Below, one piece after another: positions 1 through 64,000 of a stretch of 64,000 bases of DNA. Below the pieces are notes generated by a model. That model was not told the DNA's origin and ran no database searches. It saw nothing but the letters and a program-made list of their open reading frames with translations. Origin of the DNA: Sphingomonas sp. AX6 (GTDB lineage: Bacteria > Pseudomonadota > Alphaproteobacteria > Sphingomonadales > Sphingomonadaceae); NCBI RefSeq assembly GCF_902506605.1, contig NZ_LR733979.1, positions 2,092,008-2,156,007 on the forward strand. Direction: 5' to 3'. The first letter of the stretch is position 1. Each line of letters starts with the position of its first letter. Both the position numbers and the translations under genes were made by a program.

Positions 1-133
1 ACCTCACCTGATCTGTCCCTGGGATCGCGATGCCAAACACTCGCTTGCCCCGGCCTGAACGATCGGCAGCCCGGGCTTGTGCCACCCGACCCGTTGCCGC
101 ACACAAGTGTAAATCGGAACATAGGGGATGAGT

Positions 134-2080
134 ATGAAGCGGTTGAAACTCGCAATCCTGGCGAGCGCGATGCTGGTGAGCCCGGTGATGGCGCAACAGG
201 TGCCCGCGCCCGAGGTCCGACAGGTCGGCACCGCGCGGCTGGAGAATGTCCCCGAAATCCCCGCCGATGTGCGCGAGGCCGTGCAACGTTACCAGAACAG
301 CCGCTCGGCCGAGTTCGAGGATTGGCTGGCCGACGGGACGATGCTGATTCGCACGCGTTTCGGCACCTCCAACCAGCTCCACCATGTCGCAGCACCGGGG
401 GCGAGCCGGGAGCAATTGACCTTCTTCTCCAGTCCCGTCGCGGGCGCGACCACGATTCCCGGCACTCAGCGTTTCGTGATGACGCGCGACACCGACGGCG
501 ACGAGTGGTTCCAGCTTCATGTCCGCGGGCTGACCGGCGACTCCGTGCAGGTGACCCAGCCGGGCACACGCAACGGATCGCCGGTCGTCAGCGAAGACGG
601 ACGGATGCTGGTGTGGACCACCGCGACCAAGGGCAGCGCGGCCTATACGCTCAACGCCGTCGATCTGACCGCGATCACGCCTACGCCGCGCGTGCTATAC
701 AAATCCGATGGCGCGATCGGCGCGAGCGACCTGTCCGCAGACAAAGGCCGCGCGCTGTTCACACGCACCCTGTCGAACCGCGAAAGCCAGATTTTCGTGC
801 TCGATACCGCGACCGGACGGGCAACCCGGATCGCGCCGAATGCGCCCGCCGCGCGCTACGACAGCCCGCGCTTCCTGGCCGACGGCAAGACGATCCTCGC
901 CATTTCGGACCGCGACAGCGATGTCCGCCGCCTGGTCGAAATCGACATCGCGAGTGGCCGCGAACGCGTGCTGACCCTCGACCTGAGATGGAATGTCGAG
1001 GGCTATGATTTGTCGAAGGGCGGGCGCGTGCTCGCCTATGTCGTCAACGAGGACGGGTTTTCGCGTGTGGTGGCGCAGGACCGGATCACACGGCGAGCGC
1101 TGCCTCAGCCGGAGTTGCCGCGTGGCGTGGTATCCGCACTCAAATTCTCGCCCGAAGGCGACCGGCTGGCGATCGGCCTGTCCTCGGCGACTTCGGCGGG
1201 CGATGTCTGGGCATGGGATGTTGCGGGGGGGGACCTCACCCGCTGGACCATGTCGGAACTCGGCGATCTCGACCCGGCGGAACTGGCCGAGCCCGAACTG
1301 ATCCGCTTCAAATCCTTCGACGGTCTGTCGGTCCCGGCCTTCGTCTATCGCCCCAAGAATATTCCGCCCGGCCAGAAGACGCCGGTCATCATGGACATTC
1401 ATGGCGGCCCCGAAGCGCAGACGCTGCCGATCTGGAATTACGGCGCGCAATATTTCGCCGATGCACTTGGCGCGACCGTGATCCTGCCGAATGTTCGAGG
1501 GTCGGACGGCTACGGAAAACGCTATCTCAACCTCGACAATGCCGAAAAGCGCGAGGATTCGGTCAAGGATATCGGCGCATTGCTCGACTGGATCGAAAGC
1601 CAGCCGGGCCTCGATGCGTCGAAAGTCGCGGTCTATGGCCAATCCTATGGCGGCTATATGAGCCTGGCGGTCATGACCCATTATTCGGATCGGCTGGTCG
1701 GCGGGGTCAATCGCTATGGCATCAGTGATTTCGTGACGTTTCTGGAACGCACCGAAGCCTATCGTCGCGACAATCGCCGCGCCGAATATGGCGACGAACG
1801 CGATCCCGAAATGCGAAAGGTCTTCGCCCGCATCGCGCCGATGGCGAACATCGCCAAGATCACCAAACCGATGCTGGTGATGCAGGGCGCGACCGACCCG
1901 CGCGTGCCGCAATTCGAAAGCGATCAGGTCGTCGCCAAGCTGCGCGCGAACGGCATCGACACCTGGTATGTGCTGTTCGCCGATGAAGGACACGGGTTTC
2001 AGAAGAAGGAAAACAACGACCTTCGCCGCGAAGTCGAAACGGTGTTCCTGAGGAAGCTGTTCGCGGGGGGCGGGGAGTGA
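134..2080 (+). CDS. S9 family prolyl oligopeptidase-type serine peptidase, exported
   Basis: Serine peptidase of the prolyl oligopeptidase/acylaminoacyl-peptidase family (S9), probably periplasmic, cleaving oligopeptides. The N-terminus is a Sec signal peptide ending near VMAQQ. A beta-propeller-like region with TolB-type repeats follows (about residues 60-390), then an alpha/beta-hydrolase domain. Counted from an ATG at 128, the catalytic triad is Ser506 in GQSYGGY, Asp590 in GATDPR and His622 in DEGHGF, all intact. I place the start at the ATG at 134 rather than 128: AGGGG at 123-127 touches the first ATG but sits six bases before the second. The next gene overlaps its stop (GTGA), so the two are probably co-translated. 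The exact substrate is unknown. Confidence 0.93.
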   Translation: MKRLKLAILASAMLVSPVMAQQVPAPEVRQVGTARLENVPEIPADVREAVQRYQNSRSAEFEDWLADGTMLIRTRFGTSNQLHHVAAPGASREQLTFFSSPVAGATTIPGTQRFVMTRDTDGDEWFQLHVRGLTGDSVQVTQPGTRNGSPVVSEDGRMLVWTTATKGSAAYTLNAVDLTAITPTPRVLYKSDGAIGASDLSADKGRALFTRTLSNRESQIFVLDTATGRATRIAPNAPAARYDSPRFLADGKTILAISDRDSDVRRLVEIDIASGRERVLTLDLRWNVEGYDLSKGGRVLAYVVNEDGFSRVVAQDRITRRALPQPELPRGVVSALKFSPEGDRLAIGLSSATSAGDVWAWDVAGGDLTRWTMSELGDLDPAELAEPELIRFKSFDGLSVPAFVYRPKNIPPGQKTPVIMDIHGGPEAQTLPIWNYGAQYFADALGATVILPNVRGSDGYGKRYLNLDNAEKREDSVKDIGALLDWIESQPGLDASKVAVYGQSYGGYMSLAVMTHYSDRLVGGVNRYGISDFVTFLERTEAYRRDNRRAEYGDERDPEMRKVFARIAPMANIAKITKPMLVMQGATDPRVPQFESDQVVAKLRANGIDTWYVLFADEGHGFQKKENNDLRREVETVFLRKLFAGGGE

Positions 2081-2277
2081 CGCTCAACACCGCGCAGTGG
2101 CTATGGCTCATCGCGACATGTGCCGTGATGGCATCCATTTTCGCCGACCTGGCAGGCTTCGTTGAAATTCCGCCGATCTACTGGCTGACCGGATCGATCG
2201 GGCTGACCGTCATCGGCTGGCGCGTCATGCCGATGCGCGAGATCGAGGCGGCGTGGGAGAAGCAGCGCAGTCGTTAG
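2077..2277 (+). CDS. small two-helix membrane protein, hypothetical
   Basis: A 66-residue protein with a GTG start that overlaps the TGA of the upstream S9 peptidase (GTGA), a layout typical of translational coupling. Two hydrophobic stretches (about residues 6-26 and 33-50) predict two membrane spans, followed by a short charged tail ending EKQRSR. I do not recognise a family. Its tie to the peptidase is inferred only from the overlap. Confidence 0.7.
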   Translation: MTLNTAQWLWLIATCAVMASIFADLAGFVEIPPIYWLTGSIGLTVIGWRVMPMREIEAAWEKQRSR

Positions 2278-2356
2278 CGCGGAATGGCCTTACCCAGGGG
2301 CAATGAAGCGCCACCATCCTCCGGCGACAACGACCCAATCGCATTTGCCCCAAACG

Positions 2357-2394
2357 AAAACCGCCGCCGGGATCGCTCCCGACGGCGGTTTTTT
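2357..2394. terminator. bidirectional intrinsic terminator between the 66-aa gene and rpoC
   Basis: Inverted repeat with arms AAAACCGCCG and CGGCGGTTTT around a GC-rich loop, with TTTTTT on the plus strand and CGGTTTTCGTTT on the minus strand. It lies between convergent transcription units and can end both, the plus-strand reading being stronger. Confidence 0.85.
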
Positions 2395-2427
2395 GTGTCA
2401 CATCACCGGGCGGACCCGGCGAGGGGT

Positions 2428-6675
<4,248 letters not shown>

Positions 6676-6710
6676 TTTCTCATTCCTCGCTGGGAGGGGA
6701 ATTCATCAAA

Positions 6711-6812
6711 CCCGTTCGTCTCGAGTAGGGATCGAGCTTGTCGAGAGCCCGTATCGAGAGATCCCTCGATACGCCTTCTCGACTTCGCTCGAAGGCTACT
6801 CGGGACGAACGG
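6711..6812. repeat. palindromic repeat family C, copy 1 (rpoB-rpoC spacer)
   Basis: About 100 bp of interrupted inverted repeats with the recurring words TCGAGCTTGTCGAGA, CCCTCGATACGCCTTCTCGA and GGCTACTCGGGACGAACGG. The reverse complement matches the element at 51634-51755 over most of its length. It lies inside the rpoBC operon and will be transcribed as a folded spacer RNA. Confidence 0.85.
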
Positions 6813-6821
6813 CAAGAAAGC

Positions 6822-9800
6822 TCATTCAGCCGCGATCGCTACGCCGTCGTCGTCGAGTTCCTCGATCGACTTCAGCTCGACGTTCAGGCCCAGCGAGCGC
6901 ATTTCCTTGACGAGCACGTTGAAGCTCTCCGGAATGCCCGCCTCGAAGGTATCGTCGCCCTTGACGATCGCTTCATAGACCTTGGTGCGGCCGATCACGT
7001 CGTCCGACTTCACCGTCAGCATTTCCTGCAAGGTGTACGCCGCGCCGTAGGCCTGGAGTGCCCAGACCTCCATTTCGCCGAAGCGCTGGCCACCGAACTG
7101 CGCTTTACCACCGAGCGGCTGCTGAGTGACGAGCGAGTACGGCCCGATCGAACGCGCGTGGATCTTGTCGTCGACCAGATGGTGGAGCTTGAGCATGTAG
7201 ATGATGCCCACGGTCACCTTGCGGTCGAACATCTCGCCGGTGCGTCCGTCGAACAGGTCCGACTGGCCCGACGTGTCGAGCCCGGCGAGTTCCAGCATGT
7301 CCGACACGTCGCTTTCGCGCGCGCCGTCGAACACCGGCGTGCCCATCGGGACGCCGTTTTTCAGATGCCCTGCCAGCTCGACGATCTGATCCGCCGAGCG
7401 CGAATCGATGTCGCCATGATAACGGTCGCCGTAGATGACCTTCAGACGATCCTTGACCGGCTCGGGCATGGTGCCCGGGGCGGCGTTCGGATTGTCCTCG
7501 CGCCATTTCTCCAGCGCTTGGGTCACCTGCTGGCCCAGACCGCGTGCGGCCCAGCCAAGATGGGTTTCGAAGATCTGACCGACGTTCATGCGCGACGGCA
7601 CGCCCAGCGGGTTGAGCACCAGATCGACCGGCGTCCCGTCTTCGAGGAACGGCATGTCCTCGATCGGCAGGATGCGGCTGATGATGCCCTTGTTGCCGTG
7701 ACGGCCGGCCATCTTGTCGCCCGGCTGCAGCTTGCGCTTCACCGCGACGAAGACCTTGACCATCTTGAGCACGCCTGGTGGCAGCTCGTCGCCACGTTCC
7801 AGCTTCTCGCGACGATCGTGGAACTTGTCCGTGATCTTCTTCGCCGCTTCGTCGTACTGGCCCTTCACGGCTTCCAGGTTCGACTGCATCTGGTCGTCGG
7901 CGACGCCGAACTTCCACCATTCGTGACGGTCGACCTGATCAAGCAGGTCTTCGGTGATTTCCGAACCCTTCTTGATGCCCTTGGGGGCCGAAGTCGCCGT
8001 CTGGCCGAGCAGCATTTCCTTCAGGCGCGACCAGGTCGCACGGTTCAGGATGCCGCGTTCGTCGTCCGAGTCCTTCTTAAGGCGCTCGATTTCCTCGCGC
8101 TCGATCGCCATCGCGCGCTCGTCCTTGTCGATGCCGTGGCGGTTGAACACGCGCACTTCGACGACCGTCCCGGCCACGCCCGGCGGCAGGCGAAGCGAGG
8201 TGTCGCGCACGTCGCTGGCCTTTTCACCGAAGATTGCACGAAGCAGCTTTTCTTCCGGCGTCATCGGCGATTCACCCTTGGGGGTGATCTTGCCGGCCAA
8301 AATATCGCCCGGTTCGACCTCTGCACCGATATAGACGATGCCCGCTTCGTCGAGGTTGCGAAGCGCTTCCTCGCCGACGTTCGGGATGTCGCGGGTGATG
8401 TCTTCCGGCCCGAGCTTGGTATCGCGCGCCGCAACTTCGAATTCCTCGATATGGATCGAGGTGAAGACATCGTCCTTGGCGATGCGCTCCGAGATCAGGA
8501 TCGCGTCTTCGTAGTTATACCCGTTCCACGGCATGAACGCGACCAGGCTGTTGCGGCCGAGTGCGAGTTCGCCCAACTCGGTCGAGGGGCCGTCGGCAAG
8601 GACTTCGCCCGCCTTGACCACATCGCCCACCTTCACCAGCGGACGCTGGTTAATGCAGGTGTTCTGGTTCGAACGCTGGAACTTCATCAGCGTGTAGATG
8701 TCGACGCCGCTTTCATTGGCATCGACTTCGCCGGTGGCGCGGATGACGATACGGGTCGCATCGACCTGATCGACGACGCCAGCACGCTTGGCGGAAATCG
8801 CCGCGCCCGAATCGCGTGCGACGGTCGATTCCATGCCGGTGCCGACGAACGGTGCTTCGGCTTGGACCAATGGCACCGCCTGACGCTGCATGTTCGAACC
8901 CATCAGTGCGCGGTTGGCGTCATCGTTTTCCAGGAATGGAATGAGCGATGCCGCAACCGAAACGAGCTGTTTGGGGCTGACGTCCATCAGCGTGACCTGA
9001 TCGCGCAGCGCCATCAGGAATTCACCCGCCTGACGTGCCGACACCAGATCTTCCGCGAACGAACCGTCCGCGTTCAGCTCTGCCGACGCCTGCGCGACGG
9101 TGTGCTTCTGTTCTTCCATCGCCGACAGATAGACGACGTCGTTGGTCACCTTGTTATCGATGACCTTGCGGTACGGCGTTTCGATGAAGCCGTATTTGTT
9201 GACGCGGCTGAACGTCGCGAGGCTGTTGATCAGGCCGATGTTCGGGCCTTCCGGCGTTTCGATCGGGCAGATGCGGCCATAATGCGTCGGGTGAACGTCG
9301 CGGACTTCGAAGCCCGCACGTTCGCGCGTCAGACCGCCTGGCCCAAGCGCCGAAACGCGACGCTTATGCGTCACTTCTGACAGTGGGTTGGTCTGATCCA
9401 TGAACTGCGAAAGCTGCGACGAACCGAAGAATTCGCGCACCGCGGCAACCGCAGGCTTGGCGTTGATCAGGTCGTTCGGCATGACCGTCGAGACGTCGAC
9501 CGACGACATGCGCTCCTTGACCGCACGTTCCATGCGGAGAAGACCGACGCGGTACTGGTTTTCGAGCAATTCGCCCACCGAACGCACGCGGCGGTTGCCG
9601 AGATTGTCGATGTCGTCAACTTCGCCCTTGCCGTCCTTCAGGTCCACGAGCGTCTTGACGACCGCGAGGATATCCTCGGTACGCAGCGTCGTGACCGTGT
9701 CTTCGGCATCGAGGTCTAGGCGCATGTTGAGCTTGACGCGACCCACGGCCGACAGGTCGTAGCGATCGGGATCGAAGAACAGGCCAGCGAACAGCGATTC

Positions 9801-11000
9801 CGCGGTTTCCAGCGTCGGCGGTTCGCCGGGACGCATGACGCGGTAGATGTCCGACAGCGCTTGCTGGCGCTCCTCGGCCTTGTCCACCTTCAGCGTGTTG
9901 CGAATCCAGGGACCGGTCGAGACATGGTCGATGTCGAGCAGTTCGATCCGGTCGATCCCAGCCTTGTCCAGCACTTCGAGATTTTCGGCCGAAACTTCGT
10001 CGCCTGCCTCGATATAGATCTGGCCGGTGGATTCGTTGATCAGGTCATAGGCGCTGTAGCGACCGAAGATTTCCTCGGTCGGGATCAGCAGGTCGGTCAG
10101 GCCGTCCTTGGCTGCCTTGTTGGCAGCACGCGGCGAAATCTTCTGACCCGCGGGGAATACAACTTCGCCCGACTTGGCATCGACGATGTCGAACATCGGC
10201 TTTTGCCCGCGCCAGTTTTCGGCGGCGAACGGAATTTGCCAGCCATCGGGACCGCGCACAAAGGTGACGGTGTTGTAGAAATGGCTGAGAATATCTTCCG
10301 ACGACAGGCCCAGCGCGTAGAGCAGGCTGGTGACCGGCAGCTTGCGCTTGCGGTCGATGCGGACGTTGACGATGTCCTTGGCGTCGAACTCGAAGTCGAG
10401 CCACGAACCGCGATACGGGATCACGCGCGCGGCGAACAAATACTTGCCCGATGCGTGCGTCTTGCCGCGGTCATGGTCGAACAGCACACCCGGCGAGCGG
10501 TGCATCTGCGACACGATCACGCGTTCGGTGCCGTTGATGAAGAAGGTGCCGTTGCCCGTCATCAGGGGCATGTCGCCCATATAGACGTCCTGCTCCTTGA
10601 TATCGAGGACCGAGCGGGCATCCGTATCGGGATCGACTTCGAACACGATCAGGCGAAGCGTGACGCGCATCGGCGCGGCATAGGTTATCCCGCGCTGGCG
10701 GCATTCTTCGACGTCGAACTTCGGCGGCTCGAGTTCGTAAGTGACGAAATCCAGCTCGGCGGTGCCGGCGAAATCGCGGATCGGGAAGACCGAGCGAAGC
10801 GTCTTTTCCAGACCCGACACGTAATTGATCGACGGGTCGCTGCGCAGGAACTGTTCGTAGGATTCGCGCTGAACCTCGATCAGGTTCGGCATCTGCACCA
10901 CTTCGTGGATGTCGCCGAACACCTTGCGGATGCGGCGCTGATACGTGCCGCGATCGCCTGCGCGCGGCTGAACGCCGCTGTCGGTTGCCTTGGTCGCCAT
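6822..11000 (-). CDS. rpoB: DNA-directed RNA polymerase subunit beta
   Basis: Full-length beta subunit (about 1392 aa). The typical beta signatures are present: the rifampicin region with [25 protein letters not shown] and [11 protein letters not shown], then [14 protein letters not shown] and the C-terminal clamp segment [20 protein letters not shown] start at the ATG at 11000 (MATKATDSG), preceded by GAGG ten bases upstream. The longer frame from 11039 adds 13 residues without a ribosome binding site. rplJ and rplL are not immediately upstream; the preceding gene is cysQ. Expression is probably from the promoter at 11205-11233 through a leader of about 200 nt that carries a terminator-like hairpin. 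Confidence 0.99.
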
Positions 11001-11080
11001 AGAGAATTTGCCTCGATCTTGATCGTGCGTAAATGTCATGCCCGGCCATACGGTCGGATTTCAGACGCAGGAAAAGACGC

Positions 11081-11120
11081 AAAAAGCCGCGGGCTTCCGT
11101 ATCGGAAAGCCGCAGCTTTT
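11081..11120 (-). terminator. terminator-like hairpin in the rpoB leader (candidate attenuator)
   Basis: Read on the minus strand, GAAAAGCTGCGGCTTTCCG and CGGAAGCCCGCGGCTTTTT form a long imperfect stem (one mismatch, one bulge) with a 3-base loop and a run of five T. It lies downstream of the predicted rpoB promoter and about 80 nt before the rpoB start, so rpoB transcripts from that promoter must read through it. Confidence 0.75.
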
Positions 11121-11204
11121 CAGCGTCCTGAACCCGGCTGATCATCCGTAGGACACACTGCGCGACGGCGCATCCTGTCTCGATCCATGCTGGGGTGTGA
11201 CGGG

Positions 11205-11233
11205 GATATAGGCGTGGGGAGGGGGTGTGTCAA
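11205..11233 (-). promoter_or_regulatory. sigma70-type promoter for rpoBC
   Basis: Minus strand: perfect -35 TTGACA (11233-11228), 17-base spacer, -10 TATATC (11210-11205). It lies just after the cysQ stop, giving an expected transcript start near 11198 and a leader of about 200 nt before rpoB. It is the best promoter match I found in the window. Confidence 0.75.
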
Positions 11234-11257
11234 TTTTCAGCGTAGGGATTCGAGGCT

Positions 11258-11983
11258 TCAGTCGGTGTGATCGTTCACCGCCGCGAACACCCGGTCCGCC
11301 CATTCCATCCGGCAGATCAAAAGGTCGGGCACGCTGGTTGACCGCGCGTTATAGGTGAGCGGTGATCCATCGATGCGCGAGGCGTGCAACCCGGCTGCAA
11401 GGGCGACCGCGGCAGGCGCGCAATTGTCCCATTGATGCTGGCCGCCCGAATGGAGATAGATTTCGGCCTCTCCCAGCACCACTGCCATCGCTTTCGCGCC
11501 CGCCGATCCCATGGGGATCGTCTCCGCACCGATCACGTCGCGAACCGAGGCACAGAGTTGGCTGGGGCGGCTGCGGCTGACCAGCATTCGTGGGGGTAAA
11601 GCGGGCGAGGGCAGGGCAGGCGGCTTATCGCTCGCCAGCACGATCCCACGAGCGGGAAGCGCCACTGCGCCGATCGCGGGCACGCCACCGATCGACAGCG
11701 CGACATGCACCGCCCAGTCGCCACGCCCTTCGCCAAACTCCCGCGTGCCGTCCAATGGGTCGATAATCCAGACGCGCCGCGCCTCAAGCCGGGACAAGTC
11801 GTCCGCCGATTCCTCTGACAGGATCGCATCGTCGGGTCGGGCATCGTGCAGCCGGTCCAGGATCAGGCGATTGGCCTCGGCATCTCCGCGTGCGCCCGCA
11901 TCCGCGCCGCCTTCACGCTGGATCGCAACAAGCAGCTTGCCCGCTTCTTCCGCGATGGCCGCGGCCAGCCGGGCGTCGCTCAC
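11258..11983 (-). CDS. cysQ: 3'(2'),5'-bisphosphate nucleotidase (PAP phosphatase), inositol monophosphatase family
   Basis: A 241-residue inositol-monophosphatase-fold enzyme. CysQ removes the 3'-phosphate of PAP, the by-product of PAPS use, and can also act on PAPS. Metal-binding motifs are present: EES near residue 58, DPLDGTREF near residue 75, and WDNCAPAAV in the C-terminal half. The start overlaps the cysNC stop by four bases (ATGA), so the operon is cysD-cysNC-cysQ and the context supports PAP rather than inositol phosphate as substrate. It is the last gene before the rpoB promoter. Confidence 0.9.
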
Positions 11984-13893
11984 AGGCTCGGCACCCAGGC
12001 GCCAACCAGCCGTTCGACGATAGCCTCGGCGGCATCCTCTGGCGTGGTCAGCGTCGTATCGATGCGAATATCGGGCCGTTCGGGCGCTTCATAGGGGCTG
12101 TCGATTCCGGTGAAGTTCTTGAGGCTGCCGGCACGCGCTTTCTTGTACAGCCCCTTCACGTCGCGGCGTTCGGCCTCCGCCAGCGGCGTATCGACGAAGA
12201 TCTCGACGAACTCGCCCTCCGGCAGCATCGCGCGCACCATGTCGCGTTCGGCGCGGAACGGGCTGATAAAGGCGGTCAGCACGATCAGCCCGGCATCGGC
12301 CATCAGCTTCGCAACCTCGCCGACGCGGCGGATATTCTCCACCCGGTCGGCATCGGTAAAGCCCAAGTCGCGGTTCAGCCCGTGGCGAACATTGTCGCCG
12401 TCCAGCAGGACGGAATGTTTGCCCAGCGCGTGGAGCTTTTTTTCGACCAGATTGGCGATAGTTGATTTCCCCGATCCCGACAGGCCGGTGAACCACAGCA
12501 CGGCAGGCCGCTGACCCTTTTGCGCGGCGTGGGCGTCACGGTTGATCTCGATCGCCTGCCAATGGACGTTTTGCGCGCGGCGCAGGCTGAAATTGACCAT
12601 ACCCGCCGCGACGGTCGAATTTGTCAGCTTGTCGATGAGGATGAAGCCGCCGAGATCGCGATTCTCTGCGTAAGGCGCGAACGGAATGGGGCGGTCGGTA
12701 TAGACCTCGGTCACGCCGATATCGTTGAGGTCCAGCGTCTTTGCCGACAGCGTGGCCATGGTGTTGACGCACACCACATGCTTGGGCGGCTGGATCGTCG
12801 CGCTGACCGTGCGTGTCCCCGATTTAAGCCAGTATGCGCGGCCCGGCAGCAGCGCCTCGTCGGCCATCCATACGATCGTCGCTTCGAACTGGTCGGCGAC
12901 TTGCGGCGGATCGTCGGCGGTCGCGATCACGTCGCCGCGCGAGCAATCGATTTCGTCGGCCAGGGTCAGCGTGACCGATTGGCCTGCGCCAGCCCGTTGC
13001 AGATCGCCATCGAACGTGACGATCCGGTCGATGGTCGATGTGCGTCCGGACGGCAGCACGCGGACGGCGTCGCCCGGCTTTACGGTGCCGCTGGCGATCA
13101 ACCCCGCAAAACCTCGAAAATCTAGATTGGGGCGGTTGACCCATTGCACCGGCATTCGGAATGCGGCTTCGCGCGCGACGTCGCGCGCGACCTCGACCGT
13201 TTCCAGATGATCGAGCAGCGCCGGGCCATCGTACCAAGGCGTCGCATCGGACTTGGCGGTGATATTGTCGCCGCCCAGCCCGGAGATGGGAATGGCGGTG
13301 AATGCCTCGATCCCGATCGACGTGGCAAAGGCGCGGTAATCGGCGACGATCTCTTCGAACCGCGCTGAATCGTAACCGACAAGGTCCATCTTGTTCACCG
13401 CCAGCACGATGTTCCGAATGCCGATCAGGTGCGCGAGGTAGCTGTGCCGCCGCGTCTGGGTCAGCACGCCCTTTCGCGCATCGATCAGGATGACGGCCAA
13501 ATCGGCGGTCGATGCGCCGGTCACCATGTTGCGGGTATATTGCTCGTGCCCCGGCGTGTCGGCGACGATGAACTTGCGTTTTTCGGTCGCGAAGAAGCGA
13601 TAGGCGACGTCGATGGTGATGCCCTGCTCGCGCTCGGCGGTCAGCCCGTCGACGAGCAGGGCGAAGTCGATTGCCTGGCCTTGGGTGCCGACGCGCTTGC
13701 TGTCCGCCTCGAGCGCGGACAGTTGATCCTCGAAAATCTGCTTCGAATCGTAAAGGAGGCGGCCGATCAGCGTCGATTTGCCGTCATCGACCGAACCGCA
13801 GGTGATGAAGCGAAGCAGGGATTTTTGCGCATGCTGGGCGAGATAGGCGTCGATGTCTGACGCGATGAGGACGTCGGGGCGGTATGCTGTCAC
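11980..13893 (-). CDS. cysNC: bifunctional sulfate adenylyltransferase subunit 1 / adenylylsulfate kinase
   Basis: Fusion of the GTPase subunit of ATP sulfurylase (CysN, N-terminal two thirds) with APS kinase (CysC, about residues 450-637). Together with CysD it makes APS, which is then phosphorylated to PAPS. The G1 motif GSVDDGKS is at residues 33-40; DTPGH and NKMD follow. The CysC P-loop is GLSGSGKS. I take the GTG at 13893 ([12 protein letters not shown]) as start: it has GGGGAGGAT just upstream. The reading frame stays open upstream to 14004 only because it runs through a palindromic repeat (13898-14023), whose edge provides this Shine-Dalgarno. Its stop overlaps cysQ. Confidence 0.93.
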
Positions 13894-13897
13894 TGGA

Positions 13898-14023
13898 TCC
13901 TCCCCGGTACGGGGAGGGGGACCATCCGCAGGTTGGTGGAGGGGGGTCGACGCAGACGTTGCGCTGCGTGGCGCTCCCCCTCCGTCAGCGCTGCGCGCTG
14001 CCACCTCCCCGTGCCGGGGAGGA
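13898..14023. repeat. palindromic repeat family A, copy 1 (cysD-cysNC spacer)
   Basis: About 126 bp bounded by TCCTCCCC and GGGGAGGA, containing GGGGGACCATCCGCAGG, TGGTGGAGGGG, CTCCGTCAGCG and CTGCCACCTCCCC. Near-copies lie at 22314, 33122 and 36399. On the minus strand it is an open frame encoding [17 protein letters not shown], matching the peptide that copy 3 inserts into CoaBC. Confidence 0.9.
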
Positions 14024-14038
14024 ACTTATGCTCGCCCA

Positions 14039-14944
14039 TCAGAAGTATCCTTCCTGCTTTTTCTTCTCCATCGATCCGTCGCCGGCATCGCGGTCGATCG
14101 CGCGACCCTGACGTTCAGAGGTGGTCGTCAGCAGCATTTCCTGGATGACCTGGTTCAATGTCGCGGCTTCGCTCTCGACCGCGCCGGTCAGCGGATAGCA
14201 ACCCAGCGTGCGAAAGCGGATCGAGCGCGTCTTCGGAACCTCGCCGGGCGCCAGACGGAACCGATCGTCATCAACCATCAGCAGCATCCCGTCGCGCTCC
14301 ACGGTCGGGCGCGGCGCGGCGAAATAGAGGGGCACGATCTCGATCCCCTCGCGCAGGATATATTGCCAGATGTCGAGTTCGGTCCAGTTGGACAGCGGGA
14401 ACACGCGGATGCTCTCACCTTTGGCCTTGCGTGCATTGTAGAGGTGCCAGAGTTCGGGCCGCTGCGCCTTGGGGTCCCATCGGTGGCTGGCGGAGCGGAA
14501 CGAGAAGATGCGCTCCTTGGCGCGGCTTTTCTCCTCATCGCGCCGCGCGCCGCCGAACGCCGCGTCGAAGCTGTATTTGTCGAGTGCCTGCTTCAGGCCC
14601 TCGGTTTTCCAAAGGTCGGTATGCAGGCTGCCGTGATCGAACGGGTTGATGCCGCGCTCGATTGCTTCGGGGTTCTGGTGGACAATCAATTCCATACCCG
14701 CGTCCGCCGCGGCCTTATCCCGCAGATCGTACATCGCCCGGAACTTCCACGTCGTATCGACATGCATCAGCGGGAAGGGCGGGGGGGCCGGGAAGAACGC
14801 CTTCTTGGCCAGATGCAGCATGACGGCCGAATCCTTGCCGACCGAATAGAGCATTACCGGACGTTCGGCCTCGGCCACCACTTCGCGCAGGATGTGGATG
14901 CTTTCGGCTTCGAGATCGTCGAGATGCGTCGGCTGAGCGGCCAA
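14039..14944 (-). CDS. cysD: sulfate adenylyltransferase subunit 2
   Basis: Catalytic subunit of ATP sulfurylase, forming APS from ATP and sulfate with the CysN GTPase. It belongs to the PAPS reductase-like ATP-pyrophosphatase family. The PP-loop [10 protein letters not shown] is near residue 35; [15 protein letters not shown] and the C-terminal [12 protein letters not shown] segment are intact. The frame is open to 15106, but only the TTG at 14944 gives the usual length (301 aa) and start ([15 protein letters not shown]), with GGAG six bases upstream. No ATG exists in a suitable place. The UUG lies directly after a 53-nt hairpin (14945-14997) that includes part of the ribosome binding site. 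Confidence 0.93.
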
Positions 14945-14997
14945 GATATGCTCCGGTTCGCGTGGGCAGGGTTGCCGCACGCGTCCAAGAGCATATC
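14945..14997 (-). promoter_or_regulatory. structured 5' leader hairpin abutting the cysD start codon
   Basis: Outer arms GATATGCTC (14997-14989 on the minus strand) and GAGCATATC (14953-14945) pair perfectly over 9 bp. A 5x5 internal loop follows, then CGCGTG/CACGCG (6 bp), a one-base bulge, and GGCA/TGCC closing on ACCC. The Shine-Dalgarno CCGGAG lies half in the internal loop and half in the outer stem, and the UUG start follows immediately. Role as a translational switch is inferred. Confidence 0.6.
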
Positions 14998-15007
14998 GAG
15001 CCTCGGT

Positions 15008-15030
15008 GCCAAAGCCGCAAAAACTTTGGC
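15008..15030. promoter_or_regulatory. inverted repeat upstream of cysD, possible operator
   Basis: Perfect 7-bp arms GCCAAAG and CTTTGGC around 9 bases, between the ugd stop and the cysD leader. A TTGACG (15037-15032, minus) sits just upstream, so the repeat would overlap a cysD promoter. It lacks a T-run and is therefore not a convincing terminator. The binding factor is unknown. Confidence 0.35.
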
Positions 15031-15044
15031 GCGTCAAAGATGCG

Positions 15045-16382
15045 TTAGTTTGCGGTCGGCGCCACCGGATCGCCAGCGGTCCCGCGCCCGACGCTCGAAT
15101 AGGCAAAGCCTGCGCGCGTCACTTCGTCCTCGCGGTATATGTTGCGCAAGTCCACCAGCACCGGCTGTTCCATTTTCGCCTTCAAACGCGACAGGTCGAG
15201 CGCGCGGAACGCGTTCCATTCGGTGACGATCACCACCGCCGACGCACCCTCGGCGACATCATAGGCACTCGCGCAATAGGTGATGTCGGGCATCACCGCC
15301 TTGGCCGCTTCCATGCCTTCCGGGTCGTAACCGCGCACGATTGCGCCCGCGTCCTGCAATGCCTGAACGATGGCGATAGCGGGCGAATCGCGCATATCGT
15401 CGGTATTGGGTTTGAAGGTGAGGCCGAGCACGCCGATCGTCTTGCCGCGCACGTCGCCGCCGACGGCTGTGATGACCTTGCGCGCCATCGCCCGCTTGCG
15501 CGTGTCGTTGACCGCGACCGTGGTCTCAATCAGGCGGATGGGCGCGCCATTGTCCTCGGCGGTCTTGACTAGCGCGAGGGTGTCCTTGGGAAAACAGGAT
15601 CCGCCATAGCCGGGTCCGGCGTGCAGGAATTTCGACCCGATCCGGTTGTCGAGCCCAATGCCGCGCGAAACGTCCTGGACGTCGGCCCCGACCTTTTCGC
15701 ACAGATCGGCGATCTCGTTGATGAAGGTGATCTTCATCGCGAGGAACGCGTTGGCGGCATATTTGATCAGCTCGCTGGTGCGACGGCGAGTAAACAAGAG
15801 CGGCGACTGGTTAAGGAATAGCGGACGGTACACTTCGGTCATCGGCCCGCGGGCGCGCTCGTCCTCGATGCCGATAACGATGCGGTCGGGGCGCTTGAAA
15901 TCCTCGATCGCCGCGCCCTCGCGCAGGAATTCGGGGTTGGAGGCAACCGCAAAGTCCGCGTCCGGGTTGGACTCGGCGATAATCCGCTCGACCTCGTCGC
16001 CGGTGCCGACCGGCACGGTCGATTTGGTGACGATAACGGTGAAGCCTTTCAGCGCCGCGCCGATCTCACGCGCGGCGGCGTAGACATAGGACAGGTCGGC
16101 ATGGCCATCGCCGCGCCGCGCCGGCGTGCCGACGCCGATGAACACCACTTCGGCTTCGCCCACCGGTCCGGCAAGCTCGGTCGTGAACGACAGCCGCCCC
16201 GCCGCGACATTGCGCGCGACCAGTTCGTCCAGCCCCGGCTCGTAAATCGGAATGCCGCCCGCGTTCAGCTTGTCGACTTTGGTCGCATCCTTGTCGACGC
16301 ACACCACGTCATGTCCGAAATCGGCAAAGCACGCGCCCGATACCAGGCCCACATAGCCCGAGCCGATCATCACGATACGCAT
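15045..16382 (-). CDS. ugd: UDP-glucose 6-dehydrogenase
   Basis: NAD-dependent oxidation of UDP-glucose to UDP-glucuronate, a precursor for surface polysaccharides. A 445-residue protein starting [16 protein letters not shown] (Rossmann motif at the very N-terminus). The catalytic cysteine is Cys263 in GGSCFPKD; the central dimerisation helix and the C-terminal UDP-binding domain are complete. The ATG at 16382 has GAGGAG five bases upstream; the longer frame to 16484 has no support. galU and a nucleotide-sugar epimerase about 12 kb away would supply its substrate and use its product. Confidence 0.95.
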
Positions 16383-16482
16383 GGAGTCTCCTCGGGTGTC
16401 CGAATGTGCGGACCTTGTTTCACATCCGCTGTTCGTTATCCGCCCGACTGCGGTGCTGGCAAGCGAGCGACCCGTTGCAGAC

Positions 16483-16512
16483 AAAATAAAACCGGCCGTA
16501 AAACGACCGGTT
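16483..16512 (-). terminator. intrinsic terminator of a short minus-strand transcript
   Basis: On the minus strand AACCGG and CCGGTT enclose an 11-base loop, followed by TTATTTT. It sits upstream of ugd, 86 bases after the stop of the 16-codon ORF, so it ends that small unit rather than ugd. Confidence 0.7.
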
Positions 16513-16597
16513 CACTGGCAGTAATTCGGGAAATGCGCCCGGGCATTAGACTGACGGCCCCTAAGACCGTGATGCCGTCCGCCCGGACGCTAAGGGA

Positions 16598-16648
16598 TTA
16601 CCAGGGACGAAGATCGTCGCCGTATTCCCGGAAAAGGAACGACATCAT
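16598..16648 (-). CDS. 16-residue micro-ORF, candidate small peptide
   Basis: Reads MMSFLFREYGDDLRPW then TAA. The support is contextual: GGGAG with an optimal 7-base spacing to the first of two adjacent ATG codons, a TTAA-N7-TTAA box about 30 bases further upstream (16689-16703), and an intrinsic terminator downstream (16483-16512). The whole unit is about 200 nt, stands alone between ugd and an EAL-domain gene, and could equally be a small RNA with a coding stretch. I do not recognise the peptide. There are no cysteines and no signal sequence. Confidence 0.4.
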   Translation of the reverse strand: MMSFLFREYGDDLRPW

Positions 16649-16688
16649 TATTTTTCTCCCAAGCGCGCTTTTTTGCGCAACGCCGTGT

Positions 16689-16703
16689 TTAATGGAATTT
16701 TAA
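16689..16703. promoter_or_regulatory. CtrA-type box TTAA-N7-TTAA
   Basis: Perfect match to the full CtrA recognition pattern of alphaproteobacteria (TTAA, seven bases, TTAA). It lies 40 bases upstream of the micro-ORF start and about 100 bases upstream of the EAL gene on the other strand, so it could serve either. A half site TTAACC is at about 16768. Confidence 0.55.
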
Positions 16704-16804
16704 CTACGCCACAATCGTTTCGATAGCGGTGCGCCGTCCCATGGCGAAACGCGTCATGGTGAAGCTTAACCCTTCTTTCAGCGCCTAGCGGCTAGAGACG
16801 TCCA

Positions 16805-18214
16805 ATGGTCGCGCGACGAGCAGCGGATTGCGGCGCGGAAGCGCGCGCTGAACGGGCCACGGCAGCCCCGCCTGGTTCTCTCGGCGCGCCTGCGTCCAAT
16901 ATCCGTGACAGGTCGGGCCAAGCCAGCCCGCCGAAAGCGAGACAGATAACGGGCTGCACGCTGCATGTCCCGCGGCGGGCGTGGAGCGCATCTATTTTCT
17001 GCGAAATCGCCAACTTTCAATTGTTCCGTCGACAATATGGTGTGGTGGACGCCGACGCAGTGCTCGCAATGGCTTGCGAGCAAGTGGTCGAGCGGATTGC
17101 CGGCGCACGCGTCGTAGTCGCGTCCCGATCGTCCCTCGAAATCATGTTCGAAGCGTCCGATTTCGATGCCTGCCTTGCTATCATGAAACGCGTCCGTGAC
17201 GTCATCGGTGAGATTGGCTTCGCGATGCCGACCGCGCCGACGCTGGAAATCGTGATCGGCGGCGCGGCCGTGTCGGGCATCGATCATGACGAAGTCCGGC
17301 TTGTCGAAGCAGCTGAGGCAGCGCTCGAACTTGCCAGGGCAGAACGACGCGATATCCTCAGCAATGTCAGCGTCGACGGCGGCGGTATCGATGTGTTGAT
17401 GCTGATGAGGGAGTTGCCATCGGCCATTCTTAGTGGCCAGATGACGCTTCATTATCAGCCAAAGGTCCATATCCGGCGCCAGGAAGTGGCGAGCGTGGAA
17501 GCGTTGGTGCGTTGGCAGCATCCCGAGCGCGGCCTGATTCTGCCAGGCGACTTCATCGCCATCGCCGAGCGTTCGGGTGCGATCGACGCCCTGACGCGGT
17601 GGACATTGCGCCAGGCGATCGCGGACCAGCGAATCCTCGCGAGCGACGGGCATATTATGACGGTATTCCTGAACATCTCAGGGATGCTGCTCGCGGATCG
17701 CGCCTTCATCGACGAAGCGTGCCGCCTGATCATCGGCAGCGGGGCAAAGATCGGGTTCGAGATTACCGAGACCGCGGTGATCCGCGAACCCGAAAAGGCG
17801 ATCGCGCATCTGGAAATGCTCTCGCGTCTGGGTGTGCCGATTGCGATCGACGATTACGGAGCCGGATTGTCGAGCCTGGCCTATCTGAAAAAGTTGCCTG
17901 CGGGGGAATTGAAGATCGACAAGGGATTCGTGTTGCAACTGACCAGCAGCAACCGCGATCCGCTGATCGTACGATCGACCATCGATCTGGCGCATGCGCT
18001 CGACATGGAAGTGACGGCGGAAGGAGTCGAGACGCCCGCCGCACTTGCGCTGCTCAGCGTCATGGGCTGTGACATGGTCCAGGGTTATCTCTTGGGAAAA
18101 CCCACTTCGCTTGACGTCTTTCGCAACTACCTTGCCGAGGAACGGCATCTCGGCGCGGTCGCAAATGGTCGTCCGACGTTCCACCGGCCCGAAGCCTTCT
18201 GGAAGCGCGCCTGA
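16805..18214 (+). CDS. EAL-domain cyclic-di-GMP phosphodiesterase with degenerate GGDEF-like domain
   Basis: A 469-residue cytoplasmic protein. Residues about 60-200 resemble a GGDEF fold, but the active-site motif is absent (SRSSLEIMF where GGDEF would be), so it cannot make c-di-GMP. The C-terminal EAL domain keeps the expected catalytic residues: VEALVRW, NISG, ITETAV, DDYGAG, KIDKGF, AEGVET and QGYLLGKP. It should therefore hydrolyse c-di-GMP. The first 50 residues are low complexity and the start is uncertain: the ATG at 16805 has no Shine-Dalgarno and may be close to a leaderless transcript start. Upstream lie TTAACCCTTCT and the CtrA-type box. Confidence 0.88.
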   Translation: MVARRAADCGAEARAERATAAPPGSLGAPASNIRDRSGQASPPKARQITGCTLHVPRRAWSASIFCEIANFQLFRRQYGVVDADAVLAMACEQVVERIAGARVVVASRSSLEIMFEASDFDACLAIMKRVRDVIGEIGFAMPTAPTLEIVIGGAAVSGIDHDEVRLVEAAEAALELARAERRDILSNVSVDGGGIDVLMLMRELPSAILSGQMTLHYQPKVHIRRQEVASVEALVRWQHPERGLILPGDFIAIAERSGAIDALTRWTLRQAIADQRILASDGHIMTVFLNISGMLLADRAFIDEACRLIIGSGAKIGFEITETAVIREPEKAIAHLEMLSRLGVPIAIDDYGAGLSSLAYLKKLPAGELKIDKGFVLQLTSSNRDPLIVRSTIDLAHALDMEVTAEGVETPAALALLSVMGCDMVQGYLLGKPTSLDVFRNYLAEERHLGAVANGRPTFHRPEAFWKRA

Positions 18215-18244
18215 ACTTTAGCGTCGGATTAACGCTTCGCATCT

Positions 18245-20692
18245 ATGATCAAGGCGATGTCGTTCCGGCCAATCCTGACCTTGTTTGCGATCGCGCTTTT
18301 CGCCAGCACATTTGCGTCCGGCGCGAAAGCGCAGTCTGTCTCGTCCTACGATCAGGTGATCGAACGCGCCAATCGCGCGATGTTGACCGATCCGGCGACA
18401 GCCTTGTCGGCGGCTGAACACGCCGAACAGTTAGCCGGTCGCAATCCCGAGCATCGGGCGCGGGCGCTGTGGCTTCAATCCGAAGCGTCGCTGCGTATCG
18501 ATAGGGCGCAACCCGCGCAGGCGCTGATCGAGCGGGCCTGGCGGCTAATCCGCGCCAAAGACGCTGCAGTCAGCCTCAAAGGCGATATCCTTCTTACGCG
18601 CGGAGGAATTTACGCCGAACTGGCTCAAGTCGGAAAGGCGCTGGAGGACTATCAACAAGCCTATCGTCTGTTCGTGTCGACAAGGGATCAGCGGAAACAG
18701 TCGATCGCGTTATCTACTCTCGCATCTCTTCACCGTCAGGGCGGGGACTTCGAAACAGCGCTGCGCTATTTCCAGCAAGCTGCAGAAGCATATCCTGGCG
18801 ATGCAAACCTAGCGGTGGCGCTGGCGAATAACCGTGGAAACGTATTGATCGAACTGGGACGTCATGACGAAGCTGTGGCTGCGTTCAGGCGAGCACTCGC
18901 CGAAAGTGCCAAACTCAACAGCGAGTCCTGGACTGCGAGAATCTTGGCAAACCTTGCGCGCGCCCAGTTGCTTGCAGGTGATGTCGCAGACGCTCGTGTC
19001 GCGGTCGCTCGCGGGCGTGCTCTGATCCAAGGCGATCCCGATTCGTCGCGCGCGCTGGGAGAGCTCCAGGTGATTGCCTCGCTGGTGGCGCTTGAGCAAG
19101 CGGACGTCGGCACCGCCCAGCGCGAGATCGATGCGGCTTTTGCCGGAGTTGACCTCGCCACAACCACGCTTCAGGCGCGCGCCTCGCACCGTGCGGCATA
19201 TATGGTTTATTCGCGCGCAGGACGGACGGAGCGCGCGCTTGCGCATCTCGAGGCGCTCCGTCGTCTTGACGAGCAGGCGACCCAGATCGCCACATCGACC
19301 CGCGCTGCACTTATGAGCGCGCGGTTCGATTTTGCCAATCAGGAACTGCGCATCGCCAACCTAAAGGCCGAGGAACTACGACGGAATATCGCGTTCGAAC
19401 GGTCGCAGGCGCAATTTCAGCAGACGATCTTCATCGTGGCCGCGCTCGGCACGCTGCTGGTATTCGGGCTGCTTGCCTACAACCTGATCGCGACTCGCCG
19501 CAGCCGGAACGAAATCCAGGCCGCCCATGCCGAACTCGAAATTACCAATGTCCGGTTGGAAAAGGCGTTGGCCGCAAAAACCGAATTCCTGGCGACAACC
19601 AGCCACGAAATCCGCACCCCGCTCAACGGCATATTGGGGATGACCCAGGTGATGCTCGCCGACGGATCGGTCTCGGGCAAATTGAAGGACCGGATCGACA
19701 TCGTCCATGGTGCCGGGCTGACGATGAAGGCGCTGGTCGACGACATCCTCGATGTCGCCAAGATGGAGACCGGGCATTTGTCGGTAACGCTGGAGCCAAC
19801 CGATCTGCACGCGACGCTCGGCGAAGTGACGCGGATGTGGGAGGATCAGGCGCACGCGAAGGGGCTGGCGTTCATGCTCGATGCCAGCACCGCGCCGCGC
19901 TGGGTCGAAACCGACCCCGGCCGCTTGCGTCAGATCGCGTTCAACCTGCTCGCCAACGCGCTCAAATTCACCGAAAGCGGTGGCATCACCATGCGCGTCA
20001 TGCAGCGCGGCGAGGGTGCCGACGCCCGATTGTTGATGGCCGTTCGTGACACCGGTATCGGCATCGCGGCGGATAAACAGGGCGATATTTTCGAATCGTT
20101 CAAACAGGTCGATTCAGGCACCACGCGCAAATATGGCGGTACCGGCCTGGGCCTCGCCATTTGCCGCAACCTGGCGCAGGCGCTGGGCGGCGATATCGGC
20201 GTGGAAAGCGTGGAAGGGGAGGGCGCGACTTTTACGCTCGACGTCCCGCTACGCCTTTCTGCCGCGCCCGACGGTATCGAACAGAATTCGGAAGGTGGCG
20301 TGCTGCTGATCTTCGACCGCAATCCGATCAATCGTTCGATGCTGCGCACATTGCTTGAGCCGCGCGCGGGCAACGTGCGGTTCGCCGCCAGTGTCGAGGA
20401 CGCGGTGCGTGCCCTGCAATCGGGCGGGGTCAGCCATTTGCTGATCGACGACGCCAGCGTTCGTGGGGGAGAGGCCGATCCGATCGCGCTGATCGGCAAG
20501 GTGACGTCGGCTGCGGCAAGCGCCGGTGCGCGCAGCGCCATCTTGTGGAAAGCGCCAAGTGACGAGGATCGCTCGCGTTTGCGGGAAACCGCGCTCGACG
20601 TCGTCATACCCAAGCCGGTGGCGGGCGTCGCGATCGCCAACGCACTGTTCGGCGCAAACGGAAATCCGCCTCTTGTTTCGCAAGCGGCATAG
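18245..20692 (+). CDS. hybrid sensor histidine kinase with periplasmic TPR domain and C-terminal receiver-like domain
   Basis: An 815-residue membrane kinase. In order: signal peptide (1-28), TPR-type helical repeats (about 35-350), one membrane span (about 395-417), coiled coil, HisKA with His454 in SHEIRTPLNG, HATPase (N-box FNLLANALKF near 565, DTGIGI near 602, GTGLGLAI near 630) and a receiver-like tail from about 682. The tail keeps an Asp in LLIDD and the Lys in PKPV, but has only one acidic residue in the first strand (IFDRN) and no Thr/Ser before KAP, so phosphotransfer is doubtful. A stand-alone receiver gene follows 66 bases downstream. Confidence 0.92.
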   Translation: MIKAMSFRPILTLFAIALFASTFASGAKAQSVSSYDQVIERANRAMLTDPATALSAAEHAEQLAGRNPEHRARALWLQSEASLRIDRAQPAQALIERAWRLIRAKDAAVSLKGDILLTRGGIYAELAQVGKALEDYQQAYRLFVSTRDQRKQSIALSTLASLHRQGGDFETALRYFQQAAEAYPGDANLAVALANNRGNVLIELGRHDEAVAAFRRALAESAKLNSESWTARILANLARAQLLAGDVADARVAVARGRALIQGDPDSSRALGELQVIASLVALEQADVGTAQREIDAAFAGVDLATTTLQARASHRAAYMVYSRAGRTERALAHLEALRRLDEQATQIATSTRAALMSARFDFANQELRIANLKAEELRRNIAFERSQAQFQQTIFIVAALGTLLVFGLLAYNLIATRRSRNEIQAAHAELEITNVRLEKALAAKTEFLATTSHEIRTPLNGILGMTQVMLADGSVSGKLKDRIDIVHGAGLTMKALVDDILDVAKMETGHLSVTLEPTDLHATLGEVTRMWEDQAHAKGLAFMLDASTAPRWVETDPGRLRQIAFNLLANALKFTESGGITMRVMQRGEGADARLLMAVRDTGIGIAADKQGDIFESFKQVDSGTTRKYGGTGLGLAICRNLAQALGGDIGVESVEGEGATFTLDVPLRLSAAPDGIEQNSEGGVLLIFDRNPINRSMLRTLLEPRAGNVRFAASVEDAVRALQSGGVSHLLIDDASVRGGEADPIALIGKVTSAAASAGARSAILWKAPSDEDRSRLRETALDVVIPKPVAGVAIANALFGANGNPPLVSQAA

Positions 20693-20758
20693 CGCGATAG
20701 GCGAGGTGGGCGACCGCTTCGCAAGGTTCCGGCAAAGCTCTTTTGGAAGGCTTGGGCG

Positions 20759-21151
20759 TTGAATATCCTGTTCATCGAAGACGACCCGATGAACCGCCGC
20801 GTCGTCCGCGACATGCTCGACGTTGCGGGCGCGCAGATGACCGAGGCGGCAAGCGCCGAGGAGGGGCTGGCGCAGATCGACGCGAACGAATTCGACTTCG
20901 TGCTGGTCGATCTTCGGATGCCTGGGATGGACGGATTCGAGGCGATCGGCCGTATTCGCGCGCGCACCGACCTCAAAGCGGAAATCCCGATCGTGGTCGT
21001 CACGGCCGACGCCGCGGTCGACCTGAAGGAACGCTGCCTGAAATTGGGCGCGGACGAGGTGTTGTTCAAACCGGTCGCGATGGACCAGTTGTTCGACGCG
21101 ATCGGGCGCATCCTGGCGCGCCGCGCAGGTGACGACGGCGTGATCGGCTGA
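20759..21151 (+). CDS. single-domain response regulator
   Basis: A 130-residue receiver with no output domain. Key residues are complete: Asp8/Asp9, phospho-acceptor Asp51 in VDLRMPG, Thr82 and Lys104 in FKPV. The start is a TTG (20759) with GGAAGG upstream. It is the likely phosphorylation partner of the hybrid kinase directly upstream, whose own receiver is degraded. Such CheY/DivK-like proteins signal by protein contact. Confidence 0.9.
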   Translation: MNILFIEDDPMNRRVVRDMLDVAGAQMTEAASAEEGLAQIDANEFDFVLVDLRMPGMDGFEAIGRIRARTDLKAEIPIVVVTADAAVDLKERCLKLGADEVLFKPVAMDQLFDAIGRILARRAGDDGVIG

Positions 21152-21206
21152 TCGCGGGGCACGCGATATCGAAGGCGGGGCGGACGCGGAATTGTCCCGT
21201 TCGGCC

Positions 21207-21234
21207 TTGAAATCCCGGTGACACGCTGTTAGGG
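21207..21234 (+). promoter_or_regulatory. possible promoter of rpsU
   Basis: TTGAAA, 16 bases, TTAGGG. The -35 is good and the -10 weak. The position, about 90 bases before rpsU, is suitable. Confidence 0.35.
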
Positions 21235-21322
21235 CGCGACCAACGTCGTGGACCCTGTTCGCGCCGACCCCTATTCTATTGATTCGATCGTTCTACGAAA
21301 AAGACTGGAGCAGTACGGCTTT

Positions 21323-21529
21323 ATGCAAATCATGGTTCGCGACAACAATGTCGACCAGGCGCTGCGGGCGCTCAAGAAGAAGCTGCAGCGTGAAGGCGTC
21401 TATCGCGAAATGAAGCTGCGCCGGCATTACGAAAAGCCGTCGGAAAAGCGTGCGCGTGAACGCGCCGCCGCGATCCGCCGTGCACGCAAGCTCGAGCGCA
21501 AGCGCGTCGAGCGCGACGGTGCGCGCTAA
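21323..21529 (+). CDS. rpsU: 30S ribosomal protein S21
   Basis: A 68-residue basic protein beginning [17 protein letters not shown], standard for alphaproteobacterial S21, with the Arg/Lys-rich C-terminal helix [21 protein letters not shown] take the ATG at 21323; upstream in-frame codons from 21248 are not S21-like. GGAG lies 12 bases upstream. S21 takes part in initiation at the 30S platform. It stands alone between the response regulator and the FKBP gene. Confidence 0.95.
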
Positions 21530-21671
21530 GTAAGATTGTCTGACCAGCGGGTGGTGCGCGGCATGGCCGCGGTCGCCTGCGGTCTTTCCCGACTCGGTTC
21601 GTACGGCGCGTCGTGCCGATGATGCCGAAGCGTTTCGGGATTCTTGCCCGGATCAGCCTACAGGATCGCCC

Positions 21672-22307
21672 ATGTCCGTCACCGCCGTTCCGATTCCGCC
21701 GACCAAGCGATCGACCCTGACCTGGATCTGGGTCGGTGTGGTCGCAGCGTTGCTTGCGGCGCTGGCGCTCGCTTATTTCGGTACGCGTGGCCCGGTGGCG
21801 ACCTCTGGCACCGAGGCGCAGTTCCTGGCGTATAACGCAGGGCAGTCTGGCGTGACGACGACGGGATCGGGCGTTCAGGTGCTTCAGATCGAAGCGGGTG
21901 AGGGCGGCGAGAAGCCGACCACCGAAGACGTCGTGCTGATCAACTATTCGGGCTCGCTTCGCGACGGCACGGTGTTCGATGCCTCGCAACAGCCGACGCC
22001 GATGCCGGTCTCGGGCGTAGTCCCGGGCTTTTCCGAAGGCCTGCAGGCGATGGAGAAGGGCGGCAAGTACCGCATCTGGATCCCGGCCGAGCAGGGCTAT
22101 GGCGACGCCTCGCCCGATCCCGCGCGTATCCCCAATGGTTCGACGCTGATCTTTGACGTCGAACTGGTCGATTTCATCCCCGCTGCGGTGCTCCAGCAGC
22201 AGATGCAGATGCAGCAGATGCAACAGATGATGCAGGGCGGCGGCGCACCCGGTGCGCCGGGCGGCCCCGGCGGTCCGCCTCCGGGCGTCGCGCCGCAAGG
22301 GGAGTAA
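21672..22307 (+). CDS. membrane-anchored FKBP-type peptidyl-prolyl cis-trans isomerase
   Basis: A 211-residue protein: cytoplasmic N-terminus, one signal-anchor span (about residues 17-36), then an FKBP domain (about 70-165) with the landmarks VVLINYSGSL, DGTVFDAS, VVPGFSEGLQ, YRIWIPAEQGYG and FDVELVDF. It should act in the periplasm on proline isomerisation of exported proteins. The tail is low complexity: a Gln/Met run (QQQMQMQQMQQMMQ) and then Gly/Pro/Ala repeats. A family A repeat starts right after the stop. Confidence 0.92.
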   Translation: MSVTAVPIPPTKRSTLTWIWVGVVAALLAALALAYFGTRGPVATSGTEAQFLAYNAGQSGVTTTGSGVQVLQIEAGEGGEKPTTEDVVLINYSGSLRDGTVFDASQQPTPMPVSGVVPGFSEGLQAMEKGGKYRIWIPAEQGYGDASPDPARIPNGSTLIFDVELVDFIPAAVLQQQMQMQQMQQMMQGGGAPGAPGGPGGPPPGVAPQGE

Positions 22308-22313
22308 TTGAAG

Positions 22314-22437
22314 TCCTCCCCCACCGGGAGAGGGGGACCATCCGCAGGATGGTGGAGGGGGTGCCGTAGGCGTTGCGCTGCGTGACATTCTCCCTCCGTC
22401 AGCGTTGCGCGCTGCCACCTCCCCATGTTGGGGAGGA
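22314..22437. repeat. palindromic repeat family A, copy 2
   Basis: Closest relative of copy 1 (13898): TCCTCCCC edge, GGGGGACCATCCGCAGG, TGGTGGAGGGGG, CTCCGTCAGCGTTGCGCGC, TGCCACCTCCCC, GGGGAGGA edge. On the minus strand it encodes HPLHHPADGPPLPVGED in an open frame. It fills most of the 272-bp gap before cioA. Confidence 0.9.
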
Positions 22438-22579
22438 TTTCCCTTGAGCCGCACGCCATTCCGTCCCATATGCGCGACGTGCAGCCGGCAGCGGGGCGCG
22501 ATCGATAGCGCGGAATAGAAAGGCCGGACTTGCGCGGGGATGCCCATTTTGAGGGCGCGACCGTTAGCGGAGTCCAACC

Positions 22580-23989
22580 ATGTTCGACGGATTCGATCCG
22601 ATCCTGCTCGCGCGAATCCAGTTCGCGTTCACCGTCAGCTTCCATTTCATCTTTCCCGCCTTTTCGATCGGGCTCGCCAGCTATCTCGCGGTGCTCGAGG
22701 CCTTGTGGCTTAAAACGGGAAAGCAGCTTTACCTCGACCTGTTCAAATATTGGGTGAAGATCTTTGCCGTGACGTTTGCGATGGGTGTCGTGTCGGGCAT
22801 CGTCATGTCCTATCAGTTCGGCACAAACTGGGCGGTGTTCTCCGACAAGGCGGGGCCGATCATCGGGCCGTTGATGGCGTATGAAGTGCTCACCGCCTTT
22901 TTCCTCGAAGCCGGGTTCCTGGGCGTCATGCTGTTCGGAATGAACAAGGTGGGGAAGGGGCTGCACTTCGCCTCGACGCTCGCGGTCGCGGTCGGCACTT
23001 TCATCTCCGCTTTCTGGATCCTGTCGGTCAATAGCTGGATGCAGACGCCGCAGGGGTTCGAGATCAACGAAGTTGGCCAGTTCGTCCCCGGCGACAGCTG
23101 GTGGCCGATCGTCTTCAACCCCAGCTTTCCGTATCGCCTCACCCACACGCTGGTTGCAACCTATCTGACGACTGCGTTCATCGTCGGCGCGGTCGGCGCC
23201 TGGCATCTGCTAAAGGACAAGACCGACCGCCACGCACGCAAGATGTTTTCGATGGCGATGTGGATGGCGGCGATCGTCGCACCGGTTCAGATTTTCGTCG
23301 GGGACCTGCACGGGCTGAACACCCTCGAGCATCAGCCGCAAAAGGTGATGGCGATGGAGGGGCATTATGAAAGCCACCCCGACGGCGCACCGCTGATCCT
23401 GTTCGGCATCCCCAACTCAGCAGAGAAGCGCGTCGATTACGCCATCGAAATCCCGAAGGCATCGTCGCTGATCCTGAAGCATGATCTGAACGCACCGCTT
23501 GCAGGGTTGGACACGATTCCAGAGGAAGACCAGCCGCCGGTCGGCATCGTCTTCTGGTCGTTCCGCGTGATGGTCGGGATCGGCTTTCTGATGCTCGGGC
23601 TGGGTGCATGGAGCCTGTATGCGCGCTTCCGCGGCAAATTCTACGATTGGCGACTGTTCCACCGCGCGGCGCTCGTCATGGGGCCGTCGGGGCTAATCGC
23701 GGTGCTGGCGGGGTGGATCACGACCGAGGTCGGTCGACAGCCCTTCACCATCTATGGCTTGCTCCGCACGGTCGATAGCGCCTCGCCGCTTGCTGCGCCT
23801 GCCGTGGGCGCATCGCTGATTGCGTTCGTGGTCGTCTATTTCGCGGTGTTCGGTTTCGGCACCTGGTACATTCTCAAACTCATGGCCAAGGGCGCGCATT
23901 CGGGCGAGACCGACATCGCCGACAATGCGCCGATCCGCACGGCGGGGATCACGCCCGGCCCTGCGCAGAACACGGAGGGTCAGCCATGA
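22580..23989 (+). CDS. cioA: bd-type ubiquinol oxidase subunit I, cyanide-insensitive (CIO) type
   Basis: Catalytic heme-bearing subunit (469 aa) of a terminal oxidase that reduces oxygen with ubiquinol. His22 corresponds to the high-spin heme ligand in RIQFAFTVSFHF; GDLHG and the conserved GRQPFTIYGLLRT segment are present. The quinol-binding loop after the sixth helix is short, as in CioA rather than long-loop CydA proteins, hence the CIO call. GGAG precedes the ATG. The stop overlaps cioB by four bases (ATGA). I found no FNR-type site in the upstream gap. Confidence 0.95.
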   Translation: MFDGFDPILLARIQFAFTVSFHFIFPAFSIGLASYLAVLEALWLKTGKQLYLDLFKYWVKIFAVTFAMGVVSGIVMSYQFGTNWAVFSDKAGPIIGPLMAYEVLTAFFLEAGFLGVMLFGMNKVGKGLHFASTLAVAVGTFISAFWILSVNSWMQTPQGFEINEVGQFVPGDSWWPIVFNPSFPYRLTHTLVATYLTTAFIVGAVGAWHLLKDKTDRHARKMFSMAMWMAAIVAPVQIFVGDLHGLNTLEHQPQKVMAMEGHYESHPDGAPLILFGIPNSAEKRVDYAIEIPKASSLILKHDLNAPLAGLDTIPEEDQPPVGIVFWSFRVMVGIGFLMLGLGAWSLYARFRGKFYDWRLFHRAALVMGPSGLIAVLAGWITTEVGRQPFTIYGLLRTVDSASPLAAPAVGASLIAFVVVYFAVFGFGTWYILKLMAKGAHSGETDIADNAPIRTAGITPGPAQNTEGQP

Positions 23990-24996
23990 CCGGCGTGGAT
24001 TTCGATCTCGCCACCGTATGGGCATTCATCATCGCATTCGCGGTCTTCGCCTATGTCGTCATGGACGGGTTCGATCTGGGCATCGGCATCCTGTTTCCGG
24101 TGTTCGAGGTCGGGCCGGAACGCGACAAGGCGATGAATTCGATCGCGCCGGTATGGGACGGGAACGAGACCTGGCTGGTGATGGGCGGCGGCGGGCTCTT
24201 CGCGGCATTTCCGCTGGCGTACGGCGTGGTGATGACCGCGCTCTATCCGCCGATCATCGCGATGCTGCTCGGGCTCGTCTTTCGCGGTGTCGCGTTCGAG
24301 GCGCGCTGGCGTGATCCGCGTCACCGGCGGTGGTGGGACGTGGCGTTCACCGGCGGGTCGATCGTCGCGGCCTTTTCGCAAGGGGTGATCCTGGGCGCGC
24401 TGCTCCAGGGGGTAACGATCGAGGGGCGCGCCTATGCCGGCGGATGGCTCGACTGGCTCAGCCCGTTCAGCCTGCTCACTGGGATCAGCGTCGTGTGCGG
24501 TTATGCGCTGTTGGGCGCGACCTGGCTGATCTGGAAAACCGATGGGGGAACGCAGAACCATGCGTTTCGGCTAGCGGGCCGCTTCGGCATCGCGACGTTG
24601 ATCGCGATCGGCGCGGTCAGCTTGGCGACGCTCAACCTGGAATATGCGTACCGCGAGAAATGGCTCGGCTACCCCGCGATCCTGCTGACCGCGCAAGTGC
24701 CGATGCTGACCGCGATCATCGCTTTTGCCTTTTACCGGTCGATCAAGAAACGGCGCGATGCGCGGCCGTTCTTTCTGGCGCTGGCGCTGTTCCTGATGAG
24801 CTTCATCGGACTGGGGATCAGCATGTACCCCTATATCGTTCCCGCCAGCCTGACGATCTGGGACGCGGCCGCGCCCGCGTCTAGCCAATGGTTCATGCTG
24901 GTGGGTGCCGCGATCATGATCCCGATCATCCTGGCCTACACCGCCTTTTCCTACTGGGTATTTCGCGGAAAAGTCGCCGAGGACGGATATCATTGA
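23986..24996 (+). CDS. cioB: bd-type ubiquinol oxidase subunit II, CIO type
   Basis: A 336-residue polytopic partner of CioA. Typical N-terminal features are FAYVVMDGFDLGIGIL and WDGNETWLV, with about eight to nine membrane spans. The start overlaps the cioA stop (ATGA) and its own stop overlaps the next start (TGATG), so three genes are co-translated. Confidence 0.95.
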   Translation: MTGVDFDLATVWAFIIAFAVFAYVVMDGFDLGIGILFPVFEVGPERDKAMNSIAPVWDGNETWLVMGGGGLFAAFPLAYGVVMTALYPPIIAMLLGLVFRGVAFEARWRDPRHRRWWDVAFTGGSIVAAFSQGVILGALLQGVTIEGRAYAGGWLDWLSPFSLLTGISVVCGYALLGATWLIWKTDGGTQNHAFRLAGRFGIATLIAIGAVSLATLNLEYAYREKWLGYPAILLTAQVPMLTAIIAFAFYRSIKKRRDARPFFLALALFLMSFIGLGISMYPYIVPASLTIWDAAAPASSQWFMLVGAAIMIPIILAYTAFSYWVFRGKVAEDGYH

Positions 24997-25121
24997 TGGG
25001 TGAGGGCGAAAATGTCGGACCGTGGTGGAAACGCATCGCATGGCTGGTCGCGATGTGGGCGATGAGCCTGGCGGTGCTCGGCACCGTGGCGATGATTATT
25101 CGGTTCTGGCTCAAGGGCTGA
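24996..25121 (+). CDS. DUF2474-like small membrane subunit of the CIO oxidase
   Basis: A 41-residue single-span protein: GPWWKRIAWLVAMWAMSL then LAVLGTVAMIIRFWLKG. The position right after cioB (start and stop share TGATG), the length and the conserved PWWKR lead match the DUF2474 family, the CIO-associated counterpart of CydX/AppX-type small oxidase subunits. It probably stabilises the oxidase. The family assignment is from memory of pattern and context. Confidence 0.8.
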   Translation: MGEGENVGPWWKRIAWLVAMWAMSLAVLGTVAMIIRFWLKG

Positions 25122-25181
25122 CGGCTAGTCCTGCCGGCAGCGCTCATCGAGCGGGCTCGCTAAAAACGGCGAACAACGAAA

Positions 25182-25209
25182 AACGGCGGCCGATTGCTCG
25201 ACCGCCGTT
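25182..25209 (-). terminator. intrinsic terminator of the 81-aa exported protein gene
   Basis: Arms AACGGCGG and CCGCCGTT around a 12-base loop, with TTTTTCGTT following on the minus strand. It may also stop plus-strand readthrough from cioAB. Confidence 0.8.
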
Positions 25210-25235
25210 CTCTAACTCGAATTTCGAAATCGAAA

Positions 25236-25481
25236 TTACGGGCTGGTCGGCTCGTCATCGCCATCGGCGATGATGATGATGCCGGCGATCACTGCTGCTG
25301 CAGCAAGAACGCCAACGATCGCGCCACCCGCGAGTTCGTTCGATTCGTCAGCCGACGACGCCGCACGGACGTTCGACGACTGGGCAACCGACAGCTTCGA
25401 CGCAGTCGAAGCCGAAGCGGCCACCGGCATCGCAACCAGCGAAGCCGCCGCCGCAGCGGTAAGGAACTTGGCCAAGCGCAT
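25236..25481 (-). CDS. small exported protein with C-terminal hydrophobic helix, hypothetical
   Basis: 81 residues: signal peptide (MRLAKFLTAAAAASLVAMPVA), a short polar middle (KLSVAQSSNVRAASSADES), then GGAIVGVLAAAAVIAGIIIIADGDDEPTSP, one hydrophobic helix with an acidic tail. The SD GGGAG is seven bases before the ATG and a strong terminator follows the stop, so it is a monocistronic expressed gene. Function is not known. Similar small proteins are, to my knowledge, frequent in sphingomonads. Confidence 0.8.
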   Translation of the reverse strand: MRLAKFLTAAAAASLVAMPVAASASTASKLSVAQSSNVRAASSADESNELAGGAIVGVLAAAAVIAGIIIIADGDDEPTSP

Positions 25482-25739
25482 AGTACACTCCCTTTTTCTT
25501 CATCTCGTATCTTCGCACCCGAAAGCGCTAGTACACAAGCCAATTGCGCATCGCAACAATCATCGCGATGCGCGATCCCGTTTTCGCCAAAGTGTTGCTG
25601 CGATGCGACATATGCCCACCACACAACCATTTGGACCCAATTGGGGGCGCCCGACAATATTCGGCCGCCACCCGGTCCCTAGGGGAAATCGGACATAAGC
25701 TCAACCGGTTCGTGGTACAAATCGTTCCAAGCGAGCCGA

Positions 25740-26507
25740 TTAAACGTCGGTTTGCAAAATCCAGCGTTCGGCATTCTCCAACCCCAACGCGGTCAGCGGT
25801 CCCCCGGCATAAGCCCCGGTATCGATGCCGATCCGATTGCGACCATAGGAAACCGTGTCGAAGATCGTGTGTCCATGAATGATGACGCCATCGATCCCGT
25901 ACTCGTCGACTTCAAGAAACTCCTCGCGAATCCAACGCAGATCGGACGTTTTTTGATCGTCGAGCGCCACATCGGGTCGGATTCCGGCATGGACGAACAC
26001 ATAATCGCCGATCCGGATGATCTGCTCGAAAGAATCGATGAACGTCAAATGCGCTGGCGGAACCCGCTGTTGCGCGAGTGCCAACAGATCAGCGTAATCG
26101 GCGTCGCGATATTCCGCTTCGCTGATCCCGTAGCTTTTGAGCGTTGCGTCACCGCCGATGCGGATGAAGAAGCGCAAGGTCCGCAAATCGCCCGACAGCG
26201 CGCGGACGAAGACTTCTTCGTGATTGCCGCTCAGAAATCGGCAGTTGCCGCGCGTTTGCTGGAGGTCGATCAGCCGCTGGACGACCTGAGCCGATTTCGG
26301 GCCGCGATCGACGAGATCACCCAAAAAGACCAGCAGGGCAGGCGCACCGCCCCTCGCCTGGTCGTCGGCATCGATCCTGGCCAGCAAATCGGCGAGTTGA
26401 TCGTCACACCCATGGATATCGCCGATGGCATAGACACGCTGGCCGTCGGGAATGGCTGCCGGATTGGCGCGGAGGCGAAGTCCGCGCGAAAAGAGACGTT
26501 TGAACAT
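25740..26507 (-). CDS. PPP-family metallophosphoesterase (serine/threonine phosphatase-like)
   Basis: 255 residues with the complete calcineurin-like metal site: YAIGDIHG (residue 27 on), FLGDLVDRGP, SGNHEE, the later His in VFVHAG, and IIHGHT. It resembles bacterial PPP phosphatases of the PrpA/ApaH-like group and could act on phosphoproteins or on dinucleoside polyphosphates; the sequence does not decide. It is divergent from the protease gene, with 46 bases between starts. Confidence 0.85.
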   Translation of the reverse strand: MFKRLFSRGLRLRANPAAIPDGQRVYAIGDIHGCDDQLADLLARIDADDQARGGAPALLVFLGDLVDRGPKSAQVVQRLIDLQQTRGNCRFLSGNHEEVFVRALSGDLRTLRFFIRIGGDATLKSYGISEAEYRDADYADLLALAQQRVPPAHLTFIDSFEQIIRIGDYVFVHAGIRPDVALDDQKTSDLRWIREEFLEVDEYGIDGVIIHGHTIFDTVSYGRNRIGIDTGAYAGGPLTALGLENAERWILQTDV

Positions 26508-26553
26508 AATCTTGAGAGCTTTGGGGTGGGCGGCCTATATAAGGACGATCCTG

Positions 26554-27627
26554 ATGAAACAAGTTATCCGAAAATTCCGATTGACCAGCCCGCTTTGTCG
26601 CGGCGCCATGGCAGCCGTCCTGATCTCTCTGTGCGCGACGCCGACGCGCGCGCAGGATGGGGACGCCGCCGCGGTATTCGAACGCGTCCGCGCGATCGAC
26701 ATGCGGATGGCGTCGATCGGCTTTCGCCTCGCCACGGCCAACGCGAAGTTGTGCCGCGACCTTGAGCCTGGAACGGGGGTTCAACTACACACGATCGATC
26801 AATATCCGTCGATCGACCGATCCATCCTGACGCGGCAATTCGGGTTCGACACCCGGATCGCGATCGCGGGGGTGGTCGAGGGTAGCCCGGCGGCCGAAGC
26901 GGGCGTGATCGCGAACGAATCGATTGCGTCTATCGGTGCCTACCGCACGCCGGCGATTGCCGAAGCGAAGGAACCGACCGAACTGGTCAATCGCATGTAC
27001 GACCAAGTCGCTGCATTCGACCCGACCGCGCCGCTGGACTTTCGTCTTGTAGCCGATGGTCGATCGCGTGTCGTGACGGTACGACCCGTTGCTGCGTGCC
27101 GGTCGCGCTTCGAAGTCGATTTCGCGAACGGCTTCGGGGCCGAGGCCGATGGTCGGCTGGTCAAGATACGCGCGGCGTTCTTCGACACCTATCCCGACGA
27201 TCGGGTCGCGGTCGTCATCGCGCATGAGCTGGCGCATAACGTCCTGGACCACCGAAAGCGGTTGAATGCGGTCGGTGTGGATCGCGGATTGCTGGCCGGA
27301 TTCGGGCGCAACGTCCGCTATTTCCGCCAGACCGAGGTGGAAGCGGATATCCTGGCGGTCCATCTGCTTGCCAATGCCGGGTATGATCCGGCGCTCGCGG
27401 GCCAATTCTGGCGCGATTACGGCCCGAAATACGCGTCCAGCCTGTTCAACAGCCGCACCCACCCGGCATGGCGCGACCGCGCCGCGCGCAGCGACGCGGA
27501 GGCCGCGAGGATCGCGCAGGGGCAGGGCGGTGCGCTTGCTTCGGCATTCGTGCTCAGGCGCGACCAGCGGCTCGACGGCGACTGGCAGTCGCTGATCGCG
27601 GTGCCGACGGCGGGAACAGGCGGATAG
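26554..27627 (+). CDS. exported M48-like zinc metalloprotease with PDZ-like domain
   Basis: 357 residues. A Sec signal peptide ends near PTRAQDG. A PDZ-like segment lies about residues 85-175 (GVVEGSPAAEAGVI). The zinc site HELAH is at residues 224-228, with the third ligand in EVEADILAVHLLANAGYDP downstream. This architecture fits periplasmic M48-type proteases of the envelope quality-control type (BepA/LoiP-like chemistry). I chose the ATG at 26554 because AAGGA precedes it and a signal peptide follows; the frame to 26452 overlaps the divergent phosphatase. Confidence 0.85.
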   Translation: MKQVIRKFRLTSPLCRGAMAAVLISLCATPTRAQDGDAAAVFERVRAIDMRMASIGFRLATANAKLCRDLEPGTGVQLHTIDQYPSIDRSILTRQFGFDTRIAIAGVVEGSPAAEAGVIANESIASIGAYRTPAIAEAKEPTELVNRMYDQVAAFDPTAPLDFRLVADGRSRVVTVRPVAACRSRFEVDFANGFGAEADGRLVKIRAAFFDTYPDDRVAVVIAHELAHNVLDHRKRLNAVGVDRGLLAGFGRNVRYFRQTEVEADILAVHLLANAGYDPALAGQFWRDYGPKYASSLFNSRTHPAWRDRAARSDAEAARIAQGQGGALASAFVLRRDQRLDGDWQSLIAVPTAGTGG

Positions 27628-27698
27628 CCCGACACGCGGCTGCATCGTTTGCGACCTTGCCCGCCAGCGCCTAGACGTCTGCCAACAGGGAGAAAATC

Positions 27699-28574
27699 AT
27701 GTCGTTCAAACCGCTTCGCAAGGCCGTGTTTCCCGTGGGCGGGCTGGGCACGCGTTTCCTTCCCGCGACCAAGGCGATGCCCAAGGAAATGCTGCCAGTC
27801 GTCGATCGCCCGCTGATCCAATATGCGGTCGAAGAGGCGATGGAGGCCGGGATCGAGCAGATGATCTTCGTCACCGGGCGCGGGAAATCGGCGATCGAGG
27901 ATCATTTCGACATCGCGTTCGAGCTTGAATCGACGATGACCGGGCGCGGCAAGTCGCTCGATATTCTCGACGCGACGCGCCTACAACCCGGCCAGATCGC
28001 CTATGTCCGCCAGCAGGAGCCGTTGGGGCTGGGTCATGCGGTGTGGTGCGCGCGCCATATCGTCGGCGACGAGCCGTTCGCGGTGCTGCTGGCCGACGAC
28101 TTCATGCTGGGCACACCTGGATGCCTGAAACAGATGGTTCAGGCCTATAATCAGGTCGGCGGCAATTTGATCTGCGCGCAGGAAGTCGACGACGACCAGA
28201 CCGACAAATATGGCGTGATCACGCCGGGCGCTCGTGATGGCGCGCTGACCGAGGTACGCGGGTTGGTCGAAAAGCCGAAAGCAGGCACTGCCCCCTCCAA
28301 TCTGGCGGTCATCGGTCGCTATGTGCTCCAACCCGAAGTGATGCGCGTGCTGGAGACGCAGGAAGCGGGTGCGGGCGGCGAGATCCAGCTAACCGACGCG
28401 ATGGCGCGGATGATCGGCGACCAGCCGTTCCACGGCGTGACGTTTGATGGCGTCCGCTATGACTGCGGCGACAAGGCGGGGTTCCTGCAAGCGAACCTGG
28501 CGGTCGCGGTCGAGCGTGAGGATATCGGCCCGGCGGTGCGTGCCTTTGCGCGCGAGATCGGGGCGTGCAGCTAG
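27699..28574 (+). CDS. galU: UTP-glucose-1-phosphate uridylyltransferase
   Basis: 291 residues, making UDP-glucose from UTP and glucose 1-phosphate. The nucleotide-binding loop GGLGTRFLPATKAMPKEML starts at about residue 16; LADDF, GEIQLTDAMARM and FDGVRYDCGDKAG are intact. GGGAG is seven bases before the ATG. A possible promoter is TTGCGA, 16 bases, CTAGAC (27649-27676). It supplies Ugd. Its TAG overlaps the TAG of the convergent epimerase inside the palindrome CTAG. Confidence 0.97.
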   Translation: MSFKPLRKAVFPVGGLGTRFLPATKAMPKEMLPVVDRPLIQYAVEEAMEAGIEQMIFVTGRGKSAIEDHFDIAFELESTMTGRGKSLDILDATRLQPGQIAYVRQQEPLGLGHAVWCARHIVGDEPFAVLLADDFMLGTPGCLKQMVQAYNQVGGNLICAQEVDDDQTDKYGVITPGARDGALTEVRGLVEKPKAGTAPSNLAVIGRYVLQPEVMRVLETQEAGAGGEIQLTDAMARMIGDQPFHGVTFDGVRYDCGDKAGFLQANLAVAVEREDIGPAVRAFAREIGACS

Positions 28575-29584
28575 GCTGCGTTATAGCCGCGATACCAATC
28601 GACGAACGCGGCGATGCCGTCGTCCAGCGATGTCGGTGTGCGCTTGCCGGTCAGCGCTTCCAGCAAGCCGATATCGGCATAGGTCTGCTGCATGTCGCCG
28701 GGCTGCATCGGTAGCAGGTTGCGCACTGCCGGTCGCCCGATCGCGCGTTCCAGCGAATCGATGAAATCGCCCAGCTTCACCGGATTGCCGCCGCCGATAT
28801 TGACCTTGCGGAACGGCGCAACGGGCGAAAGGCTGTCACCCGGGACCGCATCCGTCCCCGGAACGGCGTCGATCAGCGCAATGATCGCCGCGACAAGGTC
28901 GTCGATATAGGTGAAGTCGCGGACCATATCGCCGTGATTATACACGTCGATCGGCTGGCCGCTCAGGATCGCGCGGGCGAATTTGATCGGAGCCATGTCG
29001 GGTCTGCCCCACGGGCCATAGACGGTGAAGAAGCGAAAGAAGGTCGCCGGGATGCCGAACAAGTGGCTGTAGCTGTGCCCGATCAGTTCGGTCGCGCCCT
29101 TGGTCGCGGCATAGAGGCTGACGGGGTTTTGCGTTTTCTGGCTCTCTGCAAACGGCATGTCGGTGTTCGCACCGTAAACCGAGCTGGTCGAGGCGGCCAG
29201 AAGATGGTCGAGCGGGTTGTGGCGCGCGAGTTCGAGCAGGTTGAACGTGCCGGTAATGTTGGCGTCGATATAGCTCTGCGGATGGTCGATCGAATAGCGG
29301 ACCCCGGCTTGCGCCGCGAGATGGATGACGACCTGAGGCCGGAAATCTCTCCATGCCGTGCCGAAGCTTTCGGCATCGGCGATGGACGTCCGCGCGAGCG
29401 TGAAGCCTGGATGGTTTTCTAACTGCGCATTGCGCGCTTCCTTCAGCCGCGGGTCGTAATAGGGCGTGAAATCGTCGATGCCGAGCACCTGCTCGCCTTG
29501 TTCGAGCAGCGCGCGCGCGACGTGAAAGCCGATGAAACCCGCCGATCCGGTCACGAGAATGCGGCGATTGGCCAGATCGGTCAT
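28571..29584 (-). CDS. NAD-dependent nucleotide-sugar epimerase, probably UDP-glucuronate 4-epimerase
   Basis: 337-residue extended short-chain dehydrogenase. Rossmann motif GSAGFIG near residue 13, catalytic YAATK, and DFTPYYDPRLK, a segment typical of UDP-glucuronate epimerases. Substrate assignment is from resemblance and from galU and ugd nearby; a 4,6-dehydratase or other epimerase is possible. AAGGGA precedes the ATG. It lies 110 bases downstream of the dsrE-like gene and may end the long minus-strand operon or have its own promoter near TATAGGG at about 29640. Confidence 0.88.
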   Translation of the reverse strand: MTDLANRRILVTGSAGFIGFHVARALLEQGEQVLGIDDFTPYYDPRLKEARNAQLENHPGFTLARTSIADAESFGTAWRDFRPQVVIHLAAQAGVRYSIDHPQSYIDANITGTFNLLELARHNPLDHLLAASTSSVYGANTDMPFAESQKTQNPVSLYAATKGATELIGHSYSHLFGIPATFFRFFTVYGPWGRPDMAPIKFARAILSGQPIDVYNHGDMVRDFTYIDDLVAAIIALIDAVPGTDAVPGDSLSPVAPFRKVNIGGGNPVKLGDFIDSLERAIGRPAVRNLLPMQPGDMQQTYADIGLLEALTGKRTPTSLDDGIAAFVDWYRGYNAA

Positions 29585-29694
29585 TGATGGTCCCTTGAAC
29601 CTGCGGGCGGACGCTGCCCGATTGCGATGCGCGCCCTATAGCGCGCGAAATCCGGACAGAAGGTAAAGTGCGACGGATGCTGTCGGCTTCGCGG

Positions 29695-30054
29695 TCATGC
29701 GACCACCAGTCGATCGTCGTCCAACGTCGCGAGCACACCCACCAGTCCGCCCGGTTCCACGCCGTCATAAAGGCGCTCGGGAATGAGCGCCGCCGCCGAA
29801 AGCCCTGTCTGGCAAACCATGAGGACGACGCCGACATCGTGCGCCGCAGCGATCAGGTCGGGGATCGTAGGCAGGCCGCGATCGATAAGCGTTGTTTGAT
29901 CGAGGTCGGGCCGGTCGATCAGCAGCGACGCCGCCTCTTCCTGACAGAATAACCGAACGCGCCCGCCCAGCGCCGCTTGCGCACATGCCAGCGACAGCGC
30001 CGCGCGGAACCGCACGCGGTCGTCGGTGGGGACCAGGATGGTCAGGCCGCGCAT
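29695..30054 (-). CDS. DsrE/DsrF-like family protein
   Basis: 119 residues of DsrE-like fold with one cysteine in the conserved mid-region (MVCQTGLSAAAL). DsrE/TusD relatives relay sulfur as persulfide, and the gene overlaps the moeB/thiF-like gene by 13 bases, which fits a sulfur-transfer partnership. A second cysteine is present near residue 38 (FCQEE). The ATG at 30054 has CGGAG five bases upstream; the frame beyond it is a shadow of the upstream gene. Confidence 0.7.
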   Translation of the reverse strand: MRGLTILVPTDDRVRFRAALSLACAQAALGGRVRLFCQEEAASLLIDRPDLDQTTLIDRGLPTIPDLIAAAHDVGVVLMVCQTGLSAAALIPERLYDGVEPGGLVGVLATLDDDRLVVA

Positions 30055-30794
30055 CTGCACTCCGGGTCTTTGGGCAGGGCAAGGGTGCGGAAGCGCCAAT
30101 CGAGCGTGTCGGCAATCAAAAGCTTGCCCGCCGGATCGGTGCCGAACGGAACGATGGCGCGGATCGCCTCCAGCGCGGCCAAGCTGCCGATCATGCCGGT
30201 GAGCGCGCCCATCACGCCCGTTTCCGCGCAACTCGCCTCCGCGCGATCGGGGGCGTCCCCGACCAGGCAACGATAGCAGGGCTTGTCCGCCTCCCAGCCG
30301 CGGAACACGCCGATTTGTCCTTCGAATTGCCCGACGGCGGCGGAGACCAGCGGGATATGCAGTTTGAGCGCCGCGTCCGCGACCGCCAGCCGGGTCGTGA
30401 AATTATCGCACCCGTCGAGAACCACGTCCGCACCGTCCAGCAGCGCAGTGGCATTGGCTGCGCCGATCCGGGTTTCGACCGGCATTACGTTCACATGCGG
30501 ATTGAGGCGGTATAATGCGCGAGCGGCAGCATCGACTTTCGGGGCGCCCACATCGCCATCGCCGAACAATGTCTGCCGCTGGAGGTTCGACAGATCGACC
30601 CGATCGTCGTCGATCACGGTCAGCCGTCCGACGCCCGCTGCGGACAGATATTGCAGCGCGGGCGATCCGATCCCGCCTGCGCCGATCACCACGATATGCG
30701 CCGATTTCAGCCGCGCCTGTCCGCTGCCGCCGATTTCCCTGAGCACGATATGGCGGGCATAGCGCTCCAGCTCGTCATCGGTCAGTTCGGTCAC
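30042..30794 (-). CDS. moeB: HesA/MoeB/ThiF family adenylyltransferase
   Basis: E1-like enzyme that adenylates the C-terminal glycine of ubiquitin-like sulfur carriers (MoaD or ThiS). 250 residues with GAGGIGSPALQYLSAAG (ATP site), DDRVDLSNLQRQ, and CYRCLV. The second zinc cysteine pair is unusual: the C-terminus reads PECRCAA, CxC in place of CxxC. The start is a GTG (30794) overlapping the upstream stop as GTGA, with no clear Shine-Dalgarno, so translation is probably coupled. Whether it serves molybdopterin or thiamine synthesis cannot be told here. Confidence 0.87.
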   Translation of the reverse strand: MTELTDDELERYARHIVLREIGGSGQARLKSAHIVVIGAGGIGSPALQYLSAAGVGRLTVIDDDRVDLSNLQRQTLFGDGDVGAPKVDAAARALYRLNPHVNVMPVETRIGAANATALLDGADVVLDGCDNFTTRLAVADAALKLHIPLVSAAVGQFEGQIGVFRGWEADKPCYRCLVGDAPDRAEASCAETGVMGALTGMIGSLAALEAIRAIVPFGTDPAGKLLIADTLDWRFRTLALPKDPECRCAA

Positions 30795-31225
30795 GCTGGC
30801 CAGTCGAACGTCACGCTCGCGCGATACCAGCCGCTGCCGTCGCCCGCGCGGGCGAGCAGATTGTTGCGCGCGAAGCTCGATACCATGCCGGCGGCATATT
30901 GTTCGACCGTCGGGCAATCGATCGCGCGCGGGATCGATGCGCGCACGGTGCTTTCCGGCGAGATCAGCACGGCGACATCGACGCGCAAGCTGTGGCGACC
31001 GTTCACCGCGCGCGGCATGGGACATTTGCCGCGGGTCAACTCGCCTGCCACCCAGCGGCTCATCGCCGGAGAAATGGGCGGGGGCGTGCGATAGGGAAGG
31101 GGCGCCATTGCTTCCCAAACGATGGGAAAGGTCAGGCGCGGGGGGGCGACCGGCACGATCGCCTGCGGCTGAACCTGTGGCGGGGTCTGCGCGCCGAGTA
31201 GCGTCAGGGCGATCAGCAAACTCAT
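30791..31225 (-). CDS. secreted protein of unknown function
   Basis: 144 residues with a short signal peptide ([13 protein letters not shown]), a proline-rich stretch and two cysteines (GKCPMP and IDCPTV) that could form a disulfide. The C-terminal half ([28 protein letters not shown]) vaguely recalls TonB C-terminal-like domains, but I would not assign it. The start overlaps the dut stop (ATGA) and its stop overlaps moeB (GTGA). Confidence 0.75.
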
Positions 31226-31671
31226 CGTCCGGTCGATCCGAAACCGCCGCTCCCGCGCACCGTCGCATCGAGATCGTCGACCAGGTCGAGCGTCGCGTGC
31301 TGGACGGGGGCGGGCACGAGCTGGGCGATACGCTCGCCGCGCCTCACCTCGAACGGCTCGCTACCCAGATTGGCGAGGATCACCTTCACTTCGCCGCGAT
31401 AATCCGAATCGATCGTGCCGGGCGTGTTGAGGCAGGTGATGCCGTGTTTGAGCGCGAGGCCGGAACGCGGGCGGACCTGCACTTCGAATCCGCCCGGAAT
31501 CGCCATCGAAAATCCGGTCGCAACCGCATGACGTGCACCCGGAGCGAGCGTCACATCCTCTGCTGCGACAACATCCATGCCCGCGGCACCTTCGGTGGCA
31601 TAGGCAGGGGGGGGCAGGCCGTCACCATGCGGCAGGCGTTTGAGCGCGATGCGGATGGGGGCGAGGGTCAT
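31222..31671 (-). CDS. dut: deoxyuridine 5'-triphosphate nucleotidohydrolase
   Basis: 149 residues, trimeric dUTPase family, hydrolysing dUTP to dUMP. All five motifs are visible: [39 protein letters not shown] and the C-terminal [10 protein letters not shown]. The start overlaps the stop of the preceding lipoprotein gene by four bases (ATGA). coaBC-dut neighbourhood is common in bacteria; here one extra gene lies between them. Confidence 0.97.
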
Positions 31672-32498
31672 CGGCGATCGGCTCGCTGGTGAAGTGGCAG
31701 GCTGGCGGCGAGTTTGCTCGTCGCCTCCAGCACTTGCGTGTCGAGCAGGATGTCGTCGGCCTTGCCCGGCAACACGCGGAAATCGGTGGCGATGCCACGC
31801 AGTGCCAAAGCTTCGGCATATTCGCGCGAGAATTTGGGCAACGCTCTTGGATCGTCGCTGCCCACCAGGATCACGGCCTTCAGCGACGCGCGAACCCCGC
31901 CTGCGGTCTGCAATGGATCGAGGCTGCGGACCGGTGCTTCCCAGGGCGATGCGCGGTCGCGGCGTTCCATGTGCGCGCGCCATTCGGGCAAGGTACACGG
32001 GCATGACACCAGCACCATCGCATCGAGCAGATTGGGGCGCAGTCCGGCGATATTGGCGGCGATGGCGGCTCCACCATTGTCGCCGACCAGCACGGTGCGC
32101 GCGCCCGGATATCTGACCCGCGCCGCATCGATTGCGGTCGCGATTTCGCCGAGATGCTCGAGGGTATAGGTGTCACCGGTGCTCGTCCCGCGGTCGCCGG
32201 GCGACTGACGGCCCGACGCGTCGGCATAGCCGGGGCGCAGGATCGCAACGGCGGCGGAATTGGGGATGGCTGCGGCCGCCGCTTTTGCAAAGGCGTCCTG
32301 CGCGCCCAGCCGCGCCGAATCCTGGTCCGCGTGCAGCACCACGACCAAAGTGCGGACGTCGCGCGCGCGCGTTTCGCCATAGAAATTGCTCACCAGCGGA
32401 CTGACCGGCAGCGCCGCACGCGGTGCTTCCATCCCGGTGTTCGAACAGCCCGCAACCAGCAGCAACGCGGGCGCGAGCATCAGCGCATTACAGCGCAT
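31668..32498 (-). CDS. alpha/beta-hydrolase-fold lipoprotein, catalytically degenerate
   Basis: 276 residues. The N-terminus [18 protein letters not shown] has a lipobox (LVAGC), predicting a lipid-anchored envelope protein. The body follows the alpha/beta-hydrolase pattern, but the nucleophile elbow reads [12 protein letters not shown], with Asn where Ser should be, and no His appears in the [10 protein letters not shown] stretch near the C-terminus, where the catalytic His is expected. The acid position (GSDDPRAL) remains. It is probably a binding or scaffold protein. The ATG at 32498 has AAAGGA upstream and overlaps the coaBC 3' end by 11 bases; its stop overlaps dut. Confidence 0.75.
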
Positions 32499-33765
32499 CG
32501 GCAATCCTTTCGGCGAGGCGGCTCGCCACCATTTCCTTTGGCATCCGGTCCCAATGATCCACCCCATTTGCGGTGACAATATGGACGGTGTTGGCATCGC
32601 CGCCCATCACGTCGCCAGACACGTCGTTGGCGACGATCCAGTCGGCCCCTTTTTTGAGGCGCTTGGCGGTGGCGTGATCGACGACATGCTCGGTTTCGGC
32701 TGCGAAGCCGACGATCAGGCGCGGGCGGTCTTCGCGCGCGACAAGACCAGCGAGGATGTCGGGGTTTTCGATCAGCGACAGGCCGGGTGCCGCGTCGCCC
32801 GATTTCTTGATCTTCTGCGATGCCGGATCGACGCGCCAGTCGGCGACGGCAGCGACCATGACGGCGGCATCGGCGGGCAGCGCGGCGTCTACCGCTTCGG
32901 CCATTTGCTGCGCGGTCTCGATGTCGATGCGGTCCACCCCGGCGGGGGTGGCGACGGCGACGGGGCCGGTGATCAGCGTCACGCGCGCGCCGAGTTCAGC
33001 AAGCGCGCCTGCAATGGCGAAGCCCTGACGGCCCGACGAGCGGTTGGCGATGTAGCGTACCGGGTCGATCGGCTCGTGCGTCGGCCCCGCGGTGACGATG
33101 ATGTGTTTGCCGGTGAGCCGTTCCTCCCCCGCCGGGTGAGGGGGACCATCCAAAGGATGGTAGAGGGGTGTTTGCCCCAAGAGACCTACCCCTCCGTCAT
33201 CGCTGCGCGATGCCACCTCCCCGTGCAGGGGAGAAGTTAGGTGCCGTTCGATCGCCGCGAAGATCGCTTCGGGTTCGGGCAAGCGGCCCGGTCCGTATTC
33301 GCCGCAGGCCATCGGACCTTCGTCCGGCTCCAACACCGTCACGCCATCGCTCCGCAACTGCGCGACGTTGCGCGCCGTCGCCGCGTGCCCCCACATCCGC
33401 ACATTCATCGCAGGCGCGGCCAGCACCGGCTTGTCGGTCGCGAGCAGCAGCGTGGTCGCCAGATCATCGGCAATGCCCGCCGCCATCTTTGCCATCAAAT
33501 CGGCAGTCGCGGGCGCAACGACGACCAGATCGGCTTCGCGGCTGAGCTGGATATGGCCCATCTCGGCCTCGTCCTTCAGATCCCACAGGCTGGTATGGAC
33601 GGGATTTTCACTGAGCGCCGCCAGCGTCATCGGCGTCACGAACTGCGCGCCGCCATTGGTCAGCACGCAGCGCACGCCAATCCCGGCCTTTCGCAGGAGC
33701 CGGATCAGCTCGCAGGCCTTGTAGGCGGCGATCCCCCCGCCGACGATGAGTAGCACGCGCTTCAT
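32488..33765 (-). CDS. coaBC: bifunctional phosphopantothenoylcysteine decarboxylase / phosphopantothenate-cysteine ligase with a repeat-encoded linker insertion
   Basis: Two steps of CoA synthesis. CoaC (about residues 1-175) shows GGGIAAYKACELIR, the catalytic His in the MGHIQLSREAD region, PAMNVRMW and MACGEYGPGRLPEP. CoaB (about 217-425) shows TAGPTHEPIDPVRYIANRSS. Between them about 40 residues (177-215), including TPLYHPLDGPPHPAGEE, are encoded by a complete family A palindromic repeat (33122-33235) sitting in frame. Both enzyme domains look intact, so the insertion probably forms a tolerated loop. The start overlaps the stop of the upstream membrane protein gene (ATGA). Confidence 0.96.
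   Translation of the reverse strand: MKRVLLIVGGGIAAYKACELIRLLRKAGIGVRCVLTNGGAQFVTPMTLAALSENPVHTSLWDLKDEAEMGHIQLSREADLVVVAPATADLMAKMAAGIADDLATTLLLATDKPVLAAPAMNVRMWGHAATARNVAQLRSDGVTVLEPDEGPMACGEYGPGRLPEPEAIFAAIERHLTSPLHGEVASRSDDGGVGLLGQTPLYHPLDGPPHPAGEERLTGKHIIVTAGPTHEPIDPVRYIANRSSGRQGFAIAGALAELGARVTLITGPVAVATPAGVDRIDIETAQQMAEAVDAALPADAAVMVAAVADWRVDPASQKIKKSGDAAPGLSLIENPDILAGLVAREDRPRLIVGFAAETEHVVDHATAKRLKKGADWIVANDVSGDVMGGDANTVHIVTANGVDHWDRMPKEMVASRLAERIADAL
33122..33235. repeat. palindromic repeat family A, copy 3, inside coaBC
   Basis: TTCCTCCCC edge, GGGGGACCATCCAAAGGATGG, TAGAGGGG, CTCCGTCATCGCTGCGCGATG, CCACCTCCCCGTGCAGGGGAG edge. Length and frame are compatible with translation: no stop codon in the coaBC frame. 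It falls exactly at the CoaC-CoaB domain boundary. Confidence 0.9.
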
Positions 33766-34856
33766 CGCGAAATCCTCTGCACCCGCACGCGCCGCCTGTC
33801 GAGTAGAGCCGCCGCCAGATCACGCACCGCGTCGGGTGCAAAGGCCAGACCGACGAGCAGTATGGGTGACACCAGCAATGCCATATCGACACCGGTCGGC
33901 TCGGCGAAGACTGCGATCGTCAGCGCATAGCCGGTGATCGTCGCAAGCACGCGTACCCCGCTCGGGTCCGCCCAGGATGCCCAGCCGACCAGCGCCAACG
34001 CGATGAGGATCGCGGATAGCGGCAAAGGCAGGAGTTGCAGCACGGTGGTCTGCGCGATGCTTTGGAGAAACAGGGCATAACCGCCGCCGTGCGGCGCGAA
34101 CGCGACCGGCTGCGTCGCGCTTGCCAAGTCCGCGACCGCGCCGCCATGCGCGACGAACAATGCGATCGCGATGCCCGCCACGGCTGCCCAGCCAATGCCT
34201 TCGCGCCGCTCACCCTCGACCAACGCGAACACGCCCATCACCGCGACGTAGAACAATGCCGCGACGGAGAATGCGCAGGCCATCAGCGCGATCGCCGCGG
34301 CCTCGATCCAGCGCCCGGTACGCCACAAGCCCAGCGACAGCGCGATCAGCAACCCGGCCCAAAGGCTGTTCAGCGTGCCGAGCAACGGATCGATCGCCAC
34401 CACCAGTCCGCCCGCAAGCAGCACGCCGATCGCCGCCATCGCCGCGATCCTCGCAAAGATCTTGCGCAGGCGCAGGAACCAGGTCGCAAATACCGCCAAT
34501 ACCAACAACGCCTGAAACACGAAGGCCATCAGCGGCGACAGCGCGCCGAGCAATGTCGCGAGGGCGGGGAGCGGGACATCGCCCCATGACTGGATTGCCG
34601 CCGGATCGACGCGGAACACGCTTTCGGCAACCGAATAATAATCGCCGCCTGCGCGTACGCCTTCGATCAGGCCGCGGCGCATCGCGGCTTCGCCGAACAG
34701 CGCGTCGGGTGCGACCGCGACCCCACGCCACAAGGCGACCAGCCCGCCAAGCATCAGCAGCAAGAGTAAGCCGATCGCGGCCACTGCGCGCGGCTTTGTG
34801 GCACCGGCAAAGCGGCTGGGAAGGGCGGTCCAGACCGGTGGCCGCGTGCGCGTCAT
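33762..34856 (-). CDS. polytopic inner-membrane protein, hypothetical
   Basis: 364 residues with about nine to ten hydrophobic segments. A short conserved-looking soluble motif after the first span (GGDYYSVAESVFRVD and then VPLPALATLLG) suggests a periplasmic loop with a substrate site, but I do not recognise the family with certainty. The start at 34856 lies one base after the ubiB stop (TGATATG region) and the gene overlaps coaBC at its 3' end, so it belongs to the same operon. Confidence 0.8.
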   Translation of the reverse strand: MTRTRPPVWTALPSRFAGATKPRAVAAIGLLLLLMLGGLVALWRGVAVAPDALFGEAAMRRGLIEGVRAGGDYYSVAESVFRVDPAAIQSWGDVPLPALATLLGALSPLMAFVFQALLVLAVFATWFLRLRKIFARIAAMAAIGVLLAGGLVVAIDPLLGTLNSLWAGLLIALSLGLWRTGRWIEAAAIALMACAFSVAALFYVAVMGVFALVEGERREGIGWAAVAGIAIALFVAHGGAVADLASATQPVAFAPHGGGYALFLQSIAQTTVLQLLPLPLSAILIALALVGWASWADPSGVRVLATITGYALTIAVFAEPTGVDMALLVSPILLVGLAFAPDAVRDLAAALLDRRRVRVQRISR

Positions 34857-34857
34857 A

Positions 34858-36390
34858 TCAGATGAGCAGCAACGTCGCCGCGACGCCGGTGCCTGCCGCC
34901 AGTAGCGCGACCGCGACATAGCGCCAGCCGCCGCCGACGCGGATCACCTCGATCTCGCGCAGTGGCGGGGCGGGGGGCGCGCCGCCCGGCGTCGGATAGG
35001 CGAGCTCGATGTTGCGGATGAGCTGGGGCAGGCGCGCGAGCGTTCGGAAATCCTCGATCAGCCGGTCGGCGACGAAGGCTTCCGGGCCAAGCTCGGTCCG
35101 AATCCATTCGCTGACGAAGGGGGCGGCGGTTTCCCACAGATTGACGTCGGGATCGAGCGCGGTCGCGACGCCCTCGACCATCACCATCGTCTTTTGCAGC
35201 AGCAGCAGATGCGGCTGGGTCTGCATGTCGAAATCGCGGGTGATGTTGAACAGGCTGTCGAGCATCATGCCGATCGACATGTCCTTGACCGCCAGCCCGC
35301 GCATCGGTTCGCCCACCGCACGCAATGCCGTCGCGAACTCCGCGACATTATGGTGCGCGGGGACATAACCCGCCTCGAAATGAATCTCGGCGACACGCTT
35401 ATAGTTGCCGGTGATCAGGCCGTAGAGAATTTCGGCCAGCCACACCCGCGCACGGCGGTCGATGCGTCCCATGATGCCGAAATCGATCGCGACGATCCGC
35501 CCGTCAGCCAGCGCGAACAGATTTCCCTGATGCATGTCGGCATGGAAGAACCCTTCGGCGATTGCCTGGCGAAGGAAAGCGCGCACAAGTTTCTGCGCGA
35601 GCGCGGGCAGATCATGGCCTGCCGCGATCAGCGCCTGACGGTCGCTCAATTTGATCCCGTCGACCCATTCGAGCGTCAGGATTTTGCCCGTGGTCCGTGC
35701 CCAATCGATCTGGGGGACGAGGAAATCGGGCTCGGCCTTCATCCCCTCGGCAAGCTCGGACGCCGATGCACCCTCGCGCCGCAGGTCGAGCTCGCGCGCG
35801 GTCCAGCGTTTGAAAGTTTCGATGACCAGCCGAGGGCGCAACCGGCGCGCTTCGCCGCCCATCCCCTCGACTTGCGCGGCCGCCCATTCATAGGTTTCGA
35901 TGGCGCGCGCGAATTCGGCCTCGACACCGGGACGCAGAACCTTGACCGCGACCTTGCGCCCGTCGGTGGTGATCGCGGCATGGACCTGCGCGATCGAGGC
36001 AGCGCCGATCGGCACCTCGTCGATCGAGGCGAACAGGTCGCTGAGCGGGCGTTCGAAGCTGCGCTCCATCGCGTCGCGAATGACCGAAAAGGGCAAAGGC
36101 GGCAGCGCGTCCTGAAGGCGGAGCAGGTCGTGGGCGGCGACTTCGCCGACGATGTCGGGGCGGGTGGCGAGGGTCTGGCCGAGCTTGATCGCAGCCGGGC
36201 CGATCGCCTGGAAGGCGTCGGCATAGCGCGGCTGTTTCGGCACCCGCGCGCCAAGGCGTGCGATGCGGGCGAGGCGGCGCACAGGCGCAGGCGTGTTGGG
36301 ATCGCGTTCGATTCCACTCAGCGCGCCATGCCGCGCGAGCGTACGGCCCCATTTCAGGAGCCGCCAGAGGTGCGTGACCGTGGTGGTCAC
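34858..36390 (-). CDS. ubiB: ubiquinone biosynthesis atypical kinase/ATPase UbiB
   Basis: 510-residue ABC1/ADCK-type protein required for ubiquinone synthesis. It carries the family's KxGQ-type motif (IKLGQTLATRPD), AASIAQVHAA, an invariant Lys in VAVKVLRPG, HADMHQGN and the metal-binding IDFG. The C-terminus ends in a membrane helix (YVAVALLAAGTGVAATLLLI). I start at the GTG at 36390 (MTTTVTHLWRLL), with GGAGG nine bases upstream; that sequence is the edge of the family A repeat at 36399-36530. ubiE is directly upstream. Confidence 0.95.
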   Translation of the reverse strand: MTTTVTHLWRLLKWGRTLARHGALSGIERDPNTPAPVRRLARIARLGARVPKQPRYADAFQAIGPAAIKLGQTLATRPDIVGEVAAHDLLRLQDALPPLPFSVIRDAMERSFERPLSDLFASIDEVPIGAASIAQVHAAITTDGRKVAVKVLRPGVEAEFARAIETYEWAAAQVEGMGGEARRLRPRLVIETFKRWTARELDLRREGASASELAEGMKAEPDFLVPQIDWARTTGKILTLEWVDGIKLSDRQALIAAGHDLPALAQKLVRAFLRQAIAEGFFHADMHQGNLFALADGRIVAIDFGIMGRIDRRARVWLAEILYGLITGNYKRVAEIHFEAGYVPAHHNVAEFATALRAVGEPMRGLAVKDMSIGMMLDSLFNITRDFDMQTQPHLLLLQKTMVMVEGVATALDPDVNLWETAAPFVSEWIRTELGPEAFVADRLIEDFRTLARLPQLIRNIELAYPTPGGAPPAPPLREIEVIRVGGGWRYVAVALLAAGTGVAATLLLI

Positions 36391-36398
36391 AACAATAA

Positions 36399-36530
36399 TC
36401 CTCCCCCGGCGGGGGAGGGGGACCGCCCGCAGGGCGGTGGAGGGGTAAGCGCCACACAAACGTCGCCGCGCGAGGGGCGATTACCCCTCCACCATACTCC
36501 GCATGGTCCCCCTCCCCTTCCAGGGGAGGA
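36399..36530. repeat. palindromic repeat family A, copy 4 (ubiE-ubiB spacer), variant
   Basis: TCCTCCCC and GGGGAGGA edges as in the other copies, but both halves derive from the same half-unit in opposite orientation: GGGGACCGCCCGCAGGGCGG with GGAGGGGTAA on the left, and TTACCCCTCCACCATACTCC with GCATGGTCCCC on the right. The other copies have a distinct right half (CTCCGTCAGCG). Confidence 0.85.
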
Positions 36531-36547
36531 TCGCCCGGTTTCTGCCA

Positions 36548-37279
36548 TCAAATCTTCCAGCCGCTATGGATCGCGACCAGCCCGCCCAGCATCGGCTCGA
36601 TGCGTGTCTGCACGAACCCCGCCTCTGCGATCATCGCCTCGAAGGTCGGCATGTCGGGAAAGCGACGGATCGATTCGATCAGATAGCGATAGCTGTCCTC
36701 GTCGTTCGCGATCAGCTTGCCCAGCTTGGGCACGACATGGTGCGAATAGGCGTCGTACACATCCGAGAAGCCAGGCCAGACGGTGGTCGAGAATTCCAGG
36801 CAATAGAAACGCCCGCCGCGCCGCAAGACCCGGTGCGCCTCGCGCAGCGCCGCCGGAATGTCGGTCACGTTACGGATGCCGAACGCGATCGTATAGGCGT
36901 CGAAGAACCGGTCGGGGAATTGCAGCGTTTCGGCATTCGCCTCGGTCCAGACCAGTCCGTCGATCCCGCGGCTCGCGGCGCGTTCCATGCCCGATGCCAG
37001 CATTTCCGGGTTGATGTCGGCGACGGTGATCTGCGCACCGCTGTCCACCATCCGAAACGCGATGTCGCCGGTGCCGCCCGCCATGTCGAGGATCGCCTCG
37101 CCCTTTTTGGGCTTCACGTGCCGCACGAAGCGGTCTTTCCACAGCCGGTGCATCCCCGCGGACATGGCGTCGTTCATGCGGTCGTAGCTGGCGGCGACGT
37201 TGGAGAAGACCGCGCCGACGCGGGCGGTCTTGTCGGTGGCGGGAATGTCTTCGTAGCCGAAGGAAACGGTGTCGGTCAT
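36548..37279 (-). CDS. ubiE: bifunctional demethylmenaquinone/ubiquinone methyltransferase UbiE
   Basis: 243-residue class I SAM-dependent methyltransferase for the C-methylation step of ubiquinone synthesis. The N-terminal YDRMNDAMSAGMHRLWKD, the SAM loop ILDMAGGTGDIAF and the IAFGIRNVTD motif are typical; the C-terminus ends GLVAIHSGWKI. The ATG at 37279 has no good Shine-Dalgarno and lies only about two bases after the predicted transcript start, so the message may be leaderless. First gene of the long minus-strand operon. Confidence 0.96.
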   Translation of the reverse strand: MTDTVSFGYEDIPATDKTARVGAVFSNVAASYDRMNDAMSAGMHRLWKDRFVRHVKPKKGEAILDMAGGTGDIAFRMVDSGAQITVADINPEMLASGMERAASRGIDGLVWTEANAETLQFPDRFFDAYTIAFGIRNVTDIPAALREAHRVLRRGGRFYCLEFSTTVWPGFSDVYDAYSHHVVPKLGKLIANDEDSYRYLIESIRRFPDMPTFEAMIAEAGFVQTRIEPMLGGLVAIHSGWKI

Positions 37280-37287
37280 GCGGCTCG

Positions 37288-37348
37288 CTCTAACGGGACG
37301 GCGCGTCCGACGCAAAGCTTTGCGTGTGGCGGCATTCGCCCCGATATA
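37288..37348. promoter_or_regulatory. divergent ubiE/mutM promoters sharing a 16-bp palindrome
   Basis: The perfect palindrome ACGCAAAGCTTTGCGT (37310-37325) contains a TTGCGT -35 on each strand. Plus: TTGCGT, 17 bases, GATATA (37343-37348), predicting a start about 4 bases before mutM. Minus: TTGCGT, 16 bases, TTAGAG (37293-37288), predicting a start at or next to the ubiE ATG. Confidence 0.55.
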
Positions 37349-37358
37349 GAGCACCGAT

Positions 37359-38171
37359 ATGCCCGAACTTCCCGAAGTCGAAACCACCGTCCGCGGCCTG
37401 CGGCCCGTCCTCGAAGGACAGCGGATCGCGCTGGTGATTCTCAACCGTGCCGATCTGCGCCGTGCGATGCCGGTCGACCTTGGCCAGCGGCTGACGGGGG
37501 CGACCGTTACCGGGCTGGGGCGGCGGGCCAAATACGGGCTGATCGATACCGATCGCGGCGACACGATGATCTTTCATTTGGGCATGTCGGGTCGCTGGCG
37601 AGTCGATCCGTCCGAACCGCTGGCGCACGATCATTTGGTATTGGAGACGGGGGCGGGGCGGACATTGGCGCTCAACGATCCGAGGCGCTTCGGATCGGTC
37701 GATCTGTGGCCGACGGATGCAATCGACGACTGGCCCCCATTTGCTGCATTGGGACCGGAGCCGCTGGGACCGGATTTCACCGCCAACCATCTGGCGCGCG
37801 CCTTCAAAGGAAGGATCGCGTCGATTAAGTCGATGCTGCTCGACCAGCGCGTCGTTGCGGGGCTCGGCAATATCTATGTGTGCGAAGCGCTCAACATGGC
37901 GGGGATTGCCCCGCAGCGCGCAGCGGGACGGGTTGCGGCGAAGCGGTTGGGGCCTTTGGTCGATGCGATTCGCGCGGTGCTGACCTCCGCCATCGAAGCG
38001 GGTGGATCGACTCTGCGCGATTATGCGCGGCCCGACGGCGAACTGGGTTATTTCTCTAAGCAATGGCGCGTTTATGGGCGCGAGGGGGAGGCTTGTCCGT
38101 GCGGCGGGGTGGTCGAGCGACGAATCGATGGCGGGCGATCGACCTTCTGGTGTCAGAACTGCCAGCGATAA
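37359..38171 (+). CDS. mutM: bifunctional DNA-formamidopyrimidine glycosylase / AP lyase
   Basis: 270 residues; removes 8-oxoguanine and formamidopyrimidines and nicks the abasic site. The N-terminal PELPEVE supplies the catalytic Pro2 and Glu3; Lys58 in RRAKYG is the conserved active-site Lys. The C-terminal zinc finger is complete (CPCGG, then CQNCQR). There is no Shine-Dalgarno before the ATG, which fits the predicted near-leaderless transcript. Confidence 0.97.
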   Translation: MPELPEVETTVRGLRPVLEGQRIALVILNRADLRRAMPVDLGQRLTGATVTGLGRRAKYGLIDTDRGDTMIFHLGMSGRWRVDPSEPLAHDHLVLETGAGRTLALNDPRRFGSVDLWPTDAIDDWPPFAALGPEPLGPDFTANHLARAFKGRIASIKSMLLDQRVVAGLGNIYVCEALNMAGIAPQRAAGRVAAKRLGPLVDAIRAVLTSAIEAGGSTLRDYARPDGELGYFSKQWRVYGREGEACPCGGVVERRIDGGRSTFWCQNCQR

Positions 38172-38188
38172 CTATGCATTCTTGCTAT

Positions 38189-38297
38189 CGTCACCCCGGC
38201 CGCAGTGCCGGGGTCCGCCAAGCCGCTTGCTTGGCGATATCATTATCACCGAAACTCGAGCTGCATGGTGGACCCCGGCACTGCGGCCGGGGTGACG
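38189..38297. repeat. palindromic repeat family B, copy 1 (mutM-rpsT spacer)
   Basis: About 109 bp bounded by CGTCACCCCGGCCGCAGTGC and CGGCCGGGGTGACG, with inner GGGGTCC and GTGGACCCC. A diverged second copy is at 54379-54489. The 298-bp spacer contains this repeat and the rpsT promoter; nothing else is apparent. Confidence 0.85.
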
Positions 38298-38372
38298 TTC
38301 ACTTGTGGCACCGAACGAACCGAGCCCTGGCGCTTGCATTCATCCTGAGCGCGGTTTGGTGGGGCAAACGAG

Positions 38373-38401
38373 TTGACCCGAATCGCATCCTTCGCTAAGC
38401 G
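38373..38401 (+). promoter_or_regulatory. promoter of rpsT
   Basis: TTGACC, 17 bases, TAAGCG, followed by CACCCC. The rpmH promoter has the same spacing, -10 and downstream hexamer. Expected transcript start is near 38408, about 60 bases before rpsT. Confidence 0.65.
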
Positions 38402-38469
38402 CACCCCCTTTCCGGGTGTCGGCATGGCCGCAGCGCCCCCATCTGCAACGAACGGGATTCGAAGACACT

Positions 38470-38733
38470 ATGGCGAACACGCCGCAAGCCAAGAAGCGCA
38501 TCCGTCGCAACGATCGCCGCGCGGAAATCAACGGGGCGCGCGTGAGCCGCATCCGGACCCAGGTGAAGAAGGTCGAAGCGGCGCTCGCATCGGGCGACAA
38601 GGACGCAGCGGCGCTCGCGCTGATCGCGGTCCAGCCCGAACTCGCACGCGGCGTCGCCAAGGGCGTGATACACAAGAACACCGCATCGCGAAAGTTCTCG
38701 CGCCTCAACAAGGCGGTGACCGCGCTCGCCTGA
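38470..38733 (+). CDS. rpsT: 30S ribosomal protein S20
   Basis: 87 residues, beginning [17 protein letters not shown] and ending with the conserved [19 protein letters not shown]. Basic, helical, a primary 16S rRNA-binding protein of the body. I use the ATG at 38470; the frame upstream is untranslated leader. An intrinsic terminator follows, so it is monocistronic. rpsT directly before dnaA is an arrangement I associate with alphaproteobacteria. Confidence 0.97.
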
Positions 38734-38762
38734 ACCACGCATTCGACCATGGTCGAAGCTTG

Positions 38763-38796
38763 AACGCCCGCTCGGCATGTCCTGGCGGGCGTTTTT
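38763..38796 (+). terminator. intrinsic terminator of rpsT
   Basis: AACGCCCGC and GCGGGCGTT form a 9-bp perfect stem with a 13-base loop, followed by TTT and G. Confidence 0.85.
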
Positions 38797-39173
38797 GCGT
38801 GTCCGCAAAAGCCGTGCCGAATCATGGTGCTAATCAGGTGTAAGGATTCCTGACGAGTCGGTGCGCTTGGCGGCGCTGAATATTCCACAAGCCATTGAAT
38901 AATAACGATAAACGCAATTATTCGACGCGTTTCCGCGGGTGGATCGGTGTCAATCCCGATTATTTCAGATTCTTTGCAGTCCGCACCCTTGATCGAATCT
39001 CCAAGACCTTCCTACACAGTCCCTCCGGACATGCTTTTCGAGTCCGGGATTTCGAGAACATCGCGCTGACAGGTGGAACCGGGTTCCGGCTGCGGGATGA
39101 TTTGTGTCTGGCGTAAGGCCGAGGGCGGGGGCTCGCTCGGCAGTCACGGGTTTAGGGATGGGGGCGTGAACGA
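38797..39173 (+). other. dnaA upstream region: GANTC cluster and AT-rich inverted repeat
   Basis: No convincing gene. It has five GANTC sites within 200 bp (38845 GATTC, 38855 GAGTC, 38968 GATTC, 38995 GAATC, 39040 GAGTC), far denser than expected at this GC content, and an inverted repeat GAATAAT/ATTATTC (38897-38923) in an AT-rich patch. I see no good DnaA box (the nearest is TATTCCACA), so I do not call an origin. A 73-codon open frame at 38895-39116 shows no protein-like features. Confidence 0.6.
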
Positions 39174-40589
39174 GTGACGGTGTCGGCTGGCCAGATGAAA
39201 ACGGATCGAATCGGCGAAGCTTGGACCCGTGTGCGCGCCAATCTGCGCGCCTCGGCCGGCCAGCGTCTGTTCGACCAGTGGCTAAAGCCGATGACGCTGA
39301 TCGAGGATGCGGACGAAGGTACCGAGCGCGTCCGCCTCGCGCTGCCCTCTGCATTCATGACCAACTGGGTCAAGAATCACTATTCCGACCGGCTGCTGCT
39401 CGAATTCCGCAATTTCCTCCCCGAAGTCCGCTCGGTCACGGTCGAGACGCAAAAGGCGAGCGCACCGCGCAAGTTGGCGACGGATGCCGTGCCCGATGCC
39501 GCGACCGCCGCACCCACCGCGCCGCGCCTCGCTTCGATCGTGCCGCTGCCGTCCAAGGCCAATATCGAGCGCCCCGTTTTCGATGAACGCTTCGGCTTCG
39601 ATCGGTTCGTCACCGCGCCATCGAATCAGGTCGCGTTCAATGCCGCCATGGCGATGGCCGAACCCGGCGCGCCGCGGTTCACGCCGCTGTTCATCCATTC
39701 GGCGACGGGGCAGGGCAAGACGCATCTGATGCACGCGATCGGCCGCGCGTTTCTGGAAGCCGACCCGAACGCCTCGGCGATCTACATGCCCGCCGAACGC
39801 TTCATGTTCGAATTCGTACAAGCGATGCGCGCGCGCGATACCTTTGCGTTCAAGGCTCGGTTGCGCGGCGTCGACCTGTTGATGATCGACGACCTGCAAT
39901 TCATCGCGGGCAAGGATTCCACGCAGGAAGAATTCTTCCACACGGTCAACGAGTTCATGAACGCAGGCAAGCGGCTGGTCATCGCCGCCGATCGCTGCCC
40001 CCAGGCGCTGGACGGGGTCGAGCCGCGCCTGGTGGGACGGTTGAGCGCAGGGCTGGTCGCGGATATCCGCGCGCCCGAACCCGAATTGCGCCGCGCGATC
40101 CTCAACGCCAAGCTCGCCGAGATGGACGCGAAGGTGCCCGCCGACGTGCTCGACATGCTGGCGAGCCGCATCACCTCGAGCGTCCGCGAGCTGGAAGGCG
40201 CGCTCAACCGCCTCGTCGCCTATGCCCAGTTGATCGGTGAGACGGTGACGGTCGAGTTCGCCGAACAGACACTGGGCGAGCTGCTGCGCGGCAGCCAGCG
40301 GCGCGTGACGATCGACGAAATCCAGCGCGCGGTCTCCAGCCATTTCGACGTCAAGCAGATCGATCTGATTTCCGAACGCCGCGCCGTCGCCATCGCCCGG
40401 CCGCGCCAGATCGCGATGTATCTGGCCAAACGCCTGACCACGCGTTCGCTTCCCGAAATCGGCCGCAAGTTCGGCAATCGCGATCATTCGACCGTAATCC
40501 ACGCGGTGCGGCGGATCGAGGATCTGCGGACCAAGGACGGCGATATCGATGCCGCGGTACGCACGCTGACGCGGCAGTTGGAAGCGTAA
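39174..40589 (+). CDS. dnaA: chromosomal replication initiator protein DnaA
   Basis: 471 residues. Domain I is short (EAWTRVRANLRASAGQRLFDQWLKPM). The AAA+ core has Walker A SATGQGKTHLMHAIG and Walker B LLMIDDLQFI. The C-terminal DNA-binding domain ends with the signature NRDHSTVIHAVRRIEDL. The start is taken as the GTG at 39174, with GGGGG nine bases upstream; the ATG at 39195 (MKTDRIGEAW) is the alternative. GANTC methylation sites upstream suggest CcrM-linked control as known for Caulobacter dnaA. Confidence 0.96.
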   Translation: MTVSAGQMKTDRIGEAWTRVRANLRASAGQRLFDQWLKPMTLIEDADEGTERVRLALPSAFMTNWVKNHYSDRLLLEFRNFLPEVRSVTVETQKASAPRKLATDAVPDAATAAPTAPRLASIVPLPSKANIERPVFDERFGFDRFVTAPSNQVAFNAAMAMAEPGAPRFTPLFIHSATGQGKTHLMHAIGRAFLEADPNASAIYMPAERFMFEFVQAMRARDTFAFKARLRGVDLLMIDDLQFIAGKDSTQEEFFHTVNEFMNAGKRLVIAADRCPQALDGVEPRLVGRLSAGLVADIRAPEPELRRAILNAKLAEMDAKVPADVLDMLASRITSSVRELEGALNRLVAYAQLIGETVTVEFAEQTLGELLRGSQRRVTIDEIQRAVSSHFDVKQIDLISERRAVAIARPRQIAMYLAKRLTTRSLPEIGRKFGNRDHSTVIHAVRRIEDLRTKDGDIDAAVRTLTRQLEA

Positions 40590-40614
40590 ACCAGCTCACA
40601 CGCCAAGCAATGCC

Positions 40615-40695
40615 GTCATCCCAGCGAAGGCTGGGATATCATGCGGCTCCTGTTCCGCTTCATTTGCCTGATATCCCAGCCTTCGCTGAGATAAC
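40615..40695. repeat. palindromic repeat family D between convergent dnaA and trpS
   Basis: Inverted arms GTCATCCCAGCGAAGGCTGG with GATATC and the mirrored GATATCCCAGCCTTCGCTGAG with ATAAC around a 35-base middle. Similar CCCAGCGAAGGCTGGG elements are frequent in alphaproteobacterial spacers. It may also end both transcripts. Confidence 0.75.
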
Positions 40696-40709
40696 GTGCT
40701 TTTGGTAAG

Positions 40710-41714
40710 TCAGACCTGCAAGCCCACCGCTTCCTGCGCCGCACGCAGCGTAGGCGCCGCCAGCGCGCTCGCTTTCGCACCACCCGCCGCCAGGATCGCC
40801 GACACCGCGCCGCGATCCTCCAGCAGCGCATTCATGCGGTCGCGGATCGGGCCGAGCGTTGCCACTGCGAGGTCGGCCAGCGCAGGCTTGAACGCGCCGA
40901 AGCCCTGTCCCGCAAACTCGCCCAGCACCGCGTCCATGCTGACGTCCGACAGCGCGGCATAGATCGTCACGAGATTGCGCGCTTCCGCCCGCTCTGCCAA
41001 GTCAGCCGCGCTTTCCGGCAACGGCTCGGCATCGGTCCGCGCCTTGCGGAATTTCTGCGCGATTGCGTCGTCGCTGTCAGCCAGATTGATCCGCGACATG
41101 TCCGATTCCTCGGACTTCGACATTTTCTTCGTGCCATCGCGAAGGCTCATGATTCGCGGTGCGGCCTTGCTGACCAAGGGCTCTGGGGGCAGGAAGACGT
41201 CGCAGGCGAAATCATTGTTGAACTTGATCGCGACGTCGCGCGCCAGTTCGAGATGCTGTTTCTGGTCCTCGCCGACGGGGACATGCGTCGTCCGATATGC
41301 GAGCACGTCGGCGGCCATCAGCACCGGATAGGCGTAGAGGCCCACGCTTGCGCCTTCGCGGTTCTTTCCGGCCTTGTCCTTGAACTGGGTCATCTTGTTC
41401 AGCCAGCCGATCCGCGCGGTGCCGTTCAGGATCCAGGCCAGCTCGCTATGCGCGGGCGCGCGCGCCTGGTTGAAGACGATCGAGCGATCCGGGTCGATGC
41501 CCGATGCGATCAGCGCGGCCGCCATTTCTACCGTGTTGCGCGCCAGTTCGGCGGGCACCACCGGTTGGGTCAGCGCGTGGAGATCGGCGAGGAAGAACAG
41601 CGCGTCGCTGCCCGCGTCCAGGGCGTCCTGCATCGCCACCCATTGCTTAATCGCGCCGAGATAATTGCCGAGGTGCAGGTTACCGGTGGGCTGGATGCCC
41701 GAGACGACACGCAT
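40710..41714 (-). CDS. trpS: tryptophan-tRNA ligase
   Basis: 334 residues, class I aminoacyl-tRNA synthetase. The HIGH-like motif is [11 protein letters not shown] near residue 12 (after [11 protein letters not shown]); the KMSKS loop is intact ([12 protein letters not shown]). ATG at 41714 with GGAGAG six bases upstream; the start shares one base with the murJ stop (TGATG). The frame continues upstream through murJ only by chance. Confidence 0.97.
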
Positions 41715-43297
41715 CAATTGCTCTCCGTGGGGGGGGCGGGTTTGCGGCGCATCAGCGCCTTGAGATCGGCAGGCGTGAACGCCCGCGTCGCGAAACAGGC
41801 GATGCCATAAAGCGCGCCGCCGCTGCCGACCAGCAGCGACAGGCCGAGTGCGCGCATCCACAGCGTTCCCGTGGTGTAATCGACCAGCAGCCGGTCGGCG
41901 AAGAACAGGGCCGCGCCCATCAGCAAGGCGGCGATGGCGAGCCGGGGCAGGCGGCGCTTCAACCGGGCATCGGCCTCGAAATGGCCGCGCTTCCTGAGCG
42001 TCAAGTAAAGCAACGCGACGTTGACGATCGCGGCGATCGCGGTGGCGAGCGGCGGGCCGATATGGCCGATCGTCGGGATCAGCGCGATGTTGAGCACCAG
42101 GTTCACCGCGACCGAAATCATCGCGAACCGCACCGGCGTCCGCGTGTCTTCGCGCGCGTAGAAACCGGGCGTTAGCACCTTGATCAGGATATATGCCGGA
42201 AGCCCGATCGCGAACATGCTGAGCGCCATGCCGGTCGCCTGGGTGTCGGCGGGGGTGAAGGCCCCGTGCTGAAAAATGCCGCGAATGATCGGCTCGGCGC
42301 AGATCAGAAACGCGATGGTCGCGGGCAGCGTCAGGAACAGCGCGAGTTCGATGCCGCGATTCTGCGTATCCATCGCGCCCTTGTCGTCCCCCGCACCGAG
42401 TTGGCGCGAGATGGTGGGAAGCAGGATCGTGGCGAGGCCGATGCCGATCAGGCCCAGCGGCAACTGGTTCAGCCGGTCGGCATAATAGATGTACGAGATC
42501 GAGCCCGCGGGCAGCAGGCTCCCCGCCATCGCAGTCGAGACAAGCAGGTTGATCTGCGTCGCGCCCGCGCCTGCCGCGGCGGGGACGATCAGCTTCATCA
42601 GCCGTTTCACGTCGGCGTCGATCTTCGGCATTTTGAGGCGCAGCTTCACGCCCGCCGCGCGGCACCCGATCATCAGCCACAGCAATTGCAGCACGCCGCC
42701 GACGGTCACCGCGACCGCCTGGGCCATCGCGGTGTCATAGGCATTGCCGCCGCGGAAAAACCACAGGGCCGCGATCATCGAAATATTCAGCAGGATCGGC
42801 GCGGCAGCGTTCACCCAATAGCGCCCAAGCGAATTGAGGATGCCGCCGAGCAGCGAGACGAGCGAGATCAGCAACAGATAGGGAATCGTGATCCGCGACA
42901 GCGTGACCGCATATTCGAACTGGCTGGGGGTGGGGTCGTTGAACCCGCCCGACAAGAGCCAGGTGACGGGCCATGCCGCGACCAGCATCGCGGCGGTAAA
43001 CACCAGCAATATGGGGAACAGCACCGCCAGCGCGCGTTCGGCAAATACCAGTCCCGCATTCACCTCACCGCCCGCTTCGCCGACCTTGCGGTTGAACATC
43101 GGAATGAACGCTGCGTTGAACGCGCCCTCGGCAAACAGCGCGCGGAACATGTTGGGCAGGCGAAAGGCGACGAGAAACGCGTCGGACGCGAAACTCGCGC
43201 CGACAAAGGTCGCCTGAAGCGAGTCGCGGCCGAGTGCGAGGACGCGGCTGACAAGCGTGAGGCCGCCGACCGATCCCAGCGCGCGCGCCAGTTTCAT
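41714..43297 (-). CDS. murJ: lipid II flippase MurJ
   Basis: 527-residue MOP-superfamily membrane protein with about fourteen spans, moving lipid II across the inner membrane for peptidoglycan synthesis. The typical N-terminus ([20 protein letters not shown]), [21 protein letters not shown] and the later [15 protein letters not shown] are present. It lies 30 bases after secB and is fused by TGATG to trpS, so the operon reads secB-murJ-trpS. Confidence 0.97.
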
Positions 43298-43327
43298 CGC
43301 TCGGCGGCCTTCAATTCAAACGCGCGG

Positions 43328-43867
43328 TCAGGCGTTGCCGACGGTGCCGTCGACCTCACCGGGCAATGCGTCGCCGCTCTGCGCGGCCTGCATCTGCTGC
43401 TGGTAGTAGAGTCCCGAAAAATCGATCGGCTCCAGCATCAGCGGCGGGAACCCGCCGTCGCGCACGGCATCGGCCAGGATTCGGCGGGCGAAGGGGAAGA
43501 GCAGACGCGGTGCTTCGCCGAGCAGGAACGGCTGGAGATGTTCGGCAGGAATGTTACGAAGCGCGAATACGCCTGCATAGGACAGATCGACCAGGAACGC
43601 GGTCTTGCCGTCCATGTCGGCCTTCACTTCGATGCGCAGCACGACCTCGTGGACTTCGTCGCCGACTTGGCTAGCCGCGATGTTGAACTGGACGTCGACC
43701 GCGGGTGCGCTCTGGGTTTGATAGATCGCGGGCGAATTGGGGTTCTCGAACGAATAATCCTTCACATATTGGGTGACGACATTCGCCATCGGCGCGGTGT
43801 CTTCGCCATTACCGGGCGTGGTGCCCTGCGTGCCTGCGGCGTCCATCGCGCCTTCCTGTTCAGCCAT
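43328..43867 (-). CDS. secB: protein-export chaperone SecB
   Basis: 179 residues; the tetrameric cytosolic chaperone that hands preproteins to SecA. Recognisable core: YVKDYSFENPNSP, FNIAASQVGDEVHEVVLRIEV, LDLSYAGVF-like VDLSYAGVFALRNIP, LGEAPRLLFPFARRI, GGFPPLMLEPIDF. The N-terminal 25 residues are an acidic extension. Divergent from the Tim44-like gene. Confidence 0.96.
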   Translation of the reverse strand: MAEQEGAMDAAGTQGTTPGNGEDTAPMANVVTQYVKDYSFENPNSPAIYQTQSAPAVDVQFNIAASQVGDEVHEVVLRIEVKADMDGKTAFLVDLSYAGVFALRNIPAEHLQPFLLGEAPRLLFPFARRILADAVRDGGFPPLMLEPIDFSGLYYQQQMQAAQSGDALPGEVDGTVGNA

Positions 43868-43973
43868 ATGTTCGAACCCCTGTGAAATGCTTGGCGAAAG
43901 ACCGAAAATATCGGCTCGCGCCGTCCAGCGCCGCGCCTAGCAGGGGCGGGCAGGCGTTTCAACGGCGCAACAT

Positions 43974-44002
43974 TTGAATCAGGCACGCGTTGAGCCTATG
44001 TA
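43974..44002 (+). promoter_or_regulatory. promoter of the Tim44-like gene
   Basis: TTGAAT (43974-43979), 17 bases, TATGTA (43997-44002); expected start near 44009. It rules out the TTG at 43990 as a start codon, since that codon lies in the spacer. Confidence 0.55.
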
Positions 44003-44028
44003 GCAGCTTGGTAACCCCCGGAGGTTTG

Positions 44029-44670
44029 GTGTTTTACGTTGTTCTCCTCGCCATGATCGCAGCATTTCTGGCGCTGCGACTCTATTCGGTGCTCGGCAAG
44101 CGCACCGGGCATGAACAGCCCTTGCCCAAGCCGGCGGAGGATCGCTCTGTCACGCCGCTACCCCGGACGGTCGATATGCCCGCCGAAATCAAGGAAGCGC
44201 GCAATCCCTCGATCGACAGCGGGGCGGAGAACGGCTTGCGCCAGGTCGTGGCGATCGACGGTGCGTTCGATTCGGCGCAATTCCTTGACGGTGCGAAATC
44301 GGCCTACAAGATGATCCTGGAAGCGTTCTGGAAGGGTGATCGCGAAACGCTCGAATGGCTGGTCGAGGGCGATGTCCGCGACGCGTTCGGCGATGTGATT
44401 ACGGCGCGCGAGGAAGCCGGGCAGACGCTCGACAACCGACTGGTGCGGATCGAAAAGGCGGTGATTTCGGATGCCGAGGTCACTGGCGGCGTGGCGCGGA
44501 TCACAGTGCGCTTCGATGCCGATATCGCGGCAGTGACGCGCGATGCCGACGGCACCGTGATTGCCGGTTCGCTGACCGATGCGGTCGATACGCATGACGT
44601 CTGGACCTTCGCGCGCACGCTGAAGAGCGACGATCCCAACTGGAAGCTTTCCGAAACCGACGAGGCCTGA
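44029..44670 (+). CDS. Tim44-domain membrane-anchored protein (TimA-like)
   Basis: 213 residues: an N-terminal membrane anchor (FYVVLLAMIAAFLALRLYSVLG), an acidic linker, then a Tim44-like domain (about residues 75-205; FDSAQFLDGAKSAYKMILEAFWKGD, FARTLKSDDPNWKLSET). Alphaproteobacterial relatives are inner-membrane proteins related to mitochondrial Tim44. I choose the GTG at 44029: GGAGG lies four bases upstream and the promoter at 43974-44002 excludes the longer frame. Next to secB and mltA. Confidence 0.88.
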   Translation: MFYVVLLAMIAAFLALRLYSVLGKRTGHEQPLPKPAEDRSVTPLPRTVDMPAEIKEARNPSIDSGAENGLRQVVAIDGAFDSAQFLDGAKSAYKMILEAFWKGDRETLEWLVEGDVRDAFGDVITAREEAGQTLDNRLVRIEKAVISDAEVTGGVARITVRFDADIAAVTRDADGTVIAGSLTDAVDTHDVWTFARTLKSDDPNWKLSETDEA

Positions 44671-44675
44671 CGCCG

Positions 44676-45944
44676 ATGCGCAACTGGGGGGTAGTGGCGC
44701 TGGCGACGGCGCTTGCGGCGTGCTCAGGCGGGATCGTCCCGCCCAATACGGGTTCGGAAGCCGTACCGGTTCGCCCGCCTGGCGAGCCTGTCCCTGTAAC
44801 CATCGATCGCCCGGTTCCGGTGCGTCAGCCGACGGCGGCGACGCCGATGGCGGCGGTCGTGGCACCCCCTGCCGATGCAGCGGCGGTTACTGCGGTTCAA
44901 GCCGGGCTGCGCGCAGGCCCGCCGATTGCCTCGCTCAGGTTCGACGGCGACATGGCGTCACGCGCGCTCGATGCGTTCAAGATCAGTTGCCCGTCGCTTC
45001 AGCGGCGCACCGATGCCACCGGATTAACCCGTGGTTCCGATTGGCAAGCGGCATGTTCGACCGCGACGAACACACGCGCAGGCGATGCGAGGCGGTTCTT
45101 CGAAACCCATTTCGAAACCGTCCAGGTTGCCGATGGCCGTGCCTTTGCGACCGGCTATTACGAGCCCGAAATCCGTGGGTCGCGTGACCGTCGGCGAGGC
45201 TACGAAGTCCCCGTCTATGGCACTCCCGCCGACCTGGTAGAAGTCGATCTGACGCCGTTCGCAGACGATCTAAAAGGCAGGCGGATTCGCGGTCGTGTCG
45301 ATGGCAGCGCCTTCGTCCCCTATTACGACCGCACCGAGATCGAGGAAGGCGCGCTGGCCGGACGCGGGCTCGAACTGGCATGGGCCGCCGATCCTGTCGA
45401 GCTGTTCTTCCTTCAAATCCAGGGATCGGGGCGGCTCCGGCTCCCCGACGGATCGGTGATGCGGATCGGCTATGCCAGCCAGAACGGGCGCGGATATACC
45501 GGCATCGGTGCGCTGATGAAGGAACGCGGGCTGCTCGGCCCCGGCCAAACCTCGATGCAAGGGATCATGGCGTATCTGCGCGCCAACAAGGCCGAGGGTC
45601 GCGCGATCATGCGCGAGAACAAGAGCTGGGTATTTTTTCAGGAATTGAAGGGTGCGGGTCCGCTCGGCGCAATGGGCTTGCCGGTGACCGGCTATGCCAC
45701 GGTCGCAACCGATCCGCGCTTCGTGCCGCTGGGTGCGCCCGTCTTCCTGTCGATGGACCGTCAGGACGCCACCGGATTATGGGTGGCGCAGGACACCGGC
45801 GGCGCAATCCGGGGCACCAATCGCTTCGATACCTTCTGGGGCGCAGGCGACGAGGCGCGGGCGATTGCGGGTGGCATGTCGGCACGCGGCACGTCCTGGG
45901 TGTTCGTGCCGCGCGGGACGCTGGCGCGGCTCGGCGTCCGGTGA
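44676..45944 (+). CDS. mltA: membrane-bound lytic murein transglycosylase A
   Basis: 422-residue outer-membrane lipoprotein that cleaves the glycan chain with formation of anhydro-muramyl ends. The lipobox is LAAC at residues 12-15 or so; a Pro/Val-rich linker follows, then the MltA barrel (FETHFETVQVADG, GYYEPEIRGSR, LFFLQIQGSGRLRLPDG) and the 3D domain with VAQDTGGAIRGTNRFDTFWG, carrying the catalytic Asp. GAGG precedes the ATG; the stop is one base from the smr start. Confidence 0.95.
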   Translation: MRNWGVVALATALAACSGGIVPPNTGSEAVPVRPPGEPVPVTIDRPVPVRQPTAATPMAAVVAPPADAAAVTAVQAGLRAGPPIASLRFDGDMASRALDAFKISCPSLQRRTDATGLTRGSDWQAACSTATNTRAGDARRFFETHFETVQVADGRAFATGYYEPEIRGSRDRRRGYEVPVYGTPADLVEVDLTPFADDLKGRRIRGRVDGSAFVPYYDRTEIEEGALAGRGLELAWAADPVELFFLQIQGSGRLRLPDGSVMRIGYASQNGRGYTGIGALMKERGLLGPGQTSMQGIMAYLRANKAEGRAIMRENKSWVFFQELKGAGPLGAMGLPVTGYATVATDPRFVPLGAPVFLSMDRQDATGLWVAQDTGGAIRGTNRFDTFWGAGDEARAIAGGMSARGTSWVFVPRGTLARLGVR

Positions 45945-45945
45945 G

Positions 45946-46494
45946 GTGGCTGGCCGCCGCCTGACCCCTGAGGAAGCCGCGATCTGGCAGCGGGTTCGTG
46001 CCAGCGTGCGCCCGATCGAACGCCGCATCGTAGCCGAAGCCACAATGGCCGATCTGGTCGCGGTCGATCTGAAACCGATGAAGCGTGTGAAGGGCAGGGT
46101 GCCCGCGCCGCTTGTGCCGCCCGCGCCGCCCAAGCGTCCCGGTACGCCCGCCAACACGCTCGACGGCGGTTGGGACAAGCGCCTGTCGCGCGGGGCGATC
46201 GTGCCCGATCGGACGATCGACCTGCATGGCCATAATCTGGCGACGGCCTATGCCGCGCTCGACCACGGAATCGCGGCCGCCATTGCGTGCGGCGACCGCG
46301 TTATCCTTCTGGTGACGGGCAAGCCGCCCCGTCCGGAATCGGAACGACCCCATGCGCGCGGCGCGATCCGGGCGTCGATCGGCGACTGGCTGGCGGGATC
46401 GCGCCATTCGGACCGGATCGCCGCCGTCAGGGCCGCGCATCCGCGGCACGGCGGAGCGGGCGCGCTTTACGTTATTCTGCGACGTTCGCGGTGA
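45946..46494 (+). CDS. Smr-domain protein
   Basis: 182 residues with an N-terminal linker rich in Pro/Ala (about residues 50-75) and a C-terminal Smr domain: IDLHGHNLATAYAALDHGI and HPRHGGAGALYVILRR (the HGG-like loop). Smr domains bind or nick nucleic acids; the cellular role here is unknown. The start is a GTG (45946) one base after the mltA stop and without its own Shine-Dalgarno, so reinitiation is likely. Confidence 0.85.
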   Translation: MAGRRLTPEEAAIWQRVRASVRPIERRIVAEATMADLVAVDLKPMKRVKGRVPAPLVPPAPPKRPGTPANTLDGGWDKRLSRGAIVPDRTIDLHGHNLATAYAALDHGIAAAIACGDRVILLVTGKPPRPESERPHARGAIRASIGDWLAGSRHSDRIAAVRAAHPRHGGAGALYVILRRSR

Positions 46495-46524
46495 GATTAG
46501 TTCGCACGGATCAAGGATTCTTAA

Positions 46525-46550
46525 CCCTTCTCCCCTAGCGTTCGGGGCTG
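46525..46550 (+). promoter_or_regulatory. GANTC plus TTAACC motif upstream of the GGDEF-EAL gene
   Basis: GGATTC directly followed by TTAACCCTTCT and CCCCTAGCG. The same TTAACCCTTCT...CTAGCG words precede the EAL gene at 16805. TTAACC is the CtrA half site and GATTC a CcrM site, so cell-cycle control is possible. Confidence 0.35.
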
Positions 46551-46596
46551 GACGTGGACTGCCCGACAGGGCCGGGAAGGGGCGACAACAGCGACA

Positions 46597-48270
46597 ATGG
46601 ACGATTTCTCGCTCAAATCGCGCGCGATCGTCTTTGCCCTGTGCGCAGGCGCCGTCGCCTTCATCCTGGCGTTGTTCGCGGGATCGAGCGGACGCGTCGA
46701 TGCCGAAAGCGCAACCTACGCGGTCATCGCTGCGATCATCTGCGGGGTATTTTCATGGGCCTCGGCAGAACGGAGCATCGCTGCCACCGCCGGTGCCGTG
46801 GATGCAGCGATCGAGCGTATGGCAGAGGCGGCACGGGGCGATTTGCAAAGCCCGATTCCCGAAGACGTCGCCAAATGCGTGCCCCCACTCGCCACCGCGA
46901 TGGAGGAGTTGTTCGGCCAGCTTCACAATAATCTTGCCAGCGTTCAACGGCTGGCGCTGTTCGACCCGGTAACCGGGTTGGCCAACCGTACTAATTTCCG
47001 GCGTTCCGCGGAGAGTGTGATCGACGCGCTACCCTCGTCGGCGAATGCGGCGCTGTTCTTCATCGATCTCGACCGGTTCAAGGCGGTGAACGACAATCTG
47101 GGCCACGCCGTCGGCGACGCGCTGCTCGCAATGGTGGCGGAAAGGTTGCGCGATGTCGCCGAGCGCGCGGTCGACCATGCGATGGATCACCGACCTCTGA
47201 TCGGACGGTTGTCGGGTGACGAATTCACGATCCTGTTCCCGCAACTGAGCGATCCGGCCCAGGCGGACCGGATCGCCGACGGCATTCTCGCCGCACTGAA
47301 CCGACCTTTCGACCTCGCCGACCAGCAAGTGTCGATCGGCGCATCGATCGGCGTCGCGTTCCGACTGCGTCACGGGTCGAGCCTGACCGAATTGATGCGC
47401 GCTGCCGACGCCGCCATGTATCACGCCAAGGCCAACGGACGCGGACGCGCCGAGCATTTCTCCGACCATCTCGCGTCGCGGCTGGTCGCACGCGTACGGC
47501 TCGAAAGCGAATTGCGCACCGCGATCGAGCGGGACGAATTCGAACTCGCCTTCCAGCCCCAGGTGGCATCGCGCACCGGGCGGATCGTCGGGGCGGAAGC
47601 GCTGTTGCGCTGGCATCACCGCGACGGGATGCGCTTCCCGGTCAATTTCATCCAGCGTGCCGAGGAAACCGGCCTGATCGTTGAGATCGGCGAATGGGTG
47701 GTGGGAACGGTCGCGGAAACCATTTCGCGCTGGGCGGAGTTGGGCGTCGAGCAGCGGCTGGCGGTCAATATCAGCCCGCGTCAATTGGACCATGCGACCT
47801 TTTTCCGGCGGCTTCATGATGCGCTGCGCAGACAGAATGCGCCCGCACGGTTGCTCGAACTTGAAATCACCGAGTCGCTGGCGATGCATTGTTCGGACGA
47901 CGTGATCGCGGCGATCGCGGACTTGCGCGCCGAGGGCGCATCGGTTGCGATCGACGATTTCGGCACCGGTTATTCCAATCTCGCGCGGTTGCGCGACCTT
48001 CCGGTGGACCGGGTGAAGCTAGACCGCAGTCTGGTGGAAAACGTCGTCGTCCGGCACGAAGCGCGCACCATCGCGCAAGCCGTGATCGGCCTGATCCATG
48101 GCCTGAATTGCGAGGCAGTGGCGGAGGGGATCGAATCGCACGAACAGGCCGAAGTGCTGCGCGTCATCGGTTGCGACGTGCTTCAGGGCTATGCCATTGC
48201 CCAGCCGATGGCGGAGGAGGCGTTTCTCGACTGGATTCGCGACGAACGCGCCCGCGCGCTCAGGGCGTGA
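46597..48270 (+). CDS. membrane GGDEF-EAL bifunctional cyclic-di-GMP protein
   Basis: 557 residues: two N-terminal membrane spans (about 10-30 and 38-58), a HAMP-like linker, GGDEF domain (LTGLANR-like DPVTGLANRTNF; active-site motif SGDEF near 206-210) and EAL domain (GAEALLRW near 334, NISP, ITES, DDFGTGYSN, KLDRS, AEGIE, QGYAIAQP). Both active sites look complete, although Gly-to-Ser in the first GGDEF position is present. The 3' end overlaps the convergent dapE by 11 bases. Confidence 0.93.
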   Translation: MDDFSLKSRAIVFALCAGAVAFILALFAGSSGRVDAESATYAVIAAIICGVFSWASAERSIAATAGAVDAAIERMAEAARGDLQSPIPEDVAKCVPPLATAMEELFGQLHNNLASVQRLALFDPVTGLANRTNFRRSAESVIDALPSSANAALFFIDLDRFKAVNDNLGHAVGDALLAMVAERLRDVAERAVDHAMDHRPLIGRLSGDEFTILFPQLSDPAQADRIADGILAALNRPFDLADQQVSIGASIGVAFRLRHGSSLTELMRAADAAMYHAKANGRGRAEHFSDHLASRLVARVRLESELRTAIERDEFELAFQPQVASRTGRIVGAEALLRWHHRDGMRFPVNFIQRAEETGLIVEIGEWVVGTVAETISRWAELGVEQRLAVNISPRQLDHATFFRRLHDALRRQNAPARLLELEITESLAMHCSDDVIAAIADLRAEGASVAIDDFGTGYSNLARLRDLPVDRVKLDRSLVENVVVRHEARTIAQAVIGLIHGLNCEAVAEGIESHEQAEVLRVIGCDVLQGYAIAQPMAEEAFLDWIRDERARALRA

Positions 48271-49402
48271 AGACGCGTGCCAGGATATCGCCGTATATTT
48301 CCGACAAGGTTTGAAGATCGGTCACGCTGACCGCTTCGTCCAATTTGTGCATGGTCGCGTTGAGCAGGCCGAATTCGACCACCGGACACAGCCTTGACAG
48401 GAAACGCGCGTCCGATGTGCCGCCGCTGGTCGACAGTTCCGGACGGATACCGGTCCGCGCCTCCACCGCGTCCGATACCAGCGATGACAGTGCGCCGGGC
48501 TCGGTCAGAAACGCCTCGCCGCTCACCCGGACATCGACGATCGCGCCGGGCGCATGGCGCTGGACTATGTCCGTGATGCGCGCGCCCAGTTCGTCGCCGC
48601 GGTGGAGGTCGTTGAAGCGGATCGACAGTCGCGCCGCAGCTCGCGCGGGGATGACGTTGGTCGCCGGGTTGCCCACATTCAGGTCGGTGACCTCGATATT
48701 CGACGGCTGGAACCAGTCGGTGCCTTCGTCCAGCTTGATCGCTTCGATTTCGGACAGCGCAGCAACCAATCGCGGGATCGGATTGTTGGCCAGATGCGGA
48801 TAGGCGACATGCCCCTGACGCCCCTCGACAGTGATCCAGATATTGACCGATCCGCGCCGCCCGATCTTGAGCGTGTCGCCCAGCCGGTTGGCCGATGTCG
48901 GTTCCCCCACCAGGCACAAATCGGGCGCCAGCCCGCGCGCCACCATCCGGTCGATCAGCGCACGAGTGCCGTAGATCGCCGGACCTTCCTCGTCGCCGGT
49001 GATGATCAGGCTGAGCGTGCCGGGATGATCGCGATGGCGTGCGGCGGCGTGGGTGAAGGCGGCGATCGCCCCCTTCATGTCGACCGCCCCGCGTCCATAG
49101 AGCAGGTCGCCGCGTACCTCGGCCGCAAAGGGATCGCTTTCCCATCCGCTGCCCGGAGGGACGACGTCCAGGTGACCGGCAAAGGCGAAATGCGTACCCC
49201 CCGATCCTCGCGCCGCGAGCAGATTCTCCACTGGCCCGTCGGGGGCTTCGCCCGCCATGAAACGATCGACCTCGAAGCCCTGCGCGACCAATGCGGCTTC
49301 CATCACATCGAACACAGCGCCGCGTGCGGGCGTCACGCTTTCGGCGTCGATCAACGCCTTGGTCAGTTCGATCAGGTCGGGCATGATGGCGGGATGGCTC
49401 AT
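48260..49402 (-). CDS. dapE: succinyl-diaminopimelate desuccinylase
   Basis: 380-residue M20-family zinc hydrolase of the lysine/diaminopimelate pathway. Motifs: FAGHLDVVPPG, GRGAVDMKGAIAAF, ITGDEEGPA (catalytic Glu and metal Glu), VGEPTSANRLGD and GGTSDARF. The start is either the ATG at 49402 or the inner ATG at 49384 (MPDLIELTKAL), which aligns better with usual DapE starts; neither has a clear Shine-Dalgarno. The divergent cupin gene starts only 11 or 29 bases away. Confidence 0.93.
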   Translation of the reverse strand: MSHPAIMPDLIELTKALIDAESVTPARGAVFDVMEAALVAQGFEVDRFMAGEAPDGPVENLLAARGSGGTHFAFAGHLDVVPPGSGWESDPFAAEVRGDLLYGRGAVDMKGAIAAFTHAAARHRDHPGTLSLIITGDEEGPAIYGTRALIDRMVARGLAPDLCLVGEPTSANRLGDTLKIGRRGSVNIWITVEGRQGHVAYPHLANNPIPRLVAALSEIEAIKLDEGTDWFQPSNIEVTDLNVGNPATNVIPARAAARLSIRFNDLHRGDELGARITDIVQRHAPGAIVDVRVSGEAFLTEPGALSSLVSDAVEARTGIRPELSTSGGTSDARFLSRLCPVVEFGLLNATMHKLDEAVSVTDLQTLSEIYGDILARVFTP

Positions 49403-49413
49403 CGGAGGATGCA

Positions 49414-49860
49414 TTGCCCAAGCTGTCGCTCGACACAATCCCGCAGACCAATGCGACCGGATATCCGCCCAAATATGCGGGGGCGGTCGAAGGGCGGTTG
49501 TATCGCCGCCTTGCGCCGCCATCGGGACTGACCGATTTCGGCGTCAGCCACGTCACGCTGAAACCCGGCGCCTGGTCGTCGCACCGTCATTGGCATGAGG
49601 GCGAGGACGAATTCGTCGTGATGTTGGCGGGTGAAGCGGTATTGGTCGATGACCAGGGCGAACATCCGATGCGCCCCGGCGATTGCGCCACCTTTCCAAA
49701 GGGCGACGGTAACGGCCATATGCTTCAGAATCGGTCCGACGCGGATTGCGTCTTCATCGCCGTCGGCAGGTCGTCTGCCAGCGAATGCCATTATCCTGAC
49801 ATCGACATGCATCTGACGCCCGGCCGCGGCTTTCACCGCAAAGATGATACGGATTTCTGA
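49414..49860 (+). CDS. cupin-domain protein
   Basis: 148 residues with a single cupin barrel: metal-binding His in GAWSSHRHWHEGEDEFVVML and the second motif HPMRPGDCATFPKGDGNGHML. Typical of small metal-dependent sugar-binding or dioxygenase-like cupins; substrate unknown. The start is a TTG (49414) with GGAGG five bases upstream; no in-frame ATG exists near. Confidence 0.85.
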   Translation: MPKLSLDTIPQTNATGYPPKYAGAVEGRLYRRLAPPSGLTDFGVSHVTLKPGAWSSHRHWHEGEDEFVVMLAGEAVLVDDQGEHPMRPGDCATFPKGDGNGHMLQNRSDADCVFIAVGRSSASECHYPDIDMHLTPGRGFHRKDDTDF

Positions 49861-49864
49861 CCGA

Positions 49865-50089
49865 TTAGTGGTGCGGTTCGAAGATGCGACGGCAAATCGC
49901 AAAGGGTTCGCTGGCGCCGAACAACTCGCTGCCCGATTGCATCGCTTCTACCGCTACAACTTCCAGATCGATCGGAGTGCCGCCCTGATCCAATGCCAGC
50001 CTACCGCCGACTTCGGGCAACACGCCCATTTCGACGGTATCCAGGAAACGGGCGTGATCGCCCCCCAGAATCAATCGCACTGCAGGCAT
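49865..50089 (-). CDS. small conserved-looking protein, hypothetical
   Basis: 74 residues (RLILGGDHARFLDTVEMG, GGRLALDQGGTPIDLEVVAVEAMQ, ICRRIFEPHH). Balanced composition and a strong Shine-Dalgarno (GAGGGGG, six bases before the ATG) support it as real. It is convergent with the cupin gene, four bases between stops. No family recognised. Confidence 0.6.
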   Translation of the reverse strand: MPAVRLILGGDHARFLDTVEMGVLPEVGGRLALDQGGTPIDLEVVAVEAMQSGSELFGASEPFAICRRIFEPHH

Positions 50090-50265
50090 GGTCTGCCCCC
50101 TCTAAACGCATACACAGCTCGACCCGAACGGCGGTCTAGACGGTCCGAAAAAGCCGGTCGATACCCGATCGTCGCAGGTGCTAGATGACCATAACTCATT
50201 GAGCGCGAAGCGGTTCCGCGTCGAGCGGCACTGCGCCGAGAGGTTAAGCAGGCGGGACCGGCCGG

Positions 50266-50931
50266 TTATCCGGCGGGCTGCTCATATTGTTCGAGCACCC
50301 ATTCCTCTTCCTGCGCAGACCCGATCCAGTCCTGCATGAACGGGTGGGCGAGCACCGCCTGCATATAGGCGGGGGCGAATCGTGCGACGGGTAGCGAATA
50401 GGTAACGAGGCGGGTGATCACAGGCGCGTACATGATGTCCGCCGCGCCGAACTCGCCGAACAGGAAATCGCCGCCGCCGCCATAGCGCGCGCGCGCCTGT
50501 GCCCAGAGTTCCATGATCCGCTGTATATCGGCCATTACATCTGCGTCAGGGCGTTTGGGTTCGTAGACTTGGCGGATGTTCATCGGGCATCGACGGCGGA
50601 GTGCGGCAAAGCCGGAATGCATTTCGGCGGCCATCGACCGCGCCATTGCGCGTGCGCCTTCGTCGGCGGGCCAGAATTTATCGCCGCCTGATTTTTCGTT
50701 GAGATATTCGACGATCGCCAGGCTGTCCCACACGACCACGTCGCCGTCCCACAGGATCGGCACCTTGCCGCCGCCGGGCGCGAATTCGTCGCCTTCGCGG
50801 CGCTGGTCCCATTCGGCGTCGTAGAGCGGTACGACGACCTCTTCGAACTTCAGTCCCGATTGCTTGGCCGCGAGCCAGCCGCGCAGTGACCAGGAGGAAT
50901 AGGCTTTGTTGCCGATGAAGAGCTTGAGCAT
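50266..50931 (-). CDS. glutathione S-transferase family protein
   Basis: 221 residues. Thioredoxin-like N-terminal domain with the active-site Ser in AYSSWSLRGW and the glutathione-binding KVPILWDGDVVVWDSLAI; helical C-terminal domain after residue 85. Resembles bacterial zeta/maleylacetoacetate-like or YfcF/YfcG-type GSTs; substrate cannot be told. Divergent from exoD. Confidence 0.9.
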   Translation of the reverse strand: MLKLFIGNKAYSSWSLRGWLAAKQSGLKFEEVVVPLYDAEWDQRREGDEFAPGGGKVPILWDGDVVVWDSLAIVEYLNEKSGGDKFWPADEGARAMARSMAAEMHSGFAALRRRCPMNIRQVYEPKRPDADVMADIQRIMELWAQARARYGGGGDFLFGEFGAADIMYAPVITRLVTYSLPVARFAPAYMQAVLAHPFMQDWIGSAQEEEWVLEQYEQPAG

Positions 50932-51005
50932 GGGGGAGGGGATAGCGGCAGGCGCGTGCCTCTGTCGAGCGCAAGGAACCGCCGGATGGTCATTTCGTTG
51001 GCGGC

Positions 51006-51605
51006 ATGATGGCCGATGATCCCCATAGCGTGACCGAAATCCTCTCTCGCCTGCGCGACGTGGGCGAAAACGCGCACCGCGATCCGGTCGAACTCGGCGA
51101 AGCGGTGGAAGCCTTCGGCAAACGCAGCGTCGGACCGTTCCTGCTGATCCCCGCGCTGATCGAGGTATCGCCGATCGGCGGGATCCCCGCAGTCCCGACC
51201 TTGCTCGCCATCATCATCGCGCTATCGGCGGCACAGATACTGTTCGGGCGCGACCATATCTGGCTTCCCGGCTTCCTCGAACGACGTCACGTCAAGGGTG
51301 ACAAGGTGGTGAAAGCCGCCGACAAGCTGCGCGGCGTTGGACGGTGGATGGACCGCTGGTTCCACGGACGATTGAAATGGCTGACCGGCCCGCCGTTCGA
51401 CCGGATTGCGGCGGGGATGTGCATCCTGCTGTGCGCCACCGTCCCGCCGCTCGAGTTGATCCCGTTTGCCAGCACGGCACCGATGGCAGCGATCGCAGCG
51501 TTCGGGCTGGCGCTGCTGGTCCGGGACGGCGCGTTGATGGTGCTGGCAATGGTGGCGTCGGTCGCGGCGCTGGGGTTCGCCGGGGTGGCGTTGCTGGGGC
51601 AGTAA
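51006..51605 (+). CDS. exopolysaccharide synthesis ExoD family membrane protein
   Basis: 199 residues. The N-terminal SVTEILSRLRDVGE and GPFLLIPALIEVSPIGGIPAVPTLLA motif is characteristic of ExoD; three to four membrane spans follow. ExoD relatives affect exopolysaccharide production and alkali tolerance in rhizobia; the mechanism is unknown. Start at 51006 or the neighbouring ATG at 51009. Confidence 0.88.
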   Translation: MMADDPHSVTEILSRLRDVGENAHRDPVELGEAVEAFGKRSVGPFLLIPALIEVSPIGGIPAVPTLLAIIIALSAAQILFGRDHIWLPGFLERRHVKGDKVVKAADKLRGVGRWMDRWFHGRLKWLTGPPFDRIAAGMCILLCATVPPLELIPFASTAPMAAIAAFGLALLVRDGALMVLAMVASVAALGFAGVALLGQ

Positions 51606-51633
51606 TTATGGATGCGATAGCGTAACCCCACCA

Positions 51634-51755
51634 CCGTTTGTCCCGAGTAGCCTTCGAGTAGCGGCGTCAGCCGCGTATCGAGAAGGCGTATCGAGGGAGG
51701 GAGCCTGTCTCGATACGGGTTCCCGACAAGCTCGAACCCTACCCGACACCAACGG
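51634..51755. repeat. palindromic repeat family C, copy 2 (exoD-engB spacer)
   Basis: Matches the reverse complement of 6711-6812: CCCGAGTAGCCTTCGAG, GTATCGAGAAGGCGTATCGA, CTCGATACGGG and CGACAAGCTCGA. It has an extra internal segment (TAGCGGCGTCAGCCGCGTA) absent from copy 1. Confidence 0.85.
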
Positions 51756-51776
51756 ATTTGGGGCGGAGGGGAGCCT

Positions 51777-52415
51777 CTAACCGATCGCCTCGATTACCGC
51801 CGCACGCAACTCCGCGATCCCCATGCCCTTCTCGCTCGATGTCTGAAGAATCTCGGGATGGGCCGCAGGGCGTTTGCGGGCTTCGTTCGCGGTCGATTGC
51901 GCGACTGCTTCCAGTTCGCTCGCCTTGATCTTGTCGGCCTTAGTCAGGACCAGGCGGTAGCTGACGGCGGCCTTGTCGAGCATGTCCATGATCTCGCGAT
52001 CGACATCCTTGATGCCGTGGCGGCTGTCGATCAGCACCAACGTCCGCTTCAACGCCTGACGCCCGCGCAGATAGTCGTTTACCAAGAAGCGCCATTTCTT
52101 GACGATGTCCTTGGGCGCCTTGGCAAAGCCGTATCCGGGCATATCGACCAGTCGGAAGTTGAGCGGCTCGCCCACGTCGAAGAAGTTCAGCTCCTGCGTG
52201 CGGCCCGGCGTATTCGACGTGCGCGCCAATCCGTTGCGCCCGGTCAACGCGTTGAGCAGCGACGATTTGCCGACGTTCGACCGGCCCGCAAACGCCACTT
52301 CCGGCGCATCGGCATCGGGAATGAATTGCAGGCTGGGTGCCGATTTCAGAAAGGCGATCGGACCGGCGAAGGTTTTTCGCGCGAACTCGATCGTTTCCTC
52401 GTCGAAACCGCTCAT
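51777..52415 (-). CDS. engB: ribosome biogenesis GTP-binding protein YihA/YsxC (EngB)
   Basis: 212-residue TRAFAC GTPase of 50S assembly. G1 [13 protein letters not shown]2/G3 region [11 protein letters not shown] and DMPGYGFA, G4 TKADK are all present. The start overlaps the yidC stop by four bases (ATGA), so it is the last gene of the rpmH-rnpA-yidD-yidC-engB run. Confidence 0.96.
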
Positions 52416-54121
52416 TTGCTCGGCTTCGCGGGCGCAGTCTTCAGGGCGGGATGCCGCGAATAGAGCCATTGCTGCTGCGCGATGGTCAGCAGGTTCGACG
52501 TGATCCAGTACACCTGAAGGCCGACCGCGAAAGGTGCCATCACGAACATCAGCACCCACGGCATCAGCGCGAACACCTGCTTCTGGATTTCGTCCATCGG
52601 CGCGGGGTTCAGTTTGAACTGGAAGTACATCGAAATGCCCAGCAGGATCGGGAACACGCCGATGTGCAGGAAGCTGGGCGGAGTGAACGCGAGCAGCCCG
52701 AACAGGTTGAGCGGGGTCAGCGGATCGGGCGCGGACAGATCCTGAATCCACAGAACGAACGGCTGGTGACGCATTTCGATCGTCAGCATCAGCACCTTGT
52801 ACAGCGCATAGAAGATCGGAATCTGGAGCAAGGTCGGCAGGCAGCCCGCGAGCGGATTGACCTTTTCATCCTTGTACAGCTTCATCATTTCCTGCTGGAG
52901 GCGCGGCTTGTCTTCCTTGTGGCGCTCCTGGAGCGCCTTCATCTTCGGCTGGATTGCCCGCATCGACGCGAAGGACGCGAACTGCTTTTGCGCGATCGGG
53001 AACATGATCAGGCGGATGGTGAAGGTCAGCAGGATGATCGCAAGGCCGAAATTGCCAACCAGGCGAAACAGCCAGTCGAGATAGTGGAAGATCGGCTTTT
53101 CGACGATTTCGAACCAGCCCCAGTCGATCGCCTTGCCGAACAGCGGGATGCCCTCTGCCTCATATTGATCGAGCAGATCGACTTCCTTCGCGCCCGCAAA
53201 GAAGCGCGAGGTGGAGACGAGCGCCTGCCCAGGCTGGATGACCCGCGCCTGATTGGCCTGGTAGAAAGCCTGATAATTGCCGTTACCGGTCGGGCGGAAT
53301 CGCAGATCGACCTGCGATCCCTGATCGGGGACCAGCGCCGCCAGCCAATAGATGTCGGTGAACCCGACCCAGCCGCCACGGCTGGCGAAGCTCAGCGGCT
53401 GTTCGTCGAGATCGTCATAGTCGTTGGTGTAATCGACACGACCGCCGTGCGAGACCATCGGTCCGGCATGGATCGTCCAGGTGTCGGTATCGGCCGAATC
53501 CTGATGGCGGTTGAGATAGGCATAGGGCGCGGCGCTGACGGCCTGAGCCCCGGTGTTTGCCGCGACCTGGCGGACCGAGAACATATAGCCCTTATCGACC
53601 GATATCTGCATCCGGAAGGTATGGCCATTGCTGACCGTGCTCAGCGTCACCGGTGTCTCCGGGGTCAGGCGGTTGCCGCTGGCGGTCCAGACGGTGTCCG
53701 GACCGGGCGCGCCGAGCCCGTCGCCCGACCAGCCGAAGCTGGCGAAATAGGCGTTTTCGGTGCCCGATGGCGACAAAAGCCGGATCGGATCGCTATTCTC
53801 GGCAATGGTCTCTGCATGACGGACCAGCACCAGATCGTCGATCCGCGCGCCGCGCAGGTTGAGCGAACCGCGCACGCGCGGGGTTTCGATCGCGATGCGC
53901 GGGCTTTCGCGCAGCACTGCGGTTCGGTCGCGAAGTTCGGTCGGCGTATCGGGCGTCGATACCGCGCGCGGATCGGGCTGGGCGACGGTTTTGCCACCCT
54001 CGATCGTGACGGGCGGGGGCGGTGTCGGGAAGAAGCGACCGACGATCGGCTCCCAGGCGAACAGGATGATCGCGGCAATCACCGCGAAGATCAGGAAATT
54101 CTTCTGTTCTTCTTTCACCAA
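52412..54121 (-). CDS. yidC: membrane protein insertase YidC
   Basis: 569 residues. An N-terminal anchor ([19 protein letters not shown]), a large periplasmic domain (about 60-350) and the five-span insertase core (about 360-545) with [32 protein letters not shown]-type features. It inserts and folds inner-membrane proteins alone or with SecYEG. yidD is 25 bases upstream and engB overlaps downstream. Confidence 0.97.
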
Positions 54122-54146
54122 ACGTCCTTGAAATCAGTTCCGCCCG

Positions 54147-54359
54147 TCAGGGTACGGGATCATGTCCCGATCCACCCCAGGGATGGCAGCGCCCGATGCG
54201 TCGCGCGGCAAGCCAGCCCCCTTTGAGAGCCCCATAGCGGCGAAGTGCCTCGATTGCATAGGCCGAACAGGACGGCGAATAGCGGCAGGAGGGCGGCAGG
54301 ATGACCGAGGGACCAAGTTGCCAGCCGCGCGCGATGAGGATGAGGAACTTTGCGATCAT
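54147..54359 (-). CDS. yidD: membrane protein insertion efficiency factor YidD
   Basis: 70 residues with the conserved YidD core: [19 protein letters not shown] and [15 protein letters not shown] (three conserved Cys). The ATG at 54359 ([15 protein letters not shown]) is the natural start. It lies between yidC and rnpA as usual, but a family B repeat is inserted between it and rnpA. Confidence 0.93.
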
Positions 54360-54378
54360 GGGGTTGCCACACAATAAC

Positions 54379-54489
54379 CGTCACCCCGGCCGACGTGCCG
54401 GGGTCCACTCCGCCGCTTGCGCAGCGTCCGTGCTGTTAGCCGAAAACCATGCCGCCCGGTGGACCCCGGCACTACGGCCGGGGTGACGG
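54379..54489. repeat. palindromic repeat family B, copy 2 (rnpA-yidD spacer)
   Basis: Bounded by CCGTCACCCCGGCCGACGTG and CTACGGCCGGGGTGACGG, inner GGGGTCC and GTGGACCCCGGC, as in 38189-38297; the middle has diverged. It sits inside a normally compact operon. Confidence 0.85.
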
Positions 54490-54519
54490 AGGCGACGGTC
54501 GCGTGACTGGAGGCCCAAA

Positions 54520-54837
54520 TCATCGCCGCACCTTTTTCAGCGCTTTCGACAACTCGGCCCGCAAGTCCGCGAAGTCGCGTTCGACGCCGCTCGCGCGCCC
54601 GATCAGCACATGGTCCGCGCCGGCGATCCCCTCGACCGGAAGCAGTTCACGCGCGAGTTCGCGCAGCCGGCGTTTCATCCGGTTGCGCGTCACCGCGTTG
54701 CCGACTTTTTTGGAAACCGTGTAACCGATTCGCATCGTGGGCGAATCGTCCGCGCGTTCGCGGACCAGCAGGACGAAGCCGGGCATCGGTGCCCGCCTTC
54801 CGCTGTTGGCGGCGAGGAAATCCCCCCGCCGCGTCAA
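54520..54837 (-). CDS. rnpA: ribonuclease P protein component
   Basis: About 105 residues; protein subunit of RNase P, tRNA 5' maturation. The signature RNRMKRRLRELAREL with KKVGNAVTRN ahead is intact. No ATG is available: I use the TTG at 54837 (MTRRGDFLAANSGRR), five bases after the rpmH stop and without a Shine-Dalgarno, which implies translation coupled to rpmH. A CTG overlapping the rpmH stop (54846) is the alternative. Confidence 0.9.
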   Translation of the reverse strand: MTRRGDFLAANSGRRAPMPGFVLLVRERADDSPTMRIGYTVSKKVGNAVTRNRMKRRLRELARELLPVEGIAGADHVLIGRASGVERDFADLRAELSKALKKVRR

Positions 54838-54842
54838 CTGGA

Positions 54843-54977
54843 TCAGGCCGACAGCTTGTTGCGACCGCGTGCGCGCCGCGCCCGGATCACGTTGCGGCCG
54901 CCCGGAGTCGCCATGCGCGAGCGGAAGCCGTGACGGCGTGCGCGCACCAGGTTGCTCGGCTGAAAGGTCCGCTTCAT
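54843..54977 (-). CDS. rpmH: 50S ribosomal protein L34
   Basis: 44 residues: [18 protein letters not shown], then [20 protein letters not shown] and NKLSA. Standard L34. ATG at 54977. It is first in the rnpA-yidD-yidC-engB group and driven by the promoter at 55043-55071. Confidence 0.97.
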
Positions 54978-55000
54978 CGGTCATTCCCTAAGGTATTCGT

Positions 55001-55029
55001 AAAACCAAAAAGCCGCCATAAGCGGCGGC
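55001..55029 (-). terminator. intrinsic-terminator hairpin at the 5' end of the rpmH transcript
   Basis: GCCGCC and GGCGGC (6 bp) around GCTTAT on the minus strand, followed by TTTTTGGTTTT. It terminates the upstream 101-aa gene, but it also lies about 8 bases downstream of the predicted rpmH start and 24 bases before the rpmH ATG. Confidence 0.75.
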
Positions 55030-55042
55030 CATGTGAGGGGTG

Positions 55043-55071
55043 CGCTTATGCCAAGGCGCCGCCCAAGTCAA
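55043..55071 (-). promoter_or_regulatory. promoter of rpmH
   Basis: Minus strand: TTGACT (55071-55066), 17 bases, TAAGCG (55048-55043), followed by CACCCC. The -35 hexamer includes the TGA stop of the 101-aa gene. Same layout as the rpsT promoter. Confidence 0.65.
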
Positions 55072-55373
55072 CGGGCCGGTTGCGCAATCCGGCCTTCCGC
55101 CCGCGACTTTTCCAGCCGGTGACGACGCAGCGCGCTTTTGCGCTGCAGGGCCTTATCCACAAACGCCTCGACTCGCGGCCAGCGTCGTTTGTGACGGACG
55201 AACAGCCGCCGCGCCTTGCACGAATTGCGCAGCACCAGCCACAGGCCGGCCGCGAACACGAAAATGCCGCCCGGACCCGGAATCACGCCGAGGATTGGCG
55301 ACAGCGCGATCAGCACGAACCCAGTGACGAGTTCGACCATGCGGCGGATCGGCGGGCGTTCGTTCTGCGTCAT
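55068..55373 (-). CDS. small membrane protein with PGPG motif, hypothetical
   Basis: 101 residues. One hairpin-like hydrophobic region (LVTGFVLIALSPILGVIPGPGGIFVFAAGLWLVL) with a PGPG turn, then a strongly basic tail rich in Arg/Lys. Resembles the small PGPGW-type transmembrane proteins; function unknown. Its stop codon lies within the -35 of the rpmH promoter, and an intrinsic terminator follows. Confidence 0.75.
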   Translation of the reverse strand: MTQNERPPIRRMVELVTGFVLIALSPILGVIPGPGGIFVFAAGLWLVLRNSCKARRLFVRHKRRWPRVEAFVDKALQRKSALRRHRLEKSRAEGRIAQPAR

Positions 55374-55486
55374 GCGGTCCAGTTGATGCCGGTTTGTAGG
55401 TGAACAAGCGCTGGACGCGATGAACGGTTCCCTGGACGCGAAAAGCCGCTAAGCTTCGTCACCAATTGGGGTTTTGGGGGACATCG

Positions 55487-56992
55487 ATGGTCGCGACCGT
55501 GGCCACGGCCGCCTATCTGGGGCTGGAAGCGCGCAACGTGGAGGTTCAGGTGCAGGTTGCGCCCGGCGTGCCCGCTTTCGTCGTGGTCGGGCTGCCCGAT
55601 AAGGCGGTGGCCGAAAGTCGCGAGCGGGTGCGCGCCGCCATCGCCGCCATCGGCCTGGCGCTGCCGCCCAAAAGGATCACGGTCAACCTGTCGCCTGCCG
55701 ATCTGCCGAAAGAGGGCTCGCATTACGATTTGCCGATCGCGCTCGGGCTGCTCGGCGCGATGGGGATCGTCGATGCGGAAACGCTGAGCGGCTATGTCGT
55801 GGTCGGGGAACTGAGCCTGGACGGGCGTATCGCGGCGTCGCCCGGCGTGCTGCTCGCCGCGCTGCTGGCGTCTGAGACGGGAAGGGGGCTGGTCTGCCCG
55901 GCGGCGCAAGGACCGGAAGCGAGCTGGGCGGGCGACATCGAGGTGCTCGCCGCGCCCGACCTGATCGCGCTGATGAACCACTTCAAAGGCCATCAATTGC
56001 TCTCCGCTCCGCGACCGGGAGAGGCAGCGCCCGCCGCGCATGGCCCTTGCCTTAGTCAGGTGAAGGGCCAGGAAACCGCGCGCCGCGCGTTGGAGATCGC
56101 CGCTGCCGGTGGCCACAACATGCTGATGGTTGGACCGCCCGGCGCGGGCAAGTCGATGCTGGCTGCGTGTTTGCCCGGCATTTTGCCGCCGCTCGATTCG
56201 GGTGAGGCGCTGGAGGCGTCGATGGTTGCCTCGGTCGCGGGCACGCTTGCCGATGGGCGGCTGACGCGCACGCGCCCCTATCGCAGCCCGCATCACTCGG
56301 CATCGATGGCGGCACTGGTCGGCGGCGGGCTGAAGGTGAAGCCGGGCGAAGTCAGCCTCGCGCATCTGGGTGTGCTGTTCCTCGACGAACTGCCCGAATT
56401 TCAGCGCCCGGTGCTCGATTCGCTACGCCAGCCGCTGGAAACCGGCACGGTCAGCGTGGCGCGTGCAAATGCGCATGTCACGTTTCCGGCGCGCGTTCAG
56501 TTGATCGCCGCGATGAACCCGTGCCGTTGCGGCCATCTGGGTGACCCCGCGCTCGCGTGCAGCCGCGCGCCGCGCTGTGCGGCGGACTATCAGGCGAAGG
56601 TGTCGGGGCCATTGCTCGACCGCATCGACCTTCACATCGAAGTCGAACCGGTCAGCGCCGCCGACCTGATCCTGCCTTCGACCGGAGAGGACAGCGCGAC
56701 CGTTTCCGCCCGCGTCGCTGCCGCCCGCTCCCGTCAGTCGGTGCGCTATGCCGACATCCCCGCACGCACCAATGCCGAGGCCGATGGTGATGCGCTCGAC
56801 GCCGCACAACCCGACGAGGCAGGCAGGAAGCTGCTCGCCGAGGCCGCCGCCGCGATGCGCCTGACCGCGCGTGGCTATACCCGCGTCCTGCGGGTCGCGC
56901 GCACGATTGCCGATCTTGCGGCCAGCGACACCGTGACCAGGGTGCATGTCGCTGAGGCGCTGAGCTATCGGCGGCGCGCGCCGGTGAACTGA
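55487..56992 (+). CDS. comM: YifB/ComM family Mg-chelatase-like AAA ATPase
   Basis: 501 residues. N-terminal Lon-like domain (VEVQVQVAPGVPAFVVVGLPDKAVAESRERVRAA), then an AAA+ core with Walker A GPPGAGKSMLA and Walker B GVLFLDELPEF, and the C-terminal Mg-chelatase-like domain (CRCGHLGDP, LLDRIDLHIEV). ComM relatives are hexameric helicases promoting branch migration during natural transformation. The ATG at 55487 has GGGGGA upstream; the TTG at 55466 is less likely. Confidence 0.93.
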   Translation: MVATVATAAYLGLEARNVEVQVQVAPGVPAFVVVGLPDKAVAESRERVRAAIAAIGLALPPKRITVNLSPADLPKEGSHYDLPIALGLLGAMGIVDAETLSGYVVVGELSLDGRIAASPGVLLAALLASETGRGLVCPAAQGPEASWAGDIEVLAAPDLIALMNHFKGHQLLSAPRPGEAAPAAHGPCLSQVKGQETARRALEIAAAGGHNMLMVGPPGAGKSMLAACLPGILPPLDSGEALEASMVASVAGTLADGRLTRTRPYRSPHHSASMAALVGGGLKVKPGEVSLAHLGVLFLDELPEFQRPVLDSLRQPLETGTVSVARANAHVTFPARVQLIAAMNPCRCGHLGDPALACSRAPRCAADYQAKVSGPLLDRIDLHIEVEPVSAADLILPSTGEDSATVSARVAAARSRQSVRYADIPARTNAEADGDALDAAQPDEAGRKLLAEAAAAMRLTARGYTRVLRVARTIADLAASDTVTRVHVAEALSYRRRAPVN

Positions 56993-57017
56993 GGGTTCCA
57001 GAGGAAGGGATCGGACC

Positions 57018-57416
57018 ATGGATTACGCGTGGATGCCGCTGCAGCGTTACGCCGAGTTTTCGGGTCGGTCGCGCCGCAAGGAATATTGGTTATTTCACTT
57101 GGCGATCATCGTCGTGTTCGTCGCCGTGGTGATCCTGTTCGGCGGAAGCGGCGTCCTGTTCGATCCCTACTCGGTCGGATCGTCGGTAACCGGCGTGGTC
57201 GTGGTGATCGCCGCCCTGGCGCTGGTAATCCCCTCTCTGGCGGTGCAGGTGCGGCGTTTCCACGACCAAAACCGCTCGGGCTGGTTCGTCCTGATCGGGT
57301 TTATCCCCTATGTCGGCAGCCTGATCGTGTTCATATTCATTTTGTTGCCCGGGACGCCGGGCGACAATCGGTTCGGGCCGAACCCGCGCGAAAATGTGGA
57401 TGACGTGTTCGCCTGA
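57018..57416 (+). CDS. DUF805 family membrane protein
   Basis: 132 residues starting MDYAWMPLQRYAEFSGRSRRKEYWLF, the typical DUF805 lead (R/G-rich loop followed by EYW and a span), with three to four spans and VRRFHDQNRSGWFVLI (the conserved RRLHD-type motif). Function unknown. GAGGAAGGGA lies upstream of the ATG, 25 bases after comM. Confidence 0.9.
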   Translation: MDYAWMPLQRYAEFSGRSRRKEYWLFHLAIIVVFVAVVILFGGSGVLFDPYSVGSSVTGVVVVIAALALVIPSLAVQVRRFHDQNRSGWFVLIGFIPYVGSLIVFIFILLPGTPGDNRFGPNPRENVDDVFA

Positions 57417-57493
57417 AACAACGCTAGCGTCTTGCCCACCGTCTGCGGATCGGTTAGCAGCCACGCCTTCGCGATCCTTTCTGGCTTTGCGAT

Positions 57494-57578
57494 GCGGGCG
57501 TGGTGGAATTGGTAGACGCGCCGGACTCAAAATCCGGTTCCGCAAGGAGTGTGGGTTCGATTCCCACCGCCCGCACCA
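57494..57578 (+). tRNA. tRNA-Leu (anticodon CAA)
   Basis: 85 nt with encoded CCA. Acceptor stem GCGGGCG/CGCCCGC, anticodon stem CCGGA/TCCGG with loop CTCAAAA (anticodon CAA), a long class II variable arm (TTCCGCAAGGAGTG) and T-loop GGTTCGATTCC. The neighbouring plus-strand TTGCCC...TTAGCA at about 57433 may be its promoter. Confidence 0.97.
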
Positions 57579-57583
57579 CCTTC

Positions 57584-58645
57584 TTATCTCGATTGACCGA
57601 TCCACCGGTCGAGGAGCTCGGCACCGTCGCCGTCGGGCTGAGCCGCGCCCGGCGTGCGCGAAAAGCGCGGCGCGACGGCCGGGTCGGGAACCGGGCCATC
57701 GCCTCCGAACACCCCGCGCGCGACCAGATGCGGGTCGGCGCGCGCCGCTTGCCAGTCGTGGATCGGCGTTGCGCACGCATCGACGGAGTCTAGCGGTGCC
57801 AGCCAATATTCTCTGGGCTGCGTCGCGAATTGCTTCGCCAGCATCTGTGCTGCTGCCACCGGTTCGCCGTTCAGCGCATCGGAGTCCAGACCCATTGCAC
57901 CGGTTAGCGCGCGCCTGAATTGCGGCTCCAGCGGGCCGACGGCAATGGCGAGTCCATCGGCACAAAGATAGGATCGGTAATAGGGCGCATTGCCCGCAAG
58001 GAGCCCTTTGTTCGGGTCGGCGGGCATCAGACCACCGGCGATCATGCCCAGGATCGGGGCCATCAACGAGACGCTGCCATCGACGATCGCGGCGTCCACC
58101 ATCTGGCCCTTGCCCGACCGGCTACGTTCGGCCAGCGCGGCTAGGATGCCGATCACCAGATAGAGCGAACCTGCGGCGTAATCGCCAAGCAGGTTGAGCG
58201 GTGGGCGCGGCGCCTCCCCCTCAGGACTGAGCATCGCCAGCAGCCCGGTCAGCCCGATATAGTTGATGTCGTGGCCCGCCGCCTGCGCGCGCGGTCCGTC
58301 CTGACCCCATCCGGTCATACGCGCATAGATCAGCCGATCGTTGCGGACGCAGGCGGTGTCGGGGCCGAGGCCAAGCCGTTCCATCACGCCGGGCCGCAAG
58401 CCTTCGATCGCGACGTCTGCCGCGTCCATTGCCGCCATTGCCCGGGCACGACCTTCGTCCGATTTCAAGTCGAGGGTCAGGCCAGAGCGCCCGCGCGAGA
58501 CGATCGGCATTTGCGGCCAGGCGGCGTCGGCGCGGTCGATCCGCAGCACTTCGGCGCCAAGGTCGGACAGCAGCATCGCTCCGAAAGGTGCAGGGCCGAG
58601 CGCCGCGAATTCCACCACCCGCAGCCCCGCCAATGGTCCCGGCAT
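57584..58645 (-). CDS. CaiB/BaiF-type CoA-transferase / alpha-methylacyl-CoA racemase-like
   Basis: 353-residue family III CoA-transferase fold. Starts MPGPLAGLRVVEFAALGPAPFGAMLLSDLGAEV, with the CoA-binding RGRSGLTLDLKS and the catalytic Asp in LLGDYAAGSLYLV. GPAPFGAM and GHDINYIGLTGLL favour the alpha-methylacyl-CoA racemase subgroup, which epimerises 2-methyl-branched acyl-CoAs. GGGGGAG precedes the ATG at 58645. Its 3' end is six bases from the tRNA. Confidence 0.88.
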   Translation of the reverse strand: MPGPLAGLRVVEFAALGPAPFGAMLLSDLGAEVLRIDRADAAWPQMPIVSRGRSGLTLDLKSDEGRARAMAAMDAADVAIEGLRPGVMERLGLGPDTACVRNDRLIYARMTGWGQDGPRAQAAGHDINYIGLTGLLAMLSPEGEAPRPPLNLLGDYAAGSLYLVIGILAALAERSRSGKGQMVDAAIVDGSVSLMAPILGMIAGGLMPADPNKGLLAGNAPYYRSYLCADGLAIAVGPLEPQFRRALTGAMGLDSDALNGEPVAAAQMLAKQFATQPREYWLAPLDSVDACATPIHDWQAARADPHLVARGVFGGDGPVPDPAVAPRFSRTPGAAQPDGDGAELLDRWIGQSR

Positions 58646-58933
58646 GTCTCGCTTCTCCCCCAGTTCAGACCAACCTTGGAAGCGGTTCGGCGCGGTGGCA
58701 AGATGCGACGGGCGGTTAATCCGATCGCCGACGCGCGCGACCGCAAGCCGCTTGCCGGGCATCGCCGACAGGCTCACCCCATGACCAGCGGCGCGTGAAG
58801 CGTCGCCACTGGGTCGCACCAGGGACCGGACGCAGCGCCCCTCGCTTGCGTCCGGTCTTGATATGGGTTGGTCTTGTTTCGGCAGCACAACACGTTAGGT
58901 TGCGCGCCACACCCAAAAACACAGGGGGATCGC

Positions 58934-59350
58934 ATGAACGTCGCGCGCCTTTCAGGATATGCGCCAGCGGTGCACGGGCTACTCCGCATCATGTCGGGAT
59001 TGTTGTTCCTGGCGCACGGAACCCAGAAATTCCTGTCCTTTCCCGGCGGGGAGCGCGCGGGGAGCGGGCTCGCGTTCGACAGTCCCGGGGCTTATGCCGG
59101 GCTGATCGAACTGGTAACGGGCGCGCTGATCGCGCTGGGCCTGTTCACCCGGCCGGCGGCGTTCCTGGCGTCGGGGACGATGGCGGCGGCCTATTTCATC
59201 GGGCACCTGCCGCAGGGGTTCTGGCCGATCAACAATGGCGGCGACGCAGCCATCCTCTATTGCTTCGTCTTTCTGTATTTCGTGTTCGCAGGGCCCGGCG
59301 CGTTCAGCGTCGATGCGTCGCGAACCCGCGGGCATTTGCCGCACGCCTAA
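58934..59350 (+). CDS. DoxX family membrane protein
   Basis: 138 residues, four spans. RIMSGLLFLAHGTQKFLSFPGG, the typical DoxX start, then ALIALGLFTRPAAFLASGTMAAAYF and GDAAILYCFVFLYFVF. Related proteins take part in thiosulfate:quinone oxidoreductase or redox homeostasis; the role here is open. The ATG at 58934 has GGGGGA upstream. Its TAA overlaps the nadE stop on the other strand. Confidence 0.88.
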   Translation: MNVARLSGYAPAVHGLLRIMSGLLFLAHGTQKFLSFPGGERAGSGLAFDSPGAYAGLIELVTGALIALGLFTRPAAFLASGTMAAAYFIGHLPQGFWPINNGGDAAILYCFVFLYFVFAGPGAFSVDASRTRGHLPHA

Positions 59351-61410
59351 TCGAGCGTTCCTTCCGGAAGACCCGCGCGCAGTTCGTCCAGCCATAGCCG
59401 CGACGTGCCGTCGGATGGCGCGCGCCAGTCGCCGCGCGGGGACAGCGCGCCGCCGCCCGAAACCTTTGGCCCGTTGGGGATCGCCGACCGCTTGAATTGG
59501 CTGGTTCGAAAGAACCTGTCGAGGAATTTCGCCAGCCAACGCGCGATCGTCGGCAGGTCGTAAGACCCTTTGGCCTCCTCAGGCATTTCCGCAGGCCATA
59601 CCCCGCGGCTCGCATCGCCCCAAGCATGCATTGCCAGGAATGCGACCTTTGACGGCTTTTGCCCGCCACGCGCGATGTGGTGGAGGAAGAAGTCGTGCAG
59701 TGCATAGGGGCCGATGATCGACTCGGTGCTCTGGACCTGACCGTCGGCACCCGGCGGCACCAATTCGGGTGAGATTTCGGTCGCCAGAATGCGTTCGAGC
59801 ACTTCCGCGGTCGCAGCGTCGTACTGGCCCGTGCGGACTTCCCATCGGATCAGATGCTGGATCAGCGTCTTGGGCACGCCTGCGTTAACCGCATAATGGC
59901 TCATCTGGTCGCCGACGCCGTACGTGCACCAGCCGAGCGCGAGTTCGCTCAAGTCGCCGGTGCCCAGTACCATCCCCTCGCGCTGGTTGGCCAAACGGAA
60001 CAGATAGTCGGTGCGCAGCCCCGCCTGCACATTTTCAAACGTGATGTCGTGAACCGGCTCGCCGCTCGCGAAGGGGTGTTTCATATCCCCCAGCATCTGG
60101 CGAGCGGCGGGGGTGATGTCGATTTCGGCACCGGTGATGCCCAGCGCGTTCATCAGGTCCCAGGCCTGGGCCTTGGTCGCCTCGCCGGTCGCGAAGCCGG
60201 GCATGGTAAAGCCCAATATGTCGGTACGTGGGCGACCCATCCGGTCGAATGCCTTGGCTGCGACCAGCAGCGCGTGGGTCGAATCGAGACCGCCGGACAC
60301 GCCGACGACCAGCCGCCTGGTGCCGGTGGCGGCGAGCCGCTTTCGCAGCGCTTCGACCTGGATGTTGAAGGCTTCGTAGCAATCCTCGTCGAGCGCATGT
60401 TCGGTGTTTGGCACGAACGGATAGCGGCGTACGGGGCGGATCAGCCCGATGTCGCGGTGCTCGCTGGCGTGCGCAAAGCCGATGCGGCGGAAGCGCGCCT
60501 CGGGATCGCCCGCCGCGCGCGCGGCATCGTTGAACGTGCCCATCCGCGCGCGCTCCAGCGCGATGCGTGCAACGTCGACATCGACCAGAACGATTTCGGT
60601 CGCGAGGTCGAAGCGTTCGGACTGGGCGAGTTCATCACCCAGTTCAAACACCATGCCCTGGCCATCCCACGAGACGTCGGTGGTGCTCTCTCCGGGGCCG
60701 GTTGCCGAATACACGTAAGCCGCGGTGGCCCGCGACGATTGCGCCGCGCACAGCATCGCCCGCTCGCGCGCCTTGCCGATGACGATGTTCGAGGCCGACA
60801 AGTTGGTCAGGATCGTCGCGCCGGCCAGCGCACCCATCGTCGAGGGCGGCGTCGCGGCCCAGAAATCCTCGCAGATTTCCATGTGGAAGACGAAATCGCG
60901 GTAATCCTTCGCCGCGAAGATCAGATCGGTGCCGAACGGTGCGATCTGGCCTGCGACGCGGATATCGAGCCCGGTCAGCCCCATGCCCGATGCGAACCAG
61001 CGTTTCTCGTAATATTCTCGGTAATTGGGGAGGAACGTCTTGGGCACCACCCCCAATATCCGTCCGCGATGTACCGCGACCGCGCAATTATAGAGGCGAC
61101 CGTTCCGGCGGAGCGCGGCACCCACGCACAACACGGGCGACAGCTTGGCGCTCGCCTCTACCAGTCGCGCCAGTCCGGCTTCGGTCGCCTCGATCAACGC
61201 GTCCTGAACATGCAGATCGTCGATCGCGTAGCTGGTGAGGTTGAGTTCGGGGAAGACGAGCAGATCGGCGCCCGCCTCATGCCCCTGCCGCGCCAGCGTG
61301 ATCGTCGCATCGGCATTGGCGGCGGGATCACCGACGGTGCCTAGCGGCGTGCAGGCACCGACGCGCACCAGACCGTGGGCGTGGATCGAATGGAAGGGCT
61401 TCGCGCTCAT
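59347..61410 (-). CDS. nadE: glutamine-hydrolysing NAD+ synthase
   Basis: 687 residues, the last step of NAD synthesis. The N-terminal nitrilase-fold glutaminase has Glu55 (FPELNL), Lys124 (VPKTFLPNY) and Cys180 (MEICEDFW). The C-terminal synthetase has the P-loop SGGLDS at 372-377, [20 protein letters not shown] and the end [17 protein letters not shown]. Length fits the long two-domain type (as in Mycobacterium). The stop overlaps the convergent doxX stop. Confidence 0.96.
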
Positions 61411-61457
61411 GGGCGCAGACTTAAGCGCGAAAAATGAAACGCGCCACTAATCGCGCG

Positions 61458-62186
61458 TCAGACGCGTCCCGCATAGAGCAACCGGCCTTCGCCGAGCCAT
61501 GCGAACAGACCCGCAAGCTCGGTTTCGCCGACTGCGAAGCAGCCCTGGCTGCGGCCGATCATGCCATGCTTCGCGATCATGTCGGCATTGGCATACCAGG
61601 CCGCGTGGATCACGATCGCACGGTCGAGCGCATTGTTGTTGGTCGGATCAAGCCCGATCAGCCGCTGCGAATGATCGTGCTGGCCGTAATAATAATTGGC
61701 CGTGACGTACGCGCCTTCGGATGTCGCCTCGGAATCGGGGACGTTCGAGAAATTCTTGAGAAACCCGGTGTGCCCACGGTCCGAACCGCTGCCGTGCGTG
61801 ACCAGCATGTTGCGGACGGTGCCAGCGTGCAGATCGATCAACTGAAACCGCGGTTTGGCCGAAAAGGGCGTGAAATCGGCGATGGCGAGGCGGTCGTGAT
61901 AGCGAAAGCGACGGTCGTGACGATCGAGTGACGCCACCGCCTTTTGAAACAATTCGTGCCGGACGCCCGGCGGCGTCGGATAGCTGCGCTTGGCGACGAC
62001 CGCGGCAGGGGGCGGCTGGATCGGCGTGGGCGCGACCGCAGCGGTCTGCGGCGGGCCGCCCGGCGCGCTGACGCACCCCGGAATGGCCAGCGCACCACCC
62101 GCAACCAGTGCGGTTTTGACGAATGCCCGGCGGGAATGCGATACATTCGCCAGCCGTCCTCTTTGTTCCCCAACGCTCTCTACCAT
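61458..62186 (-). CDS. murein L,D-transpeptidase catalytic domain family protein with Tat-type lipoprotein signal
   Basis: 242 residues. The N-terminus has SRRAFVKTALVAGGALAIPGC: twin-arginine-like motif, hydrophobic stretch and a cysteine in a lipobox-like position (though with Pro at -2). The body matches the YkuD_2 type: VTHGSGSDRGHTGFLKNFSNV, DRAIVIHAAWY and GMIGRSQGCFAVG with the catalytic Cys. It likely links or edits peptidoglycan. AAGGA five bases before the ATG supports 62186. Divergent from another L,D-transpeptidase gene. Confidence 0.85.
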   Translation of the reverse strand: MVESVGEQRGRLANVSHSRRAFVKTALVAGGALAIPGCVSAPGGPPQTAAVAPTPIQPPPAAVVAKRSYPTPPGVRHELFQKAVASLDRHDRRFRYHDRLAIADFTPFSAKPRFQLIDLHAGTVRNMLVTHGSGSDRGHTGFLKNFSNVPDSEATSEGAYVTANYYYGQHDHSQRLIGLDPTNNNALDRAIVIHAAWYANADMIAKHGMIGRSQGCFAVGETELAGLFAWLGEGRLLYAGRV

Positions 62187-62393
62187 GCCGTCCTTATAAC
62201 ATGACGAGGGTTATCGGTCGGTAACCTAAAGCGAATTGGGTCCACCAGCGACCGCACGACATGCCCGGTTGGCCGCGCAACCATGGCGATTTCGTGGCAT
62301 TCCCAAATCGGGACGGCAGTGGCATCCAATTGCATCGCGACGCGTTTTGCGTTCAGTATCGGGACGATAGCCCGTTGTCCTAGGGGATTCGCC

Positions 62394-63074
62394 ATGAACT
62401 GGCCTCGGCCCTTCGCCGTCGCATTGCTGATGTCCGCAAGCGTGATCGCCGCACAGCCTGCGGAGGCGCAGATGGTGCGCATTGCCGACGATCCGCGCAG
62501 CGTCGATCTGAAGAACGGCCAGTTCGGTTGGGACGACCGCGCGCTGGCCGCAACGCAAGGCGGCGAGGTCGAGATGGTGATCTCGGTCCCTGCGCAAATG
62601 GCGTATATCTTTCGCGACGGACGGATGATCGGCGCGACGACGATTTCGACCGGCAAGAAGGGCAAGGCGACGCCGCTCGGCCTGTTCGAGATCCTGCAAA
62701 AGCGCGAGTTCCATCGCTCCAACCTCTATTCCAACGCGCCGATGCCGTTCATGCAACGGCTGACCTGGGACGGGATCGCGCTGCACGGCGGTGACTTGCC
62801 CGGCTATCCGGCGTCGCACGGTTGCATCCGGATGCCCAATGCGTTCGCCAAACGACTGTTCGCCCTGACGGCGATGGGAGGACGCGTTCTGGTGACCGAC
62901 CAACGGATGCCCCAGGACTCCGCGCCGCCCACACCGCCGCCGGTGCTGACCGTGTCTGCCGACCATTACGAAAGCGAACGATACGCGTTCGTGACCGCAG
63001 ACAAGCGGCTCGCGCCCAGTCCCGGACAGCCGCTCTATGCGCCGAACGAAGTGGTCGCTCAGCCGCTTCGGTGA
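62394..63074 (+). CDS. L,D-transpeptidase (YkuD family), exported
   Basis: 226 residues. Signal peptide ends near QPAEAQM; YkuD domain (about 50-165) with SVPAQMAYIFRDGRMI, TPLGLFEILQKREFHRSN and the active site HGGDLPGYPASHGCIRMP (His and Cys intact). Catalyses 3-3 cross-links in peptidoglycan or attachment of outer-membrane proteins. AGGGGA lies before the ATG at 62394. The upstream frame to 62283 is leader. Confidence 0.93.
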   Translation: MNWPRPFAVALLMSASVIAAQPAEAQMVRIADDPRSVDLKNGQFGWDDRALAATQGGEVEMVISVPAQMAYIFRDGRMIGATTISTGKKGKATPLGLFEILQKREFHRSNLYSNAPMPFMQRLTWDGIALHGGDLPGYPASHGCIRMPNAFAKRLFALTAMGGRVLVTDQRMPQDSAPPTPPPVLTVSADHYESERYAFVTADKRLAPSPGQPLYAPNEVVAQPLR

Positions 63075-63091
63075 ATAGCCGCTTCGTTGAC

Positions 63092-63261
63092 GCAAATCGA
63101 TGCTCCATCGAAGCGCATTTGCGATCCGGCAAGCATTTCTCCGGTGAATTACCAACCATGCGCTTGCCCGCGCGCACGCCGCGTGTGCGCTGATCGGCGT
63201 ACTTCTGCTCCTGCCTCCATTTGGGGGGGCTCGAAGCCGATCGCATCGTCCGATGCATCGG
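63092..63261 (+). other. hairpin-rich leader of the Asn/Ser-rich secreted protein gene
   Basis: Three hairpins in 170 bp: GCAAAT-CGATG/CATCG-ATTTGC (63092-63122), GCGCAC/GTGCGC (about 63169-63190), and GCCGAT-CATCG/CGATG-ATCGGC (63235-63261). The last ends ten bases before the Shine-Dalgarno AGGAGAAG. Such 5' structures often stabilise abundant messages; that role is inferred. Confidence 0.45.
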
Positions 63262-63282
63262 CCTAGCTAACAGGAGAAGATC

Positions 63283-63822
63283 ATGCGTGTGAAATCCGTA
63301 TTCCTGGCCGCCGCATCTGCAGCCGGCCTTTTCATCGCCGGCCCCGCGCTGGCGCAAACGACGACCGGTGGCGCGACCAACATTGACACGAACAGCGACG
63401 ACAACATTCAGGTGAATGATGTCCTCGACCTGTTTGTCGTCGATAATGCGCCCGACAGCTATTCGTCGACCTCGACTTCGAGCTGGAGCCTGTCGAAGAG
63501 CTACAGCAGCTCGGATACGGCATATCTCGTGTCGGCCAACCAATCGCTGAAGGCGATCAACATCAACAAGGAACTCGACGAAGTCGCCGACTTCGACGGA
63601 GTCGATGAGGATCAAAGCAGCGTTGGCTACAACAGCGGCAACAATTCGGTGAACGACAATGCGTTCGCCGCGTTCGCCGGCATCTCGAACAATGCCTGGA
63701 ACACCGGCTTGAATGCCAACACCCAGGCAGCAACCAACATCGCGGCAATGGGCACCGTCAACTTCGGTGTTTCGGGATGCTGCGTCGATGACGGCACCGG
63801 TGGTGGCGATACGGGCGATTGA
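63283..63822 (+). CDS. Asn/Ser/Ala-rich secreted protein, possible surface or amyloid-like protein
   Basis: 179 residues with a clear signal peptide (MRVKSVFLAAASAAGLF, cleavage near ALAQT). The mature part has almost no Arg or Lys after residue 100, many Asn, Ser, Asp, Ala and Thr, a Ser-run (SSTSTSSWSLSKSYSSSD) and Asn-spaced strands such as NNSVNDNAFAAFAGISNN and NTGLNANTQAATNIAAMG, the kind of pattern seen in curlin-like and other extracellular fibre proteins. A Cys pair (GCCVDDG) sits near the C-terminus. Strong SD AGGAGAAG. No family recognised; a similar-style gene follows. Confidence 0.75.
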   Translation: MRVKSVFLAAASAAGLFIAGPALAQTTTGGATNIDTNSDDNIQVNDVLDLFVVDNAPDSYSSTSTSSWSLSKSYSSSDTAYLVSANQSLKAININKELDEVADFDGVDEDQSSVGYNSGNNSVNDNAFAAFAGISNNAWNTGLNANTQAATNIAAMGTVNFGVSGCCVDDGTGGGDTGD

Positions 63823-63833
63823 TCGTTTCCCGA

Positions 63834-63861
63834 GGGACCGGATCGTTCGAGATCCGGTCCC
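63834..63861 (+). other. perfect 11-bp hairpin without T-run, downstream of the secreted protein gene
   Basis: GGGACCGGATC and GATCCGGTCCC around GTTCGA. With no following T-run it is more like an RNA 3'-end stabiliser or processing barrier than a terminator. It separates the 179-aa gene from the next one. Confidence 0.6.
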
Positions 63862-63893
63862 GATGTCGGCTAATTCTTTAGGGGAGTGGGATC

Positions 63894-64000
63894 ATGAAAC
63901 GGATAATCGCGACCGCAATGACGGTGGCCATGTTCACGATATCGGCAACAGCGTCCGCGCAGCAAAGCGCGCCTGATTCCGCACCGATCACGCCCGATGC
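63894..64000 (+). CDS. exported protein, 3' end beyond the window
   Basis: ATG at 63894 with AGGGGAG upstream; the first 35 residues are a signal peptide (MKRIIATAMTVAMFTISAT, cleavage near ASAQQ) and QSAPDSAPITPDA. Truncated by the window edge. It is probably co-transcribed with the Asn/Ser-rich protein gene and may be its partner. Confidence 0.7.
   Translation, partial: MKRIIATAMTVAMFTISATASAQQSAPDSAPITPD

Follow-up and report, generated by a model that had tools for sequence, protein, structure and literature searches.

A CtrA-boxed micropeptide gene constantly paired with a divergent EAL phosphodiesterase gene in Sphingomonas

Upstream of ugd in the genome of Sphingomonas sp. AX6 lies a 16-codon open reading frame that, judged from its conservation, is almost certainly a real, translated peptide gene with a CtrA-type box in its promoter. 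The gene is constantly paired with a divergently oriented gene for an EAL phosphodiesterase, which carries a CtrA-type box of its own, and this pairing, absent from the initial annotation of the region, is the main point of the present analysis. The comparisons described below give good support to the view that the product under selection is the peptide, and that peptide and enzyme are inherited together. All coordinates refer to the window, the whole 64,000-nt stretch of contig NZ_LR733979.1 that was analyzed.

Results

Architecture of the micro-ORF unit

The elements of the locus are as follows, from the EAL gene to the terminator:

16805..18214, plus strand: divergent phosphodiesterase gene, with an EAL domain (Pfam, 9.5e-66) and a weak, degenerate GGDEF domain (0.0084, under the cut-off)
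16766..16780, plus strand: CtrA-type box TTAA-CCCTTCT-TTCA of the divergent EAL gene, from the promoter alignment
16709..16714, minus strand: predicted -35 element TTGTGG, 17 nt ahead of the predicted -10
16703-16689, minus strand: CtrA-type box TTAA-AATTCCA-TTAA (TTAA-N7-TTAA), from sequence reading and conservation in related units
16691-16686, minus strand: predicted -10 element TAAACA, overlapped by the second half-site of the box
16665..16678, minus strand: 5' hairpin GCGC-N6-GCGC, directly preceding the Shine-Dalgarno sequence, from per-sequence folding
16656..16660, minus strand: Shine-Dalgarno sequence GGGAG, 7 nt from the ATG
16598..16648, minus strand: micro-ORF of 16 codons plus TAA, MMSFLFREYGDDLRPW, from family alignment and selection analysis
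16535..16590, minus strand: 3' hairpin GCGTCCGGGC...GCCCGGGCGC, a stable fold beginning 7 nt past the stop codon
16480..16513, minus strand: intrinsic terminator with a T-rich tail, the stem at 16513-16489 being followed by TATTTTGTCT

The TTAA-N7-TTAA box, GGGAG, 16-codon ORF and terminator described in the initial annotation are all present on the minus strand where it had placed them. The coding sequence of MMSFLFREYGDDLRPW starts with ATGATG, the first ATG lying at 16648-16646, and ends with TAA at 16600-16598. The 85-nt tail that had been proposed was about right in length, since the distance from stop codon to terminator stem is 84 nt, but it is not a plain tail, because the stable hairpin at 16590-16535 lies inside it. 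Folding of the whole unit gave z = -3.6, and the combination of box, GGGAG and ATG occurs once in the 3.0-Mb genome, at this unit. Read together, these elements would specify a monocistronic micro-mRNA of ∼190 nt encoding a 16-aa peptide. A pyrimidine stretch follows the 3' hairpin (16528-16534, minus strand; TTTCCC here and CTCCC in some relatives), and could pair with the Shine-Dalgarno sequence in the clade of the window, though not in others.

In the window and in many relatives, ugd follows on the same strand, with the terminator in between. This arrangement would suit a leader peptide or attenuator for the next gene, but elsewhere the place downstream is taken by cysD, by a SET-like gene, or by a convergent deacetylase-type hydrolase-like or flavin monooxygenase-like gene (the SET-like, deacetylase-like and monooxygenase-like labels being assigned by reading rather than by family search), and the unit stays unchanged while its neighbor changes. 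A role as ugd leader was therefore rejected, and a leader function in general appears very remote; the earlier description of the unit as stand-alone agrees with this variation.

A genus-wide family of 16-20-residue peptides

The window peptide is one of a family of 16-20-aa peptides found throughout the genus, with a consensus of about MLxFxxALxYGExIRPW or, more loosely, MLxFxxxxxYGxxIRPW. The three C-terminal residues are almost always [RK]P[WF]: among 68 distinct members, 47 end in W and 15 in F, and the proline is preceded by R in 53 and by K in 12. In a 58-row alignment, M1 and the penultimate P never vary and G hardly does, and the N-terminal half is very hydrophobic in some members and charged in others, including the window peptide, which speaks neither clearly for nor clearly against a membrane-spanning peptide of the type I toxin kind.

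To the extent that the flanking sequence was long enough, a 16-20-aa peptide was found upstream of the EAL gene at every locus (∼75 loci, taken from intact EAL orthologs across the genus), and a DNA search of 100 relatives found three loci besides the window in which the peptide frame is open. An exact-pattern scan of 84,980 species, made independently of the EAL gene, returned 39 stretches, of which 38 were Sphingomonas or Hephaestia records and one was a chance match with in-frame stops; since the pattern matches the RPW-TAA form only, 38 is a lower bound. The EAL gene adjoins the peptide in 35 of the 38, the exceptions being two stretches at a locus end and one isolated second copy. This copy (locus L205 of Sphingomonas sp. 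BAUL-RG-20F-R05-02) encodes a peptide identical to that of the unit at L175 in the same organism and has its own box, and the similarity between the two copies spans only ∼105 bp. No EAL gene is present within the 8-kb locus of L205, which indicates that the peptide can exist apart from the enzyme.

The family appeared confined to Sphingomonas and Hephaestia in the searches made. Significant matches to a peptide profile in 150 genomes of the taxonomic family were limited to the genus, and no such unit was present at the loci retrieved for the weaker matches. The strict box, Shine-Dalgarno and ATG pattern, applied to 198 genomes of the order, gave no extra member among the loci read; neither search yielded a relative beyond the two genera. 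One look-alike, in genome G062, was discarded, as its start opens an 88-aa frame and not a micro-ORF. DNA similarity revealed no plasmid copies of the unit, a structure search with one 20-aa member found no solved relative, two 20-aa members matched nothing in Pfam or NCBIfam, and the family is not described in the open literature searched.

Selection acts on the reading frame

Close pairs of 17-codon members were compared in all three frames. In the proposed frame, pS was 0.36 and pN 0.16 (pN/pS 0.45), the strongest conservation being at second codon positions, and the two wrong frames of the same pairs gave pN/pS of 1.1 and 2.7. These values indicate that the micro-ORF is under purifying selection, and in the right frame only. 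The initial annotation had named, as the outcome that would speak against it, an ORF that varies while its flanks are conserved; the opposite was observed. Together with the box, which is perfect in 50 of 68 units, the conserved codons bear out its proposal of a CtrA-boxed micropeptide gene. The family as a whole combines a conserved frame with a Shine-Dalgarno sequence, a start and a stop, which are the features by which small-protein genes are judged.

A natural multiplication of the ORF was found in four genomes (G037, G042, G009 and G106; loci L230, L231, L232 and L234), which contain four tandem copies ∼74 bp apart. Every copy has its own Shine-Dalgarno sequence, ATG and TAA, and the array is flanked by a single 5' hairpin and a single 3' hairpin, forming one transcript unit. 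The copies differ at silent sites and encode a near-identical peptide, MLAFVLALxGFVGTTI[RK]PW. A fourfold array in which each ORF keeps its own signals makes it very likely that the gene product is the peptide.

RNA structure surrounds the ORF

Comparison of relatives for conserved codons versus conserved RNA structure, as had been suggested, revealed that the codons are kept, and that the hairpins are kept as structures but not as sequences. Among 68 members, the 80 nt past the stop codon had a mean folding z of -4.5, with 99% of members below -2, and the 5' segment had a mean z of -1.9; the ORF itself was unstructured (z -0.2) and the outer flanks were about zero. From clade to clade, hairpin stems are exchanged for wholly different sequences; inside a single clade, both partners of some base pairs have changed. 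Because stems cannot be aligned across clades, RNAalifold returned zero consensus pairs for the 5' region of 48 members, so that the evidence for the 5' hairpin comes from folding the sequences one by one. Inspection of alignments of 24 and 48 members revealed no conserved unpaired stretch outside the box, the Shine-Dalgarno sequence and the codons. Rfam 15 gave no match at cut-off in the unit; the weak matches, to ClpQY promoter, Hrs13 and suhB, were all far under it and were rejected as known families. In one clade (L017, L018, L021-L023, L027, L029, L084), the 3' hairpin contains a conserved internal motif, CCGGCGGUGAAGC...GCUGACCGG, in which G-A lies opposite G-A, reminiscent of a kink-turn.

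A short RNA with an ORF, a Shine-Dalgarno sequence, a hairpin and a terminator also describes the dual-function small RNA SgrS/SgrT. The present unit has the same parts but differs in that no conserved pairing region is seen and the peptide is the selected part. The idea that a structured regulatory RNA is primary and the ORF secondary, raised in the initial annotation as a dual-function small RNA, draws on the strong 3' hairpin in nearly all members, the terminator, the compact size and the two-sided base changes. We consider it improbable, since the conserved hairpins lie outside the ORF and exchange their sequences between clades, no obvious single-stranded pairing stretch is conserved, the ORF is unstructured and protein-selected, and the one lineage that multiplied anything within the transcript unit multiplied the ORF and not the hairpins. 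The pattern of the hairpins fits a role in stabilizing and ending a small mRNA.

The peptide gene and the EAL gene are absent together

By eye, the EAL protein contains the motifs associated with activity (EAL, the N of NIS, the E of FEITET, DD, the K of LKIDK, and EGVET). An EAL ortholog is absent from 8 of 231 genomes of the genus, and on an RpoB gene tree these eight represent at least 4-5 separate changes. Nine genomes without the ortholog, eight nearly complete and one incomplete, were examined for the peptide, and none had a match, compared with 21 of 21 EAL-bearing controls that included the most divergent ones. Neighboring genes are often lost in a single deletion, and the co-loss thus indicates a shared fate and is no proof of contact.

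Two promoters with CtrA-type boxes

The genome contains a CtrA gene, 79% identical over the full query to a Caulobacter-type CtrA sequence, and a GcrA gene. At the peptide promoter, a perfect TTAA-N7-TTAA occurs at a fixed upstream place in the 50 of 68 units noted above (0.26 expected), with 7 nt the sole enriched spacer length. GGGAG lies 6-8 nt from the start in 59 of 68 members, and TTG is found exactly 11 nt ahead of the box in 44 of 47. The resulting logo is TTGnTT-N17-TAACnA, in which the second half-site of the box forms the -10, and transcription would start 6-7 nt past it, at the 5' hairpin. A GANTC (CcrM) site, within TTGATTC just ahead of the box, is present in only 11 of 47 members (including L011, L015, L017, L021-L023, L026, L027, L029 and L043), and with this frequency we do not claim CcrM/GcrA control.

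On the opposite side, 59 of the 68 loci have TTAA-N7-TTNA at the EAL promoter, against 0.2 expected. A conserved TA follows ∼11 nt past this box, with the start codon soon after (16766-16805, plus strand, in the window), which places the box at the -35 position and suggests an EAL mRNA that may be leaderless or nearly so.

Full boxes with a spacer fixed at 7 nt and a conserved position are also characteristic of CtrA regulon promoters (PMC6180460), where sites near -35 activate and those with a half-site overlapping -10 repress. By this placement rule, the EAL gene and the peptide gene may be oppositely regulated, although the repression geometry is insecure, as the start sites are predicted. 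The Caulobacter flgB/fliO region likewise has divergent promoters with CtrA-type sites, possibly of opposite sign as reported there (PMC6180460); the Sphingomonas locus differs in having a box for each promoter, and in that one of the transcripts encodes just a 16-20-aa peptide.

The fixed divergent layout and the closeness of the two boxes could also be explained if the unit acted only in cis, its promoter and transcript tuning the EAL promoter and its peptide having no function in trans. Codon-level selection, the constant C-terminus and the four tandem ORFs would then be left unexplained, and we regard this possibility as quite improbable.

Discussion

The initial annotation had proposed cell-cycle regulation for the unit, which two observations do not favor: the promoter geometry is closer to repression than to activation, and S. 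melonis can do without CtrA (PMC7200025). There, the CcsA/CckA-ChpT-CtrA relay governs motility and biofilm formation (Francez-Charlot et al., 2015, as cited in PMC7200025), and exopolysaccharide and c-di-GMP signaling have been added to its scope (PMC8921679). In a welA mutant of Sphingomonas sp. WG, ctrA was raised and c-di-GMP was lower, and a phosphodiesterase gene, not necessarily the ortholog of the one studied here, was raised and attributed to CtrA by its motif (PMC8921679). Accordingly, we assign the unit to a switch between motility and biofilm formation and not to the cell cycle.

We propose that CtrA would bind the boxes at both promoters, with the EAL box at the activator position (-35) and a half-site of the peptide box serving as the -10, as in CtrA-repressed promoters, and that the motile/sessile switch would consequently have one phase in which the enzyme is made and an opposite one in which the peptide is made. 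We give antiphase expression a chance just short of even. The peptide might act on the phosphodiesterase or its complex through the conserved C-terminal YGExIRPW and a hydrophobic N-terminus, probably restraining the enzyme while CtrA is low, and the hairpins would end and protect the transcript. Action on the phosphodiesterase has, in our estimate, a chance likewise just short of even, the variable N-terminal half counting against it, and the idea that the two genes form a functional pair, the peptide gene being the partner of the enzyme, stands somewhat under an even chance. The complete model, a dedicated peptide regulator of a c-di-GMP phosphodiesterase that CtrA drives in antiphase with its target to set a motile/sessile threshold, with the dose raised in one lineage by the fourfold ORF array, is tentative and, taken whole, rather unlikely.

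The main rival to enzyme modulation is a different target inside the CtrA regulon: a real, CtrA-controlled peptide acting on membrane, flagellar, pilus, division or protease machinery, and tied to the EAL gene not by contact but by regulatory DNA in common and by a joint role within that regulon. This has a substantial chance, though one clearly below even. Many members have a hydrophobic N-terminal half (MLAFVLALIGFVGTTIKPW), as would suit such a target, the second copy at L205 stands without an EAL gene, and Caulobacter has small division regulators, for example DidA (PMC4211646). It sits less well with the lack of the peptide in all nine EAL-less genomes, eight of them nearly complete.

Returning to modulation of the enzyme, several known systems offer likenesses. 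SidA is a small division regulator in Caulobacter that acts by binding a larger partner. DidA is also a very small alphaproteobacterial protein acting in this way (PMC4211646), and the peptide described here, known from its sequence, is shorter than either, tied to a c-di-GMP enzyme and placed under a CtrA-type box, the comparison being one of descriptions and not of sequences. In the BluR/BluF-ycgZ-ymgABC system of E. coli, an EAL protein is functionally tied to adjacent small proteins; BluF is a degenerate EAL protein that acts on the repressor of these proteins (PMC3509220), whereas in Sphingomonas the EAL motifs appear intact by eye, CtrA-type boxes lie at both promoters, and the peptide has 16-20 residues.

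The peptides constitute a conserved protein family encoded by genes near the minimum size, in a heavily sequenced genus and with no match in the libraries searched. In the fourfold tandem array, nature itself gives a clear indication that selection acts on the peptide and not on the RNA. The constant pairing with one phosphodiesterase leads to a testable proposal, that a 16-20-aa peptide operates in a CtrA-run node of c-di-GMP control, and suggests that the bacterial decision between motility and biofilm formation may have a previously unrecognized peptide partner.
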